Part shown: positions 1 to 55,344 of the stretch, piece by piece
Layout of the letters: each line of letters starts with the position of its first letter
Position numbering within the stretch: the stretch's first letter is position 1
Assembly: GCA_903882285.1 (NCBI GenBank)
Contig: CAIRWM010000080.1
Coordinates: forward strand, 1 to 55,344
DNA from: an uncultured cyanobacterium
GTDB lineage: Bacteria > Cyanobacteriota > Cyanobacteriia > PCC-6307 > Cyanobiaceae
Direction: 5' to 3'
Length of the DNA stretch: 55,344 bases
The notes under the pieces: model-generated
The model's database searches: none
What the model saw: only the letters and a program-made list of their open reading frames with translations
What the model was told of the DNA's origin: nothing
Translations under genes and position numbers: made by a program

Positions 1-2
1 GC

Positions 3-1292
3 GAACCCGCCCAGAAGGCCCAGGCCGAGGGTGCCCTGGTGGCTCTGGTGCGCCAGAACCCGGACAGCCCACAGGCCGAGGAGGCCGTACGGCTGCTGGC
101 CCAGCAGGAGGGGGCCAGCGCCGAGGCCGCGCTGGCCCAGCTGCCAGCGCGCTGGCGCGACAGCGCCCCGGTGGCCGCCCACCGGGCTCTCGCCGCCGCC
201 GGAGGCGCCGAGGCCGCAGGGCCGGCGGCCAACAGCTCCGCGGCGCTGGAGGTGCTGCGCCGCTGGCCCGACGATCCGGCCAGCTGGGATCTGCAGTGGG
301 ACCTGGCGCGGCGCCAGCTGCTCAGCGGCGACTGGAGCGGCGCCGGCACCCTGCTGGAGGCGATCGACGTCGATCAGCTGCCGCCACCGCTGGCCGCCCG
401 CCAGCGCTTCTGGCTCGGCTACGTGCAGCGCCAGCTCGGCCAGGACGAGGCCGCCACGGCCAGCTGGCGGAACCTGCGCCTGCACCACCCCGGCGGCTAC
501 TACGGCTGGCGCGCCGCCGTGCAGCTGGGCGAGGGGGATCTGCGCCTGCAGCCCGGCGACGAGCGCCCCGGCCCCGGCTGGCAACCGCTGGCCAGCGGCG
601 ATGCCGAACTCGACCGCCTCTGGCGCCTCGACCAGCGCACTGAGGCCTGGGAGGTCTGGCGCCACCGCCGCGGCAGCGACAAACCCGTGGGCAGCAGAGA
701 GCTGCTGCTCGAAGGACGACTGCGGCAGGGTGTCGGCGATGACTGGACAGGGCTGGCGCAGCTGGATCTGGCCCTGATGCGCCTCAAACCCGACCAGTGC
801 GCATTGCAGCTCCCTCTGGAGCAGCACCTGCATCCAGAGCGCTTTCTCGATGCCTTCCAGCCGGCCAGCCGCGACCAGGACCTGCCGCTGCCCCTGCTGC
901 TGGGGCTGGCCAAACAGGAATCGCGCTTCACGCCGGTGGTGCGCTCCTCCGTGGGGGCGGTGGGCCTGATGCAGCTGATGCCCGACACCGCCGCCGAAGT
1001 GGCGGGCGGGCCGGTGAGCGGCAGCGACCTCGAGGTCCCCGGCCGCAACGCCGAGCTCGGCGCCCGCTATCTCAAGGGGCTGCTCGGCCAGTTCCAGGGC
1101 AACCCCCTGACGGCTGTGGCCGGCTACAACGCCGGGCCAGGGGCCGTCCAGGGCTGGCTCAGCCCCCGCCTGGGGGCGGCTCCCGAGCTGTGGGTGGAGG
1201 CAATCCCCTTCCCGGAAACCCGGCTGTATGTGAAGAAGGTGCTGGGCAACGCCTGGAGCTACCAGGAGCGCCCTCAGCCCGGGGGTTGCTGA
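3..1292 (+). CDS. Lytic transglycosylase, SLT family (5' end outside window)
   Basis: Peptidoglycan lytic transglycosylase of the soluble Slt70/MltE type, expected to cleave the MurNAc-GlcNAc bond in the periplasm. The frame is open from base 3, so the N-terminus lies upstream. The visible N-terminal 270 residues are Ala/Leu/Trp-rich helical repeats like the superhelical domain of Slt70. The C-terminal SLT domain begins near LLLGLAKQESRF; the Glu of that motif (codon near base 918) is the expected catalytic acid. It is followed by GLMQLMPDTA and by VAGYNAGPGAV, the other two family signatures. The 3' end overlaps the convergent membrane-protein gene by 19 bp. Function is secure; total length is unknown. 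Confidence 0.93.
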   Translation, partial: EPAQKAQAEGALVALVRQNPDSPQAEEAVRLLAQQEGASAEAALAQLPARWRDSAPVAAHRALAAAGGAEAAGPAANSSAALEVLRRWPDDPASWDLQWDLARRQLLSGDWSGAGTLLEAIDVDQLPPPLAARQRFWLGYVQRQLGQDEAATASWRNLRLHHPGGYYGWRAAVQLGEGDLRLQPGDERPGPGWQPLASGDAELDRLWRLDQRTEAWEVWRHRRGSDKPVGSRELLLEGRLRQGVGDDWTGLAQLDLALMRLKPDQCALQLPLEQHLHPERFLDAFQPASRDQDLPLPLLLGLAKQESRFTPVVRSSVGAVGLMQLMPDTAAEVAGGPVSGSDLEVPGRNAELGARYLKGLLGQFQGNPLTAVAGYNAGPGAVQGWLSPRLGAAPELWVEAIPFPETRLYVKKVLGNAWSYQERPQPGGC

Positions 1293-1840
1293 GCGGCCCG
1301 GAGCCCGGAGGGGTCTGCCTTGTGCTGGATGGGGGCGGAGGGGACGAGCTGGGGCTCCCCCAGGTGGGCTCCGAGCAGACGGCCGGCGCTGAGGCCACCG
1401 AGCACGAGCACCGTAAACACCAACGCCATCAGCAAGGGCGGCGGCACGACCCGCACGCGCAGCAGATCCAGCCGGGCCAGCAGCACCGCCGAGGCCAGGA
1501 TCAGCACGCTGGAGAGCACGTCGAGGTGCAGCAGGTAGAGACCGCCGGTGATCACAAGCAACAGGGTGACCACCAGGCTGATCACCCGGCTGGTGGCCAT
1601 CATCGTGGAGATCTGGCGCAGCAGGAGATCAGGGATGGTGCAGACCACCACCACCACCACGGCCTGCAGGCACTGGGCCGACCAGACCAGAACCGGGAGG
1701 TGTGGCAGCTCGGCCCCGGTGGCCAGCTGCAACGCCTGGTCATGGCTCCAGTGCAGGCCCAAGTAGGTGCTGACCGCCAGCAGCAGGAGCAGCATCGGGG
1801 CCCGGAGCGGAAGCAGCAACAGGTTGATCACAGCGGTCAT
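1274..1840 (-). CDS. Conserved integral membrane protein, function unknown
   Basis: A 188-residue protein with about four hydrophobic segments: residues 5-22, a Val-rich stretch near 58-68, 80-100 and one near 130-150. The tail is Pro-rich and soluble. The ATG at 1840 overlaps the stop of the upstream ferredoxin gene as ATGA, so translation is probably coupled. An in-frame ATG 17 codons upstream lies inside the ferredoxin gene and is less likely. I do not recognise a family. Coupling to a ferredoxin hints at a redox or membrane-electron-transfer role, but this is inference only. Confidence 0.7.
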   Translation of the reverse strand: MTAVINLLLLPLRAPMLLLLLAVSTYLGLHWSHDQALQLATGAELPHLPVLVWSAQCLQAVVVVVVCTIPDLLLRQISTMMATSRVISLVVTLLLVITGGLYLLHLDVLSSVLILASAVLLARLDLLRVRVVPPPLLMALVFTVLVLGGLSAGRLLGAHLGEPQLVPSAPIQHKADPSGLRAAQQPPG

Positions 1841-2250
1841 GGGGCCTCCAGCACCAGGGAGATGGCCTCCAGCGGGCAGCTGGGGATGCACTGCTCACAG
1901 ACCAGACAGCGGGCGGTCTCGAACTGCAGCCGACGGGTGTCGGCCTCGAACTGCAGGGCTCCGCTGGGACAGACGCTGGAGCAGATGCCGCAGTCGACAC
2001 AGAGCTGGGGATCGATGAGGATCTCCCCCGGGGCGCGGTTGAGGGCGAGCCCCTGGCGCTCCAGCCAGGTCTCGGCGGCATCGAGTTCGTCAATGTCGCC
2101 GGAGAGCTCCACCACCATCGTGCCGCTCTGGTTCGGCGCGATTTGGGCCCGCAGAATCTTGGCGGCAATGTCGAAGTCCACCGCCAGCCGATAGGTGATC
2201 GGCTGATGCACCGCTTCGCGGGGGAAATGAAGGGTGAGTCGGCGCTTCAC
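1837..2250 (-). CDS. NIL-domain 4Fe-4S ferredoxin
   Basis: A 137-residue protein with two parts. Residues 1-75 resemble the NIL domain, a small ferredoxin-like fold also found at the C-terminus of MetN ABC ATPases. Residues 78-130 carry two 4Fe-4S motifs, CVDCGICSSVCP and CLVCEQCIPSCP, each with the usual C-x2-C-x2-C-x3-C-P spacing, so two clusters are predicted. NIL-ferredoxin fusions are conserved in cyanobacteria; the electron partner is unknown. It is divergent from the thioredoxin gene and overlaps the downstream membrane-protein gene by 4 bp. Confidence 0.85.
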   Translation of the reverse strand: MKRRLTLHFPREAVHQPITYRLAVDFDIAAKILRAQIAPNQSGTMVVELSGDIDELDAAETWLERQGLALNRAPGEILIDPQLCVDCGICSSVCPSGALQFEADTRRLQFETARCLVCEQCIPSCPLEAISLVLEAP

Positions 2251-2360
2251 GCATCCCGGCCCGGTGGACGGAAGCTAGCAACCGCAAGCCCATCCACCAC
2301 CACCGGTTTGACCACCGCCTTCACCACCGCTGCCAGAGTGACCACGACCATCGGCCCACC

Positions 2361-2924
2361 ATGAACCCCAACACCCCGAACCATCCCGCCTCCCCCCTGG
2401 GGCGCAGCGAACGCATGCTGCTGGCGGCGGTGGCGGCCGCCCTGGTGCTGCTGCTGCTCTGGCTGCGCGGTGGCCTGCACCCCGAGGCACCTCTGGAGCG
2501 CATGGCGCGCCAGTCGCTCGACCTGCCGGTGGCCCTGGCCAACGGCCGCCCCACGCTGGTGGAGTTCTACGCCGACTGGTGCGAAGCCTGCCGGGCCATG
2601 GCCCCGGCCATGGCCCGGTTCGAGCACCGGCACCACGGCGAGCTCGATGTGGTGCTATTGAACGTCGACAATCCCCGCTGGCAGTCGGAGATCGAGCGCT
2701 ATGAGGTCAACGGCATCCCCCAACTGGAACTATTCGACGCGGCCGGCCAGGCCCTGGGTCGCTCGCTCGGAGCCCGTAGTGAGGCGGAACTGGAGGCCCT
2801 GACGGAGTCCTTGATCACCGGCACCCCCCTGCCGCGGCAGGCCGGGGTGGGCGCCACCAGCTCCCTGGCCGCCTCCACGGCTGAAACCCCGCTGGCGCCG
2901 GTCGGGCCGCGCAGCCACGGCTGA
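2361..2924 (+). CDS. txlA: Membrane-anchored thioredoxin-like protein (TxlA/HCF164 type)
   Basis: A 187-residue thiol-disulfide protein. An N-terminal hydrophobic anchor spans about residues 19-36 (many Ala/Leu/Val). A thioredoxin fold follows, with active site W73-C-E-A-C77 and a later NGIPQLELFD segment containing the cis-proline. This layout matches cyanobacterial TxlA and plant HCF164, which supply reducing power across the thylakoid membrane for cytochrome b6f assembly. The C-terminal 35 residues are Ala/Thr-rich and likely disordered. Family is clear; the substrate is inferred from homologs. Confidence 0.85.
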   Translation: MNPNTPNHPASPLGRSERMLLAAVAAALVLLLLWLRGGLHPEAPLERMARQSLDLPVALANGRPTLVEFYADWCEACRAMAPAMARFEHRHHGELDVVLLNVDNPRWQSEIERYEVNGIPQLELFDAAGQALGRSLGARSEAELEALTESLITGTPLPRQAGVGATSSLAASTAETPLAPVGPRSHG

Positions 2925-2980
2925 AGCAGCGGACAGGCTGGGGCAGGGGCGGCAGACTGGGCGCACGCCAGTCCTGCTCC

Positions 2981-3706
2981 ATGGATCCCCGCTTCCGGGT
3001 CGACCTGATCGCCGCCACCCCCAGCCCGCAGCAGTGCGTCTACGCGGGGATGCACCAGGACTACAGCGAGGGCTTCGTGGCGGCGGACCGGGCCGACTGG
3101 CCCGAGGAACGCCGGGCCGGCGAGATCTGCGTCAAGCGCCTGCTGGCTGGTGAGCGGGGCCACTTCGGACCACTGGAACACGCCCAGATCGTGCTCAACG
3201 TCGGCTGGTTCCCCCACTCGGTGATGCAGCAGGCGCGCACCCACCGGGTGGGCGTGAGCTTCGATGTCCAGAGCATGCGCTACACCGGCGACCGGATCCG
3301 CAAGGCGGCCAACGGCGAGCTGGAGCTGGAGGAGGTGGTCTACCTGCGCCCGGTGGGGGAGTACAGCGATCGCCAGGGCAAGAAGTACACCTACAGCCCC
3401 GAGCAGCGGGCCATCGACCTCAACCTCTGCCGCCAGGCTGCGGAGCGCTACCGCGACCTGCTCGATGCCGGCTACGCCGAGGAGCATGCCCGCGGCATCC
3501 TCCCCTTCGACTACCGCCAGCACTTCGTGGTGAGCTTCACGTTGCGGGCCTTCCTGCACTTCCTCGATCTGCGCGCCAAATTGGACGCCCAGCAGGAGAT
3601 CCGCGAGCTCTGCGACCTGATGTGGCCGCACCTGCAGACCTGGACGCCCGAGTTCGCTGACTGGTACGAGAAGAGCCGGCTGCACCGGGCACGTCTTGCT
3701 CCTTGA
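2981..3706 (+). CDS. thyX: FAD-dependent thymidylate synthase ThyX
   Basis: Makes dTMP from dUMP with methylene-tetrahydrofolate, using FAD and NADPH. The 241-residue length fits. The ThyX signature occurs as RTHRVGVSFDVQSMRYTG (about residues 86-103), the cyanobacterial form of the RHR...S motif that binds dUMP and flavin. The ending GFVVSFTLRAF-like segment and the DLMWPHLQTWTPEFADWY tail are also typical. It converges with dcd, which starts the dCTP-to-dUMP route, so two steps of dTMP supply lie side by side on opposite strands. Confidence 0.95.
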   Translation: MDPRFRVDLIAATPSPQQCVYAGMHQDYSEGFVAADRADWPEERRAGEICVKRLLAGERGHFGPLEHAQIVLNVGWFPHSVMQQARTHRVGVSFDVQSMRYTGDRIRKAANGELELEEVVYLRPVGEYSDRQGKKYTYSPEQRAIDLNLCRQAAERYRDLLDAGYAEEHARGILPFDYRQHFVVSFTLRAFLHFLDLRAKLDAQQEIRELCDLMWPHLQTWTPEFADWYEKSRLHRARLAP

Positions 3707-3750
3707 ACCGGCTGGCCCCCTGAACGGTTGACGCCTCCGCCCAGGTCCGC

Positions 3751-4344
3751 CTAGATCCGCGCCAGGGTGACCCGCTCTGGTTGGTGCTGGTATTTACCTG
3801 CGCGATCCTGGTAGGTGGTCTCGCAGGGATCCCCCTCGAAGAACAGCAGCTGGCAGATGCCCTCGTTGGCATAGATGCGGCAGTCAGCACCAGAGGAATT
3901 GCTGAATTCGAGGGTGAGGTGGCCCTCCCAGCTGGCTTCCGCCGGCGTAGTGTTGACGATGATCCCCAGACGGGCATAGGTGCTCTTGCCCAGGCAGATC
4001 ACGGTGATGTTGGCGGGCACCTTCATCTTCTCCAGTGCCACGCCCAGGCCGTAGGAGTGGGCCGGCAGGATGAAGTAGTCACCATCCGCGTCGGAGTGCA
4101 GCGGGGCGGGCTCGAGATTGGCAGGATTGAATCGCTTCGGGTTCATCACCGTGCCGGGCACGTGGCGGAAGATCAGGAACTCCTTCGCCGAAAGGCGCAG
4201 GTCGTAGCCATAGGAGGAGCAACCAAAGCTGAGCACCGGCTGGGTGGCCGAATCGGGCTCAAGGTGGCGCACCAGGGTGGGCTGGAAGGGTTCAAGCATG
4301 CCCACGGCGGCCTGCTCATTGATCCAGCGGTCGTTCTTGAGCAT
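3751..4344 (-). CDS. dcd: dCTP deaminase
   Basis: Deaminates dCTP to dUTP, the precursor for dTMP. The 197-residue length is normal. Visible motifs are SFGCSSYGYDLRLS near residue 40, GKSTYARLGIIVNTTP around 119-134 (nucleotide-binding GKSxxAR), and WEGHLTLEFSN with the likely catalytic Glu146. The trimer-forming C-terminal motif GICQLLFFEGD is present. The sequence fits the monofunctional enzyme; I did not find features that would assign the bifunctional dCTP deaminase/dUTPase. It neighbours thyX, consistent with shared pyrimidine deoxynucleotide supply. Confidence 0.95.
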   Translation of the reverse strand: MLKNDRWINEQAAVGMLEPFQPTLVRHLEPDSATQPVLSFGCSSYGYDLRLSAKEFLIFRHVPGTVMNPKRFNPANLEPAPLHSDADGDYFILPAHSYGLGVALEKMKVPANITVICLGKSTYARLGIIVNTTPAEASWEGHLTLEFSNSSGADCRIYANEGICQLLFFEGDPCETTYQDRAGKYQHQPERVTLARI

Positions 4345-4377
4345 CGGAAGAAGGGGCGGGCGGCGACCCGCGCCGGG

Positions 4378-5076
4378 CTAGAAGCCTCGGCGCAGCTGGG
4401 TGACCTGATCGGCCATCGCCATCAGGGCGGACGGCATTGCCGGCCCCGTCAGGATGACATCCATGTGGGCAGGCCGCTGCTCCAGAGTCGCGGTGACCTC
4501 GTCGGCCGGCAGATAGCCGAGGTCGATGGCCAGGCCGAGTTCGTCGAGCACCAGCAGGTCGAGGCGGCCGGCCAGCAACTGCTCGCGGGTGTAGCCCCAG
4601 ACCTCGGCGACCGCCTGGGGGGCTTCCCCTGAGGCTGGCACCTCCGGATCGGTGTCGGCCGCCGGGGCCTTGATGCACTGCTGCTCGATGCACTGCTGGG
4701 TGGCGGGCCGCAGCCATTCGAGCCGGCCGCACAGCCAGAGACTGCCGGCGGGCCCCTGGTCGACGCCACCCTTGAGGAACTGGCTCACCAGCACGCGGCT
4801 GCCGAGACCGGCGCTGCGCAGCGCCTGGCTGAAGACCGCCGCAAAACTGCCGCGGAACGGGGCGGTGTGGATCTGCAGCAACCCCTCCGGCTGGGGCACC
4901 AGGCGCAGGGGTGGCGCTGGCGGTGGAGACGGCAGCGCCGCCAGCTGGGGAGCCGCCGCTGCCGCTTGCCCGGCGGCAGGTGCTGCCACAACCGCTGCCG
5001 CGGGGGCACCACCCTCGCCGTGCGCGCCGCCGGAGGGCCGCTGCGGCGAGCGGTGACTGGCGAGGCTGGCGGTCAT
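4378..5076 (-). CDS. CobO/BtuR-like P-loop family protein with degenerate Walker A
   Basis: A 232-residue homolog of cob(I)alamin adenosyltransferase CobO/BtuR. The core is recognisable: LLQIHTAPFRGSF where true BtuR has VHTGNGKGKT, then ALRSAGLGSRVLVSQFLKGG, a Walker-B-like DLLVLDELGLA, and VILTGPAMPSALMAMADQVT at the end. The P-loop lysine and Ser/Thr are absent, so ATP binding in the canonical way is doubtful. Related cyanobacterial proteins are usually annotated only as P-loop NTPase family. The ATG at 5076 is chosen because AGAGG lies just upstream; a further in-frame ATG at 5196 would add 40 low-quality residues. The first 60 residues are Ala/Pro-rich linker. Confidence 0.75.
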   Translation of the reverse strand: MTASLASHRSPQRPSGGAHGEGGAPAAAVVAAPAAGQAAAAAPQLAALPSPPPAPPLRLVPQPEGLLQIHTAPFRGSFAAVFSQALRSAGLGSRVLVSQFLKGGVDQGPAGSLWLCGRLEWLRPATQQCIEQQCIKAPAADTDPEVPASGEAPQAVAEVWGYTREQLLAGRLDLLVLDELGLAIDLGYLPADEVTATLEQRPAHMDVILTGPAMPSALMAMADQVTQLRRGF

Positions 5077-5271
5077 GGACACCTCTGGAGACAGACCGGA
5101 TGGCGACAGGGCGGACCGGCGGAAAAGCAGATCGGCGCGGATAACACCGCGGACGTTCCGCAATCCCGAATGTAGCGGCATCGCCAGGAGCTGCACACCA
5201 TCCCTGGTGCAAACAGACGTACCAGCGGCCGTGCCTACGGTGGGGTCATCCAGTCCCCCACATCTCCCGCC

Positions 5272-6057
5272 GTGCCCCAGAGCTCCGAACCCGCCGGCGC
5301 GGCCTGCGCCGACAGCCTGCGCCGCGACGGCCGCGCCGCCGATGCCCTGCGGCCGGTGCGCTTCCTCTGGGATCCGATGGGCTTCGCCCTGAGCTCGGTG
5401 ACGATCGAGGCGGGCCGCACGCGCGTGCTCTGCAGCGCCTGCCTCGAGGAGGAGGTGCCGCGCTGGCGCCGCGGCTCGGGCAGCGGCTGGCTAAGCGCCG
5501 AATACCGCCTGCTGCCGGCCTCCACCCCCAGCCGCCAGTCGCGGGAGCTGCTCAAGCTCTCCGGCCGCACCCAGGAAATCCAGCGCCTGATCGGCCGCAG
5601 CCTGCGCGCCGCCCTCGACCTCAAAGCCCTGGGGGAGCGCACCCTGCTGATCGACTGCGACGTGCTGCAGGCCGACGCCGGCACCCGCACCGCCTCGATC
5701 AGCGGCGCCTGGGTGGCCCTCGCCGCCGCCCTCGACCGCCTGCAGCAGCGTGGGCTGCTGGAGCAGTCGCCGCTGCGCCAGCAGGTGGCAGCAATCTCGG
5801 TGGGCCTGGTGGACGGCCGCGCCCTGCTCGACCTCGACTACAGCGAGGACAGCCGCGCCGAGGTGGATCTCAACGTGGTGATGGACGACCAGACCCGCCT
5901 GCTGGAGATCCAGGGCACGGCCGAGGGCTCTCCCTTCAGCCGCGATCGCCTCGACGCCCTGCTAGACCTCGCTGACGGCGGCATCCGGCAGTTGCAGGCA
6001 GCCCAGCGCCAAGCTCTGGCCAGCGCCCCCACGCCACCCGCTCCGACAGGGATCTGA
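5272..6057 (+). CDS. rph: Ribonuclease PH
   Basis: Phosphorolytic 3'-5' exoribonuclease that trims tRNA 3' ends. Family marks in order: [13 protein letters not shown] at the N-terminus, [34 protein letters not shown] (phosphate-binding Arg region), and [20 protein letters not shown]. Later [18 protein letters not shown] and [16 protein letters not shown] complete the fold. At 261 residues it is about 20 longer than usual because of an N-terminal extension. The GTG at 5272 is the only upstream start; no strong ribosome binding site is visible. It is followed by ntcA on the same strand. Confidence 0.92.
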
Positions 6058-6206
6058 ACCCCTCCATGCCCGCGGCGGGTCCGCCCCAGAACGGCTTGAG
6101 GGCAGCCCGAGGGTGAGGGGCGGCGCAGGCCACCTCTCAAACCGTGTGGATTGCTACATGCACAGGCCGGGACGATCCGTAGCTTCCGACCATCTGCCAC
6201 CTGCTC

Positions 6207-6947
6207 ATGGTCGGCGCCACCCGCGGATTCAGCCGCTACGCCAACACCCCCTCCACGGGAGCCCCCGGCGCCGTCGCGGCCACCGGCAACGCCGCGGCTG
6301 GAGCACCCACCCTGCTGGAAGTGATCCGCGGCCTCGCCGGCAGCAGCGTCGAAACGATCGAGCGCGGCAAGACGATCTTCTTCCCTGGCGACCCAGCAGA
6401 ACGGGTCTACCTGCTGCGGCGCGGTGCGGTGCGCCTGTCCCGCGTCTATGAATCGGGCGAGGAGATCACCGTGGCGCTGCTGCGCGAGAACAGCCTGTTC
6501 GGGGTGCTCTCTCTGCTCACCGGACAGCGCTCCGACCGGTTTTATCACGCCATCGCCTTCACCCGGGTCGAGATGGTCACGGCGCCCGCCACCTCGGTGC
6601 GACGCGCCATCGAGCAGGACGCCAGCGTGGGACTGCTGCTGCTGCAGGGCCTCTCCTCGCGCATCCTGCAGACCGAAACCATGATCGAGACCCTCACCCA
6701 CCGCGACATGTCCTCGCGTCTGGTGAGCTTCCTGCTGGTGCTCTGCCGCGACTTCGGCGTGCCCAGCAGCGAGGGGATCACCATTGATCTGCGGCTGTCG
6801 CACCAAGCGATCGCCGAGGCGATCGGCTCCACCCGGGTCACGATCACTCGGCTGCTGGGCGATCTGCGCAACGAGGGGCTCCTGCAGATCGACCGCAAGA
6901 AAATCACGGTGTTCGATCCGATCGCCCTGGCCAAGCGCTTCAGTTGA
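6207..6947 (+). CDS. ntcA: Global nitrogen regulator NtcA (CRP/FNR family)
   Basis: 2-oxoglutarate-responsive activator of nitrogen assimilation genes. A cyclic-nucleotide-binding-like beta barrel spans about residues 45-150 ([34 protein letters not shown]), then the dimer helix, then a C-terminal helix-turn-helix with [24 protein letters not shown], which is essentially the NtcA recognition helix. The 246 residues exceed the common length of about 222; the excess is a Gly/Ala/Pro-rich stretch near residues 10-35 ([15 protein letters not shown]). No clear GTA-N8-TAC autoregulatory site was found in the 149 bp upstream. Confidence 0.95.
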
Positions 6948-7028
6948 ACTGCATGGAACCACCCCCGGCCGCCAGCGACGACAGACGGACCCGACAGCAG
7001 GGATACTGAGGCGTCCGAGGAACCAAGC

Positions 7029-8318
7029 GTGTCGGGCTGGCTGCTGATCCTGGCGCTGCTGGTGCTCGGCGGGGTGCTCTCCACCCTGGGCGACCGGCTT
7101 GGCAGCACGGTGGGCAAGGCCCGGCTGTCCCTGTTCAACCTGCGGCCGAAGAAGACCGCCGTGGTGATCACGGCCCTCACCGGCAGTCTGATCAGTGCCA
7201 TTTCCCTGGGGCTGATGCTGCTGGTGAGCGAGCGGCTGCGCATGGGGCTGTTCGAACTCGACCAGATCCAGGAGCGTCTTCAGAACAGCCGGGCCTCCCT
7301 GAGCCGCAGCCAGCGGGAGCTGGAACGCAGCCAGAGCGAACTGAGCCAGGCTGAACGGGGGCGCAGCGCCGCCCTGCGCAGCAGCCGCGAAGCCGTCGCG
7401 GCGCGCCAGACCGCCCTGCGCGGGCGGCAGCGGGCGATCGAGAGCCAGCACAAGGCCGAGTCCCAGCTCTCCATGGCCCAGGGGCGAGTGTCTTCGCTGC
7501 GCCGCGAACTGGAGCCCCTGCAGAGCGAGCGCCGGCGGCTGGAGAAGGAGCGCGCGCGGCTGAGCCGTGAAGTGAGCGGGCGTGATGCCGAGATCCGCCG
7601 CACCGAGACGGAACTGACCCGGGTGCGCCAGCGCATCGCCGCCGGCGAGAAGGAGCTGAAGGACCTCGAAACCAACGTGATTGCCCTGCGCCGTGGCGAC
7701 GTAGTGATTGCCAGCGGCCAGCCCCTGGCCAGCGCCAAGGTGAAACTCGAGCGCGAGGGCCAGGCCCGCGAGGTGATCAATGCCCTGCTGCAGCAGTCCA
7801 ACCTAGTCGCCTATCAGAAGCTGCTGCCCGGCCTGAAACCCGACCAGCAGATCCTGTTGGTGCCGCGCAACGACATCGAGCGCCTGGAGAAACTGCTGGG
7901 CCGGTCCGGCACCTGGGTGGTGAGCATCCGCTCGGCCGCCAACGTGTTGCGCGGCGAGAAGCGAGTGCTGGCCTTCCCCGATCTGCGGCCCAACCGCAGG
8001 GTGGTGACCCAGGGAGACGTCCTGGCCCGCACCTCCCTGGAGGCCGAGGAGGCCAGTCCGGAGGAGGTGCGTAACCGGCTCAACCTCTTGCTGGCGGCGG
8101 CCTTTGCCAAGGTGCAGCGGCAGGGCAGCCTGGTGGACGGCTTGCAGTTCGATGTGACCCGCTTCAACGAGCTGGGCCGGGCCCTGAGCGAGCGGCCGGA
8201 CGGCCTGGTGGCGAACCTGGAGGCGGTGTCGATGCGCAACGCGGACACTCCCGACCCGATCGTGGTGGAACTGCGCTGGGTCAGCACCGGCAAGCCGGGC
8301 GATCAGCGCCGCCGCTGA
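7029..8318 (+). CDS. DUF3084 membrane-anchored coiled-coil protein
   Basis: A 429-residue cyanobacterial protein of unknown function. Two N-terminal hydrophobic segments (residues 2-15 and about 45-66) flank a short basic loop ending LRPKKTAVVITALTGS, a conserved DUF3084 mark. A long coiled coil follows (about residues 80-215, rich in Glu/Arg/Gln with heptads such as RERLEKERARLSREVS-like runs). A C-terminal globular domain contains RNDIERLEKLLGRSGTW. The GTG at 7029 gives the start. It lies 81 bp after ntcA and immediately before the RuvC-like gene on the same strand. Confidence 0.85.
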   Translation: MSGWLLILALLVLGGVLSTLGDRLGSTVGKARLSLFNLRPKKTAVVITALTGSLISAISLGLMLLVSERLRMGLFELDQIQERLQNSRASLSRSQRELERSQSELSQAERGRSAALRSSREAVAARQTALRGRQRAIESQHKAESQLSMAQGRVSSLRRELEPLQSERRRLEKERARLSREVSGRDAEIRRTETELTRVRQRIAAGEKELKDLETNVIALRRGDVVIASGQPLASAKVKLEREGQAREVINALLQQSNLVAYQKLLPGLKPDQQILLVPRNDIERLEKLLGRSGTWVVSIRSAANVLRGEKRVLAFPDLRPNRRVVTQGDVLARTSLEAEEASPEEVRNRLNLLLAAAFAKVQRQGSLVDGLQFDVTRFNELGRALSERPDGLVANLEAVSMRNADTPDPIVVELRWVSTGKPGDQRRR

Positions 8319-8339
8319 CGCTGAGGGCGCCCGATCCCC

Positions 8340-8819
8340 ATGAGCATCCCCTTCCGATCCCCTCACAGCAGCCCGACCATGGCGGCGGGGCCGCTGGCCG
8401 GCCTGGATCCGGGCCGCAACAAATGCGGCCTTGTGCGCACCGATCCGGCCCGCGAACGCATCGTCGAGGCCCTGGTGCTGCCGCCGGAGCAGGCCTGGCA
8501 GCAGCTGAAGGCCTGGCATGCCGGCCAGCCCCTGGCGGCGGTCGTGCTCGGTGATGGCACCGGTGAACGGCCCTGGCATCGGCGCCTGGAGGCCCTGCTA
8601 CCGGTGCTGCTGGTGGATGAGCGCCACAGCACCCTGGCGGCTCGCCAGCGCTACTGGCAGCTGTACCCGCCGCGGGGCTGGCGCCGCCTGCTGCCCGAGG
8701 GGCTGCGGCAGCCGCCGCGCGACTGGGATGACGTGGTCGCCCAGCTGCTGCTGGAGCGCTGGCTGGGACGCCCCCTGCTGCGCCAGAATCAAAAGCTGGC
8801 GCGCACCGTGAAGGCATAA
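8340..8819 (+). CDS. RuvC/YqgF-like (RNase H fold) resolvase-family protein
   Basis: A 159-residue protein resembling the cyanobacterial group annotated as resolvase or Holliday-junction-resolvase-like. The first strand motif LAGLDPGRNKCGLV carries the conserved Asp-Pro-Gly of RuvC/YqgF folds. Later AAVVLGDGTG, LLVDERHSTLAARQRY (Glu-Arg-His) and RDWDDVVAQLLLERW, with paired Asp residues, complete the expected acidic set. The true start may be the second ATG at 8379, just before GPLAGLDPG. It may act on nucleic acid, but the substrate is not known. The 3' end overlaps the convergent DUF3146 gene by 31 bp. Confidence 0.75.
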   Translation: MSIPFRSPHSSPTMAAGPLAGLDPGRNKCGLVRTDPARERIVEALVLPPEQAWQQLKAWHAGQPLAAVVLGDGTGERPWHRRLEALLPVLLVDERHSTLAARQRYWQLYPPRGWRRLLPEGLRQPPRDWDDVVAQLLLERWLGRPLLRQNQKLARTVKA

Positions 8820-9046
8820 TCGCCTCCGGGCTCCAGCTGGTAGTCAGCCTGGAGCAGAAAGCGCATCAGCGCATCCTGAATCAGAGCCCGGCCAAGGGAT
8901 GGCTCCACAGTGAGTTCGCCGCGATCGAAGGCCCAGCGGAAACTCCACTGAAAGCCACCGGCCGTCACCTCCCCCTCAAGTAGGCAGGGGCGGAAGCTCT
9001 GGCGCAGCACCCGCAGCTGGGCGGTGGTGGAGGGGAGACGGCTCAT
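8789..9046 (-). CDS. DUF3146 family protein
   Basis: An 85-residue cyanobacterial protein. The sequence RPCLLEGEVTAGGFQWSFRWAF, followed by a Pro-rich turn and a helix ALMRFLLQADYQLEPGGDYAFTVRA, fits the DUF3146 family. Function unknown. It is the last gene of the psbH-tatA-pth-DUF3146 group on the minus strand, starting 5 bp after the pth stop, so it is likely cotranscribed. Confidence 0.8.
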   Translation of the reverse strand: MSRLPSTTAQLRVLRQSFRPCLLEGEVTAGGFQWSFRWAFDRGELTVEPSLGRALIQDALMRFLLQADYQLEPGGDYAFTVRASF

Positions 9047-9051
9047 CCCGC

Positions 9052-9660
9052 TCAGGATGCCGGGGAAGGGGGCCGAAAACCGTTCAGGCGGTTGCCGGCC
9101 CGCTCTAGGCCGACGCGGCGTAACAGCACGATACCCGCCACCACCTCCTCAAGCACGGCTTCCAGCACGAGCCGCTCCTCGGCGGCAAAGCGGCCGAGCA
9201 CATGGGAGATGGTGCGGGCGCGGCGCTCGGCAGGGTTCTCGGCCGGGGCGCCGATGCCGATGCGCAGCCGCGGAAAGGCCTGGGTGCCCAGATGCTGGAT
9301 CGTGCTGCGCAGGCCATTGTGGCCACCGGCACTGCCGCTGGCCCGCAGCCGCAGCCGACCGAGCGGCAGATCCATGTCGTCGACGAGCACCAGCAACTGG
9401 GCGGGCTCGAGCCGGAACCAGTCGAGGGCGGCACGGATCGCCCGGCCGCTCTCATTCATGTAGGTCTGGGGCATGAGCAGGCGCAGGCGCTGCTCACCGT
9501 GCCCGATCTCGGCCAGCTGACCCTGCAGACGTGCCTGGGCGCGGAAGCTGGCCCCTTCCGCCGCGGCCATGCGCTCCAGCACCATGAAGCCGACGTTGTG
9601 GCGGGTGTCGACGTAGCGGGCACCCGGATTACCGAGCCCCACGAGCAGTTGCAGATCCAC
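9052..9660 (-). CDS. pth: Peptidyl-tRNA hydrolase
   Basis: Releases tRNA from peptidyl-tRNA. Motifs: LLVGLGNPGARYVDTRHNVGF (catalytic His in TRHN), LLMPQTYMNESG, LLVLVDDMDLPLG and GSAGGHNGLRSTIQHLG. I chose the GTG at 9660, giving 202 residues and leaving 19 bp after the tatA stop. A longer frame back to 9810 would overlap tatA by 131 bp and adds a non-conserved basic segment. The C-terminal 30 residues (GNRLNGFRPP) are typical of the cyanobacterial enzyme. Confidence 0.93.
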   Translation of the reverse strand: MDLQLLVGLGNPGARYVDTRHNVGFMVLERMAAAEGASFRAQARLQGQLAEIGHGEQRLRLLMPQTYMNESGRAIRAALDWFRLEPAQLLVLVDDMDLPLGRLRLRASGSAGGHNGLRSTIQHLGTQAFPRLRIGIGAPAENPAERRARTISHVLGRFAAEERLVLEAVLEEVVAGIVLLRRVGLERAGNRLNGFRPPSPAS

Positions 9661-9679
9661 AACTTGACCAGGGAGCCGG

Positions 9680-10012
9680 TCAGCCGGCCGGAGCGTCGCC
9701 CTGCCCTTGGATCTCCCCTTGCCCTGAGACGTCACTGTGCCCTGCAGCCTGGGCGAGCAGGGAGGGCTCGGAGACAGAAGAGGCCGGGACAGCCGCCGTC
9801 GGATCGGCAACGGAATCAGCGATGGCCGCTGGGGTCTCGCTCTGGATGGCGCTGCGGAACTCCTGTTCGAATTCCTGGGAGGCCGATTGGAAGCCCTTGA
9901 GAGTGCGGCCCAGGGTCTTACCCAGCTCCGGCAACCGCTTGGGCCCGAAGACCAGCAGGCCGATGGCGGCGATGACCGCCATCTCGGGCAGTCCGATGCC
10001 GAAGATGTTCAT
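9680..10012 (-). CDS. tatA: Twin-arginine translocase subunit TatA/E
   Basis: Single-span subunit of the Tat protein-export pore. MNIFGIGLPEMAVIAAIGLLV forms the membrane helix, followed by FGPKRLPELGKTLGRTLKGF, the classic TatA hinge and amphipathic helix. The remaining 60 residues are acidic, Ala/Ser/Pro-rich and likely disordered. Total 110 residues. It lies between psbH and pth on the same strand. It may serve both plasma and thylakoid membranes, as in other cyanobacteria; that is known of the family, not seen here. Confidence 0.93.
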   Translation of the reverse strand: MNIFGIGLPEMAVIAAIGLLVFGPKRLPELGKTLGRTLKGFQSASQEFEQEFRSAIQSETPAAIADSVADPTAAVPASSVSEPSLLAQAAGHSDVSGQGEIQGQGDAPAG

Positions 10013-10040
10013 GGGGGAGGGGAGGGGAGCCCGGCGGCGC

Positions 10041-10241
10041 TCAGCCGACGCCGTTCCAATTGACAGTGATGCCTTCGAGCAGCAGCGACTTGTTATAGAG
10101 CTGCAGGATCACCAGCAGGAACACCAGGAACAGGGCCATGAAGATGCCCATCACAGGGGTGGTGCCCCAGCCGGGGACGACTTTGCCGTATTCGGAATTC
10201 AGGGGACGCAGGATGTCTCCCAGGCGGGTGCGTTGGGCCAT
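10041..10241 (-). CDS. psbH: Photosystem II protein PsbH
   Basis: 66-residue single-span photosystem II subunit. N-terminal [20 protein letters not shown] is followed by [12 protein letters not shown], highly conserved in PsbH, then a membrane helix of about residues 30-50 ([17 protein letters not shown]) and the short tail [10 protein letters not shown]. It is divergent from psbN across a 184-bp spacer that must carry both promoters, and leads the psbH-tatA-pth-DUF3146 gene group. Confidence 0.97.
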
Positions 10242-10425
10242 GGCAGCTCGTTCCTCTTGGCAGGCAGGAGATCGCGGGGATTACTGTAAGCGCCTTGCCG
10301 GCCATTCCGGGAGGAGCCGTCGAGACTTGTGACGCAAACCGGGCTGCCGTTCCCGCCACCCTGGGGCGCTGCGAAGCTCGCGTTCAGCGTCTCCCCATCC
10401 GCCCCGTCGTCCCATCCCTCGTCCC

Positions 10426-10575
10426 ATGGACCCCAGCAGCAGCACCTCCCCCGCCCTCTCGATTGCCCTTGCGGTGCTGGCTGTGCTGCTTGCCCTGACA
10501 GGCTTCGGTGTCTACACCGCCTTCGGACCGCCGTCGAAGAGCCTCACCGACCCCTTCGACGATCACGAGGACTGA
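10426..10575 (+). CDS. psbN: Photosystem II assembly protein PsbN
   Basis: 49-residue small membrane protein needed for photosystem II assembly or repair. Translation begins [20 protein letters not shown], then [18 protein letters not shown], and ends TDPFDDHED, which is the diagnostic PsbN C-terminus. One transmembrane helix spans about residues 10-32. It is divergent from psbH, the usual cyanobacterial and chloroplast arrangement. Its 3' end overlaps the convergent GH38 gene by 13 bp. Confidence 0.97.
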
Positions 10576-13500
10576 ACCACGACCGAGGCTCCGCCCCAGC
10601 GCAGCCGCCAGAACGCCAACTGCCAGGGAGCCAGATCCAGCAGGTCCGGCTGCCGATCCCCGGGAGGAAGAACCTGGCCGAGGCCATCAAGGCGCTCCAG
10701 CACCAGCCAGGGTGGGGGCAGGGTCAGACGGCGCCGGCAGGGGCCCTCGTTCTGAACGCTGAGCACCAAATCGGCGCCGCCCTCGGAGCCCTCCTCGGCG
10801 CTTCGAGTTCCACGCTCGGCCTGAGTGTCGCCAGGCCCCGGGGCCGCCAGCCGCAGTCCCACCAGCCGCAGGTCCTCGCCAAGGGCCGGAAAGCCCGGCC
10901 AGCCGGAGCCGGAAGGGGCCCCAGCGTTGGCCAGGCCGGCGGGCCGTACCCAGAGCGGCTCGCGCAGGCGCCGGGCCTGCTGCCCGACCTGGGCCGTCCG
11001 CCAGCCGGCGAGACAGGGGAGCAGGGCCAGCCGCTGCCGCTGCCAGCCGTTGTCGGCCCCGGGATCGGGCCAGGTAGGCGCCCGCAACAGGGAAACTCCA
11101 AGGCGCTGCGGCGTCGCCGAGATCCCCTGGGGTCCGTCGAGCAGCACCGCCAGGCCTGGGCCGCAGCCAGGGACCTCCAGCGCGCCCCCTGCCGCACCTG
11201 ATCCTGCGGCCGTCACGGAGGCCAGCCAGCTGATCGCCGGCACCTCCCAGCGCGCCTTTTCGCGGGCCGTGCGGGGCTCCGCCGGCCGCTCGATCACACC
11301 GCCGCTGGTGTCCGCGGCCCAGCGCACGGCCGGCCGGGCCAGGGGGATCTCCAGCCGCAGCAGCTCGTGGCGCTGGCGCCACTGCTGCGAGACCATCAGC
11401 TCCAGCCAGGGGCTACCGGCCAGCAAGCGCAGATCGAGGCGCACCGGACTGCCGCCGCAGCGGCCACGCCAGCGCCCATGGGCACAGAGCGGGCCCCGGG
11501 CCAGCCACTGCGGCCCCACCTGCCAGTCCCAGGGCAGGGGATGCTGGCGATAGTCCGCGGCGATGTCCCAGGCATCCCAGAACTCGCCGCGATCGGCCCA
11601 ACGCCGCCACTCCAGCGGACCCGCCAACTGGGGCGTGCCGGCGCGATCCCAAAGTTGCTCGAGGCCGAGCGGGCCGATCAGCGCCTGGATCAGCCCGTTG
11701 CCGAGGCGCCAGTGCCCGGCGCCGAGCTCCGGGGCCGGCGCGATGCTGACCGAATCGACCAGCGGCAGGGGCATGCTCGGCGGCGGAGCTCCCCGGGAGC
11801 CACGGCGGCGCAGGCCCAAGGCCCCCACCCCGGCTGCCAGCGGCAGCTGCAGCCAGACCCCCCCCTCCGGGGCGGCCTGGGACACCAGGGCACGCTCGCC
11901 AGCCGAATCGGCGGCGGCCAGCAGGCTCCACTGACCGGCGGGCAGGCGCAGACAGCGCACCTGGGCCGCCAGGGGCTGCAGCTGGGCCACCCACCAGCCA
12001 GTGGCCTCCCCGGATGGGGCCTGCGCGCCAGCGGCACTTCCCAGCGGTCCCAGGCCGGCAGCCAGGGCCCGGTCTCGCTGCCTCCCGGCCCGGCGGCGGG
12101 CGGCACGCCACTCGGGCTCGGCCTGCTCGAACACCTCGGGAATCGAGGTGCCGGGGAGGATGTCGTGGAACTGCTGGAACAGCAGCGGGCGCCAGTCAAT
12201 CCCAGCAGCCTCCGGGGTGGTCGAGGCGGGCGTCGCCGGGGCGGCATCCCTGGCGGCCGCCCGCTCCAGGGCCTGCGCCAGCTCGGCCTCGCGCAGCAGC
12301 CGCTCCAGCGTGCGGTTGTGGCGTTTCTGATCGGGCCGAGTGGTGGCACAGCCGCGGTGCAGCTCCAGGTAGAGCTCGTCGCGCCACACCGGCAGTTCGG
12401 CGGCCAGGGCCTCGAGCGGTTCGAGGAAGGCGCGCACACTGCCATGGCGCTGCGGCGCCGCCGCCGGCTGCTGCTGCCACAGGGCCAGCTGCTCCAGCAT
12501 CTCGGCGGTGGGGCCCCCGCCGTGATCGCCCACACCCGGGAGCCAGAGCACGTCGTCAACGCCGCTGCTGCGCTGCCAGCCCAGCCGGTGGCGCTCGATC
12601 GCCAGGGGATCGCCGTCGGTGCCGATCGGCGCCGTCATCAGGGCCAGCAGCTCGCTGCCACAGCGGCTGCGCCAGCGGAACAGGCGGTGGGGGAAGGGGT
12701 TGGTGGCGTTCCAGGCCAGCTTGTGGGTGAGGAACCAGCGCACTCCGGTGGCCGCCGCCACCGCCGGCAGCCCGGCGGCGAAGCCGAAGCTGTCCGGCAG
12801 CCAGGCCAGCTCATGGCGCCACTCCGGAAAGGCACGGCGGCTGTAGTGCTGGCCCTCCTGGAACTGGCGCAGCAGCGAGGGAGTGTCAATCAGTACACAG
12901 TCGCTCTCCACCCAGGGGCCATTGAGGGGCTCCCAGCGGCCGGCGCGCATGGCGGCGCGGATGCGGGCGAACAAGGCCGGTCGCTGCCGCTCCAGCCAGG
13001 CGTAGAGGGCGGGGGTGGAGTGGCCGAAGTGGAGCTGCGGGAAGCGCTTCATCAGCCCCAGGGTGGAGCTGAAGGTGCGCTCGGCCGCACGCCAGGTATC
13101 GGCCACCGGCCAGAGCCAGGCCAGATCGAGATGGGCATGGCCGAGCACCTGAACCGTGCCGGCCCCGGGCCCCTCAGGGCGCCCCTGCTCGGCCCGCAGC
13201 TGCGCCAGCGCGGCGATGGTGTCGGCCAGCAGGCCATCGGGATCGGCCGGGTCGAGCGGCTCGAGCTCCAGGCGGCTCTCGATCAGGGCGCCGTCGTCGT
13301 GGCGAGGGCTGCGTAACTCCAGCTCCAACTCCAGCGCCTCCCCCTGCCAGCAACGCCGCGGCAGCGGCCAGCGGCAGGCGGTGTCGAACAGATCCCCCGC
13401 ATGGACACGCTCGCCATCGACGCGCAGCTCGACGGCCTCGGCCCACCAGCGAAGGCAGAGACGGGCGACGGCCCGCTCAGGCCCCAGCTGGCGCCAGGCC

Positions 13501-13781
13501 GCCGGGAGCTCCAGGCGCCAGCGCAGTCGGCGCGTCTGAGCGCCGCGGGGCCAGATGATCAGGCCACGGGCAGCCCAGTCGGGGCGATGCTGGCGGCCCC
13601 AGGCATCGCCGAGGGCCGGGGGTGCCGTGGGATCATCGCCGCCCTCGGGCGCCGCGAAGCGCCACAGGGGCTGAAGATCGAGCCATCCTCGCAGGGGGGA
13701 ACGTGAATGAATCGTTTCAATCCGGGCAGGAACGTCCTGCTGCTGGCCCTCCGGCATCGTTGATGGCCATCCAAGCCCCAT
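10563..13781 (-). CDS. Glycoside hydrolase family 38 alpha-mannosidase
   Basis: A 1072-residue retaining alpha-mannosidase homolog. The N-terminal half holds GH38 marks: [16 protein letters not shown] (zinc-binding His and Asp, near residue 213), [25 protein letters not shown], and [19 protein letters not shown] with the likely nucleophile Asp, then [16 protein letters not shown]. The C-terminal half is the beta-sandwich region ([20 protein letters not shown]). No signal peptide is evident, so it is probably cytoplasmic. The start could be the ATG at 13757. It sits between psbN and psbI. Substrate is unknown; stored or imported manno-glycans are a guess. Confidence 0.9.
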
Positions 13782-13856
13782 AGGATGATGCGGCTGCCGC
13801 CGGGTCGTTGAGACCCGCCCCGGCGCCTGTCACTCCCTGTCACCCGCCGGACAGCC

Positions 13857-13976
13857 ATGCTCGCTCTCAAGATCTCGGTCTATTCGGTCGTTTTCTTCTT
13901 CATCGGGATCTTCGTGTTCGGCTTCCTGGCCAGCGATCCCAGCCGCACCCCCAGCCGCAAGGACCTGGAGGACTGA
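13857..13976 (+). CDS. psbI: Photosystem II reaction centre protein PsbI
   Basis: 39-residue PSII core subunit: [20 protein letters not shown] as the membrane helix, then [16 protein letters not shown] and a short acidic end LED. This is the standard PsbI sequence. The gene is divergent from the GH38 gene and lies 58 bp before the LptD-like gene on the same strand. Confidence 0.96.
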
Positions 13977-14034
13977 GTCCGCTCGCTTCCCGCCCGCTGA
14001 TCCGTCCGGCCCCGCCGCCGTTCGCCTCACTCCC

Positions 14035-17000
14035 ATGGGAGGATCGGCCGCGTTTCGCCCCTTCCGGCTGCCTGTGCTGCGTATCGCCCGGACAGTCCGA
14101 AGGGTTTCCACCTTCGCCGGGATCGGCGCCTTTGGCACTCTGGCGCTGATGGTCGAGCCGGCCCGCGCCGGCAACCTGGCCGAACCGCCGGTCGCCCCCG
14201 CCCCAAGCCATCTCCTGGCTCTGGTGCAACCCCCTCCGCTGCCGCCCATTGCGCCTCCGCTGCAGGAGCCGCTGCAGCCCACGCGGCTTGCACCAGACGT
14301 CGACCCCTTCGCGCCGGACCCGGAGGCTGGCGGCGAGCTCCCATCCCGCCCGGTTCTCAAGCCTGCAGCGGCGACCACAACGCCGCCCCCCACGGCCGCC
14401 GGAGCCCCAACCACCCCGGCGGCGCCGATCGAGCTGGAGCTGAGCGCTGACAGCCAGGGCTACGACTCTCAGCTGCGGCGCTTCGTGGGCACGGGCAATG
14501 TCTCGGCCCGGATCGCCGGTGCGCGGCTGCTCGCCGACCGGATCGAAGTCGACACCGAATCGCGCACCTTCTACGCCTTCGGCCGGGTGCGCTTCCAGCG
14601 GGGTCTCCAGTACCTGCAGGCCGGCCGGCTGCGCTACAGCCTGCTGGAGGGCACGGGCGAAATGCAGGACGTCTACGGCGTGCTCGACCTCGACGGCAGC
14701 CAGAGCGACTTCGACCTGGCCGCCATGCCGGCGGCGCCGCTGCCGCCGGCCGAGCCGATCAGCTGCACACCCGACATCCCACCGCCAGGAGACTGGCATC
14801 CCTACCCCTGGGCCGTCACCACCTGGGCCGGCCAGATGTTCGCCGCCAACTTCGGCAACACCTTCCTGTTCAAGGGGGACTTCCGGCCCGAATACCTGGT
14901 GGGCATCGGGCTGCAGCGTCGCCTGATCAACGCCGGCCCCTTCGCCCTCGAACTCGACACCAACCTGCTGGGCCACCGGGCCACCCAGCAGCCCGGTGGC
15001 CCCTTCAACCAGGCCGTGCCCTTCGCCGACACCCCGTCCCAGACCTTCACCGACATGACCATCGGCATCGGCGGACGCCTTTGGCTGCAGCCGTGGCTGA
15101 GCGTCTACTTCGTGGAGGGCGTCAGCCTGCTGAGCGAAAACAGCAATTACGAGAAGAGCTTCCGCCAGAACTACAGCACCTTCCTCAACTACATGGCCTT
15201 TGAGGTGGAGGCGCTCGTCTCACCGCAGTGGTCGGCGGTGGGCCGCATCCACCACCGCTCCGGGGCCTACGGCACCTACAGCGGCGTCAGCGAGGGCAGC
15301 AATGCCTACCTGGTGGGCCTGCGCTACCGCTGGGGACAGTCGAAACCGCCGCGCTCCTCGCTGGAACTGCCGCCGCCCCAGGGCTGCCCGGGCGCCGAGG
15401 CCTCCGGCAGCGAGGAGCCCGAGGGCCTGGCCCAGCAGCTCGAAGTCGTGACGATGGGACCGCGCCGCCTGGCCGGCGCTGCGCCCGCAACAACGCCAGC
15501 GACAACGCCGACCACGTCGCCGACGACGAGGCCAGCCACCAGCTCCCCGCCGCCGCGGGGCAACACCTGGGCCGTGGCGCGGGAACAGGAGCGGCTGCGC
15601 CGCGAGGCGATCGCCCGCATCGATCAGCGCGTCAGCGATGTCCAGTACCAGCAGAGCCTGGTCGCAGAGCGCCGGCGCGGCTTCCCCAACCAGTCCACCA
15701 CCACGGACACCGCCAACGCCTATGGCGGCATCCGTCCGGGCCAGCTCAGCAGCCTCACGACAGCGAGCAACAAGCAACTGGTGCGCGGCACGATCAGCCG
15801 CTGGCGCGTCCAGGCCCGGCGCCTGCGCTTCACACCCACCACCCTCACCGCCGACCGGATGGGCTTCAGCAACGATCCCTTCACCCCGGCCCAGGCCTGG
15901 ATGGACTCGGAGAACGTAGTCGCCACGCTCCAACCCAACGGCGACACCGTGATCAAGTCCGACCGCAACCATGTCCGTCTGGAGGACCGCCTGCCGATTG
16001 CGGTGAGCCGCAGCACGCGCATCCAGAAACAGGAGGAGATCGACAACCGCTGGGTGCTCGGCTACGACCTGGAGGACCGGGACGGCTACTACACCGGGTA
16101 CGACTTCAAGATCCCGATCGGCCGCAAGGGCCAGCTCACGATCCAGCCCCAGTTCCTGGCCCAGCGGGCAATCAACAACAGCACCGACGTCTACCCGCTG
16201 CCCAACCAGTCGGTGGGGTCACCGCCGGTGACCCAGCCGGCCACCACGAGCGATCTGTTCGGCCTCGATGCCAAGCTCACCTCCCCCTTCCTGGGCTTCG
16301 ACAGCAACGCCCGGCTGGAGATGTCGACGTTCAACCCCGACAACCTCGCCGACGGCACCCGCAGCTTGGGCGACCTGGCCCGCAACGTCGACCTGCCGCT
16401 GCTGGGGCCGAGCACCCTGCGCCTGTTCGGTGCCTACCGCTTCCGCACCTGGAACGGCTCCCTGGGGGAGCAGGACGTCTACACCGCCTACGGCACATCC
16501 CTGGAGGATCAAGGCATCCTGCCCAACTGGGGCCGCCTGAGCAACAGCTACTTCTGGCGTTTTGGCGTCGGCAACTACCAGGCCACCTCCTTCGACAGCA
16601 CCAACCTCAGCGATCTCTGGCGCGGCAATGCCATCGGCTCACTCAACTCCAGCCTGCCGATCTGGACCGGCAAGCCGGCCGCGCTCACGCCCCAGCAGGC
16701 CTACCTGAATTCCGCCGTGCCGGTGGTGCCTGGCCTCACCCTGAACACCAACCTGCTCGGCAGCCTCGCCTACTACGGCAACGGCACGAACCAGAACACC
16801 CTCAGCCTGTCCGGTGGCCCCACGCTCACCCTGGGCCATTTCGTGCGGCCGTTCTTCGATTTCACCCAGCTCACCATCACCGGCGGAGGCACCCTGCGGC
16901 AGGGCCTCAGCCCACTCTCCTTCGACCGGGCCGTAGATCTGGGCACCCTGGGCATCGGCCTGACCCAGCAGCTGGTCGGTCCCTTGGTGTTCAGCGGCGG

Positions 17001-17226
17001 CATCGGCCTCAACGTCGATCCCAAGTCGGAGTTCTACGGCGATGTCACCGGGTCCTATGTGGAACTGCGCTGGCAGCGCCGCGCCTACGAGATCGGGATT
17101 TATTACAGCCCCTATGACGGCCTGGGCGGCGTGCGCATCAAGCTCAACGACTTCAACTTCAAGGGCACCGGGGTCCCGTTCGTGCCCTACCACCCCAGCC
17201 ATGGGGTCCTGAACCGGCCCTTCTGA
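14035..17226 (+). CDS. DUF3769 / LptD-like outer-membrane protein
   Basis: A 1063-residue envelope protein. Residues 1-46 look like a Sec signal peptide ending near PARAG. After a Pro-rich linker (residues 47-140), an OstA/LptA-like jellyroll segment contains FVGTGNVSARIAGARLLADRIEVD. The rest is rich in alternating aromatic and polar strands with many Asn/Tyr/Gly (for example GTGVPFVPYHPSHGV at the end), as in an outer-membrane beta barrel. A second Thr/Pro-rich linker occurs near residues 480-510. Cyanobacterial LptD equivalents carry DUF3769, so a role in lipopolysaccharide insertion is likely. It converges with leuD. Confidence 0.85.
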   Translation: MGGSAAFRPFRLPVLRIARTVRRVSTFAGIGAFGTLALMVEPARAGNLAEPPVAPAPSHLLALVQPPPLPPIAPPLQEPLQPTRLAPDVDPFAPDPEAGGELPSRPVLKPAAATTTPPPTAAGAPTTPAAPIELELSADSQGYDSQLRRFVGTGNVSARIAGARLLADRIEVDTESRTFYAFGRVRFQRGLQYLQAGRLRYSLLEGTGEMQDVYGVLDLDGSQSDFDLAAMPAAPLPPAEPISCTPDIPPPGDWHPYPWAVTTWAGQMFAANFGNTFLFKGDFRPEYLVGIGLQRRLINAGPFALELDTNLLGHRATQQPGGPFNQAVPFADTPSQTFTDMTIGIGGRLWLQPWLSVYFVEGVSLLSENSNYEKSFRQNYSTFLNYMAFEVEALVSPQWSAVGRIHHRSGAYGTYSGVSEGSNAYLVGLRYRWGQSKPPRSSLELPPPQGCPGAEASGSEEPEGLAQQLEVVTMGPRRLAGAAPATTPATTPTTSPTTRPATSSPPPRGNTWAVAREQERLRREAIARIDQRVSDVQYQQSLVAERRRGFPNQSTTTDTANAYGGIRPGQLSSLTTASNKQLVRGTISRWRVQARRLRFTPTTLTADRMGFSNDPFTPAQAWMDSENVVATLQPNGDTVIKSDRNHVRLEDRLPIAVSRSTRIQKQEEIDNRWVLGYDLEDRDGYYTGYDFKIPIGRKGQLTIQPQFLAQRAINNSTDVYPLPNQSVGSPPVTQPATTSDLFGLDAKLTSPFLGFDSNARLEMSTFNPDNLADGTRSLGDLARNVDLPLLGPSTLRLFGAYRFRTWNGSLGEQDVYTAYGTSLEDQGILPNWGRLSNSYFWRFGVGNYQATSFDSTNLSDLWRGNAIGSLNSSLPIWTGKPAALTPQQAYLNSAVPVVPGLTLNTNLLGSLAYYGNGTNQNTLSLSGGPTLTLGHFVRPFFDFTQLTITGGGTLRQGLSPLSFDRAVDLGTLGIGLTQQLVGPLVFSGGIGLNVDPKSEFYGDVTGSYVELRWQRRAYEIGIYYSPYDGLGGVRIKLNDFNFKGTGVPFVPYHPSHGVLNRPF

Positions 17227-17254
17227 GACGACGGCTGGATCAGCAGCAGCACTC

Positions 17255-17280
17255 CCGCACCCCGTCTGAATCAGGCGGGG
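17255..17280. terminator. Possible bidirectional terminator between the LptD-like gene and leuD
   Basis: A GC hairpin with arms CCCCGTCT (17260-17267) and AGGCGGGG (17273-17280), one G-T pair and a 5-nt loop. It lies between convergent genes and overlaps the leuD stop codon. There is no clear T-tract, so terminator function is uncertain. Confidence 0.35.
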
Positions 17281-17918
17281 AACCCCGCCAGGTAGGGAAG
17301 GCGGCCGGCCGTGGTCCGCAGCTCGCTGTCGTGGGCCACCAGCTGGCCGGTGCCATCCCACTGGCCGCTCACCAGCATGCGGTGAGGTCCCTCGGCCAGC
17401 TGCAGCGTCCAGAAGGGGGCCTCGCCACCGGCAGCACCAGCCTCGCCACCGCTGGCCCGCAGCTCCAGCGCCTCTAGATCGAGCTCCAACTCCTGCTCGG
17501 GATGGGCTGCCACGAAGGCCTGCAGCGCCTTGGCCTCGTCGTGGCCGAGGCCAAGGCAGGGAATGCCCATCGCCAGGCAGTTGCCGAAGAAGATCTCCGA
17601 GAAGCTCTCGCCGATCACCGCCCGGATGCCCCAGCGCATCAGCGCCTGGGGAGCGTGTTCACGGCTGGAGCCGCAGCCGAAGTTGCGGTTCACCACCAGC
17701 AGCACCGCGCCTTGGTGCTCGGGGCGATCGAAGGGATGGCGGCCGGCGAGCTCGGCGCGATCATCCGCGAAGGCCCCCGCCGCCAGCCCCTCGAAGCTGA
17801 CGCACTTGAGGAAGCGGGCCGGGATGATCCGGTCGGTGTCGATGTCGTCACCGACCACGGCGACGGTCCGGCCGCGGCAGGAACGGATCGGGCCGGTGGG
17901 AAACGGCGTGGAGCTCAT
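17271..17918 (-). CDS. leuD: 3-isopropylmalate dehydratase small subunit
   Basis: Small subunit of isopropylmalate isomerase in leucine synthesis. 215 residues. Motifs: [18 protein letters not shown] near the N-terminus, [21 protein letters not shown] and [17 protein letters not shown]. The ATG at 17918 overlaps the leuC stop as ATGA, which fixes the start and implies translational coupling. The downstream end meets the convergent LptD-like gene. Confidence 0.96.
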
Positions 17919-19345
17919 CGGCTGCTGGGGGTGGAGGGGGTGTCGAGCAGGGTGCGCACATCGGTGACGTGACCAGCAATCGCCGCCGCCGCCACCATGG
18001 CCGGACTCATCAACAGCGTGCGGCCACTGGCGGAGCCCTGGCGGCCCTTGAAATTGCGATTGGAGGAGCTGGCACTGATCTGCCGACCCTCGAGACGGTC
18101 GGGATTCATCGCCAGACACATCGAACAGCCGGGCTCGCGCCACTCGAAACCGGCGCTGCGGAAGATGGCATCGAGTCCCTCGGCCTCGGCGGCCGCCGCC
18201 ACCTGCTCGGAGCCCGGCACCACAAAGGCCTTCAGACCGGCCGCGACCTGGCGGCCGCGGGCCACGGCGGCGGCGGCCCGCAGATCGCTGAGGCGGCCGT
18301 TGGTGCAGCTGCCGATGAAGCAGACATCCACTGGCACCCCGGCGATCGGCGACCCCGGCTGCAGGTCCATGTAGCGGTAGGCCTCCTGAGCGATCGGCCG
18401 CTCCTCGGGGTCGAGCTGCTCGGGGGTGGGCACCATCTCGTCGATGCCGATGCCCTGGCCGGGCGTGATGCCCCAGGTGACAGTCGGGGCGATCGTGCCG
18501 GCGTCAAAGAGCACCTCGTCGTCGAAGACGGCCTCCGGACCACTGGTCAAAGAGCTCCACCAGGCGACGGCGCGCTCCCAGGCCTCGCCGCAGGGAGCGT
18601 GGGGCCGGCCTTGGAGATAGGCGAAGGTGGTGGTGTCGGGATTGACATAGCCACAGCGGGCGCCGCCCTCGATCGCCATGTTGCAGAGGGTCATGCGCTC
18701 CTCCATCGAGAGTGCCGCGATCGCCGGACCGGCGAACTCATAGGCATAGCCCACGCCGCCCTTGACCCCGAGCACGCGGATCACATGCAGGATCAGATCC
18801 TTGGCCGCGACGCCGTTGGCAAGACTGCCGTTGACCAGGATGCGCCGCACCTTGAGCTTGTTCATCGCCAGGCTCTGACTCGCGAGCACATCACGCACCT
18901 GGCTGGTGCCGATGCCGAAGGCGATCGCTCCGAAGGCCCCGTGGGTGGAGGTGTGGGAGTCGCCGCAGGCGACCGTCATGCCCGGCTGGGTGAGGCCCAG
19001 CTCGGGGGCGATCACGTGCACGATCCCCTGGCGGCCGCTGCCCAGACCGTGCAGGGTGATGCCGTGCTCGCTGCAGTTGCGCTCCAGCGTGGAGAGCATC
19101 TCCTCAGCGAGTGGATCGGCGAAGGGACGCGCCTGGGAGGTGGTTGGCACGATGTGGTCCACCGTGGCGACGGTGCGCTCGGGATGGCGCACGCCCAGGC
19201 CCAGATCGCTGAGGGCGGCGAAAGCCTGGGGGCTGGTGACCTCGTGGATCAGGTGCAGCCCGATGAACAGCTGGGTGGAGCCACCGGGCAGCTGGGCGAC
19301 CTTGTGCAGCTCCCAGACCTTGTCGTAGAGGGTGCCGGCGCTCAC
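17915..19345 (-). CDS. leuC: 3-isopropylmalate dehydratase large subunit
   Basis: Large, aconitase-like subunit of isopropylmalate isomerase. 476 residues. Visible marks: [29 protein letters not shown], and iron-sulfur cysteines in [17 protein letters not shown] and in [12 protein letters not shown]. Ends [19 protein letters not shown], typical of LeuC. It is cotranscribed with leuD by a 4-bp overlap. Confidence 0.97.
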
Positions 19346-19400
19346 GCGGAAGCCAAGAAAATAAGACTCAACAGCCTAGGAGTCGGACGACCGGCTGGCC

Positions 19401-19724
19401 TCAGGGATGGTTAGGGGCAATCGAGGTGCGACGGAACAGGCCATCGAGGTAGTGGCGCGCCACGGCCCGATCCTGGCAGCCGTGCTGGAACAGGAACCCC
19501 GCCAGGGCGGCCTGCATCAGCCGGTACTGATCCCACTGGGGATGGGTCTGGATGAACAGGCGCATGGCATCGAAGAGCTCCTGCGGCATCTGGTTCTCGA
19601 CGCTGACGGTCTGAGGCGGGTGATCGGGGATCGAGCTCAAGCGACGTCCGGCGGAGGCCGCACCATCAGGCCACAGCCGGGCCCACCTCGTCAAAACCGC
19701 CCCGAACAGCCTGGTCCCAGCCAT
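19401..19724 (-). CDS. DUF2811 family small protein
   Basis: The conserved part VSVENQMPQELFDAMRLFIQ, then THPQWDQYRLMQAALAGFLF and QHGCQDRAVARHYLDGLF, matches DUF2811, a small cyanobacterial family of unknown function. The first 28 residues of the 107-residue frame (to RLFGAVLTRWARLWPDG) look non-conserved; a TTG at 19640 would give a 79-residue protein beginning close to the family start and is quite possible. It lies 55 bp downstream of leuC's start on the same strand. Confidence 0.7.
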   Translation of the reverse strand: MAGTRLFGAVLTRWARLWPDGAASAGRRLSSIPDHPPQTVSVENQMPQELFDAMRLFIQTHPQWDQYRLMQAALAGFLFQHGCQDRAVARHYLDGLFRRTSIAPNHP

Positions 19725-20000
19725 CTCACGCCGGGACTGACCGCGCCGGCTCGGCTTCCAGGGGCCAGGGCGATGGCCGGGGGGAACCGCTGCGGCGAGG
19801 GTCCCGCCGTCAAGAGGAAGCGCCGTTTTCCCCAGCCCTCTGCCAGGCGCGGGCCCGCAGCCTCGCTTCAGCCTCCGGAGCTGGGGAAAACCCCACCGAA
19901 ATGGTCGAAAAAAGCCGGGCGGCGGGGGAAAACCCCACCGCTCAGCATTGGTGATGGTTCCGGGCGCGGGCTGCAGAGATCCCGATCACCGCGGCGGGGC
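19725..20000. other. Intergenic region with repeated GGGGAAAACCCC palindromes
   Basis: The space between cyAbrB and the DUF2811 gene contains no convincing gene. It holds two copies of GGGGAAAACCCCACCG (19883-19898 and 19925-19940), each with a self-complementary GGGG/CCCC core, and an inverted partner GTTTTCCCCAGC at 19825-19836 that can pair with 19880-19891. These could form alternative hairpins at the end of the cyAbrB transcript. Confidence 0.6.
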
Positions 20001-20366
20001 TCAGTCCTCGTCTTCGCTGCCGGCGGGCACCAGGCGGATCTGCTTGCGGCCGAGCTTGATCTCAAACTCATCGCCGGGCTTGAGCTCCAGCAGGGCGGTG
20101 TAAGCCTTGCCCACCAACAGATTGCCGTTGCCCTGCACCGTGGCGGTGTAGCTCAGCTTGCGGCCGCCCTTGCCGCGGGCCCGGCCACCGCCATCGCTGA
20201 GGCTGAGCCCCTTGGCGGCCAAAAGTGCCTCATAGAAGGCCGTGAAATTGAGCCGTTCGGACCCGTCCTTCTTGGTGCTCACATAGCCACAGCCACGCAC
20301 CAGATCGGACTTGGAGACATCGCCGAGTTCCTTGACCCTGGCGAGCAGATCGGAGCCAATGAGCAT
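20001..20366 (-). CDS. Cyanobacterial AbrB-like transcriptional regulator (cyAbrB)
   Basis: A 121-residue regulator. The N-terminal half has GDVSKSDLVRGCGYVSTKKDG and RLNFTAFYEALLAAKG. The C-terminal half, LSYTATVQGNGNLLVGKAYT followed by ALLELKPGDEFEIKLGRKQI, is the AbrB-like DNA-binding domain, placed C-terminally as in the cyAbrB family. These proteins control carbon/nitrogen balance and interact with NtcA networks in model cyanobacteria. The acidic tail SEDED is short. No obvious ribosome binding site; the leader has two CTAACGG repeats. Confidence 0.92.
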   Translation of the reverse strand: MLIGSDLLARVKELGDVSKSDLVRGCGYVSTKKDGSERLNFTAFYEALLAAKGLSLSDGGGRARGKGGRKLSYTATVQGNGNLLVGKAYTALLELKPGDEFEIKLGRKQIRLVPAGSEDED

Positions 20367-20483
20367 GATGAGAAAGAGGAGAATTGCGCGAGCACTTCAC
20401 CCTAACGGCTTCATTCTTTGTGGCAAGTCTTAGGTCGGCTAACGGTATCGATTGCACCGCATCCGACTACGCCACACTGACAC

Positions 20484-21800
20484 TCAGAGCGCCAGCCGCA
20501 GGCGGTTGAGCGCCTCACCGATCGCGAGGGTCTGAATCCAGCCGCGGCCACGGGACGCCCCGAACTGCACCGGCTCACTGACGCAACCCGGCGGCCCCGC
20601 CAGGGCGATGTGCACCAGCCCGACGGGCTTGGCCGCCGTCCCACCCCCCGGTCCCGCCACCCCAGTGATCGCCAGGGCCCAGGTGCTGCCGGTGCGCTGC
20701 CGCACCCCCTCAGCCATGGCGCGGGCGACCGGATCGCTGACCGCCCCATGCCGCTCGAGCAGTTCCGCCGGCACGCCCAGCAGATCCCGCTTGACGGCAT
20801 TGGCATAGGCGATCACCCCGCCCAGAAACACGTCGGAGGCCCCGGGCACGGCGGCCAGGGCGGCGCCGAGCCCCCCACCGGTGCAGGATTCCGCCACCGC
20901 CAGGCTGTCGCCGCGGCGGCGCAGAACCGCCAGCACCACCGACGCCAGGCTGTCCTCGTCGAGGCCGAAGCAACAGCGGCCGGTGCGCGCCCGCAGCTCG
21001 GCCTCGAGCGGATCCAGCAGCGCCGAGGCCGCCTGCGCATCGGCGGCCCGGGCGGTGAGGCGCAGCTTCACCTCACCGGCACCGGCATAGGGCGCGACGG
21101 TGGGATTGGCGAGGGCCAGCAGGTCGCTCACCTGCTCCGCCAGGCTCGCTTCCCCCACGCCCCAGAAGTGCAGCATTCGGCTGGCGAAGACCCCTTCCGC
21201 CAGACCGGCCGCCCGCAGCCAGGGCTCGGCTGTGGCCGACCACATCGCCCGCATCTCGCTCGGCACGCCGGGAAAGGTGATCACAGTGAACCCGGGCTGA
21301 AGCGGGAAGGCCAGCGCCTGCGGATCCGGGCTCCAGATCAGGCCGGGGGCGGTGCCGGTGGAATTGGGCAGCAGGGTGGCGCCGCGGGGCAGCAGGGCCT
21401 GGCGGCGGCAACTGGCGGCGATGGGGCGCCCGCGGCCGGAGAGCTTGGTCTGAATGTCGGCCCACACCTCGGAATGCTCCTGCAGAGGGGCACCAAAGGC
21501 GGCCGCCACCGCCTCGGTGGTGAGGTCGTCGGGCGTGGGGCCGAGGCCACCGGTGGTGATCAGCACCCGACAGCGGCCCGCCGCGGCCCGCAGGGCCCCG
21601 ATCAGGCGTTCCCGGTTGTCGCCCACCACCTCCTGGCGGTGATGGGGAAGGCCGAGGGCCGCCAGCCGCTCCGCCAGCCAGCGGGCATTGCCGTTGACAA
21701 TGTTGCCGAGCAGCAGCTCGGTGCCGATACAGAGCACCTCCACCGCCGGTTGAGGGCTGGCAGGCGCCGAATTAGAGCTGGCAGGCGCCGGGCCGCTCAC
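20484..21800 (-). CDS. cinA: CinA-like protein (MoCF domain plus nicotinamide-nucleotide amidase)
   Basis: A 438-residue two-domain protein. The N-terminal domain starts [20 protein letters not shown] and has [15 protein letters not shown], the MoCF/COG1058 fold. The C-terminal CinA domain has [20 protein letters not shown] with the catalytic Ser, then [17 protein letters not shown] and [14 protein letters not shown]. Such proteins hydrolyse ADP-ribose and deamidate NMN. The GTG at 21800 overlaps the stop of the upstream transferase as GTGA. A longer frame back to 21932 would lie inside that gene. Confidence 0.93.
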
Positions 21801-22885
21801 CCGACCTCCTGCTCCTGCTGCATCTGGCGACGGAACACCACCACCACCGCGATCAGCACCGCCGTGGCCAGGGCCAGCCAGAGGAAGCGCAGCTCGGCAT
21901 TGGCCAGCACCAGGGCAAGGGCCGCAAGCCACTGGGTGAAGGCATAAATCAGCACCACCGTGCGCCGGTGACTGAAGCCGGCGCGCAGCAGGCGGTGGTG
22001 CAGGTGACGCCGGTCGGGATAGAAGGGGGAGCGGCCTTCACTGAGCCGGCCCATGATCACCGCCGACATGTCGGCGAGCGGCAGCGACAGGATCAGCAGC
22101 GGCAGCAGCAGGCTGACGCTGGTGAGCCCCTTGGCCGGGCCGACGATGCTCACCGCCGCCAGGGCAAAGCCCAGGAAGTAGGAGCCACCGTCGCCCATGA
22201 AGATGCGGGCGGGGTTGAAGTTATGGCGCAGGAACCCGAGGCAGGCGCCGGCCAGGGCGGCCGCCAGCAGACCGGGGGCCGGCTGGTGCAGGCTGTAGCT
22301 GACGGAGAGCAGGCCCACCGCGGCAATGCCGCTGACCCCGGCCGCTAGGCCGTCGAGACCATCGAGCCAGTTGATGGCATTGGTGATGCCGACAAGCCAG
22401 ACCACCGTCGCCAGCAGGCTCAGGGGCCAGGCGAGCTCGAAGGTGGGATCACCACCGAACAACCCGAAGGGCAACTCGATCGTGCCGATGCGCACCCCCT
22501 CGCTCCAGACCGCCATGGCCACGGCCACCTGGCCCACAAGCCGTGGCAGCGGCGGCAGGGCGAAGAGGTCGTCGGCGAGGCCGATCACGAAGAAACAGAG
22601 GGCTCCCGCCAAGGTGGTCCAGATCAGCTGGTCCTTGTCGGCGGCCAGCTCGGCGAAACCGCCGAGCTGCCAGGTCAGGGCCAGCGCCAGGCTGAACCCG
22701 GCCACGATCCCAACCCCGCCGAGACGCACCATCGGTAGCGTGTGTTGCTTGCGGGAATCCGGTGCATCCACCAGCCCCCACCGCAGACCGAGCCGGCGCA
22801 CCAGGGGCACGATCAGGGCCGTGACTAGGGCCGCGCTGATCAGGGTGAGAAAAGCCGCCGCAATGGGACTGTTGGCGAGCGTCAC
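21797..22885 (-). CDS. WecA/TagO/MraY-type polyprenyl-phosphate sugar-1-phosphate transferase
   Basis: A 362-residue membrane enzyme with about ten hydrophobic helices. It should transfer a HexNAc-1-phosphate to undecaprenyl phosphate at the start of a surface polysaccharide. Family motifs: [34 protein letters not shown] (Mg-binding Asp pair), [32 protein letters not shown], and the late [14 protein letters not shown], the His-box typical of WecA/TagO rather than MraY. It is translationally coupled to cinA and lies 59 bp after glyA. The WecG/TagA gene at 38.8-39.6 kb could work in the same pathway. Confidence 0.88.
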
Positions 22886-22944
22886 AGGAGCTGAACGGGT
22901 GGCGGCAGGCCGATTGGGGTCACCTTACGGGGCTCCATCGAGGC

Positions 22945-24222
22945 TCAGGCGTGCTGGAGCTCACGTTGTTGCGCGTAGAGAGGGAAGCGACGGCAGAGAT
23001 CAGCCACCCAGTCGCGGCAGCGCTGTTCCACGGCTGCATCGTCGCGCTGCAGCAGGCGATCAGCGATGACATCCGCCACCTCGCGGAAGGCCTCGGCATC
23101 AAAGCCGCGGGTGGTGAGGGCGGCCGTGCCGAGGCGCAGGCCACTGGTCACGAACGGCGACTCCGGATCGAAGGGCACGGTGTTTTTGTTGGCCGTAATG
23201 TTAACTTCGCTCACGAGCAGGTCGGCCACCTTGCCGGTAAGGCCGATGGAGCGCAGGTCGAGCAGCACGATGTGGTTATCGGTGCCCCCTGATACCACGG
23301 CGATGCCCCGCTCCTGGATCCGCGCCGCCATGGCCTGGGCATTGGCCACCACCTGCTGGCTGTAGGTGCGGAAGGAGGGCTGCAGGGCCTCGCCGAAGGC
23401 AACGGCCTTGGCGGCCACCACGTGCTCAAGCGGGCCGCCCTGGGTGCCGGGAAAGACAGCCTTGTCAAACTGGCGACCGAACTCGGCGTCGTTGCAGAGA
23501 ATCAGGCCGCCGCGGGGGCCGCGCAGCGTCTTGTGGGTGGTGGTGGTGACCACATGGCAATGGGGCATCGGGCTGGGATGGACCCCGGCGGCCACCAGGC
23601 CAGCGATATGGGCCATATCGGCCAGCAGGTAGGCCCCCACCTCGTCGGCGATGGCGCGGAAACCGGCGAAGTCGATCGTGCGCGGGTAGGCCGAGTAGCC
23701 ACAGACGATGAGCTTCGGCCGGTGCTGCAGAGCCAGTTCGCGGATCGTGGCGAGTTCGAGCTGCTGGGTCTTGGGGTCGACGCCGTAATGCACGGCCTTG
23801 AACCACTTGCCCGACACATTCACGGGCGAACCGTGGGTGAGGTGGCCGCCGTGGGAGAGATCCATCCCCAGGATCGTGTCGCCTGGCTGCAGCAGGGCCA
23901 GGAACACGGCGAAGTTGGCTTGGGCGCCGCTGTGGGGCTGCACGTTGGCCCAGGCGGCCCCGAACAGCTGCTTGGCCCGCTCGATCGCCAGCTCCTCGAT
24001 CGCGTCGACGTGCTCACAGCCGCCGTAGTAGCGCTTGTGGGGCAGACCCTCCGCGTACTTGTTCGTGAGCACCGAGCCCTGGGCCTCCATCACGGCGCGG
24101 GAGGTGAAGTTCTCGCTGGCGATCAGCTCGAGATGACTCTGCTGCCGCTCCAGCTCCTTGCCGATCAGTGCGGCGATGGCCGGATCAGCGCTGCTGAGGG
24201 GGGCATCGATGCAATCCGCCAT
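22945..24222 (-). CDS. glyA: Serine hydroxymethyltransferase
   Basis: PLP enzyme that interconverts serine and glycine with methylene-tetrahydrofolate formation; also photorespiratory in cyanobacteria. 425 residues. Motifs: [51 protein letters not shown]-like region, and [19 protein letters not shown] with the PLP lysine. The ATG at 24222 begins [14 protein letters not shown]; the longer frame back to 24327 runs into the tRNA-Arg terminator and is rejected. Confidence 0.97.
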
Positions 24223-24327
24223 GGGGAGCTTGTGCTGATCAACCGATCGTAGGCAAGGAGGAGCCGCTGCCCCGCCCCCGTCGGGGCGTCGACACGCCAA
24301 GGGGCGCCCACGCCCGGAGCCGGCCAC

Positions 24328-24352
24328 AAAAAAACCGCCCCGAGGGGCGGCT
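24328..24352 (-). terminator. Rho-independent terminator after tRNA-Arg
   Basis: On the minus strand a GCCGCCCC/GGGGCGG hairpin is followed by seven T residues (24334-24328). It lies just past the 3' end of tRNA-Arg and about 105 bp before the glyA start, separating the two units. Confidence 0.85.
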
Positions 24353-24362
24353 GGTGGTGGAA

Positions 24363-24436
24363 CGCGCCTGGAGAGATTCGAACTCCCGACCCTCTGATCC
24401 GTAGTCAGATGCTCTAATCCGCTGAGCTACAAGCGC
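24363..24436 (-). tRNA. tRNA-Arg (anticodon ACG)
   Basis: A 74-nt cloverleaf. Acceptor arms GCGCTTG and CAGGCGC pair with one G-U; D arm GCTC/GAGC; anticodon stem TCTGA/TCAGA around the loop CTACGGA, giving ACG (A34 is normally edited to inosine). T arm GGGAG/CTCTC with TTCGAAT. CCA is not encoded. A strong terminator follows. Confidence 0.95.
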
Positions 24437-24447
24437 CGACCCTTACA

Positions 24448-24477
24448 TTTTCACCGCACGGGGTGCCCATCCGTCAA
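24448..24477 (-). promoter_or_regulatory. Candidate sigma70-type promoter of tRNA-Arg
   Basis: Reading the minus strand, TTGACG (24477-24472) and TGAAAA (24453-24448) are separated by 18 nt and lie about 12 nt before the tRNA 5' end. Spacing is reasonable; the -10 match is modest. Confidence 0.4.
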
Positions 24478-24557
24478 CCAGGCTGGGGGGAGGGGGGCCC
24501 GGCGCGGCCTGCCCATGCCACCCCAGCCATCCCCTTCGCCCTTTCCCCCCTCCCCCG

Positions 24558-24827
24558 ATGCCGATCCGCTGGTACGGCCCCGCCGACCCCACCGACCCCA
24601 CCTACCGGCACTTCGCCCGGATCGTGAACCTCACCCTGCACGCCATGACCTTCGCGGCGGTGAACAGTGGGCTCTGGTTCGTTCAGGAGATGCGGCACCC
24701 CTGGCCCCATCTGGCCTGGCTGACCCTGGGCTGGTGCGCGGCGCTGTTACTCCATGGCAGCGTGGTGGTGGCGCTGCGGCCAGCGGGCGGCAGCCCCCCC
24801 ACCACGCCTGCCCCCCCAGCCCCATGA
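24558..24827 (+). CDS. Small two-span membrane protein
   Basis: An 89-residue protein, MPIRWYGPADPTDPTYRHFA at the start, with two hydrophobic helices (about residues 27-43, containing HAMTFAAVNSGLWF, and 53-74, with LTLGWCAALLLHGSVVVAL) and a Pro-rich tail. The layout is that of short 2TM-domain proteins found next to DUF3181 genes in cyanobacteria. Function unknown. Its stop overlaps the next start as ATGA. Confidence 0.65.
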   Translation: MPIRWYGPADPTDPTYRHFARIVNLTLHAMTFAAVNSGLWFVQEMRHPWPHLAWLTLGWCAALLLHGSVVVALRPAGGSPPTTPAPPAP

Positions 24828-25114
24828 CACTGGACGCCCGCGATCTCGAGGAACTGACCCGGTCCCTCGCCGAACGCCTTTATCTGCAGGTGGCCAGCTG
24901 GCACCTCTACCTGGGGGATGCCGGCCTGGCGGCCACCCTGGCGGAGGAGTGCGCCGGACGCCTGGATCAGGGGGCCGCCGTCTGTGCCCGCCAGGCCCTC
25001 GAGGCGGTGCAGGTACCGATCGGCGGAGGCGGCACGCGGCTGCCGATGGCCCGCCTGGTACCGCCCGGTCAGCTCAGCGATCTGGAGGAGGTGCTGCAAC
25101 CCTTTTGCCGATAA
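24824..25114 (+). CDS. DUF3181 family protein
   Basis: A 96-residue soluble protein of the cyanobacterial DUF3181 family: DLEELTRSLAERLYLQVASW, HLYLGDAGLAATLAEEC and the closing LSDLEEVLQPFC. Function unknown. The ATG at 24824 overlaps the stop of the small membrane protein, which fixes the start and suggests coupled translation. Confidence 0.8.
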   Translation: MTLDARDLEELTRSLAERLYLQVASWHLYLGDAGLAATLAEECAGRLDQGAAVCARQALEAVQVPIGGGGTRLPMARLVPPGQLSDLEEVLQPFCR

Positions 25115-25138
25115 GGTGACAGGCCACGCGGTCGGTTC

Positions 25139-25396
25139 GTGCTGATCATCGAGGTCACCAATGCCCGCGACGTGGTGCGTCAGCGCATCGGCCGTCTCGG
25201 CGGCCGCCTGATCGGCAAGGTGGTGGATGCCGAGGCCCAAGTGGAGAAGGCGCTGATCCAGGAACTGGAGAACGCCTTCCGGGACTTCGGCATCGAGGCG
25301 CGCATCTTCTCGGTGGATGGCCCCAAGATGCTGGGCCGCTCCCATCTCGAGATCCCGCTACAGGTGCGCGAGGAGCGCGACGTGCGGCTGCCCTAG
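25139..25396 (+). CDS. Conserved small protein, function unknown
   Basis: An 85-residue protein starting from GTG: MLIIEVTNARDVVRQRIGRL, then a segment QVEKALIQELENAFRDFGIE and the end SHLEIPLQVREERDVRLP. It lies 24 bp after the DUF3181 gene, probably in one operon. The opening IIEVTNA...V...IGR reminds me of a small protein (Ssr2998) reported to associate with the cytochrome b6f complex in Synechocystis, but this is from memory and unverified. It converges with murJ. Confidence 0.65.
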   Translation: MLIIEVTNARDVVRQRIGRLGGRLIGKVVDAEAQVEKALIQELENAFRDFGIEARIFSVDGPKMLGRSHLEIPLQVREERDVRLP

Positions 25397-27013
25397 CTAA
25401 TCGGCGCCGGCCAGCCTGCGCCGCAGGCTCTGCAGCAGTTCCCGGGCCTCCGGCACACCGGTGGTCGAAGCCACCAGGCCGTAGACGGCGAAGGCCATTG
25501 CCGTGCCGAGCCCCGTCTCCAGCAGCAGCCCAACCAGACCCCGCGGCCAGCTCACCCAGCTGACCAGGGCCCAGGCCACCAGCCCGCCCAGCACCGCAGC
25601 CAACAGCAGCAGGGCGGTATCCCGCGCCCAGGCCCCCAGGGGCAGGCCTCCGAGCTGCTGGCGCAGGGCAAGCAGCAGCCCCACGCATGTGATCACGTTG
25701 ACGCCCACCGTGGCCAGCACCAGGCCGGGCGCACCGAAATTGAGGGCCGGCAGCTGCAGCACGCCCCAGGGGGTGGGACCACCCACGAAGGCCCAGCAGA
25801 AGATGGCGTTGAGGCCGATGCCGCCGAGGGACCAGCGGAACGGGGTGACCCCGTCGCCGAGGGCATAGAAGACGCGCACCAGCACATCGCGGGCCAGGTA
25901 GGCGGGCATGCCGAGCCCGTAGGCCATCAGCAGATTGCCCACCAGATCAGCGGCGCTGCGGTCGAAGGCGCCCCGCTGATAGATCAGGGCCACGATCGGC
26001 ACCGCCATCGCCACCATCACCGCGCCCAGCGGCAGCATGCTGGCGTTGGAGAGCATCAGGCCCTGGCGGATGCGCCCCACGAGCTCCGGGCGGTCCTCCG
26101 GCGCCGTGAGCCGGGCGTAAACGGGCAGTAGCGGCACCAGCAGGGCATTGGAGAGGAGCCCGAGCGGGGTCTGCACCAGCAGGTTGGCGTAACCCAGACC
26201 CGCCGCCGCCGCCGGGATGCCGGAGGCAAAGAAGAGCGACACAAAGACGTTGATCTGCAGCATCCCGGAGGAGAGGGTGGCCGGGCCCATCACCTTGAGC
26301 ACCTCCTGCACGCCGGGGTCGCGCCAGTCCCAGACGAGCTGAACCTTGTTGAGCCCCTCCTTGGCCAGGGCCGGCAGCTGGATCAGCCACTGCAGAACGG
26401 CGCCCACGGTGGTGCTGGCGGCCAGCACCACCCCGCCGATCACAGCCGTGGAGGGCAGCAGGATCGAGGCACCCAGCTGCCACCACAGCAGGCCAATCCC
26501 CACGATCACGGCCACGCTGGAGAGCAGCGGACTGACCGAGGGCAGCCAGAACACGTCGGCGGCGTTGAGGGCGCCGAAGCCCAGGCCGATCAGGCCGGCA
26601 AACAGGGCCATCGGCGCCATCCAGCGCAGCTGCAGCACGGCGATGTCGTGGCGGGTGGTGTCGAGCCCCGGACCGACCAGATCGATCAGCGGGTCGGCCG
26701 CCAGCACCAGCACCAGCGTCACGCCGATCAGGCCGGCCCCCACGATCGTGTTGATCGCGGCCAGCACGTGGGCCCCCTCCTCGCGGGGGCGGCGCGCCAG
26801 CACGCTCACCATGGCGCTGTGGAAGGGGCCATTGATGCCACCCAGCAGGATCAGAAGGAAGCCAGGCAGCACATAGGCGTAGTTGTAGGCGTCGTAGGCG
26901 GCACCGACGCCGAAGGCCGCGGCGATCACCTGCTGGCGCACCAGGCCGGCCACCTTGCTGAGGGCCGTTGCAACAGCCACGATCAGGGCAATCCGCTTCA
27001 GCGATCGGGCCAT
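25397..27013 (-). CDS. murJ: Lipid II flippase MurJ
   Basis: A 538-residue membrane protein with about 14 helices that moves lipid II across the plasma membrane for peptidoglycan synthesis. MARSLKRIALIVAVATALSK begins the protein; KVAGLVRQQVIAAAFGVGAAYDAYN is the usual MurJ N-terminus, then LPGFLLILLGGINGPFHSAM and LLSNALLVPLLPVYARLTAPED. The ATG at 27013 fits; the frame extending to 27139 overlaps the divergent sfsA gene. The gene ends at the adjacent stop of the 85-residue protein gene. Confidence 0.92.
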   Translation of the reverse strand: MARSLKRIALIVAVATALSKVAGLVRQQVIAAAFGVGAAYDAYNYAYVLPGFLLILLGGINGPFHSAMVSVLARRPREEGAHVLAAINTIVGAGLIGVTLVLVLAADPLIDLVGPGLDTTRHDIAVLQLRWMAPMALFAGLIGLGFGALNAADVFWLPSVSPLLSSVAVIVGIGLLWWQLGASILLPSTAVIGGVVLAASTTVGAVLQWLIQLPALAKEGLNKVQLVWDWRDPGVQEVLKVMGPATLSSGMLQINVFVSLFFASGIPAAAAGLGYANLLVQTPLGLLSNALLVPLLPVYARLTAPEDRPELVGRIRQGLMLSNASMLPLGAVMVAMAVPIVALIYQRGAFDRSAADLVGNLLMAYGLGMPAYLARDVLVRVFYALGDGVTPFRWSLGGIGLNAIFCWAFVGGPTPWGVLQLPALNFGAPGLVLATVGVNVITCVGLLLALRQQLGGLPLGAWARDTALLLLAAVLGGLVAWALVSWVSWPRGLVGLLLETGLGTAMAFAVYGLVASTTGVPEARELLQSLRRRLAGAD

Positions 27014-27050
27014 CGGGGCGGGAGCGTCGGCTCGGAGAGGACAGAGCAGT

Positions 27051-27854
27051 ATGGCCGCCATGTCCTCTCCCACCAGAGCGATGCCGAATGCCGTCACGGT
27101 TCTGGCGACCGGCCCGCTGGTGGAAGGCGTGCTGCTCAAGCGCTACAAGCGCTTCCTGGCCGATGTGGAGCTGGAGAACGGCGAGGTGGTCACGGCCCAC
27201 TGCGCCAACACCGGCCCGATGACCGGCGTGCTGCACCCCGGCGGACGGGTACGCCTGCGCCACGCCCCCTCCCCCAGCCGCAAGCTCGCCTGGACCTGGG
27301 AGCAGGCCGAAACCTGCGGCGCCGATGGCGCGCCGCTCTGGGTGGGCATCAACACGGCCCTGCCCAACCGCCTGGTGCGCGCCACGATCGAAGCCGGCTG
27401 CCTGGAGCCCTGGCTGGGTCCGATCGGCTCGATCCGCGCCGAGGTGCCTTACGGCGTGAATGGGCGCAGCCGCATCGACCTGCTGCTCACCCCCGCCGCG
27501 GCCCCTGATGGCGACCCCGCCGCCGACCCCCGGCCGATCTGGCTGGAGGTGAAGAACACCACCTGGAGCGAGGGCGATCTGGCCCTGTTCCCCGACACAG
27601 TCACCGAGCGGGGCCAGAAGCACCTGGAGGAGCTCACGGCCCTGGTGCCCAAGGCCCGCGCCATGCTGCTGCCCTGCCTCAGCCGGGGCGACGTGATGCG
27701 CTTCGCCCCCGGCGATGCGGCCGATGCGCGCTATGGCGAGCTGTTTCGGCGTGCGAGGGCGGCGGGGGTGGAGGTGCTGCCCTGCCGCTATGACTTCGGC
27801 CCGGAGAGCATCCGCTGGCTGGGACTGGCGGAGGTACTGGATCGCCAGCCCTGA
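27051..27854 (+). CDS. sfsA: SfsA family DNA-binding/sugar-fermentation-stimulation protein
   Basis: SfsA homolog, a putative nuclease-fold DNA-binding protein of unclear role. Motifs: [55 protein letters not shown], and [14 protein letters not shown]. The ATG at 27051 has a GGAGAGGA about 9 nt upstream; ATGs at 27060 and 27081 are alternatives. It is divergent from murJ by 37 bp and followed by ispH after 43 bp. Confidence 0.9.
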
Positions 27855-27897
27855 GCGCAGGCCCCATAGAGTCGCGGCAGCCCTCCGCAGCCGCGCC

Positions 27898-29124
27898 GTG
27901 GATACCCGTGCGTTCAAGCGTTCCCTGCACCATTCGGAGCGCTACAACCGCCGCGGCTTCGGCCTGGGCGAGGAGGTGGCCGGCAGCCTCGAGACCGCCT
28001 ACCAGAGCGATCTGATCGCCAGCCTGCGCACCAATGGCCACGAGCTGCGCAAGGGGCGCCTCACGGTGCGGCTGGCCGAGGCCTTCGGCTTCTGCTGGGG
28101 GGTGGAACGGGCTGTGGCGATGGCCTACGAAACCCGCCGCCACTTCCCTACCGAGCGGATCTGGATCACCAACGAGATCATTCACAACCCCTCGGTGAAC
28201 GCCCATCTGCGCGAGATGGACGTGCGCTTCATCCCCGTCGAGCAGGGGGTCAAGGACTTCTCCGAGGTGGGCACCGGCGACGTGGTGATCCTGCCGGCCT
28301 TCGGCGCCACGGTGCAGGAAATGCAACTGCTCAACGAGCGCGGCTGCCACATCGTCGACACCACCTGCCCCTGGGTGTCAAAGGTGTGGAACGCGGTGGA
28401 GAAGCACAAGAAGCACGCCATCACCTCGATCATTCACGGCAAGGTGAAGCACGAGGAGACCCTGGCCACCAGTTCCTTCGCGGGCACCTATTTGGTGGTA
28501 CTCGACCTGGCCGAGGCCCAGATGGTCTGCGACTACATCCTGATGGGCTCCCAGCCGTGCGACCCAGCGCAGCGGGCAGCCGCGCGTGAGGCCTTCATCG
28601 CCCGCTTCGCCAGAGCCTGCTCGCCGGGCTTCGACCCCGACCGCGACCTCGACCGGGTCGGGGTGGCCAACCAGACCACGATGCTCAAGAGCGAGACCGA
28701 GGAGATCGGTCGCATGTTCGAACGCACCATGCTGCAGCGCTTCGGCCCCACCGCCCTGACCCAGCACTTCGTGGCCTTCAACACGATCTGCGACGCCACC
28801 CAGGAGCGGCAGGACGCCATGTTCGCCCTGGTGGATGAACCCCTCGATCTGATGGTGGTCATCGGCGGCTACAACTCCTCGAACACCACCCACCTCCAGG
28901 AGATCGCCGTCAGCCGCGGCATCCGCTCTTTCCACATCGACACCCCGGAGCGCATCGACCCGGGTAACCGCATCGAGCACATGCCCCTGGGCGGCAGCCT
29001 GGAAACCGTGGAGCCCTTCCTGCCCGAGGGGCCGATCCGCGTCGGCATCACCTCCGGCGCCTCCACCCCCGACCGCGTCGTCGAGGACGTGATCCAACGC
29101 ATGATCGCCCTGAGCGAGGCCTGA
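27898..29124 (+). CDS. ispH: 4-hydroxy-3-methylbut-2-enyl diphosphate reductase
   Basis: Last enzyme of the MEP isoprenoid pathway, an iron-sulfur reductase producing IPP and DMAPP for carotenoids and the chlorophyll tail. 408 residues, the long cyanobacterial/plant form. The three cluster cysteines are visible in [26 protein letters not shown] and [12 protein letters not shown]. Further motif [17 protein letters not shown]. The start is the GTG at 27898, matching the conserved opening with [17 protein letters not shown]. Confidence 0.96.
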
Positions 29125-29372
29125 GTCGTCCCGAGTTCGAAGCCGGTGGCTGTCACAGTCGACACCGGGCCGACGGAGCGGCGCTTTAGATTCGCTAAAG
29201 CTTCGTCGGTCCAGGCGATCCGGCTCGACCTCCACCGTTCGACCTCCACCGTTCGACCTCCCCAGTTCCACCTCCCCAGCTCCACCCCCTCCCGAGGCCC
29301 CACCCCTTGTTCAGTCTGGTCTCGACTCCAAGCTCTGCCGATTCCCCCGGCACACCGGCCGCGAGCCCCAGC
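29125..29372. other. Intergenic region with a long hairpin and a 14-bp tandem array
   Basis: No gene seen. A hairpin covers 29170-29209: outer arms CCGACGGAG/CTTCGTCGG and inner arms CTTTAG/CTAAAG around ATTCG, with a 5-nt bulge. It may end the ispH transcript although no T-tract follows. Immediately after is a five-unit tandem array at 29225-29294. Confidence 0.7.
29225..29294. repeat. Tandem array of a 14-bp unit (five copies, degenerating)
   Basis: Units start at 29225, 29239, 29253, 29267 and 29281. The first two are identical (TCGACCTCCACCGT); later units drift to TCGACCTCCCCAGT, TCCACCTCCCCAGC and TCCACCCCCTCCCG. One strand is pyrimidine-rich. It lies upstream of the DUF1997 gene. Confidence 0.85.
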
Positions 29373-30050
29373 ATGAGCCACCCCAACGCGGACAACCTCC
29401 GGAGCGAGGAGCCCAGCAGCGGCAGCGGCGAGCTCCTGCGCAACGCTGACGACCCCCGCGTGCACCGCTACGCCAGCCACTTCTCTGACCTGATGGAGAT
29501 GCGCGCCCCGGCAGCCGTGGTGGCCGCCTACCTCGACCGCCACGAGGGCTGGTTCCGACGCTGTGCGGCGCCGATGGCCGTGACCCCCCTGGACCGCAAC
29601 GGCTACGTGCTCACCCTCGGCCGCTTCGGCAATTTCGGCTTCGAGGTGGAGCCCACGATCGGCCTGGAGCTGCTGCCCCAGGACGAGGGCGTCTATCGCA
29701 TCGTCACCGAGCCGGTGCCCCAGGCCGACGCCACCCTGCAGGGCCTCTACGACGTCGACTTCAACGCCTCGCTGCGGCTCGACGAGACAGCCGGCCCCGA
29801 GGTGTCGCACGAGGAAGTCGACCGAATGATGGTGCACACCCTGGTGCGCTGGCAGCTGGATCTCTCGGTGTGGATCCGCCTGCCGGGGATGATCAACCTG
29901 CTGCCGGACGCCCTAGTCCAGAACAGCGGCGATCACCTGCTGCGCCAGATCGTGCGCCAGATCTCCCGCCGCCTCACCTGGAAGGTGCAGGAAGACTTCC
30001 ACGCCAGCCACGGCATCCCCTGCCCGCCCCGGCGCCGCGCCCAGTTCTGA
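29373..30050 (+). CDS. DUF1997 domain protein
   Basis: A 225-residue soluble protein of a cyanobacterial/plant family with a START-like lipid- or ligand-binding character. Conserved parts: HRYASHFSDLMEMRAPAAVV, YVLTLGRFGNFGFEVEPTIG and DLSVWIRLPGMINLLPDALV. The first 45 residues are Ser/Glu-rich and probably disordered. The ATG at 29373 is preferred; a TTG at 29307 adds 22 residues. Function is unknown. Confidence 0.8.
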   Translation: MSHPNADNLRSEEPSSGSGELLRNADDPRVHRYASHFSDLMEMRAPAAVVAAYLDRHEGWFRRCAAPMAVTPLDRNGYVLTLGRFGNFGFEVEPTIGLELLPQDEGVYRIVTEPVPQADATLQGLYDVDFNASLRLDETAGPEVSHEEVDRMMVHTLVRWQLDLSVWIRLPGMINLLPDALVQNSGDHLLRQIVRQISRRLTWKVQEDFHASHGIPCPPRRRAQF

Positions 30051-30056
30051 GGCCGC

Positions 30057-30530
30057 TCAGACGGCCGGGTTGAGCAACTTGTTGACGATCTGCATGCCGG
30101 TGAGGGCCTGCCAGAGGAACAGGGTGACCAGCAGCATGTTCAGCCCGACATGCACCTTGCGGGCGATCACGTTGCCGGCCTGCATCAGCGGGGACAGGGC
30201 CGCGGCCACGGCGATCAGGCTGACCATGCCTAGGGCCACCAGCAGGTGGGGGCCGACGAACAGCTTGCCGTTGTTGATGTAAGTGACGGCCAGACCGCCC
30301 ACGGTGCCAAGCACCATCAGGGCCAGCAGCAGGCTGCCGAACTGGAAATGGCGCTTGCCGAACTGCCCCTTGATCAGGTCCTTGCGCTGCTCGGGGGTGC
30401 CGGTGCGGGTCTTCTTGGCCTTGATGCCCAACACCATGGCATAGAGCGACAGCCCCAGCAGCGCCCACATCAGCAGGGGGTGCAGGAAGCTCACCACGAG
30501 GGGCAGCTGGGTGGGGATCGCGAGGGCCAT
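30057..30530 (-). CDS. DUF4079 membrane protein
   Basis: A 157-residue protein with about four helices (residues 10-35, 65-82, 93-113, 130-148). Family features include LHPLLMWALLGLSLYAMVLG, GQFGKRHFQFGSLLLALMVL and KVHVGLNMLLVTLFLWQALTG. His residues within helices are reminiscent of cytochrome-b561-like heme ligands, but no activity is established. It lies 42 bp downstream of purH on the same strand and converges with the DUF1997 gene. Confidence 0.82.
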   Translation of the reverse strand: MALAIPTQLPLVVSFLHPLLMWALLGLSLYAMVLGIKAKKTRTGTPEQRKDLIKGQFGKRHFQFGSLLLALMVLGTVGGLAVTYINNGKLFVGPHLLVALGMVSLIAVAAALSPLMQAGNVIARKVHVGLNMLLVTLFLWQALTGMQIVNKLLNPAV

Positions 30531-30572
30531 GGCGAACAGGCAGGCACAGCGAAACTACAACTCACCCCCCCC

Positions 30573-32126
30573 TCAGTGCAGGAAGTGGCGGCGGCCAGTG
30601 ACGACCATGGCCAGCCCGAGCGCATCACAGGCCTGGATCGAGTCGGCATCGCGCAGGCTGCCGCCCGGGTGGATCACGGCGGCAATGCCGTGGCTGGCCG
30701 CCAAGCGCACGGTGTCGTCGAAGGGGAAGAAGCCGTCACTGGCGAGCACAGCGCCCCGGGCCCGCTCACCGGCCGCCGCCAGGGCCAGCTGGGCGGATCC
30801 CACCCGGTTGGTCTGGCCGGCACCGATGCCGAGGCTCTGGCCGTCCTTCGCCACCGTGATGGCGTTGGAGCGCACGTGCCGCACCAGCTGCCAGGCGAAG
30901 CGCAGGTCGGCCATCTCGGTGGCGCTGGGCTGCCGCTGGCTCAGCACCTGCCAGGTCTCGGGCTCGATCGGTCGGTCGTCGAGCTCCTGCACCAGCACGC
31001 CGCCGAGCACGCTGCGCAGCTGGCGCCGCTCGGCCCGACCGATGGCGACGGCGGGCAGTTCCAGCAGGCGCAGGTTGGCCTTGGCGGCCAGCCGCTCGCG
31101 CGCCTCGGGGCAGAAGGAGGGCGCCACCACACACTCCAGGAACAGTCCGGCCAGATGCTCCGCCGCCGCCGCGTCCACCGGGCCATTGAGCGCAACGATG
31201 CCGCCGAAGGCGGAGACGCGATCGGCGTCCAGGGCCCGCAGGAGGGCGTCGGCAGGATCGCTTCCGGTGGCCACGCCGCAGGGGTTGGTGTGCTTGATCA
31301 CCACCGCCGCCGGGCTCGGCGCCACCACCGCCGCCCTGTCGCCATAGCCGAACTCGCGCACGGTGGCGAGGGCCGCCTCGAGGTCGATGAGGTTGTTGTA
31401 GCTGAGCTCCTTGCCCTGTAGCTGGCGGGCGGCCCCCCAACCGGTCTCCGCCGTGCCGTACCAGGTGGCGCTCTGGTGAGGATTCTCGCCGTAGCGCAGG
31501 CTCTGGCGGGCGGGGAGCTCCAGCTGCAGGGGCGGCGCCTCCTGCTCGAGGCGGCCCGCCAGCCAGGCACTGATCGCCGCGTCGTAGGCAGCGGTGTGGC
31601 GGAAGGCCTCCAGGGCCAGGCGGCGGCGCAGGGCGGCGTCGACGCCGCCGGCCTCAAGCGCCGTCAGGAAGGGGCCGTACTGGCCCGGGGCCGTGAGCAC
31701 CGCCACGTCGGCATGGTTCTTGGCTGCGGCCCGCACCATGGCCGGCCCGCCGATGTCGATGGTCTCCACGGCGGTCTCCCAGGCGACGGCGGGATCGGCC
31801 ACCGTTTCGCGGAAGGGATAGAGATTCACCACCACCACATCGATCGGATCGATGGCCTGGGCCGCAAGCTCGGCGCGGTGGGAGGCCTCGGCACGGTTCG
31901 CCAAGATGCCGCCGTGGATGCGGGGATGCAGGGTCTTGACCCGGCCGCCGAGGATCTCGGGCGCTCCGGTGTGCTCGGCTACCTTCGTAACGGGCAGGCC
32001 CGCAGCAGCCAGGGCGGCCGCGGTGCCGCCGCTGGAAATCAGCCGGTATCCATGGCGCAGCAGGCCCTCGGCGAGGGGCACCAGGCCCTGCTTGTCGGAG
32101 ACGCTCAGGAGAGCCGTGGGGGCCAT
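30573..32126 (-). CDS. purH: Bifunctional AICAR formyltransferase/IMP cyclohydrolase
   Basis: Final two steps of purine synthesis to IMP. 517 residues. N-terminal cyclohydrolase domain: LLSVSDKQGLVPLAEGLLRH, SSGGTAAALAAAGLPV, and GGRVKTLHPRIHGGILANR. C-terminal AICAR transformylase: LRYGENPHQSATWY, VVIKHTNPCGVATG and SDGFFPFDDTVRLAASHG, then GGSLRDADSI. Start MAPTALLSVSDKQG is consistent with the family. Confidence 0.97.
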   Translation of the reverse strand: MAPTALLSVSDKQGLVPLAEGLLRHGYRLISSGGTAAALAAAGLPVTKVAEHTGAPEILGGRVKTLHPRIHGGILANRAEASHRAELAAQAIDPIDVVVVNLYPFRETVADPAVAWETAVETIDIGGPAMVRAAAKNHADVAVLTAPGQYGPFLTALEAGGVDAALRRRLALEAFRHTAAYDAAISAWLAGRLEQEAPPLQLELPARQSLRYGENPHQSATWYGTAETGWGAARQLQGKELSYNNLIDLEAALATVREFGYGDRAAVVAPSPAAVVIKHTNPCGVATGSDPADALLRALDADRVSAFGGIVALNGPVDAAAAEHLAGLFLECVVAPSFCPEARERLAAKANLRLLELPAVAIGRAERRQLRSVLGGVLVQELDDRPIEPETWQVLSQRQPSATEMADLRFAWQLVRHVRSNAITVAKDGQSLGIGAGQTNRVGSAQLALAAAGERARGAVLASDGFFPFDDTVRLAASHGIAAVIHPGGSLRDADSIQACDALGLAMVVTGRRHFLH

Positions 32127-32180
32127 GGCGACAGCAAAGGCGGTGGAGGGGCCAACCTACGCAGCAGCAGCACGCCGCCC

Positions 32181-32897
32181 TTGCTCCCCCTCAGTTCCGC
32201 CGTCGATGACGGCCAGGCCATCCACCTCGGCCCGGAGCGGGCCGCCCGCCGTCTGGTGCTGCTGCACGGCTGGGGCGCCGATGCCGACGACCTGCTGGAG
32301 CTGGGCGCGGAACTCCTGCCCGACGCTGCCCTGGAGGGCCCGGATGCGGTGAGTCTGGTGGCGCTGCGGGCGCCCCTGCCCCATCCCGGCGGAGCGGGCC
32401 GCCAGTGGTACGAGCTGATGCCCCAGCCCAAATGGGACCAGCTGCCGGCCGCCCGGGCCGACCTGCGCCGGCGGCTGGAGGCCCTGGCCAGCACGGTGCC
32501 GCTGCAGCGCACCGCGCTGCTGGGCTTCTCCCAGGGGGCCGCGATGGCCCTCGACGTGGCCACGGGCTCGGCCACTGACGGGGACGCTGGAGAGGGGGAG
32601 GCTGGAGGCGCCCTGCCGCTGGCGTCGCTGATCGCCTGCAGCGGCTACCCCCATCCCGGCTGGAATCCCGCCACCAGCACGGCAAAAATCCTGCTCACCC
32701 ATGGCGAGCAGGATCCCGTGGTGATGGCCAGTGCCAGTGAAGAGCTGGAACGGCGCCTGCGCGAGGCCGGGGGAACCGTGCAACGGCTCCCCTTCAGCGG
32801 CGGGCATGGCATCGATCCCGGCCTGTTTCCGGAGATGCGGGCCGTGCTGGCCGCCGGCTGGAAGCAGGCCGCCACCAGGGAGCAAGCCGAGGCCTGA
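32181..32897 (+). CDS. Alpha/beta hydrolase, phospholipase/carboxylesterase family
   Basis: Serine hydrolase with the fold's catalytic triad visible: nucleophile in LLGFSQGAAMAL, Asp in LTHGEQDPVV and His in SGGHGIDPGL. LVLLHGWGADADDLLELG forms the oxyanion region near the N-terminus. No ATG lies between the divergent purH start and the conserved region in this frame, so the TTG at 32181 (238 residues) is the best guess. An ATG upstream exists only within purH. Substrate unknown. Confidence 0.78.
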   Translation: MLPLSSAVDDGQAIHLGPERAARRLVLLHGWGADADDLLELGAELLPDAALEGPDAVSLVALRAPLPHPGGAGRQWYELMPQPKWDQLPAARADLRRRLEALASTVPLQRTALLGFSQGAAMALDVATGSATDGDAGEGEAGGALPLASLIACSGYPHPGWNPATSTAKILLTHGEQDPVVMASASEELERRLREAGGTVQRLPFSGGHGIDPGLFPEMRAVLAAGWKQAATREQAEA

Positions 32898-32904
32898 CGA
32901 GGCT

Positions 32905-33276
32905 TCAAACGAAGGCGTACTCGTACTCCTCCATCTCCTCCCAGTCGTCAGCAGCCATCGACTCGAGGCCCTCGAACAGCACGTCTTCGCCGATGCGGTC
33001 GACGATCGAGCGCAGCGAGGGGAACAGGAAGTGGTTCTCCTCGGCGTACTGGGCGCTGAACAGGCCCTTCTCGCCCCAGAAAAAGCGGTCGGTGGTGTGC
33101 TCATTGCGGCGTACATTGAGGATCGCCGGCGCCACCAGATCCGACTCGGCGATGTAGCGGCGAGCGGCCGTCACCGGCTTGTGGGAGCCGGTTTCGAGGT
33201 TGAAGGTGGGCACATGGGCGAGGACGCGCTGGCCGGCGAGACGACGGCGGCTAATCCGCTTGCGCTTCTTGGACAT
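32905..33276 (-). CDS. DUF3155 family protein
   Basis: A 123-residue cyanobacterial protein. It starts MSKKRKRISRRRLAGQRVLA, very basic, then HVPTFNLETGSHKPVTAARR, NVRRNEHTTDRFFWGEKGLF and ENHFLFPSLRSIVDRIG, which match DUF3155. The tail (DDWEEMEEYEYAF) is strongly acidic. The basic head and acidic tail suggest nucleic-acid or ribosome association, but this is inference. The ATG at 33276 is preceded by a hairpin that contains its Shine-Dalgarno. Confidence 0.85.
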   Translation of the reverse strand: MSKKRKRISRRRLAGQRVLAHVPTFNLETGSHKPVTAARRYIAESDLVAPAILNVRRNEHTTDRFFWGEKGLFSAQYAEENHFLFPSLRSIVDRIGEDVLFEGLESMAADDWEEMEEYEYAFV

Positions 33277-33693
33277 GACACGGACTCCCCGAAGGGAGAG
33301 GAGAGGAGGTGGGATGGAGAGGAAACCAGGCGCTGCCAACCGAGCGAGGCGAACCCATAGGGTTCGACCGGGATTGGCGCCAAGCTGAACCCCCGTGCCC
33401 GGGGGTCCACGCCCATACGTCAGTCGTCCTGCCGTGAACAGCAGAAGGTCACCGTCGGCGACACCGTTGATCCTGCAAGCAGGACACCGGCACAGAAGAG
33501 GAACGTGTCTGCCCCTGCTGTAGCGTTGGAAGCACGGACAGTGCAACCTTGGCCGTCACGATTGCAACCTGCTGCCCTCGGGGGGTTTCGAGGTAGTGGT
33601 CGATACCAGCACTTTAAGGCTTTTTTTCGGATTTTTGCCACTTTGGCTTGAAATTCCCTTGCGAGCCCGCCGCCTTAGCGGTGTGGCGTTGTC
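33277..33693. other. 417-bp divergent spacer upstream of the DUF3155 gene and the kinase gene
   Basis: No gene seen. Contents: a UUCG-capped hairpin next to the DUF3155 start; a ACCCCCG/CGGGGGT hairpin with loop TGCC near 33392-33408; a direct repeat TGCAACCT at 33542-33549 and 33563-33570; and T-rich tracts near 33620-33645. Both divergent promoters must lie here. Confidence 0.6.
33285..33298 (-). promoter_or_regulatory. UUCG-tetraloop hairpin enclosing the DUF3155 ribosome binding site
   Basis: Minus-strand arms CTCCC and GGGAG enclose TTCG, an unusually stable C(UUCG)G tetraloop. The 3' arm GGGAG is the only Shine-Dalgarno-like sequence, 8 nt before the ATG, so it would be hidden when folded. 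Confidence 0.55.
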
Positions 33694-34833
33694 GTGATGC
33701 CTGTCTCCGACAGATTTCTCCAGCTACTGGGCCATCAGCTGCAACAGTTCACCGACTGCTCAGCGGTGCGCTCGCTGGTGGTCTACGTGACCCATCAGGG
33801 CGAGGAGGGTCGTCCAACGCTGATGCCGGTGGGCCAGTGGCCGTCTGGGGGTCGGAGCCTGCCCGCCGTCGGCGGCGACAGCCGACTGCGGGTTCCGGCC
33901 GAGGAACGGCGCTGGCTACCTCTGCGGGACCAGCAGCTGCTGCTGGGGGCTCTCCAGGTGGAGACCGACGGCGGCGTCTGGCCCGATCCGCTGCGCGAGC
34001 GCCTGCAGGCGGTGGCGCTCTGCCTCACCGAGGCGCTGAGATTCGACCTTGAGCAGCAGCGCCTGCAGCGGCGCCTGGAGCTGCAGGAGGAACAGGTGCG
34101 CCTGCTGGTGCATCAGCTGCGCAATCCACTCACGGCCCTGCGCACCTTCGGGCAGCTGCTACTGCGCCGCCTCGATCCGGACAGCGACAACCGCACCCTG
34201 GTGGAGGGCCTGCTGGCGGAGGAGCGCCAGCTCAACCGCTATGTGGATGCGATCAGCGACCTGGTCCAGCCGGAGGTCCTGATCGCCGCGGCGCCCCAGC
34301 CCCAACCGCTGCTGCTGCCGCCCCTGCTCAGCGGTCCGGAGGGTCAGCCCCTGGCCGAACCACTGGCCCCGCTGCTGCAGCGGGCGGCCGCCACGGCCAG
34401 CCTGCAGGGCCGCCCCTGGCAGGGCCCGGCCGAGCTGCCTCACTGGCGGGGCGACAGCGGTGCCGTGGCCGAGATCCTGGCCAACCTGCTGGAGAACGCC
34501 TTCCGCTACAGCCCCCAGGGCGCTGCGGTGGGCCTGCACATCGCCCGACAGCCCGACGGCGCCCTGGCGCTGACGGTCTGGGATGGCGGACCGGCCATCG
34601 CCGCCGAGGAGCGCGAGGCGATCTTCCGCAAGGGGGTGCGCGGCCGTGCGGGCCAGCCCCTGCCCGGCACGGGTCTGGGCCTGGCCCTGGCCCGCGACCT
34701 GGCCCGGGAGCTGGGCGGCGCCCTGGAGCTGCGGATGCCGCCCTGGGAGATCGACCCCGCTCTGCCGGCCGAGGGCAACGCCTTCCGGCTCAGCCTGCCG
34801 CCGGGGAGACCAGAACCGACAGCAACCCCGTGA
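33694..34833 (+). CDS. Soluble sensor histidine kinase
   Basis: A 379-residue kinase. Residues 1-110 are a putative GAF-like sensor (SVRSLVVYVTHQG-type beginning, DQQLLLGALQVETDG). A short coiled coil leads to the HisKA motif LLVHQLRNPLTALRTFGQLL, with His140 as phosphoacceptor. HATPase_c marks: N box LLENAFRYSP, a D box AVWDGGPA-like segment (LTVWDGGPAIAAEE), F box IFRKGVRG and G box GTGLGLALA. No transmembrane helix. GTG at 33694 or the adjacent ATG at 33697 may start it. No response regulator is nearby, so it is an orphan kinase. It overlaps cobS by 44 bp. Confidence 0.88.
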   Translation: MMPVSDRFLQLLGHQLQQFTDCSAVRSLVVYVTHQGEEGRPTLMPVGQWPSGGRSLPAVGGDSRLRVPAEERRWLPLRDQQLLLGALQVETDGGVWPDPLRERLQAVALCLTEALRFDLEQQRLQRRLELQEEQVRLLVHQLRNPLTALRTFGQLLLRRLDPDSDNRTLVEGLLAEERQLNRYVDAISDLVQPEVLIAAAPQPQPLLLPPLLSGPEGQPLAEPLAPLLQRAAATASLQGRPWQGPAELPHWRGDSGAVAEILANLLENAFRYSPQGAAVGLHIARQPDGALALTVWDGGPAIAAEEREAIFRKGVRGRAGQPLPGTGLGLALARDLARELGGALELRMPPWEIDPALPAEGNAFRLSLPPGRPEPTATP

Positions 34834-35578
34834 GCAGCAGGGCGAGGGTCTCCGCCCACTCGACGCAGGCGCCGTAGCTGTCGCCGCTGTGGCCGCCGAG
34901 GCGCCGGCCCAGCCACAGGGGCACCGCCAGGGCCGGCAGCAGGCCGGCCAGCAGCAGCGAGGACCAGCCCAGCCCCCAGGAGACGGGCAGCAGCAGCGCC
35001 AGCAGCAGCAAGGTGGGGCGCAGCTCCACCGCCAGCCCGGCCCAGTGGCGCCGGTGGAAGCCGGCGCTGCCCTGAGGGCGCAGATAGGCGAAGCGCGCCA
35101 TCGCCGGCAGGGGGGCCAGCCGTCCCCAGACCGCCGCCCAGACCAGGGCCCCGGCCGCCGCCGGCCCCAGGGCCGCCAGGGCCGCGGCCCGCAGCAGCAG
35201 CAGCAGGGCCAGGGCCTGGGCGCCGCTGGCCCCCACCCGGCTGTCGTCCATGGCCTCCAGCAGGCGGTCCCCCGCCGCCAGGCCATCGGCGGTGTCCATG
35301 GCGCCGTCCATGTGCAGCCCGCCGGTGAGCAGCAGGGCCAGCGCCAGCACCAGGGCCACCTGGGTGAGCAGGGGCACCCGCCCCTGCAGCAGCATCCAGA
35401 GCAGGGCCTGCAGCCCCCCCAGCACCAGACCCACCCAGGGGGCGAAGCGGGCGATGCGCTCGAAACGGGGCGCCACCCCCGGCCAGGCCGGCAGCACCGA
35501 GTAGAAAATCCAGGCGCCGCTCAGGTCCCGCAGCCAGGAGGGGCTGGCGACCGGACACGGCTCGCGCGGGCTGGGCAT
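34790..35578 (-). CDS. cobS: Adenosylcobinamide-GDP ribazoletransferase (cobalamin synthase)
   Basis: Membrane enzyme joining adenosylcobinamide-GDP and alpha-ribazole at the end of cobalamin assembly; in picocyanobacteria the product is usually pseudocobalamin. 262 residues, multiple helices. Motifs: [34 protein letters not shown] (metal-binding Asp residues), [12 protein letters not shown] and [19 protein letters not shown] at 35578 is divergent from tgt. Confidence 0.92.
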
Positions 35579-35660
35579 GGGACGGCGCGTAGCGTCGGAC
35601 GGGGATGGATCCCACCCCCAACCTTTGCACCCCCCGTCCCCGTTCGCCGGACCTCTCCTC

Positions 35661-36803
35661 TTGCCCCCGGACGCCGAGCCCCAGCCCTTCGGCTTCACGA
35701 TCACCGCCCGCTGCACCCAAACCCGGGCGCGCTGCGGCTGCTTCCACACCCCGCACGGAGCGGTGCACACGCCACGCTTCATGCCGGTGGGCACCGCCGC
35801 CACCGTGAAGGGGGTGAGCATCCCCCAGCTGGCGGATACTGGCGCCGAGATGGTGCTGGCTAACACCTACCACCTGCATCTGCAGCCGGGCGAGGCGGTG
35901 GTGGCCGAGGGCGGCGGGTTGCACCGCTTCATGGGCTGGAGCGGCCCGCTGCTCACCGATTCCGGCGGTTTCCAGGTGTTCAGCCTCGGCGACCTCAACC
36001 GCATCGATGACACCGGCGTCGTCTTCCGCTCGCCGCGCGACGGAGCCCGCATCACGCTGACGCCGGAGCGCTCGATGGAGATCCAGATGGCCCTCGGCGC
36101 CGACGTCGCGATGGCCTTTGATCAGTGTCCCCCCTACCCCGCCAGCGAGGCGGAGGTGGCCACCGCCTGCCGCCGCACCCACGCCTGGCTGGAGCGCTGC
36201 GTGGCGGCGCACGCTCGCCGGGAGCAGGCCCTGTTCGGGATCGTGCAGGGGGGGTGCTGGCCCGCTCTCAGGCGGGAATCGGCCCGGGTGGTGGCGGCGA
36301 TGGACCTGCCGGGCATCGCCGTGGGTGGCGTGAGCGTGGGTGAACCGGTGGAGGAGATGCACCGCATCGTGCGCGAGGTGGGGCCGCTGCTGCCGGAAGC
36401 GAAACCCCATTACCTAATGGGTGTCGGCAGCTTCCGCGAGATGGCGGTGGCGGTGGCGCAGGGCTTCGACCTGTTCGACTGCGTGCTGCCCACCCGGCTG
36501 GGACGCCACGGCGGCGCGCTGGTGGGCGGCGAGCGCTGGAACCTCAAGAACGCCCGCTTCCGCCACGACCACACGCCGCTGGATGCCCGCTGTCCCTGCC
36601 TGGCCTGCCGGCTACACAGCCGGGCCTACCTGCACCACCTGATCCGCTGCGGCGAGCTGCTCGGCCGCACCCTGCTGAGCCTGCACAACCTCACCAGCCT
36701 GCTGCGCTTCAGCGCCGCGATGGCGCAGGCCATCCGCGAGGGTTGCTTTTCAGAGGATTTCGCTCCGTGGGAACCGCATTCGCCGGCTGCGCACACGTGG
36801 TAG
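35661..36803 (+). CDS. tgt: Queuine tRNA-ribosyltransferase
   Basis: Exchanges guanine 34 for a queuosine precursor in tRNAs for Asp, Asn, His and Tyr. Motifs: [68 protein letters not shown] (nucleophile Asp region), and zinc ligands in [19 protein letters not shown]. The family start lies near [13 protein letters not shown] give the TTG at 35661 (380 residues); an ATG at 35577 gives 408 but overlaps the cobS start and adds a Pro-rich, non-conserved leader. The next gene is psbK, a common neighbour. Confidence 0.93.
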
Positions 36804-36873
36804 GTTCCAGCCAGCGCAGGCAATCCAGTCGGATTTTCGCCGCGATCGCCTTTCTTCCCCGCCTTCTCACCTG

Positions 36874-37032
36874 ATGGCTCTCTCCCTGCTGGCCGGTCTC
36901 TCCGCTGCTCCGCTCGCCCAGCTTCCCGAGGCGTATCAGGCCTTCGGCCCCCTGGTCGACATCCTGCCGATCATCCCCCTCTTCTTCCTGCTACTGGCGT
37001 TTGTGTGGCAGGCCTCGGTGGGCTTCCGCTGA
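36874..37032 (+). CDS. psbK: Photosystem II protein PsbK
   Basis: 52-residue precursor of the small PSII subunit. [20 protein letters not shown] is the cleaved leader plus mature start; the mature part [20 protein letters not shown] and the ending [12 protein letters not shown] are diagnostic of PsbK. It lies 70 bp after tgt on the same strand. It is separated by an AT-rich spacer from the next gene. Confidence 0.97.
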
Positions 37033-37325
37033 GCAGCGCCCGCCCCTTTCGATCCCTTGACGGCTCCTGAGCCCTCCGCCTGAGCGGCGGGGAATTTCTT
37101 GTTGTGCTCGGAGCCATCCTTCGGGAATTTTTATCCAAATACTTCAAAAGGTTCCAGACCTTCATCATTCGGGCAAGCTACCCTAGGGTATCGCTCGTGC
37201 AACAACCCTGTGCCTGTGGTCCTTTCCCTAGGATCTCGTCTTGGTCTCGCCCTGGTTTCTGGGGCTGGATGACACTCCGCACTTTTGTGCTAACATAACT
37301 CAAAACTTAACTTTCTTCCTGGATC
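37033..37325. other. AT-enriched spacer before the PEP-CTERM-like gene
   Basis: No gene seen. The G+C content falls here from that of its neighbours. It holds a weak CCGCC/GGCGG hairpin near 37078-37095 that may end psbK, a perfect 12-bp palindrome TACCCTAGGGTA at 37179-37190, and AT-rich sequence with TAACAT-like elements just before the next start. Confidence 0.55.
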
Positions 37326-37982
37326 ATGCATCGCCTGAAAAAATCTTCCCTGGCGATTTCCCTGGTTGGCGCAGGGGCCGCAGTAGCATTGGGATTGGCG
37401 ATGGAGTCGCCGGCCAAGGCGGCATGCATACGATCAACCGATCCTAATTTGGCGGCAGGCAGCAATTGCTCCACTTTTGACTCACTATCTCCATCATTTG
37501 CCATCGTTGCATTTCAGGATTCAAATTTTTTAGCAGCCGTAAATCTTAGACAGATAAGATTTAGAGCCGAAGGCTTCGATCTTAGTTCATATCCAATTAC
37601 TTTGTCAAATATAGCCTATTCGTTTAATGGTGGCAACACCTGGCTAACTGCAGGACTGTCATCTACGAGTTATACGTTAACGGATAATGATGATACTAAT
37701 TTTGGGCCCGACTTGCTAACAACAGACGTAACCAACATACCTGGAGGCCTTCAAAATTTTAGGTTAACTTTTGTAATTCCCGCCGGAAATCTTTCACCGC
37801 TAGGTGCAGGCATTGTCGCTCTTGTTGCTGTAAATGGTAATCCTCCTAATACTATTACTCAGCGCCAGGAGCGCATAAGCATTTTAGCCGATCCTGTTCC
37901 CGGCCCCCTTCCCATTCTTGGGGCTGGAGTTGCCTTTGGTTTTTCCCGCAGGCTGCGTCGTCGCATCCGCCAAGCGGCCTGA
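37326..37982 (+). CDS. Secreted protein with cyanobacterial PEP-CTERM-like sorting tail
   Basis: A 218-residue exported protein. A Sec signal is at residues 1-32 (basic MHRLKKSS, then LAISLVGAGAAVALGLAM, cleavage near AKA-A). The middle is rich in Ser/Asn/Thr beta-strand sequence with no Lys, and contains two Cys residues near the mature N-terminus. The tail ADPVPGPLPILGAGVAFGFS followed by RRLRRRIRQAA is a PEP-CTERM variant: Pro-Gly-Pro motif, short hydrophobic helix and Arg cluster, recognised by exosortases. Base use is unusual: I count 48 G+C in 37441-37560 (40%), far below neighbours, so it may be acquired. The next gene is HpsJ-like. Confidence 0.82.
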   Translation: MHRLKKSSLAISLVGAGAAVALGLAMESPAKAACIRSTDPNLAAGSNCSTFDSLSPSFAIVAFQDSNFLAAVNLRQIRFRAEGFDLSSYPITLSNIAYSFNGGNTWLTAGLSSTSYTLTDNDDTNFGPDLLTTDVTNIPGGLQNFRLTFVIPAGNLSPLGAGIVALVAVNGNPPNTITQRQERISILADPVPGPLPILGAGVAFGFSRRLRRRIRQAA

Positions 37983-38013
37983 AGTTTTCTAAATTTCGTT
38001 CTGAGTTTCCGAC

Positions 38014-38826
38014 TTGGTCTCCCGATTCCGCAGTGCTGAGGTCGGTTTCGCCCTTCACTGGAGTGGCGTCGCCCTGCTCGGTATCTATGTGGTCACGGTG
38101 CTGGCCACAGCCCTAACCAGCCGCTTTCTCGATCCAGCCTGGATTGAACGGGTCGCCGGCAGCCTGCGGGGTGGCGTCAGCTTTCCGCTGATCGCTCTGG
38201 CGCTGATGCTGGTCAGCGCCTATCTCCATGACCCTGATCATCCCAACACCTACCTGCCGCTGGTGAGCCGGCTGGCTTATTTCGCCGCCCTCGGTTTTTT
38301 TCTGCTGATTCCTCTGCAGACCTGGGCATCCTTCCAGTTGCTCTACAAGCTTGGCGGCCAGGAACAGGCGCAGTTGAAGGTGTTCAGCCGCGGCCTGGAG
38401 CGCATCCGCTTCTCACTTACCGAGGAGCAGCTCAGCGACGCGCTTTTTTCCATTCCCGGCGCGCCCCGTCTCACCCCCGGCACCCTCAGCGTCCCTTTCT
38501 CCCAGGCCCGCCAGGGCCTGATCGCCCAGATCGAGCCGCAGCTGCGTGAGCAGGCCGCCCAGCTCAAACAGACCGATGCCATGCGCTGGCGTGAGGCATG
38601 GCCGCGCCTGATCAAGGACGCTTTCACAGACTTGTTTGCGGCCCTTGGGTTTGCGGCGGCCGGTCGCCTTACACCCGAGCGCCCCACCCTGCTGGAGGGC
38701 CTGGTGTTTCCTGAGCTGCGTCGCCTCGGCACCCTGGATCCCCATGTGCAGGCGATGGCCGGCGAATCCGAACAGAATGAGGCCCTCGACAACGAGGCGC
38801 TCGACCAGGACATTCTCTACCCCTGA
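38014..38826 (+). CDS. HpsJ-like membrane protein (exosortase-associated family)
   Basis: A 270-residue protein with three N-terminal helices (about residues 15-34, 50-66, 85-103), then a long soluble helical region. The signature is the loop TSRFLDPAWIERVAGSLRGG, followed by FPLIALALMLVSAYL, which resembles HpsJ proteins that accompany cyanoexosortases and hormogonium polysaccharide genes. The start is uncertain: TTG at 38014 is given. It lies 31 bp after the PEP-CTERM-like gene and converges with the WecG/TagA gene. Family assignment rests on recalled sequence resemblance. Confidence 0.68.
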   Translation: MVSRFRSAEVGFALHWSGVALLGIYVVTVLATALTSRFLDPAWIERVAGSLRGGVSFPLIALALMLVSAYLHDPDHPNTYLPLVSRLAYFAALGFFLLIPLQTWASFQLLYKLGGQEQAQLKVFSRGLERIRFSLTEEQLSDALFSIPGAPRLTPGTLSVPFSQARQGLIAQIEPQLREQAAQLKQTDAMRWREAWPRLIKDAFTDLFAALGFAAAGRLTPERPTLLEGLVFPELRRLGTLDPHVQAMAGESEQNEALDNEALDQDILYP

Positions 38827-38846
38827 ACTATGCGGTACTGCGCCCT

Positions 38847-39554
38847 TCAGCCGGCGCGCATTATCGCCCAGGCGAACGCTGGCAGGGCCAGCATCCGCCG
38901 CCAACGCGAGGGCTCCTGGACCAATCGGTACAGCCATTCGATCTGCAGGGCTCCCATCCACGCGGGGGCCCTTGTTTTAGTGCCGGCCCAGACGTCGAAA
39001 CTGCCGCCGACCCCCATCCACAGGCCCGAGCGCGGGCGGGGCAGCGCCTGGATCCAGATCTCCTGGCGGGGCACCCCCAGGGCCACGAGCACCAGATCCG
39101 GCCGGCAGGCCCGCAGCTGGCGCTCCAGTTCCGGCCAGGCCGCCGCACTCTGATAGCCGTGGGCACTGAACACCACCGCCAGCTCCGGCAGGTCGCGGCG
39201 AAGACGCTGGCGCAGCTGCTCCATCACCGCCGGACTGCCGCCCACCAGGGCCACACGCCAGCCCTGGGCGGCGGCGTGCTCGAGCAGGAAGCGGGCCAGC
39301 TCGATGCCGGGGCTGCGGCGCACCCGATACCCCTGCCGGCCCAGGGCCCAGACCACGCCGGCCCCATCAGGAATCACCAGCTGAGCGCCGGCGATCGCCT
39401 CCCCCAGGCGCGGGTCGGCCAAGGCCACCATCGTCATCTCCGCATTGAGCGTGACGATCTGACCGCCGCCGCGGGCGTAGAGATCCAGGGCGGCGGCGCG
39501 CACGTCAGCGCAGACATCGATCGGCACCCCCAGCACCTGGGTGCGGACCGGCAT
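38847..39554 (-). CDS. WecG/TagA/CpsF family glycosyltransferase
   Basis: A 235-residue GT26 enzyme that adds a second sugar to a lipid-linked precursor of surface polysaccharide. Motifs: LGVPIDVCADVRAAALDLYA, IVTLNAEMTMVALADPRLGE, IPDGAGVVWALGRQGY (catalytic Asp region), VALVGGSPAVMEQL, and LVLVALGVPRQEIWI, then MGVGGSFDVWAGTKTRAP. The ATG at 39554 is used; the C-terminal IEWLYRLVQEPSRWRRM is typical. A lipid carrier enzyme of the TagO type is encoded at 21.8-22.9 kb. Confidence 0.92.
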   Translation of the reverse strand: MPVRTQVLGVPIDVCADVRAAALDLYARGGGQIVTLNAEMTMVALADPRLGEAIAGAQLVIPDGAGVVWALGRQGYRVRRSPGIELARFLLEHAAAQGWRVALVGGSPAVMEQLRQRLRRDLPELAVVFSAHGYQSAAAWPELERQLRACRPDLVLVALGVPRQEIWIQALPRPRSGLWMGVGGSFDVWAGTKTRAPAWMGALQIEWLYRLVQEPSRWRRMLALPAFAWAIMRAG

Positions 39555-39636
39555 GGTCACGATTGCTGCCATGGGAGGGGAGAGCCGCAGGAGAGAATCT
39601 ATGGCCCGGTCATGAGCCGCCAGCCCCCGGAGAACG

Positions 39637-42600
39637 ATGATGCTCACCGGTTCCGCCAGCAGCAGCCCCATCACCGACACCCCCAGCGGCAACACCCCGA
39701 GCAGCGGCGCAAGATTGGCGCTGGACGGGAGCGAACTGGAAGCCTGGCAGCTGCTGCAGCGGCTCGATCGCCAGATCGACCAGGTGGTGATCGCCCGCCA
39801 GCACCCGATCACCGGGCTGCTGCCCGCCAGCACCGCCAACACCGTCCACGGCAACTACGGCGACGCCTGGGTGCGCGACTGCGTGTATTCGATCCAGTGC
39901 GTCTGGGGCCTGGCCATCGCCCATCGGCGCCTGCGCGGCCCCTGCCGGCGGGCCTTCGAGCTGGAGCAGCGGGTGCTGCAGCTGATGCGCGGCCTGATGA
40001 CCGCGATGCTGCGCCAGGCCGCCAAGGTGGAGCGCTTCAAGACCAGCCTCGATCCACTCGACGCGATCCACGCCAAGTTCGACACCGACAGCGGCCTGCC
40101 GGTGGTGGCCGATGACGGCTGGGGCCACCTGCAGCTCGATGCCACGGGCCTGTTCCTGCTGCAGCTGGCCCAGCTCACCCGCGCCGGCCTGGTGGTCGTG
40201 CAGACGAGCCACGAGCGCGACTTCGTCCAGAACCTGGCCTACTACGTGGCCCGGGCCTACCGGGTGGCCGACTACGGCATCTGGGAGCGCGGCGACAAAG
40301 GCAACCACGGGTTGCCTGAGCGCAACGCCAGCTCGATCGGCCTGGTGAAGGCGGCCCTGGAGACCCTCGACGGCCTCGACCTCTTCGGCCCCCACGGCGA
40401 CGGCAGCGGCTGCCTGACCATTCCCCACGACGCCATCGTGCGGCTGCGCCGGGCACTGCGCAGCCTGCTGCCGCGCGAATCGGCCAGCAAGGAGGTCGAC
40501 AGCGCCTGCCTGTCGGTGATCGGCTACCCCGCCTGGGCCGTCGAAGACCCGGCCCTGGTGGCCCGCACCCGCGCCACGATCCGCAGCGAGCTGGGTGGTC
40601 CCTACGGCTACAAGCGCTTCCGGCGCGACGGCCACCAGACGGTGGTGGAGGACGTGAGCCGCCTCCACTACGAGCGCGAGGAACTGGCCGCCTTCGAGCA
40701 CCTCGAGTGCGAGTGGCCCCTGTTCCTTGCCTACGAACTGATCACCGCCTGCTGCGAGGAGCGCTGGGACGAGGCCCGACACTGGCGCCAGCGGCTCCAG
40801 GAACTGAGCGTGACCGTGGATGGCGCCGAGCTGCTGCCGGAGCTGTACCTGGTGCCACCGGAGGCGATCGAAGCTGAGCGCCGCCAACCCGGCAGCCAGC
40901 GGCGGGTGCCCAACGAGAACGTGCCGCTGCTCTGGACCCAGAGCCTCACCTGGCTTTCGGACCTGATGCTGCACGGGCTGGTCCATCCCGACGACCTCGA
41001 TCCCTCGCAGCGCCGCCGCCCCGCCCTGTTGGGCGCCGATGAGGTGCTGGTGGCCCTGGTGCCCGCCGAGGAGGGCGTCGCGGTGGCGCTGCGGGCCGCG
41101 GGCCTGCCGGTGAGCGCCACCCCCAGCGCCGAAGCGCGGCCGCTGCGGGTCGCCTCCTCGAGCGAGCTGGCCCAGCGCATGGTGGCCGTGGGCGCGAATC
41201 CGAAGCTCGGGCTCTCCGGCCACCCCCGGGTGCGCATGGAGACGATGGCCACGGCGCGGCTCTACCGCCACGCCGACGAACTGATCGCCTTCCTGCCGGC
41301 GCTGCTCGAAGACCAGACGTTCTACCTGGCCGACGACCCGTGCCAGCTGGTTGACACCGTTGCCGCCGAGCTGCGACTGCTTCAGCGCCACTGGCGCGGT
41401 CCCGGAGCCCCGTTGTTGCTGATCCCGGTGGCAGCCGGCCCCTTCCGCCGCGATCCCGAGGCCTTCCTTGAGCTGGGCCGCCAGCTGCGGCAGGGCCGGC
41501 TTGAGGGCGTGGCCGTGCAGCTCGCCCCCCTGGAGGAGCTCGTGGGCCAGGCCAGCCTGGTGGAGCTCCCCCCACAGGCGATCGCCGCCTGCCAGCTCTG
41601 GCCCACGGGGCACACCCTGCTGCCGGCAAGCACCAGCCAGCAACCGCTCACCGCCCGGCAGGAACAGGAGCTCGAGGAAACCACCGTGGCGCAGCTGGTG
41701 GAGCGGCTCTGGCACAGCCACTCCCTGCCGGAGCAGGCGGAACTGCTGGAGCTGCTCGGACGCCGCCTTGGACCGAACGCCCGGCTGCAGGGGCCCCAGG
41801 GCGCCACCGGGGTGACCCTGATGGTGCTGCTGGAGGAGGTCTATCGCCGCGGGCTGGTCGAGGCCGACTGGAACGTGGTGCGGCGGGCCGCCGGGGCGAT
41901 GGGCCTGGTGCACCCCCAGCTTGAGGACGCCCTGACCGACCTGCTGGTGCGCCAGAAGCAGCTAGTAGTGGGACGGAACTACACCAACGACGCCCTGATC
42001 ACCGAGCCGATGGGCAGCCGCACCATCGCCGCCCGAATTCGTCGTTTCGGCGGCGAGGATGGGCGCGAGTGGATGCTGCAGCAGGAGCTGCTGCTCGCCC
42101 TCGACGGCCTGGCGCGACTCGAACCCGACCTGCTCAGCGGCAGCCTCACCCTGCAGCTGGGCCAGCTGCTGCTACTGCTCACCAGCGAGCTGGCCGCCGA
42201 GGGCAACCTCAGCTCCGGCGATGCCTTCGAGGCCCTCTGCGGCCTGCCCCCCCACCAGATCCGCAGGCGGCTGCGGGCTGTGCTGGCCGATGTGGAGCAC
42301 GCCCGGGCGGCGTTGCAGCGCAAGGAGCAGCTGCACCTGCGCGGCCGGGTGCGCTGGGAGGCCCCCACCCCCCTGGCCGAACTTCCCCGGGGCGGCGGCT
42401 GGCTGCAGCACCGCCTGCGGCTCGGCGCCCTGCAGCGGGTACCGCGCGACTTCTACGCCGGCATCTGGGATCTGCTGCACCACTGCCGCGGCATCGTGAT
42501 CGGCGACAAGCTGGAGCGGCGCAACCGGTTGGAGAGCGCGCCGCTGCTGAGTGAGAAGACTCCGGGCGAGCGCAACTTCGCCTCCCTGGTGGAGCAGTTG

Positions 42601-42891
42601 CTCGGCAAGATCGAGGCGGCCGAGTACCGGCAGCTCTGCACCGAAACGCTGCTGACCCTGATCGCCTTCGTGGACGCCAACCCTCAGGTGCAGTTCGACG
42701 ACGACCTGGCCCTCGACGTAGTGATCGGCCACGCCGTGCGCGTGGGCTGGCAGCAGGCCCACCCCGAGGTCAGCGAGGCCGACTACGGCCGCTACAAAGG
42801 CGACGCCTGGGATCGCTTCTACCGCTCCTCGCCAGCCGACTGCCGCTGCTGGCAGCTGCTTGCCCTGCAGCAGCTCACCGAGGTGAGCTGA
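39637..42891 (+). CDS. GH15/phosphorylase-kinase alpha/beta-subunit-like protein
   Basis: A 1084-residue protein homologous along its length to eukaryotic phosphorylase kinase alpha/beta subunits, which derive from GH15 glucoamylases. The N-terminal (alpha/alpha) barrel contains HPITGLLPASTANTVHG and DAWVRDCVYSIQCVWGLAIA. The middle has SRLHYEREELAAFEHLECEW and VPNENVPLLWTQSLTWLSDL. The C-terminal part holds RVPRDFYAGIWDLLHHC and EKTPGERNFASLVEQLL, then EAAEYRQLCTETLLTLIAF, all strongly like the PhK C-terminal region. Whether it hydrolyses glucan or only binds it is unknown. Cytoplasmic. Confidence 0.88.
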   Translation: MMLTGSASSSPITDTPSGNTPSSGARLALDGSELEAWQLLQRLDRQIDQVVIARQHPITGLLPASTANTVHGNYGDAWVRDCVYSIQCVWGLAIAHRRLRGPCRRAFELEQRVLQLMRGLMTAMLRQAAKVERFKTSLDPLDAIHAKFDTDSGLPVVADDGWGHLQLDATGLFLLQLAQLTRAGLVVVQTSHERDFVQNLAYYVARAYRVADYGIWERGDKGNHGLPERNASSIGLVKAALETLDGLDLFGPHGDGSGCLTIPHDAIVRLRRALRSLLPRESASKEVDSACLSVIGYPAWAVEDPALVARTRATIRSELGGPYGYKRFRRDGHQTVVEDVSRLHYEREELAAFEHLECEWPLFLAYELITACCEERWDEARHWRQRLQELSVTVDGAELLPELYLVPPEAIEAERRQPGSQRRVPNENVPLLWTQSLTWLSDLMLHGLVHPDDLDPSQRRRPALLGADEVLVALVPAEEGVAVALRAAGLPVSATPSAEARPLRVASSSELAQRMVAVGANPKLGLSGHPRVRMETMATARLYRHADELIAFLPALLEDQTFYLADDPCQLVDTVAAELRLLQRHWRGPGAPLLLIPVAAGPFRRDPEAFLELGRQLRQGRLEGVAVQLAPLEELVGQASLVELPPQAIAACQLWPTGHTLLPASTSQQPLTARQEQELEETTVAQLVERLWHSHSLPEQAELLELLGRRLGPNARLQGPQGATGVTLMVLLEEVYRRGLVEADWNVVRRAAGAMGLVHPQLEDALTDLLVRQKQLVVGRNYTNDALITEPMGSRTIAARIRRFGGEDGREWMLQQELLLALDGLARLEPDLLSGSLTLQLGQLLLLLTSELAAEGNLSSGDAFEALCGLPPHQIRRRLRAVLADVEHARAALQRKEQLHLRGRVRWEAPTPLAELPRGGGWLQHRLRLGALQRVPRDFYAGIWDLLHHCRGIVIGDKLERRNRLESAPLLSEKTPGERNFASLVEQLLGKIEAAEYRQLCTETLLTLIAFVDANPQVQFDDDLALDVVIGHAVRVGWQQAHPEVSEADYGRYKGDAWDRFYRSSPADCRCWQLLALQQLTEVS

Positions 42892-42893
42892 GC

Positions 42894-43886
42894 TCAGATC
42901 GGAGCTTCGAGCGTCATGCAGAGGTTGGGCTGCTCGACGCACTGCTCGATCAGGTCGGCCAGCAGCAGGGCCCGCGAGGCCTGCAGGCCATCGACCGCCG
43001 GTGTCTCATCGCCGCGCACGCACTGCAGGAAGTGCTCCAGCTCGGCGTATAAAGGTTCGATCGAGGTGGTGCTCACCTCCTCGATGAAGCCGTCGTTGCG
43101 ATAGACGAGCTCTCCATGGTCGGCGCTCACCGAGCCGTGGGAGCGGCGGTGAATGCGCAGGTTGTGCTTGAGGAAGTCGGTCTCCATCAGGCTGTTGCGG
43201 CAGTGGGTGTACAACCGCCGCACCTTGCGATGGGCCATCTTGCTGGCCGTCAGGCTGGCCACCACTCCGTTGGCAAAGGCCAGGGTGGCGTTGACGTAGT
43301 CGATCGGGCCATCGCCGCTGCGGCCACCGGCGGCGGCCAGGCGCACCACCGGGGCAGCGGCCAGTTCAAGCACCAGGTCGATGTCGTGGATCATCAGATC
43401 CAGCACCACCGACACGTCGTTGGCGCGATCGGGGTTAGGGCTGTGACGCCGGGCCTCCAGCACGACGATCTCCTCGCCCACCACCACCTTCAGCAGCTCG
43501 CGGAACGCCGGGTTGAAGCGCTCGATATGGCCCACCTGCAACAACGTACCGGCCTGCTCGGCCGCCTGGATCAGCTCGGTCGCCTCCTCCTGAGTGGCAG
43601 CGATCGGCTTCTCGATCAGCACGTGGATGCCGGCCTGCAGGCAGGCCATGCCGACCCGGTGGTGCAGCAGGGTGGGAACGGCGATGCAGACAGCCTCCAC
43701 CTCGGCGAACATCTCGCGGTAGTCGGCGAACCAGCGGCAGTTGAACTGCTCGACGGCCAGGCGGCCCCGCTCCTCATTGAGGTCGGCCACCCCCACCAGC
43801 TCGGCATCCCGCAGCAGGCTCAGCACACGGGCGTGATGCCAGCCCATGTTGCCGATGCCGATGACCCCGACACGCACAGGGTTCAT
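42894..43886 (-). CDS. Gfo/Idh/MocA family oxidoreductase
   Basis: A 330-residue NAD(P)-dependent dehydrogenase. Rossmann motif VGVIGIGNMGWHHARVLSLL at the N-terminus, LIEKPIAAT with the catalytic Lys, HIERFNPAFRELL, then LDLMIHDIDLVLELA, the substrate-binding His-Asp. The set resembles UDP-N-acetylglucosamine 3-dehydrogenase-like members, but substrate is not proven. It converges with the PhK-like gene (2-bp gap) and lies 25 bp after the CNNM/CBS gene on the same strand. Confidence 0.9.
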   Translation of the reverse strand: MNPVRVGVIGIGNMGWHHARVLSLLRDAELVGVADLNEERGRLAVEQFNCRWFADYREMFAEVEAVCIAVPTLLHHRVGMACLQAGIHVLIEKPIAATQEEATELIQAAEQAGTLLQVGHIERFNPAFRELLKVVVGEEIVVLEARRHSPNPDRANDVSVVLDLMIHDIDLVLELAAAPVVRLAAAGGRSGDGPIDYVNATLAFANGVVASLTASKMAHRKVRRLYTHCRNSLMETDFLKHNLRIHRRSHGSVSADHGELVYRNDGFIEEVSTTSIEPLYAELEHFLQCVRGDETPAVDGLQASRALLLADLIEQCVEQPNLCMTLEAPI

Positions 43887-43911
43887 GGCGAGGGCAACGC
43901 AGATGGGCGCA

Positions 43912-45222
43912 TTATCGACGATCGGCTTCCAAAGCAGCGGCCCCATCCCCCCCATCGGGACCGTTCGCCACGATTCGCACCCGCTCAATGCGGGGCCCAT
44001 CCATGGTGAGCACGCTGAAACGCCAGCCTTTCCAGCGCAGCCCTTCCCCAGAGCTGGGGATGTGCTGCAGCCGCTCCAGCAGGAAGCCCGCCAGGGTGTG
44101 GTGTCCCTCGGCCTCCGGCAGGCGCAGACCGAGCTGGCGATTGAGCTCGAAGATCTCGAGATCACCCGCCACCGACCAGCCCCCCTCCACCAGGGGATGC
44201 AGATCGGCGGCCGCATCAAGCGGATCGTCGTCCTCGCCGACGATCTCGCCGGTGAGGTCGGCCACGGTGACCAGCCCTTCGGTGCCGCCATGCTCATCGA
44301 CCACCACCAGCAGCGGCTGGCCGCTGCGGATCAGCGGCAGCAGGTCTGCGAGGGAGGCGCTCTCCTGCACCTTGGCCACCGGCACCACGAAGGGGGCCAG
44401 GGGGGTTTCGGGCCGCAGCTGACCCCGGGCGATCGGCTCGGCCAGCCGGCGCAGGTCGAGCAGGCCGCGCACGTCGTCGAGGGACTCGCCGATCACCGGG
44501 AAGCGGGCATGCTGGCTGGCGTGCACCGCCTCCATCATCTCGGCGAAACTCACCGCCAGCGGCAGCGTCACCATGCGGGAGCGGGGCACCATCACCTCGC
44601 GTACCAGGGTGTCACGCAGGGAGAAGACCCCCTCGAGGATGCTGCGCTCATCGGGCATCAGCCCGGTGACACCGCCGCTTTCGATCAGGGTTTCGAGCTC
44701 CCCGGCCGATAGCACCGGCACCAGTTCGTCCCAGTTGCGCGGCAGGCCCAGCAGCCGCAGCAACACGCCGCTGAGTCGCTCGAGCAGCAGCAGCAGCGGC
44801 GCCAGGGTGCGGGTGAGCGACTCGAGCAGCGGCGCCAGCTGCAGCGCCGAAGCCTCGGGGCGGTGCAGCACCCAGGCCTTGGGCAGCAGGCCGCCGATCA
44901 GGGTGGCCAGCAGAACCAGCGCCAGGAACACCAGGCCATCAACCCAGCCCTGGGAGAGGCTGCCGCCGAACCAGCGGGCCACCTCGACGGCCAGACCACG
45001 GCCGGTCCAGCCCACGGCCAGCAGCGCCAGCACGGCCCCCAGCTGGGTGGCCACCAGCACGCGGCGCAGCCGCTGCTGCAGCCGCGCCACGGAGCTGGCC
45101 CCCGGTTCGTCAGCCTCCTGGAGCTGTTGCACGCGGCTGGGCCGCAGGCGGATCACGGCGAACTCTCCGGCGGCGAAGAAGGCCATCAGGGCCAGCAACG
45201 TGGCCAGCGCCAGGAAACGCAT
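43912..45222 (-). CDS. CNNM/CorC (HlyC) family membrane protein with CBS pair
   Basis: A 436-residue protein of the hemolysin-C-like/CorC family, probably a Mg2+ or cation transporter. N-terminal CNNM domain with about four helices (MRFLALATLLALMAFFAAGE, QGWVDGLVFLALVLLATLIG). A CBS pair spans about residues 205-325 (VFSLRDTLVREVMVPRSRM, LLVVVDEHGGTEGLVTVADL). The C-terminal CorC_HlyC domain includes LNRQLGLRLPEAEGHHTLAG. The gene likely forms an operon with the oxidoreductase. Confidence 0.92.
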   Translation of the reverse strand: MRFLALATLLALMAFFAAGEFAVIRLRPSRVQQLQEADEPGASSVARLQQRLRRVLVATQLGAVLALLAVGWTGRGLAVEVARWFGGSLSQGWVDGLVFLALVLLATLIGGLLPKAWVLHRPEASALQLAPLLESLTRTLAPLLLLLERLSGVLLRLLGLPRNWDELVPVLSAGELETLIESGGVTGLMPDERSILEGVFSLRDTLVREVMVPRSRMVTLPLAVSFAEMMEAVHASQHARFPVIGESLDDVRGLLDLRRLAEPIARGQLRPETPLAPFVVPVAKVQESASLADLLPLIRSGQPLLVVVDEHGGTEGLVTVADLTGEIVGEDDDPLDAAADLHPLVEGGWSVAGDLEIFELNRQLGLRLPEAEGHHTLAGFLLERLQHIPSSGEGLRWKGWRFSVLTMDGPRIERVRIVANGPDGGDGAAALEADRR

Positions 45223-45377
45223 CGAACCGCCAGGGGGTCAGGTCACGATAGGAAGACGCTCCAGAGCCGACCGCCCTTTGCCGGCCTGGGGATCGTGGAA
45301 CCGCTCGACCTGGGGCCCGGGAGAGCGTTCACTTCAGGGCAGCCGGGCGGGAAGGCGCCATAGCCCGGGGGCTTCAC

Positions 45378-45632
45378 ATGCCGTTACAACTTATGAATTA
45401 TTTGCCAATCCTCGTGGCTCAACCTTCTCCACGTTTCGGCTTTGTCGCGTACGCCGAGACCTGGAACGGTCGCCTGGCCATGCTCGGCTTCGTGATCGGC
45501 TTAGCCAGTCAAAGCCCCCGGCTCTCCCGGGGGGTTTTTGATGACCACGACTTGGCGTTGGCGAATGGGGGTCCCGGGGATCGAACCCGGCTTAGGCGAA
45601 TTATGAGTTCGCTGCATTCACCAGATTGCTAG
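45378..45632 (+). CDS. High-light-inducible (HLIP/SCP) protein gene with damaged 3' end
   Basis: An HLIP-type chlorophyll-binding protein in its N-terminal part: RFGFVAYAETWNGRLAMLGF then VIGL, with the ExxNGR chlorophyll-binding motif. In normal HLIPs a short tail like TELLTGQ follows. Here the frame instead reads ASQSPRLSRG through a rho-independent terminator (45515-45539) and ends inside tRNA-Met on the other strand. So the 84-residue prediction has lost the family C-terminus. In the +1 frame a TAG occurs right after GGC-T. The true start may be the second Met at 45393. Confidence 0.7.
   Translation: MPLQLMNYLPILVAQPSPRFGFVAYAETWNGRLAMLGFVIGLASQSPRLSRGVFDDHDLALANGGPGDRTRLRRIMSSLHSPDC
45515..45539 (+). 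terminator. Rho-independent terminator inside the HLIP reading frame
   Basis: CCCCCGG and CCGGGGG arms with loop CTCTC, then five T residues. It should end the HLIP transcript about 20 nt after the last recognisable HLIP codon. This supports a real gene end near 45510 and a lost stop codon. Confidence 0.85.
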
Positions 45633-45638
45633 ACCCCC
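45566..45638 (-). tRNA. tRNA-Met (anticodon CAT)
   Basis: A 73-nt cloverleaf. Acceptor arms GGGGGTC/GACCCCC, discriminator A, anticodon stem GCGAA/TTCGC around CTCATAA giving CAT, T arm CCGGG/CCCGG with TTCGATC. The anticodon stem lacks the three G-C pairs of initiators, so this is elongator Met. A lysidine-modified Ile tRNA is the alternative for CAT. CCA is not encoded. Confidence 0.88.
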
Positions 45639-45668
45639 ATGGACCGGCCGACCAAGGCCGATCCTGAA

Positions 45669-46247
45669 TCACCACAGGCCCCGCACGGGGGTGTAGGTGG
45701 CTTGCGGGTAGTAAGTGCTTGAGCGCAGGCAGGCGGGGTTCTCCGCCACGGGGCAGATAGCTCCGGCTACTGGCTTGGCCACGCTGCCGCCGAAGGAGGA
45801 GGGCAGATCCGCTGTGCGCATCAGCTCGGGACTGGACTGCAGATCGAGCATGACCTGGGCGGTGTTCTCCACGGCACTGCCATCCCAGACGATCGCCTGA
45901 TCGGGGAAGCCGAAGCCCATCACCTTGGTGCCGTCCCCACCGCCCATGGCGATGCCGAGGGCATCGGTGATCTGGTGGGTGAGATTCACGCCCCGGGCGA
46001 AGGGCGAGGTCCAGCTGAAGTAGCGCCGCTCGATCAGCTCGGGCGGGGTCTGGACGACGCCACAGCGGGTGACCTCCACTGGCGTTGCCGGCAGTTCGAT
46101 CGCGCCACTGGGGTAGCGAGTGGCAGCGATGGGCGCCTCAAGGCTGGTGGTGCAGACCACGGGGCCGGCCTGGGCAGGCTTGAGGCCGGAGCCGACGACG
46201 GCCAGGCCGGCACCCAGCCACATGAAGGCCAGGGTGAAACGTTTCAT
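45669..46247 (-). CDS. Secreted protein of unknown function
   Basis: A 192-residue protein. A Sec signal peptide, MKRFTLAFMWLGAGLAVVGS, ends near AQAG. The mature part has PVVCTTSLEAPIAATRYPSG, a segment LIERRYFSWTSPFARGVNLT, then LGIAMGGGDGTKVMGFGFPD, and four Cys residues overall (two near the end, AICPVAENPACLRS), which could form disulfides. I do not recognise a family. It is divergent from pyrE; its stop lies 30 bp before tRNA-Met, so the tRNA might share its transcript. Confidence 0.75.
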   Translation of the reverse strand: MKRFTLAFMWLGAGLAVVGSGLKPAQAGPVVCTTSLEAPIAATRYPSGAIELPATPVEVTRCGVVQTPPELIERRYFSWTSPFARGVNLTHQITDALGIAMGGGDGTKVMGFGFPDQAIVWDGSAVENTAQVMLDLQSSPELMRTADLPSSFGGSVAKPVAGAICPVAENPACLRSSTYYPQATYTPVRGLW

Positions 46248-46373
46248 GGGAGGTTGGGGCCTTGTTGAGCCCAATTCTCTGTAGCCCCAAACTAGCGAGA
46301 CCGGATCTGATTCACCACCCTTCCGGCCCCACCTCCTCCAGACCACCACTCCTTTGATCCGTCTGACGCCGCA

Positions 46374-46979
46374 ATGCCCGTTCCGCCCACCAGCCCCGAC
46401 CAACAGCGGGCGGCCCTGCTCGACCTTCTGGCCGAACGGGCCTACCGCCACGGCCAGTTCACCCTGGCGTCCGGCCGCACCAGCCACCACTACGTGAACT
46501 GCAAGCCCGTGAGCCTGCATGGCTTCGGCCTGGCCCTGCTGGGTGCCCAGCTGCTGCCGCATGTGGAAGACGACGCGGTGGCTGTGGCCGGCCTGACCCT
46601 GGGTGCAGATCCCCTGGTGAGCGCCGTCGCGATGGGGGCCGCCCTCGACGGCCGCGCCCTCGATGCCCTGATCGTGCGCAAGGAGGCTAAGGGCCATGGC
46701 ACCGGAGCCTGGCTGGAGGGCCCCCTGCCCGCCCCCGGCAGCCGCATCACCGTGCTCGAAGACGTGGTCACCACCGGCGGCTCGGCGCTCAAGGCGGTGC
46801 GCCAGCTCCGGGAGGCGGGCTATGGGGTCGACCGGGTGGTCGCCATCGTGGACCGCCAGGAGGGCGGCCGGGAGGTGATGGTCGCCGCCGGGCTCGAGTT
46901 GCGCAGCCTCTTCCTGCTGGAGGATGTGGCGGCCCGCTCCGCCGCCCTGGCTGACGGCACGGGCACAGGAGGCCGCTGA
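46374..46979 (+). CDS. pyrE: Orotate phosphoribosyltransferase
   Basis: Converts orotate and PRPP to OMP in pyrimidine synthesis. 201 residues. Motifs: [48 protein letters not shown] and the PRPP loop [18 protein letters not shown]. It is followed 3 bp later by the YgfZ-like gene, an arrangement seen in related picocyanobacteria. Confidence 0.96.
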
Positions 46980-46982
46980 TCC

Positions 46983-47960
46983 ATGGCCCCTCCCCTCTCC
47001 GACGCACTCTGGAGCTGGCGACCGGCCGGCCCGGCCCGGATCGACCGGCCGGTGGGCCTACTGCGCCTCGACGGGCCCGACAGCCTGCGCTTCCTGCACG
47101 GCCAGACCAGCCAGGACCTGCAAAAGGCCCAGGCGGGCCAGTGGCTGGGCACCTGCTGCATCACCCCCACAGGCCGCCTGCGCGCCGTGGCGGAGGTGCT
47201 GGTCGATGCCGACGGCGCCTGGCTGGTGATCGGCGACGGCGAGGCCGCCTCGGTGCGGGACGCCCTCGATCGGGTGCTTTTCCCTGCCGATGACGTGCGC
47301 CTCGGCCCGCTGCTGCCGGGGCTCTGGAGCGAGCCGGTGGGCGACCCCGCCGGCCTTCCAGAGCCGACGGCCCCGGGGCGCTGGGAGACGACGCCCGAGG
47401 GCGACGGCTGGCAGCTCGGTGAGGCGGTCGTGCGGCGGCTTCCCCAGCCGCCCGGCACCGACAAGCTGCCGGCCTGGCTGGCCCGGCGCCCGGCGCTGAC
47501 GCCGGCGCAGGCCGAGCGCTGGCGCCTCCGCCTGGGGCGGCCGGCGGCCCCAGGGGAGATTCAGGGGGACACCAACCCGTTCGAGCTCGGCCTGACGCCG
47601 CGGGTGAGCCTGGCCAAGGGCTGCTATGTGGGCCAGGAGACCCTGGCCAAGCTGGCCACCTACGACGGCGTGAAGCAGCAGTTGCGCCGCTGGAGCGCCG
47701 CGGCCGGCGCCAGCGCCGCCACCGCCCTGGCGCCCGGAGCCAGCCTGCGCAGCACCACGGGGGAGCGGGCCGGCACGATCACCTCGGCGCTTCAGCTACC
47801 GGACGACGCTCACTGGATCGGCCTGGCCCTGGTGCGGCGCCAAGCGCTCAACGCCGCCGATCTGGTGGTGGGGGAGGGGGCGGAGGCGATCAGGCTGGAG
47901 CTCACCCGACCCGAGGCCTTCGTGCCAGCCCCTGTGGGGGCCGGCGGCGGCGGCCGCTAA
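46983..47960 (+). CDS. ygfZ: YgfZ/GcvT-like folate-binding protein
   Basis: A 325-residue member of the YgfZ (IbaG-linked, Fe-S maintenance) family. The signature KGCYVGQETLAKLATY occurs near residue 220, containing the conserved Cys. The N-terminal part has LDGPDSLRFLHGQTSQDLQK, as in GcvT-fold proteins. It probably uses folate to help repair or assemble iron-sulfur enzymes. The 3' end overlaps the convergent nuclease gene by 4 bp. Confidence 0.9.
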   Translation: MAPPLSDALWSWRPAGPARIDRPVGLLRLDGPDSLRFLHGQTSQDLQKAQAGQWLGTCCITPTGRLRAVAEVLVDADGAWLVIGDGEAASVRDALDRVLFPADDVRLGPLLPGLWSEPVGDPAGLPEPTAPGRWETTPEGDGWQLGEAVVRRLPQPPGTDKLPAWLARRPALTPAQAERWRLRLGRPAAPGEIQGDTNPFELGLTPRVSLAKGCYVGQETLAKLATYDGVKQQLRRWSAAAGASAATALAPGASLRSTTGERAGTITSALQLPDDAHWIGLALVRRQALNAADLVVGEGAEAIRLELTRPEAFVPAPVGAGGGGR

Positions 47961-49501
47961 GGGGATCCAGCTGACGAGACCTCCGAGCCTGAATCTTGAT
48001 CGAGCAGCCAGCGGGCCACGACCCAGGTGGCAAGCACGTCGTCATGATTATATCGGAAGATGCGGCTCAGCTGGTGGGCCGCGAGCCGCGGCTCGCGGCT
48101 GCCCTGCCGCCACTGACGCCACCAAAGCAGGCAACGGGCGCCGTCGACCCCCTTCTGGCTCCAGCGGAAACCCTGCCAGCCCGCCACCGCCTTGAGGCCA
48201 TAGCTGTTGACCGGCAACAGCCAGTGGCGGCGCAGCCGCTGGTGCACGTCGATCAGGCGGGCTCCCAGACGCCGGCGTTCCACCTCCCCAACCCCCTGGC
48301 GCTCGGCCAGACGCAGCAGCCCCAGCGATTCGGTCTCGCCGTAGTGCAGCACCGGCCAGTCGGGATAGCGCTCCAGCAGCCGGGAGAGGCGCTGCCAGAG
48401 GCGCTCCTCACCGTGCTCGAGCATCGCCAGCAGCGGCTGGTAGTTCCCCCCCGCCACGGCCCGCCCGCCCGTGCCGGCGAGCAGGGCCGGCGGCCAGGAG
48501 CCATCGGCCTGGCGGGGCAGGCGCAGCACCCCGTGCAGGAAGTCGTCGCGGGCATCGGGATCGGATTCGATGTCGTAGAGGAGCACCCCAGGAGCGTCGC
48601 GCAGCTCCGGCAGTGCCGCCAGCAGCGGCTCCCCGGCAGCGGCCGGAGTGCCGTCGGCCCCGCGCCGCCGTGCCGTCCCCTCCGCCTGGATGCGGGCCTG
48701 GGCCACCAGCTGGGGGGCCACCTCGCGGTGCTGCTCGCCGAGCACGGCAAGGGCGTCGGCGAGTAGCGCCGGTTCGGCAGCCGCCAGCTGGGGCAGGCTG
48801 GTGATGCCGAACTCCACCAGCAGGTCACGGCGCTTGCCGCCGATGCCACTCACCTCGCTGAGGTGGCCCTCGGCCATCGCCTCGCCATCGCAGAGCCCGC
48901 GCCAGCTGCAGAGCGTGCACTTCTTGCGATCGCTCACCAGCGGCGGCGGCGTGCTGCGCTCGAGGTCGTGGTTGAGGCGAATCAGGCTGTCATCGAGCTG
49001 GCGCAGCAGACCGTCGCTGAGCGACAGCCACTCGCGCTCCAGCTGGCGGTCGGCGCCGGCCAGCACGAGACCCTGGGGCACCGGGGCCCGCTGGTACTCC
49101 GCCAGCAGCCGAGCCCAGAGGGCGAGCTGCAGGCGGTGTTCGCGGGTGACGCGCCGGCCCTGGCGGGCCAGCACCGGGCGGTAGGCGAAGCTCCCCCAGC
49201 GGCTGTCGCCCTCCACCCGCAGCAGCAGGCTGGGATGGGCCTCGAGCGCCAGCGGGCCCGGCCCCTGGCCGCGCAGCCGCAGCCCCATCACGCCAGGCGC
49301 TCCGGCAACGCAGGCCGCCGGCCCGTGCCCCGGACGCTTCGGCAGCAGGCTCTGAAAGCTACGCAGCTGGTCGTCGAGGGCCAGGGCCCGGTGGGCGCTC
49401 CACTGACGCCGCTCGGCTGGGCCGTGGCGATCCAGCCAGGCACGCCGCTTGCAGCGCAGCCAGCTGCGCAGCAGGCGATCGGTGAGCACAGGAGGGGCCA
49501 T
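47957..49501 (-). CDS. TM0106-type RecB-like nuclease
   Basis: A 514-residue putative nuclease. The N-terminal RecB-like PD-(D/E)xK part begins LLRSWLRCKRRAWLDRHG with an Fe-S-type Cys; three further Cys lie in KKCTLCSWRGLC, together giving the AddB-like four-Cys iron-sulfur pattern. A helix-hairpin-helix segment VSGIGGKRRDLLVEFGI follows. The C-terminal RNase-H-like part has VLLYDIESDPDARDDF and YNHDDVLATWVVARW. Family known as TM0106; role in DNA processing is inferred. Confidence 0.88.
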   Translation of the reverse strand: MAPPVLTDRLLRSWLRCKRRAWLDRHGPAERRQWSAHRALALDDQLRSFQSLLPKRPGHGPAACVAGAPGVMGLRLRGQGPGPLALEAHPSLLLRVEGDSRWGSFAYRPVLARQGRRVTREHRLQLALWARLLAEYQRAPVPQGLVLAGADRQLEREWLSLSDGLLRQLDDSLIRLNHDLERSTPPPLVSDRKKCTLCSWRGLCDGEAMAEGHLSEVSGIGGKRRDLLVEFGITSLPQLAAAEPALLADALAVLGEQHREVAPQLVAQARIQAEGTARRRGADGTPAAAGEPLLAALPELRDAPGVLLYDIESDPDARDDFLHGVLRLPRQADGSWPPALLAGTGGRAVAGGNYQPLLAMLEHGEERLWQRLSRLLERYPDWPVLHYGETESLGLLRLAERQGVGEVERRRLGARLIDVHQRLRRHWLLPVNSYGLKAVAGWQGFRWSQKGVDGARCLLWWRQWRQGSREPRLAAHQLSRIFRYNHDDVLATWVVARWLLDQDSGSEVSSAGSP

Positions 49502-49613
49502 CGCCGCACGCTAAACACGCCGGTGGCCTGCCCCGCGGCCGGCACCCGGAGCGCCCGCCGCGGGGCAGGCCCCTGCTACGAACCTAGCGAGCACTCGCAC
49601 GCGACCGCAGCCC

Positions 49614-51071
49614 ATGGCCTCTGCCCCCCTGCCTCTGGAGGCCGGTCCGATCGTCTTCGGCACCGATGGCTGGCGCGGCATCCTCGGTGTGGACATCACC
49701 GTGGAGCGCCTGCTGCCAGTGGCCGCGGCCGCGGCGCGCGAACTGGCCAGCAGCGCCCCCGCCGGCCTGGAAAGCCGCGAGGTGGTGATCGGCTATGACC
49801 GCCGCTTCCTGGCCCCCGAACTGGCCGAGGCCATCGGCGCCGCCGTGCGCGGCGCCAGCCTGGAGCCGCTGCTGGCCGACACCCCCGTGCCCACACCCGC
49901 CTGCAGCTGGGCCGTGGTGGAGCGCCGCGCCCTCGGCGCTCTGGTGATCACCGCCAGCCACAACCCGCCGGAATGGCTCGGCCTGAAGATCAAGGGCCCC
50001 TTCGGCGGTTCGGTGGAGGGAGACTTCACCGCCCGGGTGGAGCAGCGCCTCGCCGCCGCCGGCATCACCGTGCCGATCCCGGGCAGCACGCCCCGCTTCG
50101 ATGCCCTCGGCACCTACCTTGACGGCCTGCGGACCAAGATCGACACCGCGGCCCTGGCGCGAGGGCTGGCCACCTGCGGTCTCACGGTGATCGTGGATCC
50201 GATGCACGGCTCCGCCGCCGGCGGCCTGAGCGCCCTGCTGGGTGAGGGCGCCCCGGTCCGCGAGATCCGCGCCAACCGCGATCCCCTCTTCGGCGGCCAC
50301 CCGCCCGAGCCGCTGGCGCCCTATCTGGAGCAGCTGATCGCCGAGGTGAAAGCCTCCACCGCCGCCGGCAAACCGGCGGTGGGCATCGTCTTCGATGGCG
50401 ACGGCGACCGCATCGCCGCCGTGGATGAGCGGGGCCGTTTCTGCAGCACCCAGCTGCTGATGCCCCTGTTCATCGACCACCTGGCCGGCACCCGCCAGCT
50501 GGGCGGCAGAGTGATCAAGACCGTGAGCGGCTCCGACCTGATGCGCCTGGTGGCCGAAGACCTGGGCCGGCCGGTGCTGGAGATGCCGGTGGGATTCAAG
50601 TACATCGCCGCCGAGATGCTGGCCGGCGACGTGCTGGTGGGGGGCGAAGAATCGGGCGGCGTGGGCTTCGGGATGCACCTTCCCGAGCGCGATGCCCTGT
50701 TCGCCGCCCTGCTGCTGATCGAGGCGCTGGTGGCGGGCGGCCAGCCCCTGGGCGAGCGCATCGACGCCCTGCAGCAGCGCTGCGGCGGCCCCAGCCACTA
50801 CGACCGTCTCGACCTCCGCCTGCGCGACATGGCCAGCCGTGAGCGGCTGGAGCAGAGGCTAGCGGCGACTCCGCCGCAGCAGGTCGCCGGTGCACCGGTG
50901 CAGGAGGTGATCAACACCGACGGCGTCAAACTGCGACTGGGCCCGAACCACTGGCTGATGCTGCGCTTCTCCGGCACCGAGCCGCTGCTGCGGCTCTACT
51001 GCGAGGCCCCCTCCGAGGCCCGGGTAACGGAGGTGCTGGGCTGGGCGCGGCAGCTGGCGGAAAGCACCTGA
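49614..51071 (+). CDS. Phosphoglucomutase/phosphomannomutase family protein
   Basis: A 485-residue alpha-D-phosphohexomutase. Four domain marks: VFGTDGWRGILGVD at the start, the phosphoserine loop VITASHNPPEWLGLKIKGPF, the Mg-binding loop VFDGDGDRIAAVDE, the sugar loop VGGEESGGVGFGMHL, and the phosphate-binding LRFSGTEPLLRLYCEA. Substrate specificity (glucose, mannose or glucosamine) cannot be read. It lies 10 bp before the XTP/dITP pyrophosphatase gene. Confidence 0.95.
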   Translation: MASAPLPLEAGPIVFGTDGWRGILGVDITVERLLPVAAAAARELASSAPAGLESREVVIGYDRRFLAPELAEAIGAAVRGASLEPLLADTPVPTPACSWAVVERRALGALVITASHNPPEWLGLKIKGPFGGSVEGDFTARVEQRLAAAGITVPIPGSTPRFDALGTYLDGLRTKIDTAALARGLATCGLTVIVDPMHGSAAGGLSALLGEGAPVREIRANRDPLFGGHPPEPLAPYLEQLIAEVKASTAAGKPAVGIVFDGDGDRIAAVDERGRFCSTQLLMPLFIDHLAGTRQLGGRVIKTVSGSDLMRLVAEDLGRPVLEMPVGFKYIAAEMLAGDVLVGGEESGGVGFGMHLPERDALFAALLLIEALVAGGQPLGERIDALQQRCGGPSHYDRLDLRLRDMASRERLEQRLAATPPQQVAGAPVQEVINTDGVKLRLGPNHWLMLRFSGTEPLLRLYCEAPSEARVTEVLGWARQLAEST

Positions 51072-51081
51072 GCGCCGGCAC

Positions 51082-51687
51082 ATGCGCAGCGAGTTCCACC
51101 CCAGCCCCCAGCCTCCCGTACTGGTGATCGCCAGTGGCAACCCCGGCAAGGTGCGCGAGTTCGCCGCCCTGCTTGCCGAGCTCGGCCTAGACGTGCGCCC
51201 CCAGCCCGAGGGTCTGGAGGTGGAGGAGACTGGTCACACCTTCGCGGAAAACGCCCGGCTCAAGGCCGAGGCCGTGGCCCGCGCCACCGGCACCTGGACC
51301 CTGGCCGACGATTCCGGCCTCGCCGTCGATGCCCTGGGCGGAGCGCCGGGGGTGTTCTCGGCCCGCTACGCCGACAGCGACACTGCCCGGATCGAGCGGC
51401 TGCTCACCGAACTGGAGGGCGCACCGGATCGCTGCGCCCACTTCAGCGCCGCCCTGGCGGTGGCCGACCCGCAGGGGCGGATCCGTCTGGAGGTGGAGGG
51501 CCACTGCCCCGGGGTGATCCTGGACGCTCCCCGCGGCGACGGCGGCTTCGGCTACGACCCGGTGTTCTACTTGCCGGAGGTGGGCCTGAGCTTCGCTGAG
51601 ATGGACAAGGCCACCAAGGCCCGCCTCGGTCACCGCGGCCGGGCCTTCGCCTTGCTGGAGCCCCGGCTGCGGGACCTGCTGGGCTGA
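51082..51687 (+). CDS. rdgB: XTP/dITP diphosphatase (RdgB/HAM1 family)
   Basis: Removes non-canonical purine nucleotides. 201 residues. Motifs: LVIASGNPGKVREFAALL, TGHTFAENARLKAEAVARAT, LADDSGLAVDALGGAPGVFS, and GDGGFGYDPVFYLPE, SFAEMDKATKARLGHRGRAF. All catalytic-region signatures of HAM1 are intact. Cotranscribed with the phosphohexomutase gene. Confidence 0.96.
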   Translation: MRSEFHPSPQPPVLVIASGNPGKVREFAALLAELGLDVRPQPEGLEVEETGHTFAENARLKAEAVARATGTWTLADDSGLAVDALGGAPGVFSARYADSDTARIERLLTELEGAPDRCAHFSAALAVADPQGRIRLEVEGHCPGVILDAPRGDGGFGYDPVFYLPEVGLSFAEMDKATKARLGHRGRAFALLEPRLRDLLG

Positions 51688-51704
51688 GGCCTCACGCCGC
51701 CGCT

Positions 51705-52004
51705 TCAGCCGTCCACCCCCAGATCCCCCACGGCGCTGACCCAACGCTGCAGCTGCCAGCTGACGCCGCCGCTGCGCAGCATCGGGTCGTCGCGGATCAG
51801 GGCTTCAGCGCTGGCCTGGTCGGCCGCCTCCAGCAACAGCAGGCCACCGCCTCCGGGGCGCCCCGCCGCATCGACCAGATAACCGCTGCTGATCCGCACC
51901 CCGCGGCAGCGCAACTGCTCCACCCAGGCGCGGTGCTCCGCCAGGGCCGGCCGCAGCTCGGCCGCCGGACGGGTGAAGGTTTCTGTCTTGAGGAACCAGG
52001 GCAT
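51705..52004 (-). CDS. YciI family protein
   Basis: A 99-residue ferredoxin-fold protein: MPWFLKTETFTRPAAELRPA, HRAWVEQLRCRGVRISSGYL, then GGGLLLLEAADQASAEALIR, DDPMLRSGG. The His and Asp near these motifs are conserved in YciI-like enzymes, some of which are dehydrochlorinase- or isomerase-like. Function here is unknown. ATG at 52004; it converges with the XTP/dITP pyrophosphatase gene. Confidence 0.85.
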   Translation of the reverse strand: MPWFLKTETFTRPAAELRPALAEHRAWVEQLRCRGVRISSGYLVDAAGRPGGGGLLLLEAADQASAEALIRDDPMLRSGGVSWQLQRWVSAVGDLGVDG

Positions 52005-52092
52005 GGGGCCATTCTGGTCGCGGCCAGGCGGCGGCAACGGCGCTAGCACGGTGGGGCAGCGGATCAGCACCGGAGCCGAGGGGATCACATCG

Positions 52093-53597
52093 ATGGACGT
52101 CGCACCGCTGCTGATCGCCAGGCCCGATCCTGTCCGAGGCGGTGAGGATGCCCTGCTGCTGCCGGCGATGGCCAACCGCCACGGGCTGATCGCCGGAGCC
52201 ACCGGCACCGGCAAGTCCGTGAGCCTGCAGCGAATCGCCGAGGAATGCAGCCGCAGCGGCATTCCGATCCTGCTGGCCGACATCAAGGGCGACCTCTCCG
52301 GCCTCGCCGCACCCGGCCAGGTGCGGCCGATCTTCACCCAGCGGCGCCAGCAGCTGGGGCTGCCCGAACCGGTGCCCGCCGGCTGCCCGCCGGCTGCCCG
52401 GTGGAATTCTGGGACGTGCTCGGCGAGCAGGGGCACCCGTTGCGGGCCACGGTCTCGGAGCTGGGCCCCCTGCTGCTGGCCCGCCTGCTCGGGCTCAACG
52501 ACACCCAGGAGGGGGTGCTGCTGCTCGATCTCAAGGATCTGCAGGCCCTGATCCGCCATGTCGGCACAGAGGCCCGCACCTACCAGATCCAGTACGGCAA
52601 CGTTTCAGCCGCCAGCATCGGCGCCATCCAGCGAGCCCTGCTGGACCTGGAGCAGCAGGCGGGAGATCGCTTCTTCGGCGAGCCGGCCCTGAACGTGATG
52701 GATCTGCTCCAGACCGACGCCAACGGCCACGGCGTGATCAACATCCTGGCCTCCAAGCACCTCATCCAGGCGCCGAAGCTCTACGCCACCGTGCTGTTGT
52801 GGCTGCTCTCCCAGCTCTACAACCAGCTGCCCGAAGTGGGGGACCGCGACCAGCCGAAGCTGCTGCTCGTCTTCGATGAGGCCCATCTGCTTTTCGACGG
52901 CGCCCCCGCCGTGCTGCTCGAGAAGGTAGAGCAGGTGGTGCGTCTGATCCGCTCCAAGGGCGTGGGGATCTGGTTCTGCACGCAGAATCCAATGGATCTG
53001 CCGGGTCCGATCCTGGGCCAGCTCGACAACCGGGTACAGCATGCCCTGCGGGCCTTCACCCCGGCGGAACAGAAGCTGATAGAGGCGGCGGCCACCACCT
53101 TCCGCAGCAATCCCGACCTGGTGGTGGAAGAGGTGATCGGCGAACTCGCCGTGGGCGAAGCGCTGGTGTCGTTCCTCGATGCGCAGGGCACCCCGGGTGT
53201 GGTGGAGCGGGCCTTTGTGGTGCCGCCCTTCAGCCGGGTGGGACCGATCCCGACGGAGCAGCGCCAGGCCCTGATCGCGGCCTCACCACTACAGGCCTTC
53301 TACGGCTGCAGCGACGACCGGGAATCGGCCTACGAACGGCTGGCCCAGCGCGCCGAGAAGGAGGCCTTGCAAGCCGAAAAGGAGGCGACGGCAGCGGCCC
53401 GGCAGGCGGACCAGGAGCAGGCGCGGCAGGAGAGGGCCTGGGAGCGGGCCGACGCCCAGGCCGCCCTGCGGGCCGAACGGGAGAAGGAACGGCTGCTGCT
53501 CTCCCTGGCGGGCGAAGCGGGCCATGCCCTCGGCGGCCGCACCGGCCGCTCACTCGCCCGCTGCCTGATGGGCGGCCTACTCGGCCGTCGCGGCTGA
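52093..53597 (+). pseudogene. HerA-like (DUF853) ATPase disrupted by an 11-bp tandem duplication
   Basis: A helicase HerA-like ATPase. The start gives MDVAPLLIARPDPVRGG, then the Walker [20 protein letters not shown] and [14 protein letters not shown]. The frame then shifts at 52375-52399, where CCCGCCGGCTG is repeated (11-bp period). Removing one 11-bp copy restores a continuous frame (497 residues) reading [15 protein letters not shown], with no other disruption. Downstream are [16 protein letters not shown] (Walker B), [12 protein letters not shown] and a coiled coil. The C-terminus is [14 protein letters not shown]. It is either a recent frameshift or a sequencing error. Confidence 0.87.
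52375..52399 (+). repeat. 11-bp tandem duplication (period 11, about 2.3 copies)
   Basis: The unit GCCGGCTGCCC occurs at 52378-52388 and 52389-52399, and the match extends three bases to the left. Because 11 is not divisible by 3, it shifts the reading frame of the ATPase gene. Confidence 0.95.
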
Positions 53598-53606
53598 GAT
53601 CCAGCC

Positions 53607-55085
53607 TCAGGCCGGCTCAAAGCTGCCGTGCAGGCCGTGGGGGATCGCCAGGGGCAGCTCTACCAGGGCGGTCTCGGCCATCGTGGCGGCGTCGAGGATC
53701 ACCAGGTCGCTGGCACAGCGGGCCCCGTTCCAGACCACGCACAGCACCCAGCCGTCGTCCTCCCCCGTGGCGCCGGGGCGCGGCACCATCACGGGCTCGC
53801 TGACGAAGCCCCGCGGCCCGGCACTCCAGAGCCGACGCTCGCCCGTCTCGAGATCCAGCTTCTTGAGGGCCTGCAGCGGATCGTTGCCGGTCTCGCGCTC
53901 GGCCACCGCCATCCAGGCGTAGCGGGCCTGCAGCCCCTCGCGCTCCGGGTTGACCATGGCGAACTCACAGCAGCGCTCGCTGAGGCGGGTGGTGCTCACC
54001 CGGCCGGCAACCGGATCGATGCGGCAGCGCTCCAGCATCCCCTCCGGGATGAGGTCGAAATCGATCGAGCGGAAGTCCTGGTCGGGGCCGATTGAGGGGA
54101 AGTCGGCGTAGAAGATGCTGTCCAGCACCACCTCATTGCCGTCCTCCCAGGCATTGAGATGGTGGAAGACAAAGCCCTCGGGCGCGTCGATCAGGCGGGG
54201 CTCCTGGCCGGCGAAGGCGCCCGAATTGCGCGGCACCAACCAGAACTGGGCCTGGCCGCCACGGCGGGAGCGCAGGCACTGGGCGGCACCCTTCTGGCCC
54301 AGCACGTAGGGCAGGGGGTTGAAGTCGATGGCGTTCTGCAGGAACACCGCCCAGTTGGGAGTGATGGCGAAGTCGTGCAGGAAGGCGAAGCCCTTGAAGC
54401 TGTCACTGCGCTCGCTGAGCAGCTCGCCAGCCTGTGGGCCGCCGGGCTCGAAGGTGGTGGCGAACTCCATCAGCCGGATCGTGCTGCGGGGCCCGCTCTT
54501 CACCCCGAAGCTGACCATGCGCGGCGCGCCGTGGTGACCGGGATCGAAGCGCGGGTGAGCACTGAAGGCCTCGCCCGGCTTCAGCACCCCATCAAGCAGG
54601 GAGACGCCCCTGGTCTCGAGGCTGACGGGATCGAGAGCATGGGGCGAACTGGCCTCCCAGAGGGCGAGGAGCTGGTCGCCGAGCCGCACCACGTGCGTAT
54701 TGCCGATGTTCTTGAGCCGCAGGTCGAAGGCATTGGCGATCACGCCGCCAGGCTTCTGGGTGCCGAAGACGCCGCGGAAGACGAAGCGGCCTGCCTGCTC
54801 CTCGGCCAGCCAGCCCTCGGTGCGAACGAAGCGGTTGCGCAGGCTGGCCTGACCCGCCTCAAAGCGCAGGGCGGTGATCATGCCGTCGCCGTCGAAGGGG
54901 TGGTGCACCCACTGGCCACCCCGCTCCAGCCGGCCAGGCCCGTTGCGATACAGGGTGCCGTGCAGCTCGGGCGGGATCGTGCCGCGGGCCGCAAGTAGTG
55001 GGGCGTCGTCGAGCTCGACGGCCACGTTGCGGAAGGCGCTGGCCCAGTCGGCGCGGTCATACCCACGGCTGAGAGTGACGGTCAT
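53607..55085 (-). CDS. Carotenoid oxygenase (RPE65/CCD family)
   Basis: A 492-residue non-heme iron dioxygenase that cleaves carotenoids or apocarotenoids. Four iron-ligand His regions are visible: AFSAHPRFDPGH, GFAFLHDFAITPNW, EGFVFHHLNAWED and the end IPHGLHGSFEP. ELHGTLYRNGPGRLERGG and HPFDGDGMITALRF are also family marks. The ATG at 55085 (MTVTLSRGYD) is preferred; one at 55109 is possible. Cleavage site is unknown. A terminator precedes it. Confidence 0.95.
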   Translation of the reverse strand: MTVTLSRGYDRADWASAFRNVAVELDDAPLLAARGTIPPELHGTLYRNGPGRLERGGQWVHHPFDGDGMITALRFEAGQASLRNRFVRTEGWLAEEQAGRFVFRGVFGTQKPGGVIANAFDLRLKNIGNTHVVRLGDQLLALWEASSPHALDPVSLETRGVSLLDGVLKPGEAFSAHPRFDPGHHGAPRMVSFGVKSGPRSTIRLMEFATTFEPGGPQAGELLSERSDSFKGFAFLHDFAITPNWAVFLQNAIDFNPLPYVLGQKGAAQCLRSRRGGQAQFWLVPRNSGAFAGQEPRLIDAPEGFVFHHLNAWEDGNEVVLDSIFYADFPSIGPDQDFRSIDFDLIPEGMLERCRIDPVAGRVSTTRLSERCCEFAMVNPEREGLQARYAWMAVAERETGNDPLQALKKLDLETGERRLWSAGPRGFVSEPVMVPRPGATGEDDGWVLCVVWNGARCASDLVILDAATMAETALVELPLAIPHGLHGSFEPA

Positions 55086-55112
55086 CGCGGCAGGGAGCGC
55101 ATGGGGCACAAG

Positions 55113-55142
55113 AAAGGAGCCGGCGCCAGCGCCGGCTCCTTT
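55113..55142 (-). terminator. Strong inverted repeat, terminator of the upstream Cys-rich gene
   Basis: A perfect 14-bp inverted repeat (AAAGGAGCCGGCGC arm, 55113-55126, against 55129-55142) with TTTCTTGT following on the minus strand. It lies between two minus-strand genes. Confidence 0.75.
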
Positions 55143-55184
55143 ATCATCACGTGTCGGTGTGTAAAGCGCGCGACCTGGGGCGGC

Positions 55185-55344
55185 TCAGCCCTCGCAAGGA
55201 GCGGTGGAAGGCTCACAGGGCGAGGGCTGGGCCTGCTCGCAGGGAGCGGCGGCGGCTTCGCCGGACAGGCAGGGCGGCTCAACTGCACGGGCCGGAGCGC
55301 CGACAGCCAGAGCGGTGGCCAGACCGGTGAGCACAAGGGCGGCC
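55185..55344 (-). CDS. Small Cys-rich secreted protein (5' end outside window)
   Basis: The last 52 codons are visible. The start is a signal-peptide-like stretch, AALVLTGLATALAVGAPARA, with likely cleavage after ARA. The mature part is short and Pro/Cys-rich: VEPPCLSGEAAAA, then PCEQAQPS, PCEPSTA and PCEG before the stop. A PC motif recurs four times at roughly even spacing. I do not recognise a family; disulfide or metal binding is possible. The Met start lies beyond the window. Confidence 0.6.
   Translation of the reverse strand, partial: AALVLTGLATALAVGAPARAVEPPCLSGEAAAAPCEQAQPSPCEPSTAPCEG

Follow-up and report, generated by a model that had tools for sequence, protein, structure and literature searches.

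A gene for a secreted protein with a PGPLP-type sorting tail and, directly behind it, a gene for an HpsJ-like inner-membrane protein form a two-gene unit with many counterparts in related cyanobacteria. The pair lies in the window, which is here the whole 55,344-nucleotide stretch analysed, contig C80 of a 2.34-Mb genome in 147 contigs (about 90% complete) from a freshwater Cyanobium-type cyanobacterium. We consider it probable that the secreted protein (the cargo) is an exosortase substrate with the HpsJ-like protein as its dedicated inner-membrane partner, the exosortase being encoded elsewhere, on contig C11. Joint membership of the two proteins in an exosortase system is well supported, while the molecular role of the partner is what we infer from genomic support. 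The tail architecture, the Cys/Arg/His set of the exosortase, the adjacency of the two genes, their co-inheritance and the many-to-one ratio of pairs to exosortase are read directly from the sequences. The arrangement itself had been proposed in a sequence-only reading of this DNA and is real, both ORFs being as claimed, with the HpsJ-like ORF opening on a TTG codon 31 bp past the cargo stop codon. An Rfam scan gave no match, and a search for flanking repeats as the trace of a mobile element returned only repeats at chance level. The coordinates are collected in Table 1.

Table 1. Features of the cargo-HpsJ locus and of the genes discussed with it (window coordinates).
Feature	Position	Strand	Basis
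Cargo gene, putative exosortase substrate	37326..37982	+	ORF; signal peptide, AT-rich probably all-beta body, PGPLP sorting tail
Sec signal peptide of cargo	37326..37421	+	Read from sequence; predicted cleavage after AKA (residue 32)
C-terminal sorting tail of cargo, PVPGPLP + hydrophobic stretch + RRLRRRI	37893..37979	+	Profile A2, TIGR04155
HpsJ-like inner-membrane partner	38014..38826	+	NF050013 E 3.9e-15; predicted structure; tree
psbK, left neighbour of insertion site, outside module	36874..37032	+	84-92% identity in nine relative loci
WecG/TagA/CpsF glycosyltransferase, right neighbour, core gene outside module	38847 to about 39569	-	TIGR00696
TagO-like gene	21797-22885	-	PF00953 E 1.8e-39

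The cargo is a protein of 218 residues that begins with a Sec-type signal peptide, read from the sequence as MHRLKKSSLAISLVGAGAAVALGLAMESPAKA-A, with a KK n-region, a hydrophobic segment at residues 8-26 and an AKA-A site, and ends in the tail PVPGPLPILGAGVAFGFSRRLRRRI. The layout of this tail, VPGPLP-ILGAGVAFGF-SRRLRRRI, is that of an exosortase substrate, i.e. a motif, a hydrophobic helix (its hydrophobic stretch short in this case) and a terminal basic cluster, and eight tail positions are invariant across 14 diverse cargos. The curated model TIGR04155 (cyano_PEP) gives the window tail 15.5 bits against a cut-off of 21.6, matches 3 of the 14 cargos at an E value of 0.1 or better and, when run over the same genome, was too weak for ranking paralogues. 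A tail profile, A2, was built from 35 tails of which the window tail is one row; it detects that same tail at 37893-37976 (E = 4.6e-16, 60.5 bits) and finds exactly two places in the whole genome, each adjoining an HpsJ-like gene. A DNA-pattern search for PGPLP returned matches as numerous as those of a reversed control, the real tails being only those on C80 and C105.

The body of the cargo carries two conserved cysteines, C34 and C48; two relatives, G148 and G062, have same-site orthologues that retain both cysteines and the tail. It is probably all-beta, judging from an AlphaFold model made up mostly of strands at low confidence (mean pLDDT 59.5), and a fold search of this low-confidence model against the PDB gave no match with E < 0.001. 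In one other cargo type (loci G148:C24 and G132:C35) a DUF1194 domain (E = 3e-30) precedes the PGPLP tail. The window cargo body (37430-37880) has a GC content of 42-44%, with third positions at 35-39%, in a window of 70% GC. The genus as a whole leans the same way: over 34 pairs, third-position GC averages 0.60 in the cargos against 0.77 in the HpsJ-like genes, which suggests that cargo bodies are turning over faster than their partners.

The neighbouring protein of 270 residues matches NF050013 (HpsJ_like_A) over the full length of the model (5-207 of 217) at 56 bits (cut-off 140), and NF038305 at 30 bits (cut-off 60). The relationship to HpsJ claimed in the sequence-only reading thus survives the search as a resemblance that, by sequence, is real but distant; in the broad sense the protein belongs to the HpsJ family by its significant full-length similarity and its association with an exosortase. 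NF050013, whose name describes it as cyanoexosortase A-associated, matches all 30 of the aligned HpsJ-like proteins, and NF050014 (HpsJ_like_B) also matches 21 of them. Hydrophobicity indicates three clear membrane segments and a marginal fourth near 201-216. The AlphaFold model, made with an alignment of 30 sequences, is all helical (mean pLDDT 89.5; helices 2-33, 41-53, 56-71, 81-132 and 162-216), with membrane helices near 2-33, 56-71 and 81-105 and with the long helices 81-132 and 162-216 packed as a hairpin, which by the positive-inside rule would be periplasmic. Conserved positions lie in the loop P35...P41-W43 and at P100-Q102. The model had no match in the PDB at E < 0.001, and an enzyme identity is supported by no family match. 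As a single query against the contigs of the genome, the window protein found no match.

Further HpsJ-like genes of the same genome stand apart from this pair. One distant copy (G000:C54:22433-23035) adjoins a DUF502-type gene and nusB and scores slightly better on NF050013 than the window gene does, Synechococcus elongatus matching too; this nusB-linked copy may be independent of exosortases. Two others are frameshifted, on C105 (about 3400-5030) and on C20 (about 43200-43740), and are either pseudogenes or assembly errors. Upstream of the C105 copy lies a cargo with a PGPFP tail, likewise frameshifted.

The window itself holds no exosortase gene, and the sequence-only reading depended on there being one in the genome. 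It is present on contig C11 (G000:C11:11804-12496), where PF09721 matches at E = 3.9e-27 and 95.2 bits, well above the cut-off of 25.7. The best subfamily model is cyanoexosortase A (TIGR03763; E = 3.9e-33), at 115.1 bits against a cut-off of 150. The Cys, Arg and His residues are intact in the motifs CNG, NTMRI and FFH, and these catalytic residues, by which the family is defined, do not vary among 16 aligned relatives. Closely related exosortases are carried by strains labelled Cyanobium, Synechococcus and Aphanothece, among others. Directly downstream of the exosortase is a gene for a protein of 222 residues, found beside nearly every related exosortase examined, on which family models gave no match at E 0.01; TIGR04533, for the exosortase B-associated protein, matched neither in this genome nor in the controls. 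In nearly all related strains a dual-specificity-phosphatase-like gene follows these two. A metagenome-assembled genome labelled uncultured Thiodictyon, a purple sulfur bacterium, also contains a cyanoexosortase-like gene (42% identical) and its partner (29%), through either transfer or mis-binning.

HpsJ-like relatives and exosortases occur together well beyond this genome. Of 151 genomes in the family, 19 have HpsJ-like relatives, and an exosortase is found in 18 of these 19 as against 29 of the 151 overall (Fisher p = 6.7e-15); at the level of genera, with the home genus excluded, the corresponding figures are 6/7 and 5/51 (p = 7e-5). All 42 sampled genomes of the home genus have HpsJ-like profile matches, at 5-20 per genome, counts in which some split genes and the distant copy linked to nusB are included. 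An exosortase was found in 39 of the 42, as a single copy in 33 of the 39. The assemblies of the three genomes lacking a match are broken into 190-340 contigs, with a completeness of 84-95%, and do not establish that the enzyme is absent. Up to a dozen or more pairs in a relative apparently share one sorting enzyme. A direct tie between the parts is provided by a genome of another genus (G102, C1:2272241-2278780), in which a cargo with PGPIS in place of PGPLP, an HpsJ-like gene, an exosortase and a 231-residue exosortase partner are contiguous on one strand.

The pairing was counted in five genomes scanned with the tail profile. Of their 42 HpsJ-like genes, 35 have a PGPLP-tail gene no more than 2 kb away, against 0.8 expected by chance, and 7 have no tail gene nearby; 26 of the 42 directly follow a tail gene of the same orientation. 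This count leaves out the nusB-linked copies (G000:C54, G090:2278540, G113:C15 and G148:C21:73794), one 32-codon fragment and the weak tail match G148:C1 (E = 8e-4), with split pieces merged. It refutes the view that an unrelated membrane gene happens to stand beside a secreted protein, a view that could appeal to tail and HpsJ-like matches both below curated cut-offs and that is hardly credible when two relatives show the same pairing at this very site. Viewed from the cargo side, an HpsJ-like gene lies within 2 kb of 34 of the 57 tail genes but not of the other 23, so the partner is not strictly needed by every cargo. Tandem pairs also occur, three at G113:C25 and two at G148:C33.

Most cargo bodies show no relationship to one another (E < 1e-3 in 35 of 406 comparisons). 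For 19 of 29 HpsJ-like proteins the nearest HpsJ-like relative nevertheless comes with a homologous cargo, where 2000 shuffles gave a mean of 2.5 and a maximum of 12. Cargo and HpsJ-like similarities were also compared by a Mantel test that leaves out two very short cargo bodies. Within a genome the correlation is weak (in G148, p = 0.03 by Pearson and 0.13 by Spearman), and part of the pairwise co-inheritance is between-genome orthology, so that these figures speak for joint inheritance rather than for mutual fit.

The sequence-only reading had gone further and proposed a compact sorting-and-polysaccharide module that included the adjacent WecG/TagA/CpsF gene and a TagO-like first enzyme at 21.8 kb. 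Both genes are present, the former matching TIGR00696 (E = 8.9e-51, 172.1 bits, cut-off 69) and PF03808 (E = 1.8e-53), and the exosortase-linked surface pair stands; their membership does not, and we regard the module as very improbable. The wecG gene is convergent to the pair, which makes a shared operon impossible, and it belongs to a conserved tgt-psbK-wecG-GH15 block. In six of eight relatives (G090, G153, G162, G113, G005 and G132) psbK directly adjoins wecG, no pair intervening, and wecG stays with psbK and GH15; the pair occupies this site only in G148, G062 and the window genome. A single wecG, 73-76% identical, is found in all eight relatives searched. The pair-free sites mark wecG as an old core neighbour. 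On this evidence wecG cannot be counted in the module, and the same holds for the TagO-like gene, which is 15 kb from the pair. Polysaccharide (hps) genes, as expected of a hormogonium polysaccharide locus, are absent beside the pair, whose neighbours are tgt, psbK, wecG and GH15.

Within the block the pair is much the more variable part, with same-site identities of 33-36% for the cargo and 44-48% for the HpsJ-like protein against 73-92% for the surrounding genes; the three same-site HpsJ-like proteins form one clade in the tree (support 100/99). This divergence, the low third-position GC of the cargo body, the presence or absence of the pair at a fixed site and the tandem arrays would all suit a polymorphic recognition or competition system, in which a variable extracellular cargo is matched by a cognate membrane receptor or protective partner. 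We consider such a system improbable, since a search for toxic domains in the 14 cargos found none (DUF1194, in one cargo, was the only domain) and the tail and exosortase already account for the cargo as an ordinary surface protein. A stronger competitor, though still rather unlikely in our view, takes the HpsJ-like protein for an accessory that serves slime export in general, as HpsJ does for hormogonium polysaccharide, with adjacency serving co-expression only and no cargo specificity. It draws on the name of HpsJ in the hormogonium polysaccharide set, on the additional NF050014 matches and on the tail genes that lack an HpsJ-like neighbour. It leaves unexplained why a genome should hold 5-20 diverged copies, and it is opposed by the co-inheritance of particular HpsJ-like proteins with particular cargo families and by the lack of a site-specific polysaccharide cluster beside the window pair.

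We therefore return to the reading of the cargo as an exosortase substrate with a dedicated partner. In the exosortase class, substrates are exported by Sec, anchored in the inner membrane by the tail, processed by the exosortase and released, along an undefined route, to either the surface or the polysaccharide (PMC1569441, PMC12188702). The window cargo would likewise be exported by Sec and then stay anchored in the inner membrane through its C-terminal PGPLP-helix-Arg tail. The single cyanoexosortase A-like enzyme may cleave this tail at the periplasmic face, and the processed protein would end up on the cell surface or in the mucilage. The neighbouring HpsJ-like protein would be an inner-membrane partner dedicated to this cargo, with a helical stalk in the periplasm, and would most likely hold the cargo or present it to the exosortase or an export route. 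Relatives appear to multiply this cassette, the cargo bodies being mostly unrelated while the tail and the partner family remain constant. A more tentative extension, possible at best, is that the HpsJ-like paralogues are cargo-specific specificity factors and that one exosortase serves exchangeable two-gene cassettes which are gained, lost and duplicated, giving each strain a surface-protein set of its own, which might serve colony formation or recognition.

We know of no molecular role for HpsJ. The pairs bear on how an exosortase chooses its substrates and how these leave the cell, and may show how cells choose the proteins of their slime coat. With many substrates each having an HpsJ-like neighbour and one exosortase in common, the genus offers a direct genetic test. 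NCBIfam model names already link HpsJ-like proteins to cyanoexosortases A, B and C, and a search of the literature outside subscription papers found no description of Cyanobium PEP-CTERM proteins or of multi-copy cargo-HpsJ pairs; the new element is the multi-copy pairing with one exosortase.

The system shares with PEP-CTERM/exosortase (EpsH) sorting (PMC1569441) the signal peptide, the motif-helix-basic tail and a same-genome exosortase with Cys, Arg and His. It differs in its PGPLP motif, which falls below the TIGR04155 cut-off, and in that an HpsJ-like gene accompanies most tail genes, whereas most PEP-CTERM genes are single-gene operons (Haft 2006, PMC1569441). Cyanoexosortase B of Nostoc punctiforme (PMC12188702), also from a cyanobacterium, likewise has many substrates and is followed directly by an associated gene; the C11 enzyme, which comes from a unicellular genus, most resembles cyanoexosortase A. 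The Nostoc punctiforme locus sits in a polysaccharide gene cluster, and the same paper leaves the outer-membrane route of the substrates undefined and HpsJ undiscussed. The proteins behind NF050013 and NF050014 are the nearest relatives of the partner by model match and by the cyanoexosortase A link in the model name; set against them, the window protein scores far below the NF050013 cut-off, and its family is multi-copy and cargo-paired rather than one per genome. The two-gene pairs of MrtJ and JDVT-CTERM (PMC11980579) also place a tailed target beside one dedicated gene, but there the partner is the sorting protease, whereas here no match makes the partner an enzyme, and many pairs seem to share one exosortase.
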